From Buxus sempervirens (Eukaryota > Streptophyta > Magnoliopsida > Buxales > Buxaceae), in NCBI GenBank assembly GCA_947561395.2, contig OX387184.1:16472205-16536204 (forward strand): DNA of 64,000 nucleotides. The letters run 5' to 3'. Within the stretch, counting starts at the first letter, position 1. Every line of letters begins with the position of its first letter. Of this stretch, positions 1 to 64,000 are shown in pieces. Below the pieces are notes generated by a model, which ran no database searches, was not told the origin of the DNA, and worked only from the letters and a program-made list of their open reading frames with translations. Both the position numbers and the translations under genes were made by a program.

Positions 1-192
1 TTCAAAGAAAGCTGCCCATGTGGCAAAACAGCAGCAAAAAGCAGAATAGGTGAATTAAAATAATCATATCTTTATTATTTTAATAAGAGAATCTCGTTTT
101 ATAATAAAATAATCAAAAAATCGGATAAAAATCTTTAAATAAACCAAATTGAATAAAGGTTTGAAATCCAAACATTTTAAAAACGTGCGGGA

Positions 193-385
193 CCGTATTT
201 GAAGTACGGGCGAGGCATGCCCGTACTTCAACTACGGGCAAACTTCTAGAAGGGGACGCGTGGCGGGACACGCGTCCCGTACGGAAGAATCTGCGATAAT
301 TGCAAATATTCGTTTTTCGCCCGTAATTCAAGGCACGCCCGTACTTAAAGTACGGGCAAGGCATGCCCGTAGTTCAAATACGGGC
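193..385. repeat. Array of ~21-bp GCCCGTA...TACGGGC palindromes upstream of an LTR TATA box
   Basis: Near-perfect palindromes with arms GCCCGTA and TACGGGC lie at 193-210, 219-239, 337-357 and 365-385. The copy at 337-357 pairs over ten bases on each side. All lie within about 210 bp of the TATA box at 400-408. Related CCGTAAA/TACGGG pieces recur at 1263-1290. The spacing suggests protein-binding sites in the U3 promoter, which is inference. Confidence 0.7.
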
Positions 386-399
386 ACGAAAATTTTGCC

Positions 400-408
400 T
401 ATAAATAG
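400..408 (+). promoter_or_regulatory. TATA box of the LTR promoter
   Basis: TATAAATAG, a near-consensus plant TATA box, 15 bp downstream of the last upstream palindrome. It fixes the element's orientation as plus strand. Confidence 0.6.
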
Positions 409-2054
409 AGAGGCCACCCCCCTCATTTGAGCAAGCCTTCTCCCCTGGCCGTCCCCCTTCTCCATCCTCGACTTTTCTGCAACCAAGCTCTGCCCATTTG
501 TCATCATGCCCAATACCCAAACATTTTCAATACCCAAAATACCCCCATCCTACTTAAACCATGCCTAATCCCTCTCTTTTAACCTTCAGTCAATTCCACC
601 TTAGCAAACCTCTTTCAAAATCATCCTAAGCAAACCCGAAGGACGCGGAAGCGCTGCCGGAATTTTCGGAGAATCCATACATCAACAAATCCAGAAGTAA
701 TAGTAGGGTAACATCTCTAATGGCTTCTTTCTTTTGATATACATGCAAATTCCTTCGTATAAGTGACTTTGTATTCTTTCTTTTTTTATCTTATCACATG
801 TTTACTAATCAACTTGTTTGGTTTTGGTGGAATCCTCCCATGCAAATGAGCAACATTCCTTGAAATAAAGGATGAACCCATAGAACAATAAAAAAGCAGT
901 ATTTTGATTAATGATGCTTGCAAATACAAAAGGAGTTTGTACTCCTTAGATCTTCCCCTGTAAATTCCCCCTTTCCCATTCTTGAATTTGGCTGCAAATA
1001 ATCAAGATAAAGTCTTGCTGCTTCAAGAAAAACAAAGGGAAGAAGGAAAAATGGCCTTTTAGGCCAAATGAAGGAAATGAAGGATTCTGAAGGCCTTGGA
1101 ATCATCACAGAAGTCATTGGAGTTCCCAAGAAGGCCACGGAACAGATCCAGATTGAAATCGGCAGCAAACGGGCAAACTGAGTTGCGCCCGTAAACTCAG
1201 GCCGGTCCAGCCTGGACCGTGTTTGCTTCACGGGCAGAAGAGACCGTAGTCAATCCACGGTCAGGTTGGACCGTAAAGAAAATACGGGCAAGTGTAAAAA
1301 TAATATAAAAAATGTAATTTTCCGGCCCGGTTGAACCTAATTCAACCTGAACCGGCCTGAACCGAACCCTTTAACAACTTGGGCTGTCTTAAGCCCATCT
1401 TTGGACCATGGGCCCAGATGGGCCCACCAAGACCACCCTGGGCCCAACTGTGGAGCCCATTTCGGACCGGCCCAAACCAGGCCCGTTTTCAATAAACGAG
1501 CCCAAGGCCACTTGACTCTGGCTAATGGGCCCATTCCAAGCCCATTAAGCCCAAACCTAAAGTGTAAATAAATAAAATAACCAAATGGGTTACCCAATAA
1601 CCCAACTGGGCCCAAGGCCCAACCATGGCAGCCCACGGGTCTTCCAACGGGACTCGGATCCGACCCACTTCATTAACTTAATGAAAAGATAAAATCAAAT
1701 AAAAGGGGACCCACACCATCAACGGTCCCCACCAGACCAAATAAGTGTGCATGTTGGCTTAGGAATTGGGTGAAAACTAAGTTGACTCAGACCAAGGAGA
1801 CCCACGGGACCTGTCAATCGACGGGGCGGGCTAGGGTGTCTTCGGGCTTCCCTAGACGTAACCGAGAACTTGCTCAGAACTCTAATAAGCCGCAGACCAG
1901 AATAATTAGGCCCGAATAGGTGCCCCTTTTGTGTCTGCCTGCACCTCTCAGGCAGTGGTGACTCCAAACTCCAAAACAGTCCCGAGGCGAGCATCACTTC
2001 TACATGCACCTCGTCGTGCGACCCGCGAAACCGAAAAAAAGGGGTGCGCACACA

Positions 2055-3117
2055 TGAAATGAGTGGTCAGAAATTGCTATTGAGGAATTAAACTATACTT
2101 CTTGGCTCTTTAGCTCATAAATATGCTCATGAATCATGAGACAAACCCAATATCTTACCTTTCTGATTTTGTGCTTTTTAAAATTTGAATAACCGAAAAA
2201 CCTCAGGCTGCCAAGTATGGAAGCAAGGGTTCCAGTCTAACAACCATTTTAATCTAATACATGCTTGGATCAAAACAGAATTCCAACGAAACAGAAACAC
2301 TACAAAAGTCGACAGAAACATAATCCCAACAGACATCGACAGAAACAGCACCCAACAGACATTGACAGAAACAGAAATCGACAGAACAGAAATCCAACAG
2401 AAATCAACAGAAACAGAAATAACTAGAACCAAACAGTAATCAAATGGAAATTTATCAAAACAGGATTCCATCGCAAACTCAACAGTAGTCAAATGAGCAA
2501 ACAGAAATCAGAAAAACCCAACGAAAATTGATGAAATCGAATAAACTATGCTACTTACTGATTTTCGCTCAATCCACGCACACTCTCTCTATTTTCCTCT
2601 TCCTCTTCTCTTTTCCTTCTTCTCCTTCTCGTTTTTTTTTCTCCTTCTCTCCACGATTTTTTTTCCTCTCTTCTCTTCCTCCACTCGTTTTCTTCCTCTC
2701 TTCCAACGAACGACCAAGAGAACGATTGCTTCCTCTCTTTTCTTCCTCTCCTCCACTCGTCTCCTTCCTTTCCTTGGCTCGATTTCTTCCCCCACGATTT
2801 TGTCTCTCTCGTTTTTCTTCTCCTAACCCTAACGAACCAAGCAACAAAAACCCCCAAATCCCAATTCGTCAATTGCCCCTTTTTTTTGTTTTTTTTTTCT
2901 TTTTAAAACCCATGGAACCCATGAGCCGGTTCATTAATTTGAACCAACCCCCCCCCCCCCCCCTCCCCTTGAACCACTAAACTAAACAACCCTTTTTAAC
3001 CCACTACTAATGAACTAATTTAACCAAATGATTTCTCTTTTTTTTTTCTTTCTATTTGTTCTTATTTAATAATTTTAAATCTCAATTCCAATTTCTAAAA
3101 ATTTCTGGGGTTTTACA
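2055..3117. mobile_element. Non-coding LTR-like segment ending in a TGTAAAACCCC terminus
   Basis: Read on the minus strand, 3117 begins TGTAAAACCCCAGAA, a typical plant LTR start, and at this point the homology between 3118-3691 and the solo LTR at 5529-8402 breaks off. This implies insertion of one LTR element into another. Inside are an AACAGAAATC-rich stretch (2270-2470), a strongly pyrimidine-rich stretch (2570-2830) and a C homopolymer near 2950. Reading frames over the pyrimidine tract are low complexity and are not genes. The left border is not defined. Confidence 0.4.
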
Positions 3118-3691
3118 CCAGGGGTAGAAGAGTCCCAAGGGTAGGCCTAAAAAGCCTTCTAGATTATTCCAATTCAAGCAAATGCCTTGAATTGTTGTAA
3201 TACTAGAAGTTTCGGAGGGTGAAATAGGGAGTTCAAGTCCCTGAGAGAGAGGTAATATGCGTAAATAAGGCTCAGAGATCGAACCATTTCGCAAATCCTC
3301 GAAACAGCCAAAACCGCATACACAGTGCGGTTTCCACAGAACCGTCACTATAAGGGCGGTTCCTATGCAATTTTAACCAAACCGCACATACAGGACGGTT
3401 CAATTCAGTTACGCTCGTCATGATTGCTATCGACGTGGCTCAATGGCCGAAGCTTCTCGAAGCCACGTGGCAGCTCACACAACAAGCATGAATATCAACC
3501 GTGCTGTGTGTGCGGTTGCAACCGCACATACAGAGCGGTTGAGACCAAAATTACAAAAACCGTATACTCAGTGCGGTTGGCATCTTTTTTTGATTGTTTT
3601 TGAATGTTTGACATATGTCAAGGCTCAAACAAGGCATTTAAAGTTCTTTTGAAGGTTCTCTTCTATGGAAGTGCAATTTGGGGTGTCTACA
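3118..3691 (-). mobile_element. Partial Tat/Ogre-like LTR (U3 part), same family as the element at 5529-8402
   Basis: This stretch matches about 7370-7880 closely: the GGGTAGAAGAGTCCCAAGGG block, the AACCGCA...GCGGTT palindromes and the GACGTGGCTC / GAAGCCACGTGG pair. It ends at 3691 with GGGGTGTCTACA, the same terminus as the solo LTR at 8402. Orientation is minus, with the LTR start at 3691. It is truncated at 3117 by another LTR-like element. Confidence 0.65.
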
Positions 3692-4104
3692 ACGGGCCAA
3701 CTCGATTAACCCGATTATAAACAGGTTGAGTTGATACGTTTATTAATTGGGTTGGGTGCAGTTTGGGGAAGGTTGGGGTTTCCCCAACCCGCCAGTAATC
3801 GAGTCAACCCGATTATGACCCGCCAACCCGACTGGTAACCCGATAAAAAAAAAGTTGACAAAAGTATCATGTTCCGACCCGATTAACCCCAAAACCCGAC
3901 CCAAACCCGGTACAACCCAATCCAATTAACCCCCCAACCCTATTTTAATAATATTTTTTGAAAAATAAAAATAATAATAAACGGGTTTGCGGGTTAAACC
4001 CATTTATTGGCGGGTTGGGTTTGGGTTTGGGGTTTTCCAACCCGCCTTAATTTAGTCCAACCCGATTATGACCCGACCTGAACCTGACCCATTGCCAGCT
4101 CTAG
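3692..4104. mobile_element. hAT-like non-autonomous element fragment
   Basis: Repeated AACCCG / CGGGTT blocks on both strands, ending at CCATTGCCAGCTCTAG (reverse complement CTAGAGCTGGCAATGG), the usual terminus of plant hAT-type short elements. The left end is cut by the LTR that ends at 3691, so no target duplication can be checked. No coding potential. Confidence 0.4.
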
Positions 4105-4680
4105 TAGGCATAAATGACCATGTAAGTGTTGGTGGGGTAAGAAATGCAATTGATTCGGCAATTAAACAATATGAATGAGCTTGTAGATTGTTTTTGCAAT
4201 TAAACTATATTAATGAGCTTGTAGATTTTTCTTACATTGTATGTAGTATCTTAGAGAATCCCTGAGATTCCCTTTATCCTTCTTGATCATTTAATTAGGG
4301 AATTAATTCCCCATTTCCCTTTTTATTATTTTCCCTCTTCTTACATTCCCAATATGGCAATATTCATCAATCAATGAGAATCCATAGCATCTACATTGTT
4401 AATAGATTGGACTGAACCACCAATTGGAAATAGATGTCAGAGCAAAGCTTTGGAAGCACAAACGAAAATTTTACAACAGTGCATGCGATCTAGATCATGG
4501 CTTGAAAACATTTCCAACTTGCCCCGAACACAAGTCATTTGGACAACATCAAGACGTATTGATCATTAAAAGATCCTAATACCAGAATGAATATAGTGAT
4601 GCATGTAGGTATAAATGCACCATAATGCAATGATAATGTATCCTGCACATAGAACTCAAACTAAAAGGTTAAGAACTCAC

Positions 4681-4785
4681 TTCATGCTCAATGTTGTCCC
4701 TTTCTTGTTCAGTGGTGCGGTGAGGATCCACATAATCCCTCCTATGCTTAACAATGAACTGTTCCAGAGCTTCGATGCTTTCAAG
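4681..4785 (-). pseudogene. Isolated exon of a syntaxin-81-like (SYP81/Ufe1) SNARE gene
   Basis: On the minus strand these 105 bases encode 35 residues, beginning LESIEALEQFIVKHRRDYVD and continuing through HRTTEQERDNIEHE. This matches the N-terminal region of plant SYP81, an ER Qa-SNARE of Golgi-to-ER traffic. It is flanked by a good acceptor (TTGTTAG) and donor (GTGAGT), phase 0 at both ends, so it looks like one genuine exon. I found neither the preceding exon (with the initiator Met) nor the following ones nearby. It ends 157 bp from the broken end of a WAT1 fragment on the same strand. Most likely a duplicated or captured exon rather than a working gene; the family assignment is from memory of the protein and is fairly firm. 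Confidence 0.6.
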
Positions 4786-4942
4786 CTAACAAATAAAACT
4801 GAATTTAGTAGCAGCCATCAATTGGCTATATGTGTAAATTTATTTCTATAACATAGTATCTAAAATAGAATGGAAGCAACATGAACAATGATCCCCAATC
4901 AGCAACATCAAAATAAATAAAATCAACAAAGAAGACAATTTT

Positions 4943-5400
4943 AGATTCAAGCCCAAGGTCATCCTGAAATTCTAAATAGTAAAATGAACAACCGTACTGT
5001 GATAACAACTCTTGATACAAAGAACTTTGAAAAATAAAATTCAACTTGCCCGCATAAAGCAACCAAGAAGATTCTGCTTAATAACTTGAAAGATAAGGGA
5101 GGAGCCTCCTTCCTAGAAATCAGGAGAAGAATATAACAAAGTCCATTAGAAACAAAAATGTGAAGGCTAAAGAGAGCAAGGAGAGTGGTAGTGATTTGGT
5201 ACCTTTCGAGCAATAAGGCAAACGGGAATAAGGCCAGTGAGGCAAAGGCTTGCCTATATACAACAAACACAAAAGGATTCATTCCCTTGCCAATTGCTGC
5301 TTTTGAGAGCAAGGCCATCCCTGCATACACAAACTGTATGAATAGCATTGCAAAATAGGGTCCATGGGTCTCCATTATCATTATAAAGCCAGGTAACCCC
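4943..5400 (-). pseudogene. 5'-truncated-copy fragment of a WAT1-related transporter gene (exons 1-2 and start of 3)
   Basis: About 97% identical by eye to the 5' part of the intact WAT1 gene at 19927-22973. It keeps exon 1 (from ETHGPYFAML to FALLLER), exon 2 (EAPPLSFKLLSRIFLVALCG) and the first ~24 bases of exon 3, then stops at 4943, where matching sequence ends abruptly. The start region is altered: the upstream ATG of the intact copy is lost, though an internal Met remains. Upstream homology resumes beyond an inserted solo LTR, at 8403-8551, so the original duplicated block was about 735 bp. Without four more exons it cannot encode a transporter. It is a duplicate that was truncated and later split by a retrotransposon insertion. 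Confidence 0.85.
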
Positions 5401-7353
5401 GGCCCGTTATGTTACATAAACTTCAGACTCCTTTGTGGCTACAAAGATGGAGAAGCACTTCAATTTATATGGAAGGCTAACATCCAATATCCTTTTTGGT
5501 CCCAAAAGCAGATAAGTTCACAGGTGTGTGTGAGACATGGATTCGTCATCTCGGATGACTTCCGATTATCGTCACGCGGGGATCGATACAGATAAGAGTC
5601 GCCACCATCCATTTTAAGGTGTGAATGGACACCAAAGGGTTCATAAATGTCAAATAGAGCCAAAATAGCTCTAATATAAGAAAAATCTAAAGATTGGGTA
5701 CGAGGAATTATTTATGAGCGGGGGAAGGTGTTAGGCACCCCCACTCATCCGTCTAAGACGGTTACCACATGCTTGCTTATGCTAAGAATCATTTTTCTAA
5801 CAAAATGGGCAAAAGGATGCTTACCACAAGCACCATGTATGTGATCATTCCACATGAGAAGTCTAATGAACTTAGGCCCTCTTTATGGATTCATCACTTC
5901 TAAAACCTCATGAGTGAAGGAAAATCAAGGTAAAAATGAAGAAAATCCGGCTAAGGCAAATCTGGAGAAAATAGGTCAAAAGAACTTGAAAGCTTTGATA
6001 AACCATAACTCATTCAATTTAAATCCAAATCAAGTGAAACCAAAGCCATTGGAAAACTGGTATATAGTAGAGTATATAGTAGAAAATTCAGCTCAATCCG
6101 ATCCAAAACAAGAGAGAAATCCACATATGAAATCTGCTGCTATAACTCAGAAAAAGTGTTAAGTAAGCATTTTAAAAGCTCTATTCGTGGAGTTTGGCTC
6201 AATAAAAATCCATGAAAATTGGCATGGAGGAAGTATGTAGTGCCATCTTTCCAAAGAAAAAAACCTCACACCAATCTCTATCCGGAAGTGACTTGTGTGC
6301 TCTCTTGAACAGGCCTAAAAGACCACAGATGAGCTCTGGACTATGCCAGCGAGCACCTCTGAGTCCATTGAGCACCCAAGGCACAAAACAGACTGAAATC
6401 TACTGAAACCAGTTGGAAATGAAAGTAGACTTCTCAAAGAAAACTCAGAAACTGGAATCATAGGAAACGGATTAAAACTGAGCAAATAGCGCACCATTAA
6501 AGCGGCAAGTTCAGCAATCTGGGCTGAACTGTCTTACAAACTTTGAAGAGATGGTGTCAAAAATTGGCTACATGGAAGTGGATGAAAATTTCCAGATATT
6601 AAATAGGCTTTCCAATCTATCACATGTCTTTGGAATTACTCAAAAATTCATCCGGAGGATGAAGTTATGAGTCTTCCAAGACATGCCACAGATCTGTCCT
6701 GTTTTGAGGTTTTTTGAAGAGGAAATATGGAAACCAGTGTATGTGTGCATGTGAATTCGACCAAAACCTCAAAATCAACAAGAAATCCTCTCATGAAGTT
6801 CTAAAACTCATTCTAAGTCCTAGGACCTCAGATTTTCCATATTGAACATGGGAAGCCCAAGATCTAGCCTATTTGATGAAAATAGTGGACAGTGAGTGTG
6901 AAGGTGTGGAAAATCACATTTCTATGAGAAAATTGGAATCCATGGCTATTGAGAGCATGGATTCACATCTTCTCCAAATATAAAATAAAATCAGAGAAGC
7001 ATTCAAGGGTTCAAAATAACCATATAGCATGCTTTTCATCATTTGAGGGTTCTAGACCTAGAGGATCCATTCCACCTTCTTTTTCCCCAGGCTCTCTCTT
7101 CACGTTTTACGGCTAGAGAGGATTCCCAGGTACTTTGGAAGGGGTTTGGGGTTGCAAAAATGCACAAAGGCCTTACACTACAGAAAGGTAGAAGATGAGA
7201 GATTTGCTAGAATGTAAAAGGGAAGACCGGAAATGAAAGAGAGCTTTACCTTGGTAGCTTGAGCCTTCAGTAGACAATCCAGCAGAGCTTCTCCTTCTTC
7301 TTGCAGAGCTTCTAAGCTTCAAATTGTCAGCCATTTGCAAGAGGAGGACCCCT

Positions 7354-7363
7354 CTATTTATAG
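7354..7363 (-). promoter_or_regulatory. TATA box of the solo LTR promoter
   Basis: CTATAAATAG on the minus strand, near-consensus, with the palindrome array 200-470 bp upstream of it. It sets the element's orientation. Confidence 0.55.
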
Positions 7364-7562
7364 GTCAAGTCAAGGGTAGAAGAGTCCCAAGGGTAGGCCA
7401 AAAAGGCCTTCTAGATTATTCCAATTCTCCTCCAAGGCTTGAATTGGAGTAATTCAGCAAGTTTCGGAGGGTGAAATAGGGAGTTCAAGTCCCCAAGAGA
7501 GAGGTAATATGCATAAATAAGGCTCAGAGATCGAGCCATTTCGCAAATCCCCGAAACAGCCA

Positions 7563-7829
7563 AAACCGCATACACAGTACGGTTTTAACACAACCGTTAC
7601 TTAAAGTGCGGTTTCTATGCAAATTCATCTCAACCGCACATACAGGGCGGTTCCAATTCGGTTACGCTCGTCATGATTGCTGTCGACGTGGCTCAACGGC
7701 CGAAGCTTGGCGAAGCCACGTGGCAGCTCACGCAACAAATTAACCAAAACCGTGCTGTGTGTGCGGTTGCAACCGTACATACATGGCGGTTCAGACCAAA
7801 TTAACCAAAACCGTACATTCAGTACGGTT
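7563..7829. repeat. Array of ~21-bp AACCG...CGGTT palindromes in the solo LTR U3
   Basis: Five imperfect palindromes with arms AACCGY and GCGGTT or ACGGTT lie at about 7563-7585, 7632-7652, 7748-7767, 7770-7790 and 7809-7829. The same array is present in the partial LTR at about 3305-3575. Each unit has a purine/pyrimidine ACATACA-type centre. They sit upstream of the TATA box in the element's own orientation. Confidence 0.7.
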
Positions 7830-7872
7830 AGCACCTTTTTGGTTGGTTTTGAACCTTGGCTGCACAGGCCAG

Positions 7873-7955
7873 GCTAATTTACATGTAATATCGTTTAAGT
7901 AAATGTCCTCGTATTTTTTAATCTCCATTTACTTAAGATATTACATGTAAATAAG
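7873..7955. repeat. Inverted repeat with ~26-bp arms inside the solo LTR
   Basis: TTTACATGTAATATCGTTTA at 7877 on is mirrored by TAAGATATTACATGTAAA ending near 7952, with a ~30-bp centre. It is absent from the related partial LTR ending at 3691, so it may be a small foldback insertion. Confidence 0.55.
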
Positions 7956-9496
7956 CAAACACCCCCCCATTTGAATCCATTAAAAATATTTCCAGACCCA
8001 AATTCCAAGTGAATAAAAAGTCAACTTTCCAGTTCCAGGCTAAATTCCGGTTTTTCAGGTCCGGTAAAAAGTTTCAACATGTTGATACAAAGGTATTTAT
8101 CAAGATTAAAAATCTCAAAAAATTCATTTATGCAATAACATTGCTAAAACCTGATTACTGGGAAAAATCATCTTCAAATCTTGCTTTAAAAAATATTTCA
8201 TTTTCTGGGGTCAAAAGTCAACAAAATTCAACCCGAAAAAGTTTGACTTTGCATAAAATATTGAATTTTGGCCTTTTCCTTTGCGGCTTTGGATTCAAAT
8301 GGATTAAGGATCTCAAACCCAATGCTAAGAATTGAAATTCCCAATAAAATATTTCTCTCCTTCAAGACTTATCAAAAATCGTGCAATTTTGGGGTGTCTA
8401 CAGTGTGCATTTTGTCCACAGGACATGAAGGGACTACCATCATTAAAGGAACCTAATATTCAAATACACAGACAAAACCATTTAAGTTCCTCTTCAATTT
8501 GGAAATACAAGATGATATCCTTGAGGATTATCTCCTAATTGCTAATACAATTACTAACGTTATAGGAAAATTGAATATTTTACACCCAAAGAAAATGGTT
8601 TTAAACACAAATACTAAACTCGGGAGGGCTAGTAAAAAATGGGAACACAGCTGATGTTCATATACAACTGATGAATATGAAGGGAATATATATCATTCTC
8701 TGCTCATCATCTCCTTAGCACTTTGCACCAAAGGAAGACGACATTCAGCACAAACGAACGTTAACCGCCCGCACTATAAACTATTTTTTTTCAGAATACC
8801 GCTACTCTTGCTTCTGCTCCTCTGCCTCCTCCCTATAGCTACTAAGGTTCCTTTACCGGCGAGTTAATATCCGGGGCATCGATAGCCATTACAGGGGTAC
8901 CATCTGAAGCAACAACTGTGTTGTTAATGGCATTTACAATCTGATTATCACTGGGGTCATTGAGTTTCTTATCAGGGAGTGAGGACGCAACAACGACCTC
9001 GATGGATCCCGATTCTTTCGAGCTGTTGGACGGAATTAGCTGCGTTATTCTCTTCATGTCCTTAGCTTTGCCCCACAGCACCAAGTACAACCCTGGAACT
9101 AGCAGAACAGCCGCTAATATGCTGTTTCCATTCATAATTACATAAACATTCCTTGGTACTAGAAAATACAAAGAGGGTGACCCATTCGTAATGCATGATG
9201 AGATCAATAATTTCATACCTTCCAAGGTGTAATTTTTCGTCGAGAACCAAAGACCCAACAACTGCTACGATCATAAACAGCAAAGGATTGAAGTTTGATA
9301 CAAACACCGGACCCCTCAGCCTTACACACCATGTGATCAGCACCACCACCATCCCGGTTGCCGCAATTCCCTACAACGTGGCATGCATGTAAGATACAAC
9401 TAGTAACCCCCACTCAAATCAAAGAGCTGGACAAGCATTCAGCAACCATTCATATGTGACTTGAATTCAATCAATGCTTAGATAGGGGCATTACTG

Positions 9497-9835
9497 TACA
9501 ATCAACCCCAGCTTACGCGGGTCGAGTTGGGGCAAAGCCCCGAGGAAGCGTGTGAAGGATATTTTCATAACTCTAGGTGTCTCTTGTATAGAATCCAAAG
9601 TTAGGGTTTCTGGTCATGATGTTGAGAGGTTGTGTTGCCTTCAACCAGGAGAAGGGTTGTCTGTTTGTAACCCTATTTCACCGAGATTAGTTGGAGAAGG
9701 GTTGTGTGTTTGTAACCCTATTTCACCGAGATTAGTGAAGGGAACCCCATCAACCGTGGACGTAAATCATGTGCCTTGTTTACTTTATTGTTTGTTTCGT
9801 TCTATTGCTATGGGTTTTCACAACACAAACAACAG
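9497..9835. repeat. LTR-like fragment with a 50-bp tandem duplication, in WAT1 intron 5
   Basis: Two adjacent copies of a ~47-bp unit (GGAGAAGGGTTGT ... CACCGAGATTAGT) occupy about 9647-9734. They are followed by an AACCGTGGACGTAAATCATG block, typical of Copia LTR R/U5 regions. Neither border nor a target duplication could be fixed, so this is a partial fossil at best. Confidence 0.4.
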
Positions 9836-9838
9836 TTA

Positions 9839-10606
9839 GGCTGTGTTCGGAGCCTTGAATTTGAGGAGAAAAGAAAGCTAAAAAGGAAAAGAAAAGAAGA
9901 GAAAAGATTTTCTTTTCTTTTCCAATGTTTGAAAGAAATGAGAAATGAAAAGAAAAGAGAATATCTTTTAATAAGATGAGGAGTTGGGTGGTGGGCGAGT
10001 GAGAGTGGGCGGGTGTTGGTAAGGTTGGTGGGATGGCAGCAATAGCAACGGCAATGATGGTAGTGGTAGGAAGTGTTGCCAGGTGGCGGTGGGTGGTGGT
10101 GGTAGGCGGTGGTGGTGGCTGGTGGTGGTGGTGCATGGTGGCGGATGGCAATGGGTGGTGGTGGTGGCGGGTGTTGTTGGATAGTGGTGGCAGCTAGTGG
10201 TGGTGGGTGGTGGTTGGCAATGGTGGTGGTGGTGGCACCGGGTGGCAATAGTTGGCTGTGATGGATGGTGGGTGGCGGTTGGCTGTGGTGGGTGGTGGTT
10301 GTGGGAGGTAGCGGCAAATGGTGGTGGTGGTGGTCGACGATGGTGGCTGGTGATGGTGGGTAGTGGGAGTGGTGGATAACGCGAGTGATGAGGTGGGTGG
10401 GTGATGTAAATAATGATAAGTGATGGTGAATTTTCTTTTTTTAAAATTCTTACTTTTTTGGAGAGAATTTTTTACATTGGAGAAAAAGAAGAAAAGAAAA
10501 TTTGGATTAAAAATCCCATTTTTTTTCATTTAAACCAAATAAGAGCAAAGAAAATTTTAGCATTTTGTTTTCTTTTCTCTCCAAATCTAAAGTTCTAAAC
10601 ACAGCC
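9839..10606. mobile_element. Tourist-like (PIF/Harbinger) MITE, copy 1, carrying GGTGGC repeats
   Basis: Terminal inverted repeats GGCTGTGTTCGGAGCCTTGA and the mirror of CTAAACACAGCC, flanked by TTA at 9836-9838 and 10607-10609, the usual 3-bp Harbinger target duplication. Terminal parts are rich in GAAAAGAAAAG. The core (about 10000-10400) is a degenerate GGTGGT/GGTGGC array. Reading frames across it give His/Pro/Thr-rich translations that are not genes. It lies in intron 5 of the WAT1-related gene. A second copy is at 32245-32910. Confidence 0.8.
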
Positions 10607-13518
10607 TTAATGACCGGATAAGAGATGATAAAACTTACCGAGAAAGCTACAGTGAGCAACCTAATGTTCCATCCGAGCCTCCATACTTCCCAATTTCCCT
10701 TTTCAATGCAGAAAGCGAAGATGACTGACTGGACTGATGCCATGAAAGACAGCATAGCAGTGCTCGAGTAATGGCACGGGTACTTGACACTCATCTTAGC
10801 CTGGGTGGATAGACAGAGGAGGGTTATTAAATCAATTAAGGTATAACACAGACCTATTGAGGATAATATAATCTCGTGCATGGTTGGTCGTTATCGTCTT
10901 GGATATATCACCTGAATTATCAACCAAATGGCAAAAGACACACACATGCCTAGAGCATACAGCGAACCCAGTAGGCTATTACCAGGCGATTTTGCCACGT
11001 GGACTCCTCCATGATGATAATGATTTATGAGGTTGATATTGGTTGACCAAATGTTGATCTCAACTCTGTAGAATGTAAGGATCAAGGCTCCGCCTATCCC
11101 ATCGTCCCAAACACCTTAGCTTTTCCCGCTACCTTCCCCAAATCCAGCATCTCCAACCTTTTTATTCAATTAATCCACAACAGATAATTTAATTTCTTAT
11201 GAACTAATAAAGCACTGGAGCTAGCATAATTTTCATGTCTTTATGTTCTAAAAACTAGAATACTACGTCCTATATATATTTTGAACAGTGAGAGCTTTAA
11301 CCTTAAATTTCACCTGAAAAAGATATTAGTGGTGAAGGTGGTAGGAGGGATAAGATTAGTCATGACCGAAATAAACGTTACAGAAGTTACTGCAAAGCTA
11401 GCCAAGTATAAATTTTGACACAACGATCCCCTGAAAATTAAGAAACGTAAAATCTAATAATGAAGGAATTACTAGATTCGCTTTAAATATTGATCACTTC
11501 TGCCATTTATAAAGTTTTTTTTTATGTAGAAAGAGGGCCATCATGACATACCCAAATAACCCACATAAAAAAGATTGAAAGACCACCGTCCATGTCAGTT
11601 TTGATCTGCTTTTCCTGCAAAAAGATAAATGAAAAACAAAATTGCAGATTAAAATAAAACAAAGAGAGAGAATCAAAATTAAGAAAAAGAAGGCTTTGGA
11701 ACCATGCACCAATTTGAAGACTGTTAATGATCAAATAAAAAACTGTGTGGAAATTAAATCTCAGGACCTAACCAACAGGCTATTGATGATGAAATAAAAA
11801 AGACAAGAGGGAAGAGAAAATATTTCTCTACTTTCTAAGTTTAAATATCCATTAGGACTACAAAAAGTCAAAACCAAAACGCAGATAAAATAAAGAGCTG
11901 TTAAGGCGTTGATAGATTTTGGTTTTCTAAATTAGTGATCGAAGATCATATCTTGAAAGGTCCTCTAAACTTGCTTATTGGATTAATACAAAAAATAAAA
12001 AGGGAAACAAGTGGAATTAAATTCACCTCTCAAAGATGAAAGCAAGAGGAGCAACAAATGCTGTCGCGAACATATATCTGTAGGCCACCATAACAGTCAA
12101 GCTCATTCCATCATTTCTAGCCAATTTATAGAGCACATTCGCACCAGTAAACACGACCTGAACCAACACCATTGCCATTGCTGGCTTCAAACCGTGCAGA
12201 AAGTCGCAGAAATTACCAGCCATGTCACCTAAACAGTATTAAGAGAACTATAAAGATCGAACAAGCAAGAACTTAGAAAATCAAGTGTCCCCTTCTCCAC
12301 TTCTCCCTTCATATTATCGTTTGGATTTTGCTTGAATTGAAAGTGGAGTACAGAACCTTTTTATACACACATGGAATCCAGGGTTGCACCATCTTTCCCA
12401 CGCACTACAAAAAATTAATTTTTTAGCGACACAAATTTTGCGGCAAACATAAATATGTGTCGCGATATATATCATATGGTGACATACTTGAATGTTCGTC
12501 GTTAAAGAAAATATATTTGCATTAATAAAAAAATCCTAAATAGATATTTGTGGCATTCACTTAAAATCGCCGTTAATTAGAAAAATATTTGCGGCATTTG
12601 TTAAGTTTCGCCGCTTTAACGCTGCAATACGCGCTTTCTGTTCCCGCTGCTGCTGAGATAGGCTGAAGAGCATAGACGATCAAAACAGAAGCGCTCTTTC
12701 TGCTCTGATCAAAACGATTTATCTTCTTTCGTCTGAAACCTATCCCTCTGAACCAGCATCTTCCCTATTAGTCGATTCGTCTCAGGGGATCGAGGCCATA
12801 TCAGGTACGTGTTTAGAATCTTAGGCCAGAAACAGCCGACTGCTCTTCTTGCTGTTAACGGCACTTTACTTTTCTCTTTTGGAGGTTTCAGGCATAGCTT
12901 GACGTAGCATAAGGGATTGCACAGAGCTCCTACCAATCGGCTTCGGTGTTCCGCTATATTCAGTCGATCAGAGCTCGTTCTGCTATAAATTCAATAGATC
13001 GGAATGCACAGAGCTCGTTCCGCTATAAATTCAGTCGATCAATCAAGCATTTCCTCCTTGCTGCTCTAAAAACAAGGAGATTCGCTGGCTTAGGCCCTCA
13101 GTGGGCGTATCTGCTAGAAAGTAACATCGAGAACGAAAAGGATTCCACTGAGGGCAAAGACTTAGAACTTCCTGGGCAGATCGGCCGTTATCACCTTCTA
13201 ACACCTGGTCAGTTTATTTCCCTATCTGGCTTCTAATTTTTATAGTCTAATCAGTCCACTTCGATTCGAAGAGCGAAGTTGAATTTAGAGATACGAATGC
13301 CCAAATCGGGAAATACGTGAACGTGGATGCTGAAATTAGGTCGAAGCTAAGGGGATCGGTTCCACAAATCTGGAATTCCAGGGTTTGGATTCAATTCCAT
13401 CTGCAAGGAACCGGTTATTAGTTATAATTCGATTTGTGAAATTCGTGTTCTGATGTGGAGATCTTGTTGTGGAATTTTCTGTTGGCATCCCTGATTATTT
13501 GGCACCTGACATTAACAG

Positions 13519-13729
13519 GTTCGTTTTCTTACCAAAATATACCATCCTAACATCGACAAGGTAAGCAGAGCTTGCTTTTTCCTTTCCTTGATTCGTTTGG
13601 TCTTAAGAACTTGCATCTTTTTCTGATAAATAATATGACTATATTTCTTGTGCAGCTCGGAAGGATATGTCTTGATATTCTCAAAGACAAATGGAGTCCA
13701 GCTCTCCAGATCCGAACAGTATTTCTGAG
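13519..13729 (+). pseudogene. Captured fragment of a Ubc13-type (UBC35/36-like) ubiquitin-conjugating enzyme gene
   Basis: Two exons with canonical borders. 13519-13560 encodes [14 protein letters not shown] and 13656-13729 encodes [20 protein letters not shown] plus TVFL. This is the core of plant UBC35/36 (Ubc13, the K63-chain E2) and includes the active-site Cys in GRICLDIL. The N-terminal and C-terminal exons of the enzyme are not present, so it is a gene fragment inside the CACTA element. The intron between (13561-13655) keeps GTAAGC and TGCAG. Confidence 0.8.
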
Positions 13730-14732
13730 GTTAGAAGTGTAATGAGTTTTTAATGAACCAGTTTTTTAACAAGTTTTCTCTTGAAAATCAGTAATCAACT
13801 TTCATACAGAAAAGATTAACGCCCTCATTTTGAATAGCGCAACAGCTACTTTCCAGTCCATGTAAATTTAAGCAATAGGATAACTGGTATTGATTGCCTT
13901 CTGTTTGCTCTTTATTTCAGTATTCAATGTATTTGGCCAAGCCTTAGTTGAGGTCTTTAATTAGTGACTTTTGGAGTGAGGGAAAAAGGAAAAAGCACCG
14001 TCTTTTTTGTGTGGATATCTGGACAAAGGAAATAGTAAGAGCACTTGTTATGTAATTATAATCAAGGGTTAAATATTGTGAAAAGCACTTGGTCATCCAA
14101 TTTCAACTTGTTGGTTTTTGCCTAAGCACTTAATACTTTGTCATTTAATAGTCTAATTTGTTGGTTCTGGTCCCTGGGAATTTTTTGTTGAATCTCAGAA
14201 ATGTCTTGAGATACAAAAGATTTATTTCTTTTTTTCCCTCTTCAGTTGACATTCTACTTTAAATTTATGTACCGAATATTTTCATTGTAATCTTTTATGA
14301 TGTTTCGTGGTTAGAATTGGTGTCTTGATTTCACGGTCTGAACTTTTAGGAATGTAAATATTTATGGCCACATGTCATGTTATGTTAAACCCAAGTAATT
14401 GTTGTGCAGGTGCCTCAAAGAGGTTCTTGTACCATCCCAAAGCAGGACTTCTGATTCCATGTTGTACAGGGGAGTAACCTACTGCAGGATGTTGGTCTAT
14501 GGTTTCCCCTTCCATCTTTAAGCTTTGTGGCGACAACTATTTTAGGTATGTTGCTTGACTCAGACCTCCATTTTATATACCTTCTGCTTTCATAATGGCC
14601 TGTCTGAACATGGAAATTCTATCATCCAGAGATAAGAGGAAATCTCCTGCTCCGAGCTGCAGTCCATATACCCCTATTAGTGTTGATTTATTTTTTAGCA
14701 CACGAAAATTCATCATATTGCACAGCACCTTG

Positions 14733-16902
14733 AGCTTCCTCATGTGAAAGCACATGAGAAAGTACCATCACTTCTGCTTGTTAATATCCAGGTATACCTT
14801 GTTCAGGTGCTGCAGCTTCCTACTTATCCTGCTGCCATGTTCCTTGGTGATAGTGATGGAGAAGGGATGAGTCTTGTATTATACTTCAAAGTTTCTGAGA
14901 GCTTTGATAAGGATATATCTCCACATTTTCAAGATAGCATTAAGGTAACTTTCTCCTGTATTTTGCATATGTAGAATTATTTGTCATTCAGATATAAACT
15001 TTGTCAAGGGAATGAAAGTGCATTTTCCTCATCTTTCAGGAAGTCTCCTTGGAGGAAGCCCATCATAATGTTTGTAGATGGTTCCGTGAGTCCTAAGTTT
15101 TTAAATCTCCTGAAGTTATTTTAATTGGTAAATTTATTCAACATAAATCGGCTGGGGTATAATCTCCATTCCCAACATTTACATTTTACAGAAAATGTTC
15201 TGAATGTAATTGTTTCTACAGATTTAGATAAATCTGCCGGTGGCTAGGATAGTTGGTCACATAAATCCTTGCCTTGAATGAAGTCATGTGCATATGCACA
15301 TCTTCTGTTTTTTAAATTTTCATCTTGTTTCCTGTTTATCTCCTTGCATTAGCTCATAACTGTTGCACATTCCATCCCTCTACCAGGTATAAATATCTGA
15401 TCTTGACAGATGAGTTTCTGGGTGGATTTCCAGTGATGGACTATGCTTTGTGCACATGTGTGTGTGTGTTTGTTCATGCATGCATGCATGCATGAACATC
15501 TGTGTCTATATGAAATTTCAGATTCTGATGGTTTCTGTTTCTGCTTCAGAGATTGGTTGACGATGAAATGGAGAAAGTTAAAGGGTTTGCAATGGATTCC
15601 ATGGTTCCTTTTAGAGAAAGACTAAAAATCATGGCTAGTGTGGTTAATCCAGAGGATCTTCTATTGAGCTCTGCTGAAAAGAAGTTTTTGCATGCTTATA
15701 ATGAAAAGCCAGTGCTTTCACGTCCTCAGCACAATTTTTATAGGGTAAGAAAAAGTTTCCTTGTGATCTCTTCCATTTTTGGTTCCATTATATGTATTGA
15801 TCAGGGATAAAGGCACGCATTGCCCTTCTTTGAATCTGTGGCATACAAAATATGCAACTTCTCATATTAGGAAATGAAGGAGTCAGAGGTACCTTTCTAG
15901 CAACTGCTATAGACAGTCCAGTCATGATGTACTAGCAACTATGGAAATTATGCTGTGCACCGAGACTGACTATGGCAATAAACTGGCTAGTATCTAGTAT
16001 GCACAGAGGTTTTTAACTTGTAGGTTGGATTTTCTGTCTGCCAATTCACTTAGTGTGCTCTATGTAGATCATTACTGGAATTGTGCATTTGTAAAGTTTT
16101 TATAGTCATACTAAGAGTGCTAAATTTTGTTATTATGTTTTGATTTTGAGCTATATCTTAGTTTCCTTCACTTCAAAAATATGTAAGTCCTCATATATGC
16201 TTTTCATTATTTCACAAAAATTATGAAGAAATTTCAAGATTACCATAAGTGGATCCAGTTTGAACTAGTAGTCCTAAATTTTTGAAGGGTTGAATCAGCT
16301 CCCAATATGAAACTAATGCTTTAAAATCTAATACAGAGTAATCTTTAATAGCACAAAGAAAAACATTTTTGATGTTGAAGAACTGAGCTCTGAACATTGG
16401 AGTATGCATCAATTATGTTGTAAAAACCTCAGTGGCTAGTTCATTATTGGAAACTAAAAAAATGTTTCTGGTCATTGTTACTCAAGCTACTTAACAGCAT
16501 TCTTTATATTCTTTCAGGGGCCAAATTACTTTGAGATTGATCTGGACATACACCTTTTCAGCTATATATCAAGGAAAGGGCTTGAAGCGTTTCGAGAACG
16601 TTTGAAATACGGGATTCTTGATTTGGGTTTAACCATCCAGGTACAACTTCTTTCTTACAACATTCACCAATGTTTCCCTTTTGTGATGTCGATTGCTTTG
16701 GAAGATCTTATTTTCCTTCTACCAAATTGAAAATTCTTACAGTGCTTGAAATAGGGCTACCAACTGATCTATTATATGATGCTGATGACAGGCGCAGAAG
16801 CCGGAGGAACTACCGGAGCAAGTCCTCTGTTGTACGAGATTGAACAGGATAGATTTTGTAGATAATGGCCAAATACCCACCATTGTGGCACTTGATAGTT
16901 GA
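14733..16902 (+). pseudogene. Captured 3' part of an EDR2-like (PH-START-DUF1336) gene
   Basis: C-terminal DUF1336 domain of ENHANCED DISEASE RESISTANCE 2-like proteins. Pieces: about 14733-14944 ([18 protein letters not shown], then [20 protein letters not shown] to HFQDSIK), 15550-15744 ([20 protein letters not shown] to RPQHNFYR), 16518-16640 ([20 protein letters not shown] to DLGLTIQ) and 16792-16902 ([14 protein letters not shown] to VALDS and a stop). Splice signals are intact. The intron between VNIQ and LPTYP has shrunk to 24 bases in frame (GTATACC...TGCAG). The PH and START parts are missing, so it is a captured gene end; it may still be transcribed with the Ubc13-like exons. Confidence 0.8.
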
Positions 16903-17570
16903 TATGGAAGGTGAGATGTGGGGAGTTGTTTTAAATGCCATCAATCCCCACCAAGAGAGATCAAAAGTTCCATTATGTAACAATTCGGAGAAATGAATGT
17001 ATTACTGGATTTATTGGTTAATTAATTATTACACAGGTTCAAAGGAAGCTACAAAATAAATTTTTTTTTAAAAAATAGAATTTAAATCTATAATGTCGTA
17101 CATTTGTTCGTCGTTAAATAAAACTTATCGCGGCATTCACAAGTGTGTCACTAAATTAAGTAAATTGCGGCGTTCATATGTGTGTCGCTAAAAAAAAAAA
17201 TAGCGGCATTCATATGGGTGTCGTACTACATTTAAAGTGGCAAACATAGCGACACTCATAGAATGTCGCAAATGTTTAGTTTTGGCGACGAACTCAAAGA
17301 ACGTCACTAAATTATTTGCGACACGGCCTTTAGCGATAAAAGTAAGTTCACCGCAATATTCGTCGCTAATAGCTATAGCGACATTCATTTTAGATTTTGC
17401 GGCATTCTTATGAACCCCGCAAAAAATCTAATTTTTTGTAGTGACGTCACGGCGTCTGTCATCTTTCACACAGACACGTGTGCTCAGTGTGCTAGAGGAA
17501 GACATTTCAAGCCTCTAAAATGATGGAATTTATGGACTTTGTGTGATGCTGACTAGGAGCATTAACATCA

Positions 17571-17880
17571 ACACCCTGGAATCAGGTCCACCCAAATAAA
17601 AATAGGATTCACATCGTCTGCTGGTACTCAGCATCCAATGGGAATGGGCCACATCAGCAGCCACATTAAAAATAATGTGGCTCGTGTCAGGGCTACCGCT
17701 GATGTGGCCCATTCCCATTGGATGCTGGGCACCCAGCAGACGATGTGAATCCATAAAAATATATGTCTCAATAACACCCTAGAATTTTTCAGGTCCACCC
17801 AAATAAAAATATGTCTCAATAACACCCTGGAATTTTTCAGGTCCATCCAAATAAAAATATATGTCTCAATAACACCTGTG
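17571..17880. repeat. Tandem ~50-bp repeat interrupted by a foldback MITE
   Basis: Units containing ATGTCTCAATAACACC and GGTCCACCCAAATAAAAAT recur from about 17571, 17760, 17810 and 17863. The inverted-repeat element at 17607-17752 sits inside the first unit. Confidence 0.65.
17607..17752. mobile_element. Foldback MITE with ~65-bp inverted repeats
   Basis: GGATTCACATCGTCTGCTGG at 17607 and its mirror ending at 17752 pair over almost the whole element: TCCAATGGGAATGGGCCACA on one side, TGTGGCCCATTCCCATTGGA on the other. A ~15-bp centre remains. Flanking ATA on both sides could be a 3-bp duplication but is not decisive. Superfamily unassigned. Confidence 0.6.
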
Positions 17881-17929
17881 TCTTTCAAACGAGCAATAAT
17901 TAATAAGAAGAGCCGTACTGGTATGGCAT

Positions 17930-18226
17930 CTCCCAAAAACCACAATCCTCTTTTTATGGGTTTCTATAGATTTTGATATTCAAAAAGTTGTGGGTCCTAC
18001 TTGAACACAAACACTAAAGAGCTATTAATGGTGGTGGGTCCCACTTGCACACAAGTACTAAAGATCTACTAAAGGTGGTAGGTCCCACTTAAACAAGGTG
18101 CTAAAATCCAAAGTATCAAAACAATATTTTGGATTCTAACAATGAGCATTTACAATTTTGATTTTCAAAATCCAAATTATTATCTAGAATCCACAATCTA
18201 GAACCCACACCAAACGACCCCTAAGA
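17930..18226. repeat. Degenerate tandem repeat with a MITE-like terminus
   Basis: Three copies of a ~50-bp unit (GGTGGGTCCCACTTG...CACTAAAG) lie at about 17990-18120. The right end, ACCAAACGACCCCTAA, is the common AGGGGTCGTTTGGT-type end of plant short DNA elements. The left end was not found. Confidence 0.4.
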
Positions 18227-19926
18227 ACATTAGCAAGTAATGTATCCGTGCATTTGTCCGTCCTTTTTAGTGTTGAGAATAGATAAAGGAAATGACAGGA
18301 AAATAATGATAGAGAACACAAGACACGGAGCAAAATGCAAGATGTACGTGGTTTGGCTTTCAACCAGAGAAAATGAGAATGATTCCACTATCTCAAAAAA
18401 CTAGGATTACAAGATCCAACTGCATTGTCCGATTATCACGCAAAAAAAAAAACTAAGAGACAGTGAACGAATTCCTAATAGTACCCATAACACAATTCAG
18501 ATTGGGGGCGGACCCTTGGTGGGCCTTTCGTTGCCCCAGTGGATATTGGGTACCTGGTGAAATATAAGACATATATCTACATCAAAGTTAGATTAATATA
18601 TAATAATGGGAAGAAGGATGTTAACAGAATGATTATATATATATATATGTTTGTGGATTATCAAAAAGGAACCTTGCATCAACCAATTAATTCAGTTTAT
18701 GAAATCAATTTCTCTTTTGACCCCTGCTTAAAAACCCCACAACCTCATGATTCCATTTTTCTTTTAATTTTTTATAGCCTCTACTCAATTGAGTTTCAAA
18801 GTTCTGGGGTAACGAAAGTGTTAAAGAAGCAGTACATTTGGTGGCAATCTTCCTTTCAGCTCTACTAATTAAACTAAGAGGTCGAACAAATATTTTGTTA
18901 GTGCTGTTATTACTTTATTGATAAGCAATGCATTAATATACTGCGTTTTCATTTGGTGGCATTAGTCCACATTTTTCTTGAATTAATCTTCCAAAACAAT
19001 TAATGCTCTCACTTTTCCTTAATTTGTTGGTCCCATTCTAACATCGAGAATACAAAAGGCAAAACAATGGAGTACGAACAGTGGAGCAGATTTGTTTAGC
19101 AGACAAAGACGGTACCTGATCAGATGAAGTGGGTTCAAAACGGCGTGTGACCATAACAACAGAAACTGAATTGATTAATCCATCTCCTTTTGATGGTTCC
19201 ATGTGATACACAAGAGTAACTTCAGCTTGTATTTTTCCAATATGGTTTTTCTCTTACAGTTTTTGTTTGATGCATGAGATGCCCTTTATTGCTTATTGAC
19301 AGTAAGGGATGTCAGCCAAATACAAGCTTAAATTACCACTTTTCCCTGGTTGGGCTGTTTCTGATCTTCTTGGAACTCTGCTATATATTTCGAATCTTGT
19401 CAAAGCATCTTGAACATCTTTGTTCCCTTTTACATGCAAGCAATTGCAGTGCTTATGACCTTAACAAAAGGTTTTGTCTTCTTTGTTTTGTTGGGAGTTC
19501 ATTACTATTAAATTTTAGGTATGTTAAATTACTCTTTAGGAGTACTGATCATTGATCAACATCCATTCTTTGTTCTTCCTGTCTGTATAATCTTGGTCTT
19601 TTGCTGCTAGAGAGCAAAGATTAGCACACACTAGGCAAAAGTTCCAATATGCCTTAAAGCAAAATTTTCTTCAGAATATTTCACCTTTTATTCTAATTGC
19701 TAAAAACATAAGAAAAAGCTTAAAATTGTTATATTACTTTTAATTATGCAGTTCAAGTCTGCTCCTATATATGTAAACATTAATCTCGCTGTTCAGATAC
19801 AGTTCAACCACAAATTTGAAAGCAATAAGGGGGTTATCTGTTTATTCTTTTGCTACATTTGGAATAGGCAAGGTCTTCTTGTACAGATCTTATCGGTCAT
19901 AACTTGCTTATCTGTAATGCATTGCA

Positions 19927-22900
19927 CTACAAGACTATTTCGACGCCAGATTCTTGGCTTTTGTCATTTGTTTCACTGTTCCTCTCTTCTTTCCTCTTCC
20001 CCCACAAAATACTACACAGACCTCCCACCAACAAGATTGCCCCACCAACACTGCAACAGAAAAATTGACCCTCATCAACTGCAAGATTCATATGCTGATA
20101 CTATTTATCATGGATGATAATGAAGGTGCCCCAGACAGAAATTCCTTGATCTAACATACCACTAATTGACAGACCATCAATGCTTTTGAGACCAAAATAC
20201 AATTTCTATCAACAAAAATGGAAAGCACTCGCCATTCATTGGTCCACCTACATTGATCTCTTAGCTTCAACATGAGACATTTCAATCAATAGCCAAATTT
20301 CTTATCTCAACTAGTAACATAATCTTTTTCCTTTTTCTTTTTCTTTTTTTTTTCCTCAAAACTTCAGGAAATGTTGTAGAAATTTTATGTAGCCAAGTCT
20401 AAGGGCAAATCCATATATCAGCTAAATGATTTTGTAGGTAGAACAATGTTTATTGCACTAATGCACAAGATTATCAACCCTCTCAACATGTCAAATTATT
20501 AGGGAAAAGATGTTTTTAATAGGATTCCACATATTAAAAGAAAAAAAAGGAAAGAAATAGTTACCTTCCCCAGTACTCTGTTTCCTTCCATAAGAATGCT
20601 GAGAAGATGGCTGTAATAATTAGTGCCAACGGAGTAAACGCGGCTGTGAAAACAGGGCCTTTCTTCTGTATGGTCCAAACTTGTAGCCAGTATGCGAGTC
20701 CAGTGACAATTATGCCCTGCAGTTTCATTTAAAGCATCAGCTTCAACGACCTTAAGCACACACACCTCCCTGTATATATACAGATCATCTCTCTATGAGC
20801 ATGAAATGTTCATTGCAGACTAGTAAGATTTCCTTGATGTGATGGGAAAATTGAGTCATTTAATCTTCACTTGATTATGAGCATGGCACTAAAGACTAAT
20901 GACGAATATACATATAAAGGAGAGGAAATTCAACAGTCTTTAGGGGAGAAATGTTTCCCACTTCTCTGTATCACAACAGCATCATATGCTTAACAAGATA
21001 TCCATTTAACAATTGACTTGATATGCTGCTTGGCAGTTAGATGACATGAATCAACAAATTATCTTGACCATGAATGATGTATTATCTTCAGTAAAAGGAT
21101 CATCATAGCACACTGAATTACATTAACAAATAAACAAAGATACATCACCCATCCAGAAAGAAAATACAAGAGAGATGATTAGGATCTCCTGCTTTCATCA
21201 AAGGCATTCAAATGACCTTTAACTGCTATATACATATAGATTCTATCTCAATTATAGAGTTCTGACTTTCTCAATGAAGAAACCAATGTATATGTCAATG
21301 GATTACTACAAGTCTGCAAACATACATATATATTAAGTTAAATCTGTGTAACTTGTTTCACTGCCTTTCAAAAGCATTGGTGTACAAGTAGAATCAATTT
21401 TATCCATAAGAAGTACAAGGTTTGGTTATGCTCATGAAAAGCCTCAATCAACTAATATGAAAACCAGACTACACAAAATTCCGCAAATTTCTTTCACTAA
21501 AATGCTATCTTTGTTCCAAAAAAACTAACCAATGATTTTATTTAGAATACAAGCAAAATCACATTCTTGGTTAGAAATTAAGCAAACAATTTCAAAATGA
21601 TAAAATTTCATTGATATAATGCAGCTCTGTTCAATACCTTGAATGCTTTACTATATAGAAAACAAATAATAGCTTAGCAGAATTTCTTAAATCATTAAGC
21701 GTAAGAAGTTCAAATTTTCTTGATTCTCAAGATATTTCCAACCAGCTTTGAAAAAAAAATGAACTATTAGTTTAAGAAATCATACACAGTATGCCACAGA
21801 AAGTAGGTGAATATCCCATCCAAGCTTCCATGATGATGGACCTCTAACAATAAGGGCAGCCAAAACAGCTGACTGAAAGCAGCTAAAAGAGCATTGCAAC
21901 AGAGTAAGACGTAATTTAGCTGGATATCTGGTTATCAAGGAACCCTGAAAGGAAGACACCAAGTTACAAAAAGATGGTCATGACATTTATTTTTTTGTTT
22001 GTTGGCATCTAACTTTAATGCTATTTGCAAAAGTTAAACCAAAGGCTAAAGAGAGAAGAACCTGCAACATAAGCCACAACGACCAAGCTGAATTGGCTGA
22101 AAGCATAATAAGAGAGCCTTTTGCCCACTCCATCTTGGAATACTTAAAAGCATGTGGGTCTAAAACTTCCTTATGATTTGATTGGGTCCAGTACAAGAAC
22201 TTTATAGCAGGACCCTTAAAAAAAGCATATACTAAAGCCCCTGAAAGACATAAAATAGAGCCCAAAACTTTTGCCAGTCCATGTATTTGTTTCATAGAAA
22301 TGCTTTCAGTCCTGAAAACAGTCAGTAAATAGATAAAAGTAAAGAAAACTCAGTAAACTACAAATATGTTTAGCTTAGACCAAGTAAGAATGATGGAAAT
22401 GGTGTTCTTTTTATTACCTTGATAATGAAGCCATGATGAAGGTAATGGCAGGAATTAGAGTGTTGCAGGCTGCAGCAAATGTTGCTGAAGTGTAGTTTAA
22501 TGCAACATAGTAAAGATTCAAGCCCAAGGTCATCCTGAAATTCTAAATAGTAAAATGAACAACCGTACTGTGATAACAACTCTTGATACAAAGAACTTCG
22601 AAAAATAAAATCCAACTTGCCCGCATAAAGCAACCAAGAAGATTCTGCTTAATAACTTGAAAGATAAGGGAGGAGCCTCCTTCCTAGAAATCAGGAGAAG
22701 AATATAACAAAGTCCATTAGAAACAAAAATGTGAAGGCTAAAGAGGGCAAGGAGAGTGGTAGTGATTTGGTACCTTTCGAACAATAAGGCAAACGGGAAT
22801 AAGGCCAGTGAGGCAAAGGCTTGCCTATATACAACAAACACAAAGGGATTCATTCCCTTGCCAATTGCTGCTTTTGAGAGCAAGGCCATCCCTGCATACA

Positions 22901-22973
22901 CAAACTGTATGAATAGCATTGCAAAATAGGGTCCTTGGGTCTCCATTATCATTATAAAACCAGGTAACCCCAT
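19927..22973 (-). CDS. WAT1-related EamA/DMT transporter, seven exons, 354 aa, intact
   Basis: Predicted multi-pass exporter of the WAT1/UMAMIT (nodulin MtN21) family: two EamA repeats, about ten helices, moving auxin, amino acids or other small molecules across plasma or vacuolar membranes. Exons on the minus strand: 22774-22973, 22621-22683, 22418-22534, 22062-22311, 21786-21944, 20565-20716, 19927-20050. They sum to 1065 nt, exactly 355 codons with stop. Start at 22973 (MGLPGFIMIMETQGPYFAML). Landmarks: exon 3 MTLGLNLYYVALNYTSATFA with NTLIPAITF; exon 6 GLAYWLQVWTIQKKGPVFTA; exon 7 GGLCSILWGKRKEE, ending GVEIVL. Intron 2 uses a GC donor (22619-22620). Intron 5 is over 1 kb. A truncated duplicate of its 5' end is at 4943-5400. 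The substrate cannot be told from sequence. Confidence 0.92.
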
Positions 22974-24372
22974 TATGTTACATAAACTTCAGACTCCTTT
23001 GTGGCTACAAAGATGGAGAAGCACTTCAATTTATATGGAAGGCTAACATGCATTAGCCCTTTTGGTCCCAAAAGCAGATTAGTTCACAGGCGTGCACTTT
23101 GTCCACAGGATATGAAGGGACTACCATCATTAAAGGAACCTAATGTTCAAATACACAGACAAAACCATTTAAGTTCCACTTCAATTTGGAAATACAAGAT
23201 GATATCCTTGAGCATTATCTCCTAATTGCTAATACAGGTTTTATTTGCAGTTTTGATAAGCATTGCAGGTTCTCTATGGATTCAATCAGTTAATTGTATG
23301 TCAACTTCGATACTGTTAGAAACCACTGAGATGGTTGAGTGGATATCCATGATTAGACAGATCACATCAGCTTGCAACAAAAGCTTTCCGTCCATATTAG
23401 TCACATGGGAAAAATTGTCATTTTCACACTGTTCAGCTTCCATATCATAAACAGTAACTTTGCCTTTGAGACAATCCAAGGAACATCAATTCAGTACTTT
23501 TGCTGTTCAAAATATTGTGCTGTTTTTGCTTGCTACCATGTTCCAGAGAGACACGTCCTCTCTGAAGCCATCCAAAACAAATGGTCTCTAAAAGAGTGTT
23601 TCTAAAAATAGAAGTCCACAGGAATGTAATGAGCTTCAAGAAATCTGTAACAGCAGTTGGATAAATGCTTGCAAGTTGCAGCAACACACTTGCAATGTGT
23701 CCTTGCACTTTGATTTAAACACATTGTTTTCATGGGGTAGGATGCTTTGCATCAGGAGCATAGAAGACATTAATGGAGGGGTTTCAGATAATAATGATCC
23801 GATTAACCATAAAAATCTGATTTTCTGTTTACTTTTTACTTCTGTGGACTACATGTTTCCACCGAAGACCCTTATCTCCTTCTACTTCCTTGTAGACAGA
23901 TCTTCCGTCACAATTAAAACAGAGTAATCATCAGCTAGGTTCAATGGTCATTTGACTTTCCTCAAGGGCAATTAAAATCAACTGTCATCTTTCAATTGTG
24001 CCCCTATATTCGTGATTAAATCCTGTGTCTCCAAGCAATTGCCCTTATATGTATATACCTCCTATGAAAGTTTTGTAAATAGCTGAACAAAATTTAGATA
24101 TCAATTAGCTATTGTTCCACACTATTTGCACTTTCTTGTTAATACTAATGAATCATTGCATGAAAATTAGTTACCCATGAATACATTTAGGTTCCCCCAC
24201 AACAACCCCTTTCTAAGCCTAGAGGTTAGGACAAAGAAAACATAAACCCTATGCTGCCATTACCAGTTGGCCATATTGGTTTTAATCATCAAAATTTGAC
24301 CTTAATATATTTGTTGATAGATCATGCATTTGAATTGGCATCTTCTGTCACTAGCTATCACCATATCACACC

Positions 24373-25018
24373 TGTTGAGATGTGATATAAAATCACTTCT
24401 CTTTGTGTCTTTTTTGTTCTCTTGGACTTGTTGCTTTATATGAGGGTATTCATGTAAATGGTAGCAATAAAGTTTATATACCATTAGTGTGGTACATGAG
24501 AGGGGCTCTCTCATGTGGGTTATAAGACACTAGATGGGGTTCTATTAAGAGAGTGAGAAGAAGAAGAGAGAGAAAGAGAAGAGACAAGGGTTTTCTCTAC
24601 AAGGGTTTTTACCATTCCATCTCTTGCAAGGTTTGTTCCAAGTTATTTGGGGGTTCTTTCATAATTGTTTGGGGTTACAAACATATTGTGGAAGGTTGCA
24701 TATTGTGGGATTGGGTGAATGTTTCATGTGTCAAGCTTGTAGAGAGGTAAGTCTTCTAAATCCTCTCTTGTTGTAATCTTTTGCATTGATAGTGGAGTTC
24801 CATCTTGCCGGATTGCCCGTGGACGTAGGCCTTAGTGCCGAACCACGTTAAATCTCGTCTCTTGTTTGTGGTTGTGCTTCTATTTCATTTTCTTACACAC
24901 TTAGTAGCTAGTTTACACTTTGTTTGTGTGTTTGGTGTATTACCATTACTTTGTTGGGTTGTTTGAACTTCAAAGTATTAGGTAAATCATTCACTAGTGG
25001 TGGGACTTCACCACAACA
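24373..25018 (+). repeat. 5' LTR of the Copia element
   Basis: 646 bp, TGTTGAG...CACAACA, followed by AG and the primer-binding site. Nearly identical to the 3' LTR. Confidence 0.95.
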
Positions 25019-25103
25019 AGTGGTATCGGAGCTTCCGGGTTATGTGAAGAAAGTGTGAACAAGGTGTTTGTGAAATTGCCTAAGTGAGTAAAAGTGTAGT
25101 AAA

Positions 25104-28100
25104 ATGGGAAGCAACCGATTTGAGGTGGAGAAGTTTAATGGAAGAAATAACTTTGAGCTATGGAAGATTAAGATGTATGATGTCTTGGTGCAAAATGGGC
25201 AAGAGGAAGCTTTACTTGGTATAAGTGAAAAGCCATCCACTATGAGCAAAGAGGATTGGTTAAAAATGGATATGAAGGCGGTCTCTACTATTCGCTTGTG
25301 TTTGGCGGATAATGTGATCTTTAATATAAAAGGTGAGAAGACGGCATCCGAGTTGTGGGCAAAGCTTGAGAGCTTGTATCAAACCAAATCTCTACTCAAC
25401 ATAATTCTTCTAAAGAAGAAGTTGTATTCTTTGAAGATGAAAGAAGGCACCAAGATCTCCGAGCACTTAAGCACTTTTAATGACATTGTTGGTCAACTTG
25501 AAAGCATTGATGAACCTATGAAGGATCGAGATAAAGCGGTGACCATGTTATGTACTTTGCCGGATAGTTATGATAACTTGGTTACAACTCTAAGTTGTTC
25601 CAAGGATGATAAACTCACTTTTGATGATGTGACTAGTGCCTTGTTTGCCGATGAATCTAGAAGGCATGCATCATTGGAGGTAGGAATGGAGGCTCTTACT
25701 ATAAGAGGACGTCCTAATGAGCGTGGTGGATCATTTAGAAGCATTTCAAGGGGGAAATCTAGCCACCGTTCGAAGTCAAGAGGCCGGTTTGAAAAAGGTA
25801 CTTGTTGGAATTGCGGTAAGAAATGGCATTTGAAGAAAGATTGCTACTTTAGAAAAGGCAAGGGTTCCAACTCAAGTAAAGAATATAAAAAAGAGAAGAA
25901 TGAAGGCGAGACCAAAAGTGAAGCCAATCAAGTGGAAGAATCAATATCCGGGTCCATTGAAGATGAGGTATTTATGGCTAGTAGTAGTCCTATTTATCAT
26001 CAAAATTGGGTTCTTGATACCGCCGCTACTCATCATATGTGTCCACATCGGTCATGGTTTAGCTCATATGAGCCATGTGATGGTGGATATGTCTTGATGG
26101 GGAACAACTCAACTAGTCATATTGTGGGTGTTGGTGTGGTACAACTCAAGATGTTTGATGGCAATGTTAGAACATTTGAAAATGTAAGGCATGTACCGGA
26201 TTTGAAGAAAAGCTTGATTTCACTATCGGAACTTGATTCTTGTGGCTACAAGTACACCGGACAAGGTGGAGTGATTAAAGTTTCTAAGGGTGCTTTGGTT
26301 GTTATGAAAGGCATCCGGGTTGGAAACTTGTATAAATTGCTTGGAAGCACAATTGTAGATGGTGCACAAGTGGCGGTTGACCATGATGAATATCCGTTTC
26401 GACTTTGGCATAGAAGGTTGGGTCACATGAGTGAAAAAGGTATGGACATCTTGATGAAAAAGGAACTTATTCCTAAGATATGCTTTGGTGACAAAGAATT
26501 TTGTGAGCATTGTGTCTATGGCAAGCATCATAGGAGAAGCTTCAAGGCCGGGAGTCATACTAGCAAAGACATACTTGATTATGTTCACTCGGATTTGTGG
26601 GGTCCATCTCGCACTAAATCACATGGTGGTGCATCTTATTTCATATCTTTCATTGATGATTATTCAAGGAGGGTATGGGTGACATTCTTGAAGACAAAGG
26701 ATGAAGCCTTCATTGCATTCAAGCATTTCAAAGCCGAGGTGGAGAAACAAAGTGGAAGAAGCATCAAGGTGATTAGAACCGACAATGGTTTAGAATTTGT
26801 GAACAATACTTTCCTCAATTTTTGCAAAGATGAAGGAATTGTCATGCATAATACCGTTGTTAGAACCCCTCAACAAAATGGGGTGGCGGAGCGTATGAAT
26901 AGAACTTTGGTGGAACGTGCAAGGTGTATGTTAAGCAATGCGGGTCTTGATAAGGAGTTTTGGGCGGAAGCTATCAACACGGCTTGCTACCTTGTGAATA
27001 GATCACCTTCGGCGACATTGGGAGAGAAAACACCTCAAGAGGTATGGCATGGAACTCCTAGTGATTATTCCGATTTGAAAATATTTGGATGTGATGCATA
27101 TACATTGATTCCTAGTTGTCAAAGGGATAAATTAGATCCAAAGTCTAGAAAGTGCATCTTTGTTGGTTATGGAAAGAATGTTAAAGGATACCGTTTATGG
27201 GATCCGGTTTCTCGTAAAATAATTCATAGCCGTGATGTTCACTTTGATGAATCGAGAATGCTAAACAAGACTTTGGAGCCTACCAAGGAAGAAAGTCAAA
27301 ATGAGGTGGAGCAATTTGAAGTTATTCCGGGTGGTTTTATTCCGGAAAATGTAACTCCTAATGAAGAAGTGGTTGATGGAGATGTTGAAGCTCAAGAAGA
27401 TAATAGGCAACATGAACAACTACAACCACCACTATCTCAAGAACGTCCAAGACGTGAAAGGCAGTTACCATCAAGACTTCAAGATTGTGTTGATCCTATT
27501 ACCATGAGGGCTTTAATCACGGAAGATGGTGAACCATGCACATTTGAAGAGGCCATTAATGGTAGTGACTCTACAAGTTGGAAGCAAGCTATGGGTGAAG
27601 AGATGAATGCACTTCACAATAACAAAACTTGGGAGTTGGTGGAACTACCAAAGGGGCGAAAAGCGGTTGGGTGCAAATGGGTCTATAAATTCAAGAAAGG
27701 CAAGGATGGAGAGATTACAAAGTACCGTGCAAGGTTAGTTGCAAAAGGATTTTCTCAAAAGGAAGGTATTGACTTTTTTGAAGTCTTTGCACCGGTTGTT
27801 AAACTTGTTTCTATTCGTTTGGTTCTTGCTTTAGTTGCAATGTTTAATTTAGAGCTTGAACAAATGGATGTGAAAACCGCATTTTTGCATGGTGACCTTG
27901 AGGAGGAGGTTTACATGAAGCAACCTCAAGGGTTCATTGAAGAAGGCAAGGAAGAATTGGTGTGTAAACTTAATAAGTCTTTGTATGGGTTAAAGCAAGC
28001 TTCAAGACAATGGTACAAGAAGTTTGACTCCTTCATGTTGGGCCTTGGTTATGAAAGAAGTCAATATGATCATTGTGTTTATATGAAAGTACTTGAAGAT

Positions 28101-29090
28101 GGCACTTACTTGATGTTGGTCTTGTATGTTGATGACATGTTGCTTGTGGGTAAGGATAAGTCTAAGATTCAAGAGTTAAAGGCACAATTGAATGAGGCAT
28201 TTGAGATGAAAGATCTCGGGCCGGCTACACATATTCTTGGGATAGAAATTACAAGGGATAGAAAGAATGGGACTTTGTCACTCTCACAAGAGCGGTTCAT
28301 TGAGAAGGTTCTTGGAAGGTTTAGCATGGACAAGTCTAAGCCTGTGAAGACATCACTAGCACCTCATTTCAAGTTATCTTTGGAACAATGTCCAAAAACC
28401 GAAGAAGAAAAGAAGAAAATGAGCCAAGTTCCTTATGCTAGTCTTGTAGGGAGCTTAATGTTTGCTATGGTATGTACAAGGCCGGATATTTCCTATGCGG
28501 TTGGAGTTATGAGTCGGTTCATGGCTAATCCGGGTAAGGCACATTGGGAAGCCGCTAAGTGGGTGCTTCGTTACTTGAGAGGCACTAGTAACTATGCCAT
28601 CACATATGGTAAGGATTCAAGACAAATGCATGGACATGTTGATGCAAGCTATGCTAATGACATTGACAAAGGAAGGTCTACTACCGGGTATGTATTTTGC
28701 TTGGGAAATGGTCCGATTAATTGGATGTCAAAGTTACAAGCAACGGTGGCATTGTCTAGTACCGAAGCCGAATACATGGCATTAACGGAGGCTTGCAAAG
28801 AAGCGGTGTGGCTTCAAGGTCTTATGGGTGAGATTGGTTTAAGTCCAAAACCCATGGAGTTGTTTTGCGACAATATGAGTGCTATTTGTTTGGCTAAGAA
28901 TCCGGTGTATCATAGAAGAACTAAGCACATTAGTGTCCAATATCACTATGTGCGGGAAATTATTGAAGATGGGAAGATTCAAGTCTTAAAGGTTGGAACC
29001 AAGGAGAACTTAGCCGACATGTTGACTAAAATAGTGACCCTAGAGAAGTTGGAGTGGAGCTTAACTTCTCTAAGCATCATGCCAAGGTGA
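25104..29090 (+). CDS. Copia gag-pol polyprotein, 1328 aa
   Basis: One open frame with Copia domain order. It starts with gag (UBN2-type, residues ~1-220, beginning MGSNRFEVEKFNG), then a CCHC zinc knuckle (~233-246), aspartic protease motif DTAATHH (~304), GAG-pre-integrase zinc region (~430-480), integrase core (~490-650, with HSDLWG and RTDNG), reverse transcriptase (~840-1090, with YVDDM near 1008) and RNase H (~1170-1300). Length and many blocks match tobacco Tnt1-94 (also 1328 aa). Integrase before RT marks it as Copia. It is the transposon's own gene, not a host gene. Confidence 0.95.
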   Translation: MGSNRFEVEKFNGRNNFELWKIKMYDVLVQNGQEEALLGISEKPSTMSKEDWLKMDMKAVSTIRLCLADNVIFNIKGEKTASELWAKLESLYQTKSLLNIILLKKKLYSLKMKEGTKISEHLSTFNDIVGQLESIDEPMKDRDKAVTMLCTLPDSYDNLVTTLSCSKDDKLTFDDVTSALFADESRRHASLEVGMEALTIRGRPNERGGSFRSISRGKSSHRSKSRGRFEKGTCWNCGKKWHLKKDCYFRKGKGSNSSKEYKKEKNEGETKSEANQVEESISGSIEDEVFMASSSPIYHQNWVLDTAATHHMCPHRSWFSSYEPCDGGYVLMGNNSTSHIVGVGVVQLKMFDGNVRTFENVRHVPDLKKSLISLSELDSCGYKYTGQGGVIKVSKGALVVMKGIRVGNLYKLLGSTIVDGAQVAVDHDEYPFRLWHRRLGHMSEKGMDILMKKELIPKICFGDKEFCEHCVYGKHHRRSFKAGSHTSKDILDYVHSDLWGPSRTKSHGGASYFISFIDDYSRRVWVTFLKTKDEAFIAFKHFKAEVEKQSGRSIKVIRTDNGLEFVNNTFLNFCKDEGIVMHNTVVRTPQQNGVAERMNRTLVERARCMLSNAGLDKEFWAEAINTACYLVNRSPSATLGEKTPQEVWHGTPSDYSDLKIFGCDAYTLIPSCQRDKLDPKSRKCIFVGYGKNVKGYRLWDPVSRKIIHSRDVHFDESRMLNKTLEPTKEESQNEVEQFEVIPGGFIPENVTPNEEVVDGDVEAQEDNRQHEQLQPPLSQERPRRERQLPSRLQDCVDPITMRALITEDGEPCTFEEAINGSDSTSWKQAMGEEMNALHNNKTWELVELPKGRKAVGCKWVYKFKKGKDGEITKYRARLVAKGFSQKEGIDFFEVFAPVVKLVSIRLVLALVAMFNLELEQMDVKTAFLHGDLEEEVYMKQPQGFIEEGKEELVCKLNKSLYGLKQASRQWYKKFDSFMLGLGYERSQYDHCVYMKVLEDGTYLMLVLYVDDMLLVGKDKSKIQELKAQLNEAFEMKDLGPATHILGIEITRDRKNGTLSLSQERFIEKVLGRFSMDKSKPVKTSLAPHFKLSLEQCPKTEEEKKKMSQVPYASLVGSLMFAMVCTRPDISYAVGVMSRFMANPGKAHWEAAKWVLRYLRGTSNYAITYGKDSRQMHGHVDASYANDIDKGRSTTGYVFCLGNGPINWMSKLQATVALSSTEAEYMALTEACKEAVWLQGLMGEIGLSPKPMELFCDNMSAICLAKNPVYHRRTKHISVQYHYVREIIEDGKIQVLKVGTKENLADMLTKIVTLEKLEWSLTSLSIMPR

Positions 29091-29138
29091 GTTGGTAGAT
29101 TTGGCAATGGCAAGGTGATTTTCTATCAAGGTGGAGAT

Positions 29139-29783
29139 TGTTGAGATGTGATATAAAATCACTTCTCTTTGTGTCTTTTTTGTTCTCTTGGACTTGTTGC
29201 TTTATATGAGGGTATTCATGTAAATGGTAGCAATAAAGTTTATATACCATTAGTGTGGTACATGAGAGGGGCTCTCTCATGTGGGTTATAAGACACTAGA
29301 TGGGGTTCTATTAAGAGAGTGAGAAGAAGAAGAGAGAGAAAGAGAAGAGACAAGGGTTTTCTCTACAAGGGTTTTCACCATTCCATCTCTTGCAGGTTTG
29401 TTCCAAGTTATTTGGGGGTTCTTTCATAATTGTTTGGGGTTACAAACATATTGTGGAAGGTTGCATATTGTGGGATTGGGTGAATGTTTCATGTGTCAAG
29501 CTTGTAGAGAGGTAAGTCTTCTAAATCCTCTCTTGTTGTAATCTTTTGCATTGATAGTGGAGTTCCATCTTGCCGGATTGCCCGTGGACGTAGGCCTTAG
29601 TGCCGAACCACGTTAAATCTCGTCTCTTGTTTGTGGTTGTGCTTCTATTTCATTTTCTTACACACTTAGTAGCTAGTTTACACTTTGTTTGTGTGTTTGG
29701 TGTATTACCATTACTTTGTTGGGTTGTTTGAACTTCAAAGTATTAGGTAAATCATTCACTAGTGGTGGGACTTCACCACAACA
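29139..29783 (+). repeat. 3' LTR of the Copia element
   Basis: 645 bp, preceded by the purine-rich tract AAGGTGGAGAT, and followed by target-duplication copy ACACC. Confidence 0.95.
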
Positions 29784-29788
29784 ACACC

Positions 29789-31440
29789 TATGGATTGTTT
29801 TACAAGAAATCAACATAAATCATTCTATGAGTGCAAGAACTTCGGTGGCAACAAAGATTTATCCATTCACAAAACATTTCAAACTCAAGCAATCACCATG
29901 AATCATATGTTTAGCTAAAGCTTAATTCACTGTCAAAAATGCTACATGTCAAAACTAATCCTTGAAAGTTAACATAGAAGAATATGAAATATCAAAACAG
30001 GTGTCTTCAGTTTCCCTCAGTGCCCACAATCCTGGAGTTTTGCCTCTGCTTAGCATTATATACTGCTTATAGATTTCCTTCTCTTTTATTTTATCTTTTC
30101 CCTTTACCTTCTTAGGAACATATGTTAGAATTAAGAATCACAGCTCCAGGTTCAGGTCTCTGACCATCTGCCATATTGTTCATGCGATTGTTCACAGGAT
30201 AATACTTCTCTGGTATCAAATCGATAACTCAGAAGTAAAAACTGCTTTTGGACATTCAAAAGCAACAGATATCTTGGAGTGGATTGTTAGAATTAATGTC
30301 TTTTCCAAAGAAGTGTCGTTGAACATTCAATATTCAGAAATTTAAGTATCCAATTCACTGGAATTAGTGCACGCCCTACAATATCTTGGAGTGTATTGTG
30401 GAACTAACGGATCCCGGCCTACACATCTCCCCTGACACAGGAGTTCACGTGGCTTCAAAAGGGCGTTTTACAGTGAAGAGCAACAGATAATATTGAAGAT
30501 CATTAAGCATAATACAAAGCTCAGATGCTTAAAAGGAGACGAAATGGCCTTTTTTTTCTTTCCCCATTTTTTGAAGAGGAACATATCAAATGATCATACG
30601 TCCTAGAACCCTAAAGTAATCAACATGGCATGAATTGCACTGCAGCATGATACAGAAACTGTTACTATGGTAAAAGTTGAAGATGAATTTAGGTACAGAT
30701 ATCTTTTAAGTGAGTGGATTGCCGCCTCAGCTGAGAAAGCTGAATCTTTCATGAAAATCACTATTCTTGTGAGCGTTTCCGTTGAAAGCCCTAAGAGCTG
30801 TTGGAAACAATGGTTCTTACTCTGGGATTTTCGAAATACTGGGTTAAGGGTTGATACAACTGGTATCAAAGCCCAGGTCTTGGGTTCAAGTCTCCCCAAG
30901 AACATGCAGTGGTTGTTTGTATAAGTGTGCTCCCAACCTATGGTGCACAGGTGTTAAGGGGGTTCGCCTACGGTTCACAAGTGCAAAGTGAGACCAAAAA
31001 AAAAAGCGGGTCCTGAGAAAACATGCTGCAATGGCAAGCGTTGGTCAAGTCTCGGATTGGCAGGTATTGGCTTGCGGTCGCAAGTGCTAGAGGAGGGGAT
31101 TTGTTAGGATGTTGGGCCAAGATCCAGCATCTTGCTATGGTATAAGGAAATAAAATTACGCTCTAACCTATAACTTAAGTTATTGGTTTAGTGATAAGCT
31201 CTTGATCCTAACAAGAGCAATGTCAAGTTCGCATGAAATGCAACAAATTAGAGAAACATCGGTTCCTCCTCTAACAAATCAATACACAGTCAACTGAATC
31301 AAAACAGAAAAACATTTAAAATGAATAACACAGTCCGAAAATAATCAAACTGAACATTAAACACAACAGATAAACACCCCCGAACTGTAGAAACAATTTC
31401 ATCCGATAAAAACATTAAGTACATACAATATATATAAATA
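29789..31440. other. Non-coding stretch
   Basis: No gene seen. Part of it (about 30850-31120) has the look of old transposon DNA, with a tRNA B-box-like GGTTCAAGTCT at about 30890 and a GTTAGGATGTTGGGCC block near 31105, but no borders could be set. Confidence 0.4.
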
Positions 31441-31443
31441 TCT

Positions 31444-34224
31444 TCACTTTGTTTCCTTGGCTTCTCCAGCGATTGCCTCCGTAGAAGACACTGGTAAGAC
31501 AGATGTCTGTTGTCTGCTATCATTCTTTGAACATTCCTCTGCCACTTTCGCATCCTCGACAATGCCTCTTTTTTCTTCTTCCTTTTCCTTTTCCTCAGAC
31601 TTTTCAAGTTTTGCAGCCTCACTGGATGGTGCAGCTTCCGTTGTGTTTTCTATTTCAATTGTTTTGGAAGCAACAACGACAACTGGGACAGGGGTCTCTT
31701 CAAATGGTTTCTCGACTTTTTCAGTTTCTTGGACACTGGTGTTGGTTACCACAATTTCATTTGCAGTCATCGATTCCTGATCTTTAACTGGACCTTCTTT
31801 TGCAGGCTCCAATGGAACTTCCCTGCTGGTAGTTTTGTCGCTCTCTGTTGATTCCTCCTTTTCTTCATTCTGTAATACAGAACAGTTAAAAGATCCAGAA
31901 CCGTTGAGGTACCAACAGGCTTGAAAGGGGTAAGTGTTGAGAATCGTGCAACATGAACAGCAAAATAGAGAATAAGAAGAAGAACAAGGACATGCAGATT
32001 TTAAGTGGTTTGGCCATGTACCTATCGTCCACTCTGTACTACAAAATTCCACTAAACTTTCAATTAGGGTTACAACATGATATATATATACCAACCCTCA
32101 ATCCAATACTTTTTAAATCTCAAAGATACCCCGGTACCCTACCACAAGGGGTTTCGCCACGTTCTGCCCATAGGTCCCTCCCCTTGAACCAAGAATATGA
32201 ACCACTGTTTCCAACAATAAGCATAAGCATGGTTTAAAAACTTAGGCGGTGTTTGGAACCTTGGATTTGGGGAGAAAAGAAAAGAAAGCTTAAAAGGAAA
32301 AGAAAAGAAAAATAATGATTTTCTTTTTTTTTCTTATGTTTGGATGAGATGAGAAATGAAAAGAAAAAATATATATTTTAGTAAATATGATGGGTTGGGG
32401 TTGTGGGCGATGGTGCCGGGTGGCAATGGATGATGGTGGCAACAAGTGGCAGTGGGTGGCAGTAGTGGCGGGTGGTGGTGGTGGTGGTGGTGGCAGTTGT
32501 TGGTGGTGGTGGTGGTGTGTGGTGGTTGGCGGTGGTGGTAGCGGACGGTGGTGGCGACTGGTGGTGGTGGCAGTTGTTGGTGGTGGTGGGCAATGGTGGC
32601 AAATGGTGGTGATGGTGGGTGGTGGTGGTCGGCAGTAGTGGTGGGCAATGGTGGGTTGTGGTGGTAATGGGTCATGGGTCATGGGTCATGGTGATGATGG
32701 ATGGTGCTAGTGGTGGGATAGGTTGGTAGTGTGAATAGTAATAAGTGATGGTAAATTTTCTTTTCTTTCAAAATTCCTACTTTTTTGGAGAGAAAATTTT
32801 TTACATTGGAAAGAAAATCTCATTTTCTTTCGTATAAACCTAACAAGAGAAAAGCAAATTTTAGCATTTTCTTTTCTTGTCTTCCCAAATCCAAGGTTCC
32901 AAACACGGCCTTAAGTAACAAGGTTTGAAAACTTGAGTACCAGGGTTTGGACTCAGGTTGTACATATGCAAGAATTATGCACTAACTCAACCAAATCAAC
33001 CAATGGTCTGATATTAAAAGAAACAAAATAAAGGTTTTGTTGGCTCTCATTTGCATGGAGTCTGCTATAAGGGAGAAAAAAAAAGGGACTTTTTCAAACC
33101 AGATTCATCCAATGTTCAAGAATCACAAAATTCAACCAAAACAAGCATGTAGGGGTCAAATGTATTTCAGGATACACCTCCCAAATACTTTGAAAAATAT
33201 GTGAGGCTCAGATTGATTTCGAGATAAACCTCCCAAATAATTAGGACAAAGATAGGTCTGTTTGAACCAATCCAACGCGTACAATTTACAAAATTCCAAC
33301 CAAAACAAACCCCAATTGAGTTTCAGACATATTCGGGTTAGACCAACCCAATAACCCCATCATACATGATTCATTGTATACAAAGCTTTTTATGTGTGAG
33401 CGGTGGTCTCACAGCAGAAAACTCCATTACTAATGTCTGCCATTAATGTTAAAAAACAGCTTCAAATTATTTTTCATGCAGAATCAATTCCCACGGAACC
33501 AATCACTCTGTTTTTTCCGAACTTTGTTATTGGTAATTATAGACAACAAAAGTGTCAGAAAAGAAAGGTACAAAGATGAAAAAAATGGAAATGAAAAGTT
33601 CAAGTTGATTTTGGACTGAAATCCCAGGCCCAAAAGAAATAGAAAGATTGTAAGACCGAGGTTTTGAGTTTTTGATTCTAGTTCAAAATATAAACAGTAT
33701 AAAAGTATAATTCCATCATCTTCAAGTATCAAAATCGACAAGAAGTTGAAGATAAAGAATATTTTCTAAGGAAAACAAAAAAAAAATGAAAAAACAATAA
33801 ACAAATCAAACATACAGATCACATCAAAATTAATTATCAATCGAAGTAAAACAAGAACCTAAAAAACACAAACAAGGTCTTCAAAAAAAATAATAAAAAA
33901 CACAAACACAGCCAGAAAATCAATCAGAAGAAATTAAGAGATAACTCCTGTCAAGTCGTTTACCTCCTTGAACAAATTACTGAGAGACTTGCGCCTATTC
34001 CCTTGCTCGTCTCCCTTCTCATCATCAACAATCTCCTTGTCTTTATAATCATCACCACCCCCAACCTTTGCCTCCTCCTCCACGGCCTTCACCGTCCCGA
34101 TCTCCTTCGCTTCAATGACCGCCGTCGAAGAATCCACCTTTTCCGTCGTCGGAACGGGAAGCGGTTCCGGCGCCGCCGCAGCCGCCTCGTTATCACCCTT
34201 TGGCTTGCTTGCACATCCTCCCAT
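31444..34224 (-). CDS. Acidic protein with N-myristoylation-type start, two exons, 228 aa
   Basis: Exon 1 is 33964-34224 (87 codons) and exon 2 is 31444-31869 (141 codons plus stop). Borders are GTAAAC and TTACAG, phase 0. The protein starts MGGCASKPKGDNEAAAAAPE: Gly2 with Ser6 fits N-myristoylation and Cys4 fits palmitoylation, so membrane anchoring is likely. The rest is Glu/Lys/Ala-rich and probably disordered, with a RRKSLSNLFKE basic patch at the exon junction and an E/K-rich tail ending AIAGEAKETK. No enzyme motif. I recognise the general plant MGGCxSKP type but no named family. The ~2.1-kb intron contains a Tourist-like MITE (32245-32910). A minus-strand TATA-like TTTATATAG lies at 34375-34383, about 150 bp upstream of the ATG. 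Confidence 0.8.
32245..32910. mobile_element. Tourist-like (PIF/Harbinger) MITE, copy 2, carrying GGTGGC repeats
   Basis: Ends GGCGGTGTTTGGAACCTTGG and, inverted, GGCCGTGTTTGGAACCTTGG, about 19 of 20 bases alike. TTA duplication at 32242-32244 and 32911-32913. GAAAAG-rich arms, with a GGTGGT/GGTGGC array at about 32400-32690. Same family as 9839-10606, sharing arms such as TTTTTTGGAGAGAA near the right end. It lies within the intron of the myristoylated-protein gene. Proline/His-rich frames over it are artefacts. Confidence 0.85.
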
Positions 34225-34374
34225 TTTCGCCTTCAAATGCAAAAACCCAGAGCCAAAAACTCCTCCTCCTTTTTGCCTAACTTTCTGTGCACGTTGCTTT
34301 CCTCTTTCTCTGTTAACGAAAGAGCAGAAGAGAAGATCTGGGGGTTAGAGCGAGAAACTTAGGATTCTTCCGGT

Positions 34375-34383
34375 CTATATAAA
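34375..34383 (-). promoter_or_regulatory. Putative TATA box of the myristoylated-protein gene
   Basis: TTTATATAG on the minus strand, ~150 bp upstream of the ATG at 34224. The distance is plausible; no transcript data. Confidence 0.4.
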
Positions 34384-34993
34384 GCGCGATTTCGGTGTTT
34401 CGTTATTCCGACATTTGTTCTACGGCGAATAATTTTTTAAGAAAGAAAGGACAGACAGACCACACCCACGCACCCGTCCCTTCCGACGCCGATCTGTCCG
34501 AGAAAATCGGGTTCTCCTATTTTCAGGCACAAATTTACTAGCCCCAGAAACCAAATGACAAAAATGCCCCGCTCTTCTAAGTTGAACGAGGAAAGAGCGT
34601 TGTCCATATTTGTCATTTAATGTTCGGAATCAAATATCAAACATCAAACGATACCTGGAAATAGCAGTACCCCACCTCGGAAAAAGGAAATCTAGGTGTG
34701 AGGTCTTATATACACACAGGCTGTGACTTGTACGAAAATAGAAGATATGGTTCCTGCCAGATCAAGTTGGGTTCCGTCCACAGATAAGGAGCAGACCAGC
34801 TGGTAATCGGTTACCGTTGAAGTGTTTTGACCAGAAATACCGATGATTTAGACGGTGATGAAGTGTAATAACAGAATTTCTTTTCTGTAGCGAAGGAACA
34901 GGGAGGTGGTGGTGGTGGTAGGCCGTGTAAAGGCCAAAAATAGGAAAATATGAGTTGAAATCGTCTGTCATATTTCCCTGATTTGCTTCTTGA

Positions 34994-35123
34994 TGTGGCC
35001 GTGAGATGCTATCATGTAGAGCATATTACATCTACTGATTTTTCATGTGAGGCCTACTTTATAACATATGAAATATTGTCACTAGCTATGAGATGCTCTA
35101 CATGACAGTATCTCACGGCCACA
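34994..35123. mobile_element. Short foldback MITE (130 bp)
   Basis: TGTGGCCGTGAGATGCTATC at 34994 and, inverted, TGTGGCCGTGAGATACTGTC from 35123 pair over ~38 bp, continuing through ATGTAGAGCAT. The centre is AT-rich. A diverged ATCTCACGG end near 38050 may be another member. No clear target duplication, and the superfamily is unassigned. Confidence 0.6.
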
Positions 35124-35546
35124 ACAGAAAACATTTCAAAGAATATAACTGACGAATTTCTTTCAGAAAAGAAGAAAAACAGCATAAACATAGACGGGCC
35201 AGTGTTGGAACTGTAAACTCCAAAAAGAGGAATGAAAATTGTGGGTGAGGATTGGTGGGTCCCATAGTGTAATCATATCGCATCGAGTTACGCATTTTTT
35301 AAAAATTAAAACAAAATGACCAATATCTTTCCCGTGTGTTGTTTCTTGTTGTCACGCTTTGCATCTTTGAATGAGCTTTTTGATACCCAAGTAGGGGCCT
35401 ATTAATGCAAGGTTGAATTGTCGTGGGGCTTCATGATTTGTAGACCAAGTAAAGATTTTTACTTTACATCTTATTTTTCTCAATATCATTCTTAGAAAAT
35501 AATTTGAAATTTTGTAGAAAATCAATAGAAATGCATTTGGTATGTA

Positions 35547-35580
35547 CTAGCGAAAAGCATGCGCTACGCACGTGTTAAAA
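35547..35580 (-). mobile_element. Helitron-like 3' terminus (minus strand)
   Basis: Read on the minus strand the end is ACGTGCGTAGCGCATGC, then TTTTCG and CTAG followed by T. The GCG-TAG-CGC stem-loop and CTAG end are classic for plant Helitrons. The matching 5' TC end was not found downstream, so only the terminus is claimed. Confidence 0.45.
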
Positions 35581-36235
35581 AGAATAAGAAAGAGGCTACC
35601 AGCATCTCTGATCTCCCTAGGCGTGACCATAATGGTTTCCTCTCGCTTTGGAATGTTTAGATTGAGCCATAACTATCACACATCCTTGCCATAGAGCGAA
35701 TGGACCGTTACCACAGCACCACGAGTATGCAATGATCTGCAAGGGGACTGGCTTGAGACCTTTAGACTAACCTTGCATGCAGGGGATTTGATCAAACGAC
35801 CTCAACCTCCTAACAACCCACAAGACTATTGGGCCACCACAACCCTAGTTTATTCTTATATAATTCACTCTTCCATAACTTCCTATTTTTTATTTTTTAT
35901 TTACTCTTCCACAAGTCTTATCCTTAAGCCATTTCACCCTTCTTTTAACACTTATCTTTCAAATAATTGAATGTATCATGGGGCCTTTGACCCACAAAAT
36001 GATTGGACTAACGGAAGTAAGAAAAAGGTGACAAGAAATGGAGAAATGATGTATGACACCTTATGTAAAGCGTTATTGGAATTTGTGGTATCTTATTCGC
36101 AAACGTGTAAATCTCTACTGCCGACAACCCATCATGTAAACCGCCCTTTAACTCGTAGGGAAGGCAAAATTTGAACCCAAGAGTCCAACACCTTCTAATG
36201 AGATGGAATTGTGTGAACCCAGACCGTCCAAAGCT

Positions 36236-38372
36236 TGCCCAACCCAACCTAAATTAGAGCCCGAACTCAGCATATAATATGGGTTAGGGTTTGGGCTAGG
36301 CTTCACTTGGACTAAAGTTAAGTTTGGGCTGTGTTTTCGCTCATGCTATATAACCTGAAAAGTCAGCTTAGGTCAATTTAGTTATCTTCTTAAACATACA
36401 TACATATACATATATATACTAGGTGGGGAGAGGCACGTGCATGTTGCAATATTGGCTTATTTATAATATAAAAAAAAACTGTTAGCTAGACAAAAACGAA
36501 GGATATAAGGACAGTATTTAACCGTTAAACAAGTCTTAGTGATTTGAATAACTGGATTTGGTTAATTTCTATTGTGTCTTTTTGGATTTGTGGCTTTTCA
36601 TATGGCGTAATAATATGGTGATAACTTTTAATGGAATAACTTGGAAGTATTTATTCTTAAATGTTATTTTTTGTTCCTACTTAAGCGCATGATAGTGGAA
36701 TAATTTCAAACTAATTATTCTTAAATATTTTATCACTATTTAGTTGAAACATATAAAACTTTCTCCAAATAAGAATTTATAGCTTAAGAATGATAACGTC
36801 TATGATATCTGGGTGAGATAGAAACAGCTCTTCATATTTATTTATATGACAAAATGAAGTTCATCATTTATTTTTAGGTTAAAGGATGTAATAGTAGTTC
36901 AATAACTAAAATTTCATTAATGAGAGACCTTGAACACTAATATGATATGTTGGGTATAAAATAACACACCCAATCACCTAATTATTATTAATTAAAAATT
37001 AGTGAAACTTTTTAAAATAAATAAAAATGACTTTAACTTATTATTCATAGCGAATTTCTTCCAACAATACCCTTGAAAGATTTGTTTACCTACAATAAAA
37101 AACAAGTTTCTTAAGGGTACTTTTGGAAATTCTTCCAAAAATACCCTCAAAAAGACTTGTAAACTTCACTTGTAGCAAAATGAGTGAAAAGGTTTTCAAA
37201 GTCTTTTGAGGGTATTTTTTAGAAGAAATTCTTTGTGAACATTAAAATGACATTATTTTTCAATTATTTTTAAAAATCATCATTAATTCTCAATTACCAA
37301 GAAATGGATGACTATATCTGAACTATATTGAAAAATATCAATGTTACGATAAAAAGTCAAACAAAGCGGCGCATTAAATGTGTCATTCAATTCTTGTAAT
37401 CAAGAAACAATGATACATTTTTAAAATAATTAAAAATGAGTTTTAATTTAATGTGCACAAAAATTTCTTCCAAAAATATCTTAAAAAAAACTGGTAAACC
37501 TAATGTTTCTCGTTTGTTAAAAAAATTTATTAAAGCCATTTATGGAATAAACACTCGTTCTTAATTATTTCTTTAAATTATCACTATTTCTAAATTACCA
37601 AAAATTAAAATTGAACCTAAATTATTTTAGGAAAAACCACTAGAAACCAATTATCCCAAATGCGTTTCTCTTTTTCGAACTATAATACTAATTAAAACGT
37701 TCGAATCAGTGCCTTTTGTAAAGGAATAATTTTATAATGTATTTTATATAATTTATAATTGACTAAAGGACAAAAATCAAATAAGATGTTTGGTGCGATT
37801 TGTACGTTTATAAGGGTAATAGATATAAGTATATGTGTGTGCTATGTATACCATTATTTTTTGTTCCTTTTTTACACTTTTTCAGTTATATAATCAACTA
37901 TAAAACATGAATCTATTAACACGGATAACAAATTTGTGAATATTTCCTTAAATAAATAATTTAAAGGTGATTGTTATATATACACGTAGGGGATGAAATT
38001 TTCTGCTATGTTTAAGTGAAAACACTAACCATAAGATACTTCATATGACACCATCTCACGGTCAAAGCAGAGAGCAATTTACTAAAACATAGTGAAAGAT
38101 TTCATTTCATAGACATAAACACCATGCTAAAATGAAAATGATATTTCAATTTTTGCATTAGTAGCAAAAAAAAAATTTTTTTATTCGAAAATTTACAATT
38201 TATTTGGGCCAACTTGAACCCAACACAAATTCAAATAATAATGTTTTGATTAGGTTTGGATTTAATGAGTCTGGGTCAAGGAATGCCAAGGGTGAGTTTG
38301 GACCAGTAAATTTTAGGTTGGATTAAGCATTAATTCATCATAATCCGACCCAACGCGCCCTAGTTATAGGTG
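36236..38372. repeat. Dispersed repeat copy A, interrupted by a Helitron
   Basis: Both ends match copy B at 48818-49497: left part AGAGCCCGAACTCAG... through CTCATGCTATATAACC, right part TCAACTATAAAACAT... through CATCATAATCCGACCCAAC. The middle 36419-37823 is a separate insertion. Termini rich in CCCAACCC suggest an old non-autonomous DNA transposon. No coding content. Confidence 0.6.
36419..37823 (-). mobile_element. Non-autonomous Helitron, 1405 bp
   Basis: On the minus strand it starts TCTATTACCCTTATAAACGT at 37823 and ends with CACCTAG at 36419, between host A (36418) and T (37824), the Helitron target. A GCACGTGC palindrome lies ~15 bp before the 3' end. Removing it rejoins the two halves of the dispersed repeat that is uninterrupted at 48818-49497. 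AT-rich, with no RepHel frame. Confidence 0.65.
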
Positions 38373-38656
38373 TAGAATAAGCCGAGTGATCTGGGCTCAA
38401 GCCCAGGCCGCAATATCGATGGCTGTATCTTTTTTCATTCAGAAAACCTATTTTTTGATCTGAGATAGAGTAAGAAAAGAATCAGAGAGTAGAAGAAAAG
38501 TAGAAACTTTTAAACGTTTTACCTGCAAACAACAGTCCTCCTACGAAATCGAAGCTGAAGTCCATGATGCAAACGGAAGAAAATCAGCTTTATTTGCCAT
38601 TCTGATTAAGGGTTTTCTCGGTGAGTCGAATCATTTTTGGAGATTTTGAAGGAGAC

Positions 38657-41600
38657 ATGCAAGTATCCAGATGGAGAAACGTCTTCATATTTAAGAATTC
38701 CTTCTTCCCCTCTTCCAACTTGGCTTCGTTTCATTCAACTCCTGCATTTCTGGATAGACGGAAAAGTAAATGGAATTTCGTGGTAGTTATTTATTTTTTC
38801 TTTTTTTAATTCTTGCCGATTTTATTTTTCCTTCGCTATTTGATCTGCTGTTATTTATTCTCCATTTCAATCAGACCTGTACCTGTAAATTTCCAAATTT
38901 TTTGCTTTTGTAATCTGGGATAATAGCAATAAATGTACCTGTCTTTTTTTATTTAGTATGTTCACTGTCAGGAATTTCCTCATGTAATTTAATTAAAGTG
39001 AAGTTCAAAATTATGAAATATCAAGCTTAAGCTTTTGAATAAATGCAGGTGTTCTTCGCTACAACGTTTGACTTTTATGCTTTGGGAAGTTGTTTGGGCA
39101 AGACTTGCCTGCCTCTGTGAATCAGATCATGTTATATCTGTTAGGTCAACTTTTGTGCCTGAGAGAAAATTTCTGGTGTTAAGTTCATAATTAGGTTATT
39201 GTGGTCTTAATACGAGCTTAAAAGTTGTATATGATTTTGGTAAGTGAAAGGCTAAAGGACATGAGAATGTAATTGGGAAAAGAAATTTGAAATCTTACGA
39301 GTTTAACTAGATAGGCTTTTGATTGGCTGGAGTAGTGAAACATAATTATGATTTTGACACTAAATAGTATCCTTGATAGATTAATTTTGTTACAGTACTT
39401 TTCATGTTTACTTTCTTGCCTTGCACTTAATACCGTCAGCTGTTAGCTTTGATTTGCTTGTATACTCCACAAAAGCTGTTAATGATCGTGATTTGTGTTT
39501 TTTTCTTTCTTGGTTACTTGTTTCATTGGCACAACCATATTTGCATTTTGACAAACATCAAATTATTAACATGTTTGCAGGATGCACAAAAGGGTCAACA
39601 ACCATCAAAGGTATGAAAGTTCTGGTCCCTTTTAGATTAAGTTTATTTAAATTTTTGAATTGCTACTTGTTATTATATTTAAAACTGCATTAATTACTCC
39701 ATATGGTCAAGTTCCGAATTTCATTTCTACAATGACCCTCATAACTCTGTGTGCTGTATATTTCCCACGACCAACCATTAAGGCACCCCACATATCCCAT
39801 ACAGGCTCCTATTAGAATTTCAATGTTATTAAGATCCTTTATAATGATTATTTTGAGAAATTAGCATCTCCAGTTGTTTCTCTTTTGGATGTTTATGTTT
39901 TGGACTCTAACCAGGATCCAAGAGTGTGAATCCATAGATTCATGGTTCAAGGCTCATACTGAAAGGCCCAATTCAAGTATGGAGTTTCTGTTCTGAGTTC
40001 TGAAAAATATGAAAATCTAAGGCCCTGCACATGATCAATGAATTTGTATTGATAACCATCCTCAAGAAAGCTAATAAATGTATTAAACATGAGAAGGGAA
40101 GGAAGCACAAAGCTATTTCTCCCTTTTGGTCATGAAATAATTGCAGTGGTAATTTCTTTTTTGGTGGATTGAAATAGAGCTATTTCTCCCACTGGTCATG
40201 AAAGAGGAGGAGGCTTTATGTCAGATTTGACATAGAGTGTCAAATCTGACAAGTATCTGGCTCGGAGCTTAATTTTCAAGTATCCATGCAAGTGGATTAT
40301 GGATGCTTTTTCGACCCCATGCTTTTAAGTTACCGTTAAACTTTTAGACGCTCAATACCAAGCTCTATCAATTATCTGTTCTTTTTTTCCCCTTAAGCTT
40401 CTTTGATACAGTACATCTTGAATCCAGAATTACATCAGATATGCAATTCGTCAAAAGCGTGCCGATGCAAAAAAAGCGCTGAAGGATCTTCTGTATAAAG
40501 GGTACTCCAAGTTTCAGGTAGGCTTTCTGCAACCTCTGAGGACTTGAAAGGATCTAGAGTTCAAATGATAATACTTTTTTTCAATTTCTTCAATCCAAAT
40601 GTTAACTTCTTATTGAAAGTTATGAAATGAAGATATCTTATACAAACATTGAATTATTTCAGATAGACTTTTTGGAGTTCTTGTTATTATCATAGACCTT
40701 AAAGGCACTTGTCCCATAAATTTTGGGGTTTGCAATTAAAATATTCATTTGGACCTGTATTCTCAATTAATGCATATGGTTCATTTGATCTTATAAATTC
40801 ATGTTATTTGTCTTATTCTATTTTACATAAATTTGTGTTTTATTTTGTTCTTGGACTTATTTTTTTGAGTCTGGCTTTCTTATCCAGGAGGATGAACCAA
40901 CATGGAAATGTTATCGTGCAAGCACTAATAAGCAATATCGACCAAATAAGGCTCGTAATGCTGGACAGGGCCACCAAAATGGAAGAAAACGTGAGTTTTG
41001 TTTTGTCAGATATTTTAAACCTATTTCCTTTATTGTGAGGAAATCTTGGAAGAAGCAATGGAAAACAGGGCCATAGTGTAAAATTTCATTATAGAAATAA
41101 ACCAAACTATACAAAGCGGATACGTAAGGTATATATATTGGCTAATAAGGGAAGTGACTGGAATTAATAATCTTTTCTATGATAACCTCTGTCGTAGTAT
41201 TGTATGTGGTACTGACCAAGCTCATAATGAAAATCGTTTATATCTATGGGCACTTGATTTTGGAAATAGGTGAGATGACTTGCCTCTGCTCGTTTCTCAA
41301 GGATGTAGCAAGTCAGTTTTGATTTCTCACTAAACAACTTTTGGTAATCTGTAGTAAAACCAGCAGGCATGGAGCTTTATCATCATGCAACTCAAGAGTC
41401 ATAATGATCCTTTTTTCTTTTTTTCCCTCATAAGAACTCTCCAAACACTTTTTCAAATCTGGGGATCTGCTGAAGCATCCAACTCAATCCATAGAGGGAG
41501 ATTCTGAATTTATTTATGGTGCCTTGTAAAAAGGTTTGACACTACCCACCAATCCCATCATCCATTGAAAAACCCTATCTGCTTCCAGCTTCACTATTTT

Positions 41601-44478
41601 GGTTTTTTTTTAATGGACATTAATTGTCTGCTGAAACAACTTTGCGTTGTCCTCTCTCTATCTACATGATTGGGGAGGATAGAGGGGATAAAAGACCCAT
41701 TTTGTCCTCTAAATCACAACTAGAAGTTCCTTCCAGAGGTCCAGCATCATCAATTCTATTCACCACAAGCACTCTTTGTTCTGTGTCTGAATTTTCTTCT
41801 TTTAACATTATGAGCTACTTACAAGAAACTTCCAAAAAAAAGTGTGGAGTCCTACAATTAACATGCCAGGTCCACAAACCATCAATTTCCATTAACATGT
41901 TCTCATTTCTCAAACCTGAAAGGCAAGAGATTCTACAGCATCCACCATTTACAAGATAATAGTAATTTCGCTGGAGCTGATTTCTAAATAACTTTATTGA
42001 ATTCCACACTGAATTTTGTGAGATGAGGAACCTTTTGAAATTAGCGTGGGAAGATCCTGGTTATTGGATCAGATAAAGGAAATCACTTGCCAAAACTCTC
42101 AAATAAGTTGACCACTTAAAACTATATGTTATTGCTTCCAAATGATGGTGAGTAAATATAAAACAAGAAGAATGGGAATAACTAGTCTGAAGCTGCCTTT
42201 CATGTTAGACATGATGTGGGATTGCAAAGAATCGTTGGTGTCAATAGGTGCATCACTTCTTTTTGAGCCCTCGCTTAGGTCCATAGCTGACAGATTTTAT
42301 GTTTCTCCCTGCTTGATTCTCAGGTAAGCATAGAAAAGGGAGCTTCTCTGATGATGATTCTGATGAGAATCAGGAGACCATATTTCGAGCAACATTTGGA
42401 GGCAGGTGTTATTCTTGGTCTTTTGGGGAATGGGGCAACTCCCATTTCCAGAGTTCAACTTCTGGATTTGAATGGAGAGACCAAACAAACAGGACAAACA
42501 ATTATAGAAATTGGGACAGTAGCAGCGAAACTGACTCTGATGATGAGTCATTTGAAATAGGATCATACTCTGACAGAAAAGTGCTTGGGCTGCCTCTCAG
42601 AGGCCCCTTGAAGATTGGAGAGGTCAAAGCTGCGTAAGTGTTTTGCTGCCTTTATGCTCATTGACGGTCCTGCCTCCATCTTCCCTTTTTACATTGGTGA
42701 AGCTTTCTTCTTTTATGTTTCTTGCACTTTTAGATTCTACAAATTGTCATGTTATTTTTCGTCCTTTCAGTTTTCATTCATCAGCTTTAAAGTGGCATCC
42801 TGATAAGCATCAGGGCTCTTCACAGGTCAGCTTCTAAATGTTCTCTTTTACATGTTGCATTTTTTTAAATTGATTGAAGCAATGAAAACGAATGAGACTT
42901 TTAGTATAACTTACTATTGGGTTTTATCAGCAATTAAACATGTCCAACTGGTATAATGGATATTTAAAAAATCAGTGAAGCATGCATCTAGTAAAAGCTT
43001 TAGCCGGATAATCACAATATGCAATGGACCTCCCTTTAGTGAAGCAATGCCTAGGTGTTGCAAGCCTACAACACGTATGGAATAAAATGAATATTTATTG
43101 TTTTTATCTAAACCTATGCATATTTACATACATGTTAAGAATGTATTTGTAAGTGATAGATGAAGACAAAAATGTTTTTGAGCCATGACATGTCACAATT
43201 TGGATGCAAGAATTATGATACAATAGGTTATAAACCAGTACAATAAGTTACCAAAAAGGCAGCCCATGTATCCATGGCCTAAATGCAAGATGATATTCAT
43301 CAAAAGATCATTCTCATCAGAAAACACTAATTATAAGTAATATAGACATCTTTATGAAGATAATAATTTAGAAACAGTAGAAACTGAGATCAAGTTAGGG
43401 TAGACCTCAAGTTAAAAGGATATAAACTGAAAGGGGACAGGAAGAGAAGAAGAAGAAGGAAACGGATTTAGAAAGAAAAAAAGGCGTCAGCAACCAGTAG
43501 ACATGGATGGTTGTCATTTTGGCTTTGTTGTGGAAAACAACTTCTTCTTCTTTCTTGTGTGTGTGTTTGGGGGGTGCGGCGGGGGGCGGCGTTGGGGGGG
43601 TTGTTTGGATCAGAAAAATAGTATGTTAGTTGTGTGTGTGCTGCTGGTTATCCAAAACATTTAATTAATGGGTGTATTTGCGATTATATAATTCTAGCAC
43701 TTACTATGTTGATGGTGAAAGCAATTCAGTAAATACACTCACAGTTGATATGAATGTGGGAATTGTGGTCAGTTCCAAAAGCTCCATCAGGCTGCTTGTG
43801 GAGCCAACCAAGTTGGGAACATAACTATATCAATGATATCTATGTGGTTTGAAATATTTCTGTATCTAATAAAATGCCCTTGACCTTTACACCTGAAAAT
43901 TCATGGATAACCCTAGTTTCCCTGCCCTCAGTTTGATACACAAAAAGACCATCTATACTCAGTTCAAGGATCATGACGCATCTGACTGGTGGCTCATTGA
44001 ATGACAATTGAATATCTGAACATCTGCCTATTCAATAATTCATCGCTCAATCCCACTTTACCAGATTGTAATGAGTCTTGATACTCACCTAATACTTATT
44101 TGTTGCTTGAACTGGTTTATAAAAATGTTAGATTAGTGTTGAACATATGGATTGACCTGATCTACTGAAAATTTCCATTATTTTTTCAACTTTTCTTTTT
44201 AAATAAATGTGATACTCAAGATTTGGACTTGTAAAACCTCAGTGTTTAATTCTGGGATGAAATATTATTATTAGATGTGCTATTTGATGTGCCTGAGTTT
44301 TGTTTACATTCAGATTTCAAGTTATTATAAATGATTCTGTATATTTTTTTGTTGTTCAACTCTTGTAAGGTACCTTGTTTTTTATGTGTTTTTGAGAGAA
44401 CAGGCAATGGCAGCTGAGAAATTCAAAGTCTGCGTTAATGCATACAAGTCTTTATGCACTGCTCTCTCCTCTGGTTAG
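38657..44478 (+). CDS. J-domain (DnaJ/Hsp40-like) protein, probably organellar, seven exons, 261 aa
   Basis: J proteins stimulate Hsp70 ATPase through the HPD motif. Exons: 38657-38779, 39581-39610, 40428-40517, 40888-40990, 42324-42633, 42771-42825, 44404-44478. All borders are GT-AG and the total is 786 nt, 262 codons with stop. Start MQVSRWRNVFIFKNSFFPSS is basic and hydroxylated, followed by FHSTP, a likely mitochondrial (or plastid) presequence. Middle: NYIRYAIRQKRADAKKALKD, then a Ser/Asp-rich linker. The J domain is at the C-terminus: LGLPLRGPLKIGEVKAAFHS, then ALKWHPDKHQG with HPD, then AEKFKVCVNAYKSL. The domain is split by two introns. Family: plant chaperone DnaJ-domain superfamily proteins with a C-terminal J domain. 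The client is unknown. Introns 4 and 6 exceed 1.3 kb. Confidence 0.9.
43555..43605 (+). repeat. GT run and G-rich tract in intron 6 of the J-protein gene
   Basis: TGTGTGTGTG is followed by G6, G6 and G7 runs separated by GC-rich linkers. It has only three long G runs plus GG pairs, so a quadruplex is possible but not required. Confidence 0.5.
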
Positions 44479-45345
44479 CAAAGAATACTTGACAACAAAG
44501 TAGGCGTTATGTTCTGATGGAGGTACTAGGAATGAAATTCTGTATAATTGGATTCATTTATTTATTAGTTTTCACCTTTCCAAGTCCCAAACCTTCTGAT
44601 ATTCCATTTGAACATTTTATACTCGAAAGGCCCTATTGTTTCCAGGCCTCATTTTGTTCTGTAATGTGGAAGCCCTAAATTATGATGATCAAATTATCTG
44701 GCAGCAATCAAAATTTTCAAATAACTGCAATTAAAATAAAATTTGCCTTTGGGCATCCTATTTTATATATTTTTTTGGTCTGTGTTAAAGCCATTAGTTA
44801 CCACTCTTGCTAAGTTTAATTTATAATTTGAAAACCCAAAAGAATTAGTAGGAAAGGTAAGAGATATCCATGGCCCACACCAATGTGTCTGTAGGTGATA
44901 CAGCTCGATGGGGTCCGATCAGGCGCTGTCTGGACTGAGTGTACCATTATTATTAATTGCTGCGGTCGTCAGCCATTGCTGCAGTCGAAGTCCTTGAAAA
45001 TTCAACATTTTCATCGTCTTCCATCTCCTGCTATTCAAATTTCAAATTTCGAATCTTAAATTTTAAAAAGTTTTGTAATTCCACATCAACTTTAATTTCT
45101 TGTCTCCTTGCAATTCAAAGCTTGAGGTCCAATGACCCACATGCTTCTCTTGATCCAAAATTTGAAAAATCAAACGATAACTAACAAAAATTAAAAAAAA
45201 ACTTCCACTTTCCAATTCTCATTGAACAAAAAGAAATCCAAATTTAAAATTTTTCAATTTTCTTTTTGGGTTTTTCTACAATGCCATATTCTTTGAAATC
45301 CAGACACTTTTACATGGATTACAGCAAGTGATTCCATTTCGAGCT
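44479..45345. other. Non-coding spacer between convergent genes
   Basis: The 3' flank of the J-protein gene and the 3' flank of the minus-strand membrane-protein gene face each other here. AT-rich, with nothing further recognised. Confidence 0.5.
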
Positions 45346-45900
45346 CTAGAAACAAAGAAGAACAACAGAGGAAGCAACCATGAACCCAAAAGTAAAGATC
45401 AAGAAGCCAAAATGCAAAGCCCAGTTCCTCTTAAACTTGCCAAAATAACTCTCAGGCGGCTCCTGATAATGTATCTCGAAGTCATCCCCCATCAGCTCAC
45501 GCTGATCTCCTCCTTCAGTACTGCTCCTCATCTTGATCTGCCTCAACCTCTCTGTTGCCAGCCCCAGAGTGAGCTTGTGACACCTCCTCTGGTACTTGAA
45601 CCCATTGATGCACCTCAAGGTCTGGGCGACAGAGACATAGAAGATGAGGTGGGCGAGGGAGAGAAGGCCAATGGGTATCCAACAGTGTCTGCATTGCAGA
45701 CGAGGAGACTGTACCTGCGCCATGAAGACAACGGCCAAGAAGAGGAAGAAGAAGTGGAAGAACTTCCAGAGCTCCTTCTTCTGGAGATCAACAGCTCGTT
45801 TCTTCTCCAGGGTTTTCTCGAAGTGGAGCTGGATTATTGTGTTGATAGCCTGCAGTGCTGTTTCTTTCGGGATGATTTGCTGCTGATCGTAGTCTGCCAT
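45346..45900 (-). CDS. Small multi-pass membrane protein of unknown function, single exon, 184 aa
   Basis: Start chosen at 45900 (MADYDQQQIIPKETALQAIN); an in-frame Met 14 codons earlier (45942) is possible but less typical. Residues ~1-45 are soluble, with KTLEKKRAVDLQKKELWKF. Hydrophobic helices follow: FFHFFFLFLAVVFMAQ (~48-63), WIPIGLLSLAHLIFYVSV (~74-91), and a C-terminal helix WALHFGFLIFTFGFMVASSV (~160-180). Between them is a conserved-looking loop, QTLRCINGFKYQRRCHKL. I recognise it as a plant-specific conserved membrane protein but know of no assigned function. A minus-strand TATAAATA at 46204-46211 may be its promoter. Isolated, with no operon-like partner. Confidence 0.8.
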   Translation of the reverse strand: MADYDQQQIIPKETALQAINTIIQLHFEKTLEKKRAVDLQKKELWKFFHFFFLFLAVVFMAQVQSPRLQCRHCWIPIGLLSLAHLIFYVSVAQTLRCINGFKYQRRCHKLTLGLATERLRQIKMRSSTEGGDQRELMGDDFEIHYQEPPESYFGKFKRNWALHFGFLIFTFGFMVASSVVLLCF

Positions 45901-46203
45901 GGCTTTTGCCTCCCTTATGGCCTTATCCCCCCACAACCCCACCCACCAGTGTCTTATTAAGAAGATGTGGGGTTGAGCTGCAGAAGCACGAGACCCAACC
46001 CCAACAATTGACCTTAAAGAGACTTCGACGGCAGTGATTCAGTTCGGGCCTGATCGTGTGGCATAAGCGAGGTTAGCGAACCCGAGGCTGCAAACAAAGC
46101 TGCACAGTACAGTGCAGTGCATGGAACGAAGAGCTGATGAAGACGATGACTCCGGAGTCATGATTGAGGAAGAGAAGCTCCCATGTGATGTGGGGCCCGT
46201 GCG

Positions 46204-46211
46204 TATTTATA
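46204..46211 (-). promoter_or_regulatory. TATA box, probably of the 184-aa membrane-protein gene
   Basis: TATAAATA on the minus strand, 304 bp upstream of the chosen ATG. This would imply a ~270-nt 5' UTR, or an intron in it. Confidence 0.4.
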
Positions 46212-46335
46212 CGATGTTTTGATCCGTTCACATGTTTGCACTTCGAGAATAGAGACTCCTCACAGACTTGGCCTCGTCGATGCATGTGCCACTTATAGAG
46301 GTTTGAGCCAGTTTGTAAAATAAGCAAGTTAAGAT

Positions 46336-46362
46336 TGGTTTGGTTTGGTTTGGTTTGGTTTG
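46336..46362 (+). repeat. (GGTTT)n microsatellite
   Basis: About five GGTTT units. Not a telomere repeat (TTTAGGG). Confidence 0.8.
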
Positions 46363-46479
46363 ATTTGGTCGGAAGGTTTAAGAAGAGATTAAGCATGGCC
46401 TGGGAGGGCCCTGAATCTGCTAGAGCTTTACGCTGGAAGATCAGCTAGAGCCTCTACAGATTTTTGCCATGTGTCCCTA

Positions 46480-46690
46480 ATTTATTATTGGCTACAACCA
46501 AATTAATCACTGGGTACAACTCACTTATCAAGGGTACAACATAATTTAGCATAGGATATAACTCAACTCATCATGGGTACAACCCAATGTACATATCATA
46601 GGGTATAACTCAACTTATCATGGATACAATCTCATTCATCATGGGGGGACAACCCAACTTATCATTGGATACAACCCGTTTCATCATGAT
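46480..46690. repeat. Degenerate tandem repeat of ~22-28 bp
   Basis: About eight units on the theme CTTATCATGGGTACAACCCAA, alternating with GGGTATAACTCAA variants. Non-coding. It lies between the membrane-protein gene and the repeat-rich spacer. Confidence 0.7.
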
Positions 46691-46699
46691 AGATTAGTA

Positions 46700-49600
46700 T
46701 AATGAATGCGTAGGGCACGTGGCGAAGATCGATGGATGCTCCAACCGATCTTCCATGCAAGAGGCTCCAACCGATTTGAGGGCGCATGGGAGTGGGGGTG
46801 AGGGACCATGTGATAGAAAAGTCATCGGACAGCAAGGGTATTATAGTCTTTTACCACTGGATGCCCTAATTCTAACCCTTAAAGCCTTGGCTGTTGCATG
46901 GTCTAAGGTCCATGGTTGGGCTAAGACTGCTTCTTCCATGGTTGAAAAAAGGTAGAAGCATGCATGAATCATAACATCTCTAAACAATTTGAAAAGTAAA
47001 AATGGACCAAATGATCCAAAACTGTTTTTCTTTACATGGTTTCCACTACTCCCCCTTTTTTTTGTTTTTTGTTTTGGTAAGACATGGTTTCCGCTATTCA
47101 ATTTATGCATAGAAGTATCTATAGGTTTTTGAAGATGAGCCATGCAAAGACATGGCTGCTTTGGGCCCTGTGAGGATGGACATAGGAAGCTATAAGCCTT
47201 GTCCAAATCAGAAGCCTTAGCTTTAACAGAAAGCAAACTGAGTCATTTCAGCTCACTCCTTTTCAAATTTAAAAACTAAGCTCCAGCTTAGCCTATTCAA
47301 AATATATTTAGACCTTAAGCCACTCAAGGCCCATTAATGGCCCTATATTTTGGGCCTATATTTGCCTTACCAAAGGACTTTTTACTGGGTTCAAACAGGG
47401 TTCATGTGGGCCCTATCAATTTTAGAAGTATTTGGCAATACATAGCATATTAAACCACAAAGAAGAAACCATCCTTTTCCCGAGTAAGGACTGTGTCAAA
47501 CAATGTAAGGCTAGGCTAAGGGACGTCCAAGCCGCCTCCTCAATTGTACCGTATAGGCTTAAAATTGAGACCTAGTCCAACAAGAAGCACATATGAGTTA
47601 ACTGAAAAACCAGTCCCAGTTGGTAAATATTAGATTTGAGATGAACTCTAAACTCAGACATCTTAGGTTTGAATCTCCCTCTTAACCGGAAGGTAGATTG
47701 TACAGCCCTTATCTGCACTTTTATTTACAGCATTGAATTAGTGTTGTTCAATATGGGTCCTACACCCAAAAAAAAAAATAGAACCTAAAAAAATGGATGA
47801 ACAATAAGTGAACGGCATCCTATATATGATGCAAATAACATGGTAGATAGAAGCTGCACAGTCCCTCATTCCCTCTTTAACTCCCCTAGGGTGGGTCCAA
47901 AGGCCCAGCATAGGGTAGATTCTATGTTATTATTTAGAGAAAAAGATATACATATGTCCCACGTTTTGACTTTAACATTAATCAATTCGGAGTGTAAGAA
48001 ACCTAATCTTACATAAATAGCTTTAACGACAAGTTTAGGCTAAAGCTTCAATGGCCCAAACTGATCCATTAGCAGCCCTTTAGCTTTCAGACTGTAATGA
48101 CACCATCTCTCTCCCTCTCTCTGATTAGAGAATGAGTGTTAATGACTGCACTTTTCACATGTTGGAATCTTAAACCATCATTCCTAATCCTTGAATGTGC
48201 TTAATTAAACATCTTTTAAATGAATATATCCCAAGTAATTATGCAAATTTTTTAGCAAACAAAAAGTTTTCGATATTAAAAGATTCAAAATATTTGAGGA
48301 GTTTTAATTTAAGATATTTACAAAAATGCGTCAATAACTTGATTATAAAACATAATATTACTACAAGCCAACTTTCTATGGGTGGCAATAATGTGATGAT
48401 AATGCTTAATACATAATTAATTATGAAAATATTTTTTTAATAATATGGATTAAGTATGGATCCATCAAAGACCTAAAATTCAAACCCAGATAGATTTGAG
48501 CATGCAATTCACTGAAAATCTAATTTGTAGAGACTGGGGCTCAACTCAAGGGCTATTCTTATATTGTGTTTAATTATATATATCCAGACTGACAGAATCT
48601 ACTTACCCGTATTAATCCTCAGAATTTTAAATTGTTACACATGACCAAACAATAAAGCGGGTGTCACTTGGGATGGTGGCAAAGCCTCGCTATATTCGCA
48701 TCCAAGGCTTGCATTCAAAACCCACCCTTATCATATCAAAGTGAAAGTACTCGATAGCTTGCGTCTATCTATAGTTGTAAATTTAATTTGGACCACGCAA
48801 CTCGCAAATCCCGCCGGCACCCAATCCAACATGAATAAGAGCCCAAACTAAGCATTTAGATTGAGTTTTAATTTGAGCTAGGTTTCATTTTTATCCTGAA
48901 GTTGAGTTTGGGTGGGGTTCGGGCTCATGCTATATAACCCAGAAAGCTCGGTCAAGACCAACTTAGTTACATGCATAAATATATACATACATATATTTAT
49001 TTGTATTCACACACATATATATCACACATAAATATATGTAAATAAATATGTATGTGTGTGTATATATATGCACCACATTTTTTCTTTACACTGTCTTTGT
49101 AGTTATCTAATCAACTATAAAACATACATTATTAACATGTGAGAACAAATTTGTGAATTTTTTTATCAAAATAAAATAATGTATATAGTATATATATACA
49201 ATGAAATAACATAATATATATATATAATATGTAAAAATGTATCAAATAAAATAATGTATATCTGTGTGTGTGTCTTATGCTACAATAAATGTGATATTCC
49301 AACATTTGCATTTATAGCAAAAAATGTAAAAAAATATTCAAAAGTTATTTTGTTTGGGCCAACCTAAACTCAAACAATGAATTTATTTTCAATGAGTTAC
49401 AGTCAGTGCGAGCCAACGACAAGTTTGTGCTAGTAATTTTTAGATTATTTTGAGCCCAAATCATCATAACTCGACCCAACTCAACCCACCCCTAACTAGA
49501 CATTTCTAGTCGTTAATGGAATTACCGCTATATGCAGGCCCCACGGGTTTCCTCTAAAGTTGCACTCTCAAAGAAAAGGTAAGTGTGATGAATATGTGCA

Positions 49601-50090
49601 ATTATACCCGCTACTACTTGAAGGGGCCAATTCCGGAGATAAATATAGCCATTAAAAAAAAGGAGACCTAATAGTAAATATAAAATTTCAGAGTGACAGA
49701 CTTCACGCATTGATCAGAAAATTTAATTAGCACTTCTGCTATATCTCCATTGCTGTCCTTATTGATCAAACCAAACACTACCAGTTGATGGCTTGCCCAC
49801 CTCACACAACCAGGGACATTATGCCAAAGAAAAATATAAAATCGCTCTCTTATTTTAGAGTAACAAATAAAAAATTAATAGAATAATTATAAAACCCCAA
49901 CTATAAACCACTTCACAGTTTTACATTATCAAATGAAGCATATCCACCCCCAACTCAAGACCAACCGGAATCTAACCCACTTACCCATGAGACAAACTCT
50001 GCAACAATCTGACCCACTTCCAAACGAACCTCAATTGCAGGCACTCAGCATCCCCACAGCTCTGCTTTGATAAAAGCTAGCTTCTCCATC
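46700..50090. other. Gene-free spacer with old repeats
   Basis: No gene seen. Contains a possible tRNA-related SINE piece (about 47590-47770, B-box-like GGTTTGAATCT preceded ~60 bp upstream by CCCAGTTGGTAAATA) and dispersed repeat copy B. Confidence 0.4.
48818..49497. repeat. Dispersed repeat copy B (uninterrupted)
   Basis: Homologous to 36236-38372 without the Helitron. Contains an expanded TATG/ATAT microsatellite region at about 48965-49275. Ends are rich in CCAAC/GTTGG-type blocks; probably an old non-autonomous DNA element. Confidence 0.55.
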
Positions 50091-50095
50091 ATGTA

Positions 50096-52257
50096 TCACT
50101 CGGCTATGGCCATTGAAGAAGCTGGATGATTAGTTACAATCTCATAACCACCCACTTCATTCTCATCTTCATCTTCATCATCTCCTTCTTGATTCTGATC
50201 CATATTTTCACTTTCGAGATCTTCCATTACCGACTCCGGTCTCGGTTGCTCCTGTCGGAGGGGCTGCGGTTGTTCAGGCCTGCTCATCATCTGCATCACA
50301 ATGTCTTCTGCCTTTAAACCCAAATCAGGATTGAATGAATTATCAATCCTCTTGGTCTTCTCTTTGTACAGTTCATCAAGCTGCTGAAAGTATGGACATG
50401 TCTTGGAATCTTCAGGCCTCTTCTTGTTACTCTCCTTCACCTTCTTGAAGTACTTGTTAATGTTCTCCCATTTCTCCTTGCATCTCTTCGCGCTCCGGTC
50501 GTAACCAAGCTTTTTCATGGAGGTCGAGATCTCCTCCCATAGAGGCCCTTTAGGCACATTGTCTTGATACTTAAGGTCGAGACTGGTTCGAAGCTTAATC
50601 AAAGCTTCAACTTCAGCTTTCGGCCATCGAGAAGAGCTTGTGATCATGAAATTCTCACTACTGCCTCTAAAATTCTCAGCATTATCGGATCTTGGATTCT
50701 CGATAACTTTTTCTGATGGCGATGATGAATTCTCCTGCAATTGCACCGGGTTTGATTGCTCAGATATCTTCTGCAAGAAAGCGATCACTGCTGCATCTTT
50801 CGCGGCCGCGATCGAGCGTTCTTGGACTAGCATCTCATGTTCTCTATTCATTCTCGCCATTTCTTGCATCTTCCAAGCTTCTTCTCTTACCATACGATCG
50901 TGTTCGCGTTTCTCTATTGCCTCTAAGAAATTCTTCTGCAAATTCTCTTGCTTCGCAATTACCTCCTTCATTAGCCTGTCAAAGAAGGCCGCCATTTTTC
51001 TCTTTTTCTTACGCGTGCCTTCAGATTCTTCTCCAGAGGATGAAGAAGAGGCAGTGGAAGTGGAGATGAGATCTGTGGGGAGATTCTGCAGAGAAGATGC
51101 CACATTGTTTTGAAGGGCAACTGCCGGGTTTGCTGCCGTCGTCGTCGCTGCCGCCATTGCCGCCATTGAAGATTGATTTTTGTCCGGCGAAAGAGGTGGA
51201 AGTGAGGGCTGTTTCAGGTTATCAAGAGCTTCTAATTGATCGAAAAACCGGTAGGCCTTGCCATCTTGTTTGGAAGCTCGACCATCTTTGGTTCTCTTGT
51301 AGTACTTATAGACGTTCTCGAACTTCTCCTTGCATTTCTTGGCGCTTCGATGATAACCAAGCTCTGAGAGTTTCCTGGTAATTAATAAAAGTTCCATGGA
51401 CATCTTGAAATCACCAACGGATCGAATCTAGAGGATTCAACCATTAAAATAGGAAACTGAGTAATAAAACATTAAAACCAAGAGCAGACACAGCTAGCAC
51501 AAGAGATTCTCAGTCGGCCTTTAGGTTTGTCAGCAAAACAAGATAATTAAAATCCCTGAAAGGCTGAAACCCCTTGTTTTTGATGATTATCAAGGCATTA
51601 GTTTGCTTTTGTCTTTGTTTAAAGAGAGAGGATAGAGAGAGAAAGAGAGATATAATGCCCATGAATTCATGTGGGGGAGGAGAACCGGTAATAGTTCTGG
51701 GTTATAAATAAAAAGTAGAAACAGTCATAAAAGCCATGTTTTTTTAAAACCAATCTTGATGTATATGAGTGAGAAAGGCATGCAAATAGAAGAAAATTTC
51801 TGATAATTGATTGGAAAAATGAAAAAAAGATGCTAACTAAATTCAGAAGTATCTCTCCTGAGTTTCTCCTTTTAATGATGAATTAAAATACTGTCTCTGC
51901 AATCTAAAAACTGTAAATTCGTGAAAAAATCCCAAGAAAGAAAGAAGGGTGAATCAGAATTTCATGAATTCGGAGCTAATTAAAACGAAATTACCTAGAA
52001 ACTTCATCCCATAGAGGAGCTTTCAGATTGGAGTCACGGAATGCAACATCCATATCAGATCGTATCTTCAACAAAGCCAAAGTTTCCTGACGCGGCCACC
52101 TGCTTCCAGAAGAATTCCGGTCACCCTCTTCACCTCTACCTCTCTCTTCTTCTTTGAACTCACCTGCAACCGACCCCACAACACCCACCTCACTCGCATG
52201 ATTCCCGGCGTCATCTCCGCCGCCGGAACTCCCCAACATACCTGAGATCCCCAACAT
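50096..52257 (-). CDS. GT-2-like trihelix transcription factor, two exons, 513 aa
   Basis: Plant-specific nuclear DNA-binding protein of the GT-2 clade (GTL1, DF1, GT-2), which binds GT elements in promoters and often represses growth genes. Exon 1 is 51995-52257 and exon 2 is 50096-51374, with a GTAATT/CCAG intron, phase 2, 514 codons with stop. The start is the first true ATG (MLGISGMLGSSGGGDD). First trihelix ~residues 50-135: RWPRQETLALLKIRSDMDVA, then SAKKCKEKFENVYKYYKRTK. A Lys/Arg signal KKKRK precedes a central Glu/Arg-rich coiled coil (~190-270: FDRLMKEVIAKQENLQKNFL). Second trihelix ~305-400: RWPKAEVEALIKLRTSLDLK, then SAKRCKEKWENINKYFKKVK. The tail is acidic. Trp/Trp/Phe core residues are kept in both. 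Length is in the usual range. Confidence 0.95.
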
Positions 52258-53076
52258 CAAACTCACCGGAATTTACAGCCAAGAACCCAAAGAAAAAAGG
52301 TGAATTGAGAGTTTTTTTTTTTTGGGTGAAGATGGGGGCAGGGTGAAATTCTCAGCTGGTTTATTAGATGGTGGGCTCAGCGTCTGTGCCTGCAGTCTCC
52401 CAAACAAAACGTTTTTGGCTTCAGTTATCGAATCTTCTTCTTCAATTCTACCCTCTTTTGCTCATCTGTTAAAGAACACTCAGAACGTGGCTTGGGTTCT
52501 CCCTGTAATGGCAGAAAGAAAGGAAAAAAAGTAAAAGAAAAAGATTAAGAGAAATCCAGAATTCGTCACCAGTAATAACAGCTGCAGATAGCGACGATGT
52601 TGATAATAAATTAGTTTTTGTCTGTCCAGCTAAATTTAGTTAAAGGCCGGCCCATGTAGGTCAGCTTTGCTTTTTGAGCGTTTTTGGGTTTCAGTGGCTT
52701 TGTCTGCACTTACATAGCAAAATTACCTACTTACCCCATCACTAATTATCATTGCCTTCAATCATTGTTGCTTACTTATGCTCTTTTGACTGAATTCAAA
52801 TTATCGGATTTTTTACATTTCCAAAAATACCCTTATAGTTGAAAATCAAAAATAATTTCACATCTCTAACCACTTACTACAACAAGAAACTAAACGCATT
52901 TCCTCTACTCCTAAAATCTAATAGTACCATGATATCACCGGCTAGGATGTGTTTTCAAGTGTAGGGCAGCCTCCTGACACAAGGTACCTGTCTGTCCATT
53001 CATTTCAGGCTAATACTACTAAGTGGTACCACACCCCAAAACACAATCTCAACCAGGTTACCACCGACTATCTACA

Positions 53077-53283
53077 TCTATACTATATATAACGATAATA
53101 GGCCACTTGGGAAGCGTGCTAACTATTATGCATGACTTCCCCAAAAAGCCCTCATTCTCCTTTGTAAAGGCATCATTGATATATGGTTAAAATAGTCAAA
53201 ACCATGTCTATTCATTTAAAATCTGGACAGTTCCAAAATTGTTTTCTCCCTCTACGTGCAATATTGTAGAGGCACCCCGCTAG
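53077..53283 (+). mobile_element. Small non-autonomous Helitron, 207 bp
   Basis: Starts TCTATACTATATATAACG after host A (53076) and ends CTAG before host T (53284). The 3' hairpin is CCTCTAC (53249-53255) with GTAGAGG (53266-53272), then seven bases to CTAG, a textbook Helitron end. It shares CTTGGGAAGCGTGCTAA with the Helitron at 57331-57546. Confidence 0.8.
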
Positions 53284-53648
53284 TATAGTATACCAGAGGG
53301 TACCATATCAACTATAGCCTACCGGAGGAAACATTTTCGACCAGAAATCATATGCACCTAAATTATTGCGCAAGGCGGTGTGATTGCTACATTTAATTCA
53401 AAAATCAAGAAATTAATTTATAAGGTTAATGCACCTTTCGCAATATACTTATAGGAATTTCAAATGTAAGGGAAAAGAAAGCTTGCCAATTCAAAAAATA
53501 TATGTTTCAATCTCATTGGAGACCGATACAAGGAGAGTACGGAAGATCTGAAAGAAATTCCTTCCTCCTTATAGACACCAATGCATGCTTTTCGGTGCAA
53601 ACAATATGTGTTGGTTAACTACCAATTTAACTTGTTCGAATAAATGGA

Positions 53649-53649
<1 letters not shown>

Positions 53650-53682
<33 letters not shown>

Positions 53683-53683
53683 T
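53650..53683 (+). repeat. (ATT)n microsatellite
   Basis: About eleven ATT units. Confidence 0.95.
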
Positions 53684-53699
53684 TCGAGTAAATCGCAAG

Positions 53700-55485
53700 T
53701 TCTTAAACAATGACTGGGACATCATTGACCATAAGATAATGTACGCATGACTAGTTGAGTCCATAGAATTTGGTTCACGTATATTGTGTAAGAAACATTA
53801 TAAACGTTACTTGTTGCACTTGGAGCCTTCCAAAGGACAGAAAGAAAATACTACAAATATGAATCTAAATAATAAAATGTTAACTTTTGATGAGGCCATA
53901 GGTTTTTTCTTCTTTTTTTTTTGTGTCAACCCTGCCAACTTTCAAGTGGAAGATATGAATTCTTATCTCTCAATTCAATTTCCACCGGTTTGACTACTAA
54001 TTAACATCTTTTAGTTTATTTGTTTATATGTTCAAGAGTTTTCTTTTGTTTTTTTTTTTTTAAACAAAAATTGGTAACCTGTAGTACTCAATGTGTTTTA
54101 ACCATTGTCTTTTTCTCTTCTCATAAAATTGAATTTCTTTATTTCTTTCATTTTAGGGGCCTCACCTGTAGATTGAGGCCGTATCGTGTACAACCAAAAA
54201 ACCCCACGGCACCCTACATGAAGTTTCGTCGTTGTTGGCCTTATCAGTTTTTTGAATTTTTTTATTTGTGGGGCCACAATACTTCAGCGTTGAAGGTACT
54301 ACTATGGGGTTTTCTTCTTTTTTTTCACTTCTTAGTGTAGTTTAAATCATCTATAGATCATGTCGATAATCACCTATAGACATCAATAAATGAATGAATC
54401 AAGATGGCAATCACCTATTGTATAAATGATTATCGTTATGACAATTACTTACAGGCTACGAATGAGCATTTTTTTCGGACTCGTCCGTAAATGATTTAAA
54501 TCCTTGAATAATAGAGGAAAGCATACCTATTTTTCATTTGCTAGTTTAACGGTAAAATATGTGTACTCGTCGGCTTCCTGCACTGATGTGGACACATGTT
54601 TCACTGTGGGACCAGTAGGTCAAACATGGAGTAGCTCCAACTGATTTACCCCCGTATTAAAAAATTTTTTGCAACATCCAAATAATATCAGGAAAATTAT
54701 TTTCCAGTTCTTTTATTTCACTTTTCTTTTACTTTCTTTTCTCACATGTTTTTCTTGCATTCTCTTGACGTCGAAAGAGAGTCTCATTCTCCTTCCAATA
54801 AATAGGAAGGAATGATAGCCTATAGCTATACTTTATGAGGGCAATTTTGTCAGACATGAACAATTAAGCAGTGGAACAAGGAGAAATGTATATTTTCTCC
54901 ACCTTTCAATGAAAAAAAAATTAAAAGCCCACTTTTCTGGTCGTCTTCTTCGGCACCCATGAATTGCTATTCAAACTTTTTGAAACTTATTAAAAAAGGG
55001 TACGTTAAGCAAAAACAAAGAAGAAGCCTCAAGATCACCACTCATTAGTGGGTTAAAACGTGGCAGTCATGTGCCCACGCAGCAGCAGACGGGAACAAGA
55101 CTAGACATGCGCCTAGACATGTCACTGATTGTAACCATTCAATCCGCAGATGCTATTCTCATCCTTGCAATTGGCTCCGGACAAATTCTCTTAAATGTCG
55201 AAAGAATGTGGCAAGGAGGTAACAAGATTTTTTTATGAAAGTGGAACCCACATAATTTGAATTTGACTGTGTCAAAATGCAGGCCATGTGTACATGTAAT
55301 GCCATTTATGAAAAAATGGGGGACCATTTCCCTTAGCCCCCAAGCTATAGTGTGCACTGATGTTGGCAGTAAACCCTCATTAATTCTTCAAAGTTCAGGA
55401 CCACCCCATATGCGCTGTAGATGTTTACAGTTTGCCAAATTGTAGGACTTAGTTGCTCGGATGGGCTCTAAGTTCAGAAACTTTA

Positions 55486-55528
<43 letters not shown>

Positions 55529-56990
55529 CGTGCGCATGCGAATGTTTGTGTGCATGCGAATGCCTGTGTGTGCGTGTGTGTGTGTGATTTTTGCTTTGTT
55601 ATTTTCTCAAATGCATAAAGCATTTGGATATTGAGAAAAAATGAAAAATAAAAATAAAAATAAAAAATGTTGTAGGAGCCAGCATCTGAGAAATGCAAAA
55701 TAAAAGACCATTATGCCTCAAAACTGAATGAACTCGAAAATGCATCCACATTATTATATAAAAGAAAATATAAAGATTCTGACTTAACATTTGGTTTTTC
55801 CCTATACCCCTTAATATTTAAAAAACTTCAATTTTACTAAAATACAATAAATCATAACTCACAAATAATTTCGTAATTTTGATCTCAACCTATGTACAGT
55901 ATGCATGTGCGTAAACTAACTTTTTCTTTTTTAATCATTTCTTATCTTTTTTTTCCAACTCACTTCTTGCATTCTCCCAACGTCAAAACTCACTAAATTT
56001 GAATCAAAAGTCGTCTGAGAACAATGAATATATTCACCACCCTTGCTTTTAAGATAAGTTCGTGGGTTTTCCCCCTTTTTTGGTCCTTGATTTTAGCACA
56101 AGTGGTTAAAAAAAGCGGTTTACGGACAGCCTAGCGCTTGAGATGCTTCAAGTATCAACCTTTGCGGCCGGACTTCTCCAATTTTTATTTTTTTTCCCTT
56201 CCCGTCAAGTAAAGGGCTTCTCTCATTGGGAATATTTAACGTGAAGAAAGTCAATTATGAGTTAGGTCATTGTCGTCGCATTTCATCAGCTTCAAAGTAA
56301 GCCAAAACTACTTCCAATAAGATTCCCACGTCTTCTCAAAGAAAAAATGACTTCTTGAGTTAAACGACAATCTCAACTCAATTAGTGGAGTGACCGCTTA
56401 TGCGGCTGGAAAAAAAAAACATTTCAAAAAATAGTGACAGGAAATCAGATAACCGTTACCGTCCAATCAATCTAAGCAGATAGGCATCCAGATTCTCAAG
56501 CCATTATCAATTTTGACATTTAATAGGGGCATTTTGGGAAGCAGGAGAATAAAAATGGTGATAATTAGGGGAATTGGGAAAAGGGTATTTTTGTAATTGG
56601 GGGATAGGGAACAAGCGTCGGTGGAATTAGTGAGGAAGTGGGAATATAAAAATAAGAACATAATTTGTTAAGCTTCTTGTCTATAATTATTTTATGGAGG
56701 AATGAGTTAGTTTTGTGTCAACAGATTACTTGAAAAGAATGCTTCGGTGGCAGCTTTCTCAAGCTCAAGTCTGATGAAGATGCCGCGGGTATTGACAGGC
56801 ATATCATACAAGCAAGGAATTCTTTCTTTTTCCCATTTTCGACAAACTTCTTTCCTCACAACCTTTCTCTCCTTCTTTAATTAATAAATAATAATAATCA
56901 TACCTTGTCTTTTACACCTAACACAGCCATATAAACGGATCTAATAAAAATTTACGATCACTGTCAAAGTGAATGTGCACGTATGAAGAA
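53700..56990. other. Gene-free spacer
   Basis: AT-rich, with no exon pattern recognised on either strand. Only short unsupported frames, plus a TA/TG microsatellite. Confidence 0.5.
55488..55588. repeat. (TA)n(TG)n compound microsatellite
   Basis: About eleven TA units run into TG/CG runs. Frames across it are artefacts. Confidence 0.9.
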
Positions 56991-57330
56991 AACAGACAGA
57001 GAGGAAACAGTTATAAAACTGATTATTAATTAAGTTTTAAAAAATTAAGACATTTTTTACTTATTGTACCCTTTTATTAATAAATCTTGATGATGATATA
57101 CAAGAGCTTTTTTTTTGGAAAGTCCCACATTTTGGTTAGTATCTTTTAATAAAAAGAGCTAGATAAAGAGGAAATCGTTTTGCAACTAATTATTAAGTTT
57201 TAAAATTTGAGGTGTTTTTTACCATTATACCTTTTTATTAATGAATCTTCGTAACGATGAGTAAGAGCTTTTTGGAAAGTCACATTTTGGATTGCGCTAT
57301 TATTCCAAGAGGAGCATTGCCTTATATATA
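56990..57330 (-). repeat. Two diverged tandem copies of a Helitron-related unit
   Basis: Units of ~170-190 bp near 56997-57150 and 57163-57330 share AGAGGAAA, ATTATTAAGTTTTAAAA, TACCCTTTTATTAAT and GGAAAGTC...ACATTTTGG. The second ends CCTTATATATA directly at the next Helitron insertion. A third such unit is within 57380-57546. They look like stacked insertions of one Helitron family. Confidence 0.55.
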
Positions 57331-57546
57331 CTAGCAGGGCCCACATGCAGTACTGCACACACGTAAAAAAAGGAGGGCGCAGTTTTAAAAAGGTGTTAGG
57401 TTTTGAAAGATTTGGAACATTTTTTTATCATTGTACCCTTTTATTGATAAGTATTGGCAGTGGAAATGTAAGAGCTATTGTGGAAAGATGAACATTTTGC
57501 TTAGCACGCTTCCCAAGGGAGCGCCTCATTTTATATATAGTAGAGA
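57331..57546 (-). mobile_element. Small non-autonomous Helitron, 216 bp
   Basis: On the minus strand it starts TCTCTACTATATATAAAATG at 57546 and ends CCCTGCTAG at 57331, between host A (57330) and T (57547). The TGCAGTACTGCA palindrome at 57346-57357 lies 11 bp before the 3' end. It shares CTTGGGAAGCGTGCTAA with 53077-53283. Confidence 0.75.
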
Positions 57547-57549
57547 TAG

Positions 57550-60500
57550 TATAGATAGATAGATAGATATAGATAATAAGGAATTGTTGACGTTCGCAGT
57601 AGTCCCAACAATTAGGCAACCCAGGTGGACACCAGAACAAGGTACACACGTGAATGCGCGTTGAAATCATGTGACTCCCACGTTGATGCGGGAAAGACTT
57701 GACTTCATTTCGGTTCTTTTAAAGAAGACCCTGAGAAACCGGAAAGACGAAGGGCTAAAAAGAAAAGAAAAAATGTTTTGTTTCTGGCCATTTTTGGGAC
57801 ATTCAAAGAAATCTAAACAAGGTGAGGGGAGAGCCAAACTTTTCAGAGCCCGTCGATATGATAAATCCCTTTTGAATGGGAATCCATGATGTGGCCCTTC
57901 ACACTATCTCTCTCTCTCTACATGCCGCATCACTCTAAAGAGGGTGACAGGAAGCAACACCAATGGACCTGATAGGGGCCAAATTAAGCTTTTACAAAGT
58001 CCTTTTGGGGTAGTGATGTAGGCCAGAGGGTCTCCCAATTTGAAAGGGTTCTTTAATGTTGAGCCACACACCCCCCCTTCTTTTCTCAGTTCAGAGACCC
58101 TGCAGCAAACTCACAAAATGATACCACAGACCATTCAAGAGCAAGTATCATGCATAACTACATATGGTTAAATTCGTTTGTAGCAGTTTATAAAAACCCA
58201 AGACTTTGAGTATAAAACCAAGGTTATAAGTACTTCATAGATGACCCATCTACAAAAACCAATTTGTTTAGGATCTTATATTATTCAGAAACCAATTGCA
58301 GATATAAGATCAAAGCGGCAATAACTTAAGAAAATTTAACAGGAAAACAACAAGTCCATTTCAATATTCATAGCTAATTTAGCTTTCATGTGGCCTTTTT
58401 TACATAACAAACATCATTAGCTACTAATAACTTATAAGCATCCAAAGACAGAATTGTGCTTGCCAAACCTCTATAGACTGACTGTTACATGGTCAGTCAG
58501 GAACAGTGAAATGTTGCAAGAACCAAATATAAACTACATATAAACGGATTGTTTCAAATTTAGAAAGAACAAAAAGATATAAACGAAATGCAAAAGAATA
58601 TTGACAGGAAAATGAAAGATCATGGTGGGATATAACTTTAAGAGGGCATGAGAAAGCTTGAAACAACTTGCTTTCAAAACCCTTTTTAAGCTCCGACTAA
58701 ACCCCAATTAACATAGTGTGAATGAATTCTAAACATTATGTTAAAAATACACTCAGGGCAAACTGAGTGATGGCCATGCCAGGACTATTAAGTCAAACCA
58801 AGTCAAGTGGAATGGGGGAAGCTGGCAACCGCTTCTTCCAGTTCGAGTGAGTCTTGTAAAATCAAAATAGACCAAAAGAAAAAAGGGTTTTATGGAACTG
58901 GAAAAAAAATTTTAATTTTTAACTAACATTAAATAAGATTTGTCTCGTTAAGTTCTATGTTATCATCCATGGTTTTCAGGATGCCTTAAGGATTATTTTT
59001 TCTATTTTATGCTTGATAAAGTATTTCGGTGATACACTTCAGCAGCCAGTTATCCCTTTCCATGTGATTGGAAGGTCCTGCCATTACAATGTCAGTGAAA
59101 TCCAACATAATAGCATTTTTCCTCATGCCCATCCTTATGCACAAAGAAGACATGTCATGAGACAAAAAGTCCCAAACACATCTACCAGTCCAATTTCTAC
59201 TAAGAACCAAGTATATCAATGTTTATTCTAATTAAAGTTGACCATATCAGTTCTCGCTTGTTTCGACATCACGATTGAGTAGCAGATCAGTTTATAAAGC
59301 AAAATTGATAACTAAAATCCTGCAATCTCCAATTAACGAATGTTCTGCCTTTAGAATCTGTAAAGCATATATTCTAGCTTGCCTTTTTCACATTTTTATA
59401 AGCCAATAGCTACAATTGATCCGACATTATTCCAAAAACAAAAATGATCCTACATTATTCTACAGATTCTTAGACAGATCACAATCCTTTTTATTGATGT
59501 CCATTTGTTTGCACTTGTATAAATCTGTAATTACCTAATAGTTCGTTCTTCCAGCCAGGAACAAGCATGGTATGCCTCTACCCCTAGTCAAGCTTTAAAA
59601 GCAAAACTGATAACTTTAATCTTACTGTCTCCAATTAAGTAATGTTCTAAATTTAAAACAAGTAGAGTATTTCATCTTACACTATGATATTCCAACTTAA
59701 TTTTTCACATATTCTGCATCTAGAAGCAAATAGATATAAGAATCCTACAGAAGACCACTTCAGCTTTGAAAATATTCTTTTGAACAGATCTCCCTTTCCC
59801 AACCTTAGCCATTGCTTACACACCATGCCTTTTCTCAACTCACCTCCATTTTGGTCGTGCAAGTAATAGCAAGGAATGATTATGGCATTATAGTTTAGGC
59901 ATATATTACATGTACCTCTCTCCTACTCAATCTACAAATCCCAAGCCATATTAATAGCATTTTGGCCATGTCATCTTCAAGACAAAGACACCCCCACCAC
60001 CCTCTTGAGGCATATTATGAGGAAAATGTCACTATAAAATGAGATGAAGTAGCACTAGCACCTCAAGCAGGAAACCGAATAAGTCTTTGGAGAAGATTTT
60101 TCCATGTCTAAGTTTATCTGTAAATTGAGAGAGAGAGAGGATTTTAAATTTACATACCATCCATGCGAAAGTGAAATTCAAAGAATAAACAAGGAAGTTT
60201 GAAAGAAAACATAAAAGAAATAAGAAGTCCTTTGTTCCTAGTTAAAGCTTGGTAGTTATGTGGTGCATGACCTCCCACTTGAAAGTAGGTGGGATGGAAT
60301 AAAAGTAACATGTTCCCTAAATGTGCTCTAATTGAGACTCAGTAAGTTTGTCAAGAAATAAAACGAGAGACACCTAGAACTCAATTAATTGCAGAAAAGT
60401 TTTCCCACTTTTTTCAAGGTAAATTATGGGAGGTGGTATAAATAAGCAACTTGGTGTCACTCAGGTATTTAGTATCTTGAACATCTCAACCAAGAAGTAC

Positions 60501-62440
60501 CACCATGACCTCGTAAACAAAACACCCATCAAGTACCTTAGACTCATATGAAGCATTTGGAGCACCATATATAAGTTCCAGGTTTTAAATGTGAGTTCCA
60601 CAGCTTGTAAGGATAGCAGAATTAACCCTTTCAACAATATGGTCTATAATATCATAGATATATCAGTTTCAATCTACCTAGACATAAAACAAAATTGAGT
60701 TAATGGTACCTCTTAGGTGACTGCTTTACATATTCCAGCATGAGATACAAGAAGAAGAGCACTAAAAGTTAGCAGACTGGTATGCTCAACGTTTTTGTGT
60801 ATGTGTCTATGTAGTAATGTAGGATCATTTTGACTCAACTCAGTAAGAAAAGATCAGGGAGTCAGCATAAGGTACAAGGATTATAAGTTATTTGAAGGAA
60901 AAAATTTAATTTCCACACAAAGAAAAATCAATATATACATTCCATTACTTATACTAAGTCAAAAAATATTAAACTATTATAAAGTAATATAAAAGTGCAA
61001 ATTATGTAAAACTACAAATGTAAAGTGGACCTAAACCATACAATGGACTACCAACTCTAACCATCTTATTTGTCATCTCATTTTTAGTTGCATTTTTGGA
61101 GTCTTGGATATGTACCCAACCTGGCAAAAAAAATTCATTCTTAAATGGAACTGTATCCACACCCACACCCATTGCATTTAAAGTGGAGAGCATGTGTATT
61201 ACAATTATTCCTAACAATGACTTCAGAATTTTTTGTACTTACAAGGATCTGAGTTTGTCAGAAAAAATTCCTTGCCACCATAGACCACATAGCATCTTCT
61301 TGCTTCAGCCTTTCAGAGCAACAAAAACACTAACTGTTTTTGTCATAACTATTGCTGTTGCTGTCAATCACAAAGAGATACAACACATTAACCTACTTCC
61401 ATGGGCCCGTAGTTTGAACTGAGGATAACATAATAAATGTAGTCTTGGAGAGGATTAACAACCAAATTTGTGCCTGCTCTGTTTCTCTTGAGAGAGGATT
61501 TCCCAAATCTCCGTATTCAATTATAAACATTTCAATTTCTTGTGCCGTTTAGAAACCCAAAAAAAGTCCACAAATAAATGCATCTTTGTCATAAAATCAC
61601 ACATATTGGCCTCGCACAAAAGGGATATATGTGTGTTTGTTTGAGTGCTCCTGTACGCATGTGCATGTATGAACATGGCAATAAAGCTTTTCAATGATTT
61701 ACCAGCCAAATTTTGACTTAAATACCAATAGAATTATTACTGTAGGAAGTAGAAAAGCACAACTATAAATGCTCCAATTCCAAGTCGAGACTCGCAGTGG
61801 ATGTTGGATCATTACACCAATGTCATTAGGATTCAAAACAAATGATGAATTCTACAATTCCACAGTGTAAATCTCTCCCACGTCAATGACGGAAGGGATT
61901 CTACTCAAGCACCAAAAACTACACTAACTCAATTTTTAACAGGCAGAGAAACTCCTATTTATAGAGTAGGTAATGCCTCTTCCCAAGAGGTATCATACCT
62001 GTTCAACATTTCATAACTTTCCATTGAGTCACCCGTCTTAATGAGCATCTCAACCAACTCACATCCTATAATAAGAGTTGGTTGGGCCAAGTTAGGTCAC
62101 CCAAATCAGACCCAATGTTTTACATCCCCTACTTGCCCAGGTAAGGTCGATTGCATATATTTGAATTATACTGAGAAATATGCCGTGCGACTGACAACAA
62201 GGTAAGCGACTTCATACTAAGTTCCATCATGACAAATACACTCAAAGTCCCGTTTATAACCTACATCTAATTGACCACATCATATTTAACCTTCCCAAGC
62301 CCCCTTGAGTTACAAATTCTGTCCAAGTTCAACCCCTTAAGAATTTTATGTATCACGCTCATAGAAATCTATATACATATTTGAATACCTAAATATATAA
62401 CATTTACCTACATTAATACATATACTCAAAACCAAAACAA
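57550..62440. other. Gene-free spacer
   Basis: Includes a short AGAT microsatellite at about 57557-57577. No coding exon, RNA gene or complete element recognised. It could hold regulatory or old transposon DNA beyond recognition. Confidence 0.5.
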
Positions 62441-62448
62441 GAGATAAT

Positions 62449-62870
62449 TTTTTTTTTTGATAGATAATGAGAAGTTTCCATTAAAACTGAGAACAAAAAG
62501 AGTATACAGCATATAGTAGTCCACGAGGCAGTAGATTAACATAAAAACAGCCCTAATGAGACCCTATAAAAACTCCAAAAGATATAAAAAACCACTGAGA
62601 ACCTGTTCCTCTAATTACTTGATACTAGGGGCCTTCCAATGAAGCGCAATGTCCACTGCAAACAATCCATTGCCACACTTCCTTACACTAATCCAAGAAG
62701 CTGCTGATACGATAACTTACTCAATCACTACTTTTGGAGGAAGGGAAACATCCTCAAAAATTTTCTTATTCCTAGTCTTCCAAACAGCCCATAAAGTAGA
62801 GAAGAAAATGGCCTTGAACATCACACAAATTCCAGAGCCTGAACATACAAATTCCATAAATTTCAATTCT
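62449..62870 (-). mobile_element. LINE remnant (C-terminal zf-RVT region and poly-A end)
   Basis: On the minus strand 62719-62799 reads STLWAVWKTRNKKIFEDVSL and PPKVVIE, then a stop. This is the pattern of the zinc-binding region after the reverse transcriptase of plant L1-type LINEs. The minus-strand 3' end is an A-run at about 62449-62459. The piece is heavily 5'-truncated and interrupted by a stop, so it is dead. Confidence 0.5.
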
Positions 62871-64000
62871 AGAGCCTGAACATACAAATTCCATAGATCC
62901 TATTCATGATGTGATGTCATATGGTCTTCTTAGTTTTTGACTCAACAGCTTTCCAAGACATTTCCTGTTAGAGCAAATCAAACATAGCCATGGGGAGAAT
63001 GCTCAAGTAGCTATCGTCAAATCTCTACTTTGTGACAAAGTCATTAGTAACAAAGGTATAAGCATAGCTGGGCTCACACAACAATAGAGAAAGGATTCAT
63101 CCAATTATCCCTCATTATTGGTTGTCTCTTAGCACATGTGGTATAAGCATACTACAATGGAGCTCAAAATTGTAAGTATATCAACTCCATAACATTGTAC
63201 GAGCATTAATCCAATGGCAAACAATGCAATTGACCTGAGTACTTTGCTCAAAGTCACACCTCATATGTGGCCTAGTTAAAACTCTCACATTCAATATTAC
63301 AAATCCAACATAATCTGTAAGGCTCCCATTCAAACAGTTAAAATGCTGATTCTTCAAAGAATCTCATCTTGATCTAACAAGAGGTAACATGAGGTTTTTC
63401 CATATAATACTACCTACAGTTCTTGCAGTGCAACCCTATGTTGCACGAGACTCTATTTGTCTCAATTACTAAAAGCTGCAAACTACACAAAAATTCAATT
63501 ATCATAAGCCTTCATTTTGGCACATTAAGCCTTCATTTTGGGACATTTTCAAAGACTAAAAATTCATATTCACTCCTAAAGAACACCAAGAGTGGGAAAA
63601 AAACTGATGTTTGGCTCTTTTCCAAAGCTTACCACTAGAATCAACGACAAAATAGCTTTGGTCTTTTTTTATTTTTACCTTTATATTTCCCCCAGGGAAG
63701 CATCATGGACCGGCATATAAAAATTCAAATACAAAGTACTATACAATGATATATCCAATTCACAATCAATAAAGACCCATCCCTTAAACCATTGCCAGAA
63801 CACAATTACAGACGAAAACTAATTGAAATTACAAACAATTATCTCAATAAGCTCCAGTATTCCGTCCACGTAAATAATTAAAAAAAAGGAAAAATATCAT
63901 ATCAGAAAGATATAAAAAGACAAACAAAGATTCAAAGCTATATCATTTGGATAGACAAAAGTTACAATTAAAAAGCAAAATACCCACAGTATCACAGAAA
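62870..64000. other. Non-coding stretch to window end
   Basis: A short tandem duplication (CTAGAGCCTGAACATACAAA-type unit) occurs at 62836-62900, and GCCTTCATTTTGGCACATT is repeated at 63508-63546. Nothing else is supported. Confidence 0.4.

Follow-up and report, generated by a model that had tools for sequence, protein, structure and literature searches.

A Pack-CACTA element of Buxus sempervirens carrying pieces of five host genes, with its donor loci, copies and empty site in one genome

CACTA elements of the Tpn1 family of morning glory carry host exons. The closest known system to the element reported here is Tgm-Express1 of soybean, a 5.7-kb non-autonomous CACTA element in the wp allele, which is described as containing intron and exon pieces from five unrelated host genes (PMC1947982, PMC2613891). 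The Buxus element likewise holds five host fragments. In the published description, Tgm-Express1 is an intronic insertion whose exons become part of the spliced host transcript; in contrast, the present element lies upstream of a gene and is known from sequence alone, while its donors, copies and empty site were traced in one genome. Pack-CACTA and Pack-TYPE elements are described as having CACTACAA ends, a target-site duplication and no transposase, and as families of related elements with coding DNA from several loci (PMC8903248, PMC13317346), and the element resembles them in each of these respects. It also resembles the animal Pack-TIRs, for which the account cited gives breakpoint microhomology of 1–36 bp with a median of 2, along with template-switching repair and subsequent transposition (PMC8277862). 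Many Pack-TIRs are described as lying near the parent, whereas each of the five donor loci that we name in this genome is on a contig other than that of the present copy. CACTA elements of Chenopodium have also captured host gene fragments, but those described are small and are located upstream of transposase domains, which these elements have kept (PMC8978399).

The window is the whole 64,000-nucleotide stretch that was analysed (C4:16472205-16536204), and the genome searched comprises 676.5 Mb in 247 contigs. The element occupies window positions 12403–17443. Its left end is CACTACAAAAAATTA and its right end is the reverse complement; this 15-bp terminal inverted repeat is perfect and begins with CACTA, a feature of the CACTA superfamily. 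The target-site duplication ACG lies at 12400–12402 on the left and at 17444–17446 on the right. The left end (12403–13046, plus strand; element positions 1–644) consists of the inverted repeat, subterminal motifs and a leader common to the family, and it matches L017–L021, all of which are without the E2 and EDR2 pieces described below, at 86–88%. The right end (16998–17443, plus strand), with subterminal motifs and the inverted repeat, matches the right ends of other elements at 88–95%. GTCGC, GCGAC, GCGGC and GCCGC motifs occur 16 times in the terminal 250 + 400 bp, where 2,000 shuffles gave 0.53 on average and never more than 5; the intervening 4,391 bp contain a single one. An earlier sequence-only reading of this DNA had proposed CACTA ends, an ACG duplication and subterminal motifs, and all three are borne out.

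Genome-wide, the left-terminal 29 bp gave 76 matches and the right-terminal 26 bp gave 137, both at two mismatches or fewer, and a reversed-pattern control gave none. Among the 100 right ends listed of the 137, a partner at most 30 kb away was found for 33 of the 76 left ends. The element boundaries recur, since a perfect 3-bp duplication is present in 12 of the 13 elements for which both ends were available, the exception being L020. When the element is left out, the joined flanks match a tandem paralogue located 82 kb away (C4:16402626-16403092) at 92%, uninterrupted across the joint and with a single ACG; this is the empty site. The flanks match a second paralogue (C4:16385522-16386116, 85–86%) in two segments separated by about 115 bp, which means that no 5-kb insert is present there either. 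Just to the right of the element, a MITE-like long inverted repeat (CACATCGTCTGCTGG...CCAGCAGACGATGTG) lies at approximately 17602–17752 of the window.

A six-frame search of window positions 13100–17000 detected neither a transposase nor any other additional Pfam domain at E values up to 0.05, in agreement with the earlier reading that no transposase lies inside. An element with the same ends, L013, encodes a transposase-associated domain (PF13963, E 2.8e-14); neither a transposase core domain nor an intact transposase of this CACTA family was found. The present element is a Pack-CACTA, a non-autonomous element of known type, of which it is a well-preserved and unusually traceable new example.

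Our analysis revealed five captured pieces, all in sense orientation relative to the element and in the same direction as the transposase-associated domain of L013: (i) The piece at 13083–13485 (plus strand) corresponds to C21:5859834-5860248 (L041) at 93.7% over 415 columns and comes from just upstream of a SYS1-like frame, the donor open reading frame matching PF09801 with an E value of 5.7e-15. (ii) A 30-bp piece at 13480–13509 (plus strand) comes from a protein-kinase exon and encodes G(T/I)PDYLAP; its donor is at C19:8865587 (L047), where the Pkinase match (E 2.9e-7, 30.6 bits) is just under the cut-off of 31.7, and a 29-mer of this piece is exact in the donor and in the copy L012 and has one mismatch in the element. 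(iii) A Ubc13-type E2 fragment at 13512–13927 (plus strand) includes the exons 13519–13560 and 13656–13729, introns and the first bases of the next exon; it derives from C14:10925711-10926155 (L043), with 98.4% over 318 and 93.2% over 103 columns, and matches UQ_con (PF00179) in the element with an E value of 3.7e-6 and 27.0 bits, which is exactly the cut-off. (iv) The piece at 13924–14092 (plus strand) is intronic and derives from an enolase-phosphatase E1 (DEP1-like) gene at C8:5777519-5777693 (L042), with 96.6% over 176 columns; the donor has no Pfam match and was named on the basis of its exons, which match the E-1 enzyme of PDB 1yns (E 3.8e-33). (v) The 3' part of an EDR2-like gene, from C10:38.42 Mb (L010), occupies 14093–16997 (plus strand) at 96.5–99.1%, with captured exons at 14699–14791, 14816–14944, 15550–15744, 16518–16640 and 16792–16902 (plus strand); EDR2_C (PF07059) is matched with E values of 8.3e-11 and 5.2e-13 in two profile searches.

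The sequence-only reading had described exons of two host genes in one orientation. The orientation stands, as do the Ubc13-type E2 exons and EDR2-like end on the plus strand, matched by PF00179 and PF07059, and the splice signals, which are located where that reading put them, with the E2 exon ending at 13729. The count of two does not stand, since the SYS1-like, kinase and E1 pieces had been missed. The EDR2 donor locus retains 53, 178 and 373 bp that the element has lost. In addition, an intron spanning about 77 bp in the donor is trimmed in the element to 24 bp (14792–14815), which is now in frame and free of stops; the trimmed form is common to the element, L002 and L009 and is absent from the donor and L028. 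Upstream of the captured part, the EDR2 donor has a 204-residue open frame, including a 37-residue exon that matches only itself genome-wide and that we take to be an EDR2 exon. No CACTA end at one mismatch or fewer was found in the fetched stretches of the SYS1-like, E2, E1 and EDR2 donors.

The search for parent genes and further copies that had been suggested for this locus yielded, in addition to these donors on other contigs, two copies. L002 on C8 is a second full-length copy, with the duplication ATT and 39 substitutions relative to the element in 5,040 sites. A third copy with the E2 and EDR2 pieces, L012 on C21, has the duplication AGA; its layout is the SYS1 leader, approximately 1.1 kb that is lost in the element, and then pieces of the kinase, E2 and EDR2 loci. 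About 320 bp of L012 (approximately 1853–2172), which separate the leader module from the kinase/E2 patches, have no source identified. The cargo has thus been mobilised inside the ends, as L002 and L012 both hold E2 and EDR2 pieces, each at a different site and flanked by a different duplication.

The joints indicate how the mosaic may have been built. The E2, E1-intron and EDR2 pieces, which come from three contigs, are directly joined with no CACTA sequence between them; 4 bp (TCAA) are shared at the E2/E1-intron joint and 1 bp, a match at chance level, at the E1-intron/EDR2 joint. The kinase/E2 joint in L012 shares no base, and the left joint of the SYS1 piece has no source identified. At the right EDR2 joint, L028 keeps 21 bp more donor sequence, as well as a short intron that is mostly lost in the element, and is therefore taken as ancestral there. 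The leader/kinase joint, with a 2-bp match, and the right EDR2 joint, with TGAA, arose later, when L012-like and L028-like forms underwent deletion on matches of 2–4 bp. A literature search on the joints of plant CACTA captures, for microhomology or template switching, found no paper so titled.

We favor, with a probability of about 0.6, the explanation that this non-autonomous Pack-CACTA is a five-fragment mosaic built stepwise by break repair with template switching, that its captured exons are neutral passengers, that it is mobilised in trans, and that its likeliest effect is on the neighbouring gene. As we infer the order of capture, the SYS1-like leader and the EDR2 piece would have been acquired first, in different lineages of the family, and the kinase, E2 and E1-intron patches later. 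These patches would have been copied in during the repair of breaks within elements, the repairing end changing template where a few bases matched; the pieces would then have been united by inter-element repair or recombination. The finished element would have transposed at least once more, moved by transposase that relatives presumably supply.

The relatives suggest that pieces also pass between elements. SYS1 is present in seven elements, E2 in three and the E1 intron in two, and some part of the EDR2 piece is present in nine, including the present element, L002, L012 and L028; of the others, only the right end was seen for L009, L011, L045 and L046, and the one at C12:19528554 was counted via a protein match beside a right end. 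The EDR2 piece has four start points and four left neighbours in the element, L028, L009 and L011. L045 and L046 are mosaics in which one EDR2 exon (element positions 2285–2637) is joined to a right half carried by L024 and L023, and this exon also adjoins sequence common to L009 and L016. The kinase locus on C19 (L047, 2117–2745) also matches 630 bp of L027 (96%) and 136 bp of L015 (93%), which probably represents repeated or split capture from one locus.

The interiors of the sister elements L013, L015, L020, L021, L024, L025 and L026 were scanned in six frames. Host pieces in L013, L020, L024, L025 and L026 were kinase, DUF668, dynamin (below cut-off), LRR, a VAL1-type zinc finger and CoA-ligase; the scan gave no match in L015 and one match, under the cut-off, in L021. 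Among the named captures, including the five of the element, ten are sense and one is antisense (DUF668 in L020), a bias that is suggestive only. L024 has two dynamin matches below the Pfam cut-off. The module that is joined to EDR2 in L045 and L046 was considered as dynamin and this was rejected, the weak matches (element positions 1208–1790 of L024) lying outside the shared module (2044–5240).

The family may act as an exon-shuffling pool, a possibility to which we give somewhat less than even odds. In such a pool, no captured piece would belong to a single element; template switching during repair would hand pieces from one element to another, and multi-gene chimeras would thereby be assembled combinatorially and then moved. 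This possibility is supported by the four left neighbours of the EDR2 piece and its junction to the L024/L023 right half in L045 and L046, and by the single kinase locus that matches different pieces in L012 and the element than in L027 and L015.

A different origin, through tandem insertion, was proposed from Arabidopsis Pack-CACTA and is described as supported for Pack-TYPE elements (PMC13317346, PMC8903248). Under that model, two related CACTA elements would have inserted near each other, lost their facing ends and moved jointly with the intervening host DNA. The EDR2 piece, which ends adjoining the CACTA right end, and the occurrence of one piece with different left halves in different elements would fit such a hybrid element. 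However, the E2, E1-intron and EDR2 pieces of three contigs are joined without intervening CACTA sequence, and the kinase patches, 30 bp in the element and 43 bp in L012, would be rather short for DNA that had lain between two insertions; later deletions could also have taken out CACTA sequence that once intervened. Template switching accounts better for direct host–host joints and 30-bp patches than do the tandem insertions described for Pack-CACTA and Pack-TYPE elements. Because the host–host joints are direct, we favor break repair with template switching and consider tandem insertion unlikely; as few joints are readable base by base, this is a preference, not a proof.

Two further explanations concern a function of the cargo. 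First, transcripts of the element or 24-nt siRNAs might act in trans on the donor genes; a regulatory RNA against both parent genes had also been suggested in the sequence-only reading. The element shares identical 21-mers with its donors (SYS1, 202; E2, 207; E1, 97; EDR2, 1,685), but such identity alone is expected from any recent capture, and the captured pieces are sense. We consider a regulatory RNA of this type improbable.

Second, transcripts might splice the E2 core to EDR2_C and give a selected fusion protein, a chimera that the sequence-only reading had put forward. The native splice sites are kept, the EDR2 exons are open, and the exon 13519–13560 is in phase with them. However, the E2 exon 13656–13729 leaves two bases over, whereas every captured EDR2 exon is of phase 0, and none of the 367 native-exon combinations joins this E2 exon to EDR2 in frame. 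The combinations drew on two E2 exons, five EDR2 exons and a single leader exon and were limited to native splice sites outside the SYS1-derived stretch; the leader exon as used exceeded its proper length by 3 nt, with no effect on its phase. Open stretches with both E2 and EDR2 residues occur in 92 of the 367, all through the 14-residue exon 13519–13560, and in none of the 92 is there an ATG upstream of the E2 residues.

Divergence between copies also argues against a selected fusion protein. With exon limits that are a few bases off, EDR2 divergence between the element and L009 is 10/641 in exons vs 30/1,666 in introns (p 0.86), that between the element and L028 is 14/553 vs 58/2,029 (p 0.77), and that between the element and the donor is lower in exons, 8/641 vs 68/2,250 (p 0.011). 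The lower exon divergence from the donor would be expected if only the donor were under constraint. In EDR2 exons 2–5, for which the limits used in the codon comparison are correct, there are one silent and seven amino-acid-changing differences from L009, and four and four from the donor; in L028, these exons contain a stop and have suffered a deletion. The comparison of the Ka/Ks type that had been suggested thus went against the chimera, as neither exon and intron divergence nor codon changes gave any sign of purifying selection on the cargo between element copies. An expressed chimeric gene is very improbable, and the captured exons look like passengers evolving neutrally rather than a working new protein. 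Since the captured EDR2 frame is still open in exons 2–5, a short EDR2-only polypeptide starting at an internal ATG may be possible.

The idea of chance or misassembly, with resident exons lying between unrelated CACTA-like motifs, found no support in our analysis. Both the empty site and the full-length copy L002 refute it, and the donors elsewhere, copies with other duplications and the reversed-pattern control of 0 speak against it as well. Exons resident past the CACTA ends, or boundaries absent from related copies, had been named as grounds for abandoning the earlier reading; our results are the opposite, with donors elsewhere and boundaries that recur.

Under the favored explanation of a neutral, trans-mobilised mosaic, the effect of the insertion would most likely be on the minus-strand neighbour, the upstream sequence of which has been moved 5 kb away. 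The open frame of this neighbour starts at approximately 12223, with a TATA-like box at approximately 12358–12365, and the insertion is therefore about 40 bp upstream of the box; the element is upstream of the frame, not inside it. The frame has no Pfam match and no convincing PDB match, and we presume that the gene is WAT1/MtN21-like. CACGTG and ACGTCA motifs are now 5 kb from the neighbour (window 12223–12402 and 17444–17560), and they are adjacent in the paralogue at C4:16402626.

This study also bears on how DNA transposons acquire gene pieces, for which more than one mechanism has been published. For a single family, the Buxus genome preserves the donor loci together with intermediates, deletion derivatives, re-shuffled relatives and an empty site, and therefore the order of capture is readable and both models, template switching and tandem insertion, can be tested joint by joint. 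Furthermore, the insertion has placed a 5-kb mosaic of genes just upstream of a tandem gene, for which the unoccupied paralogue is a natural control.
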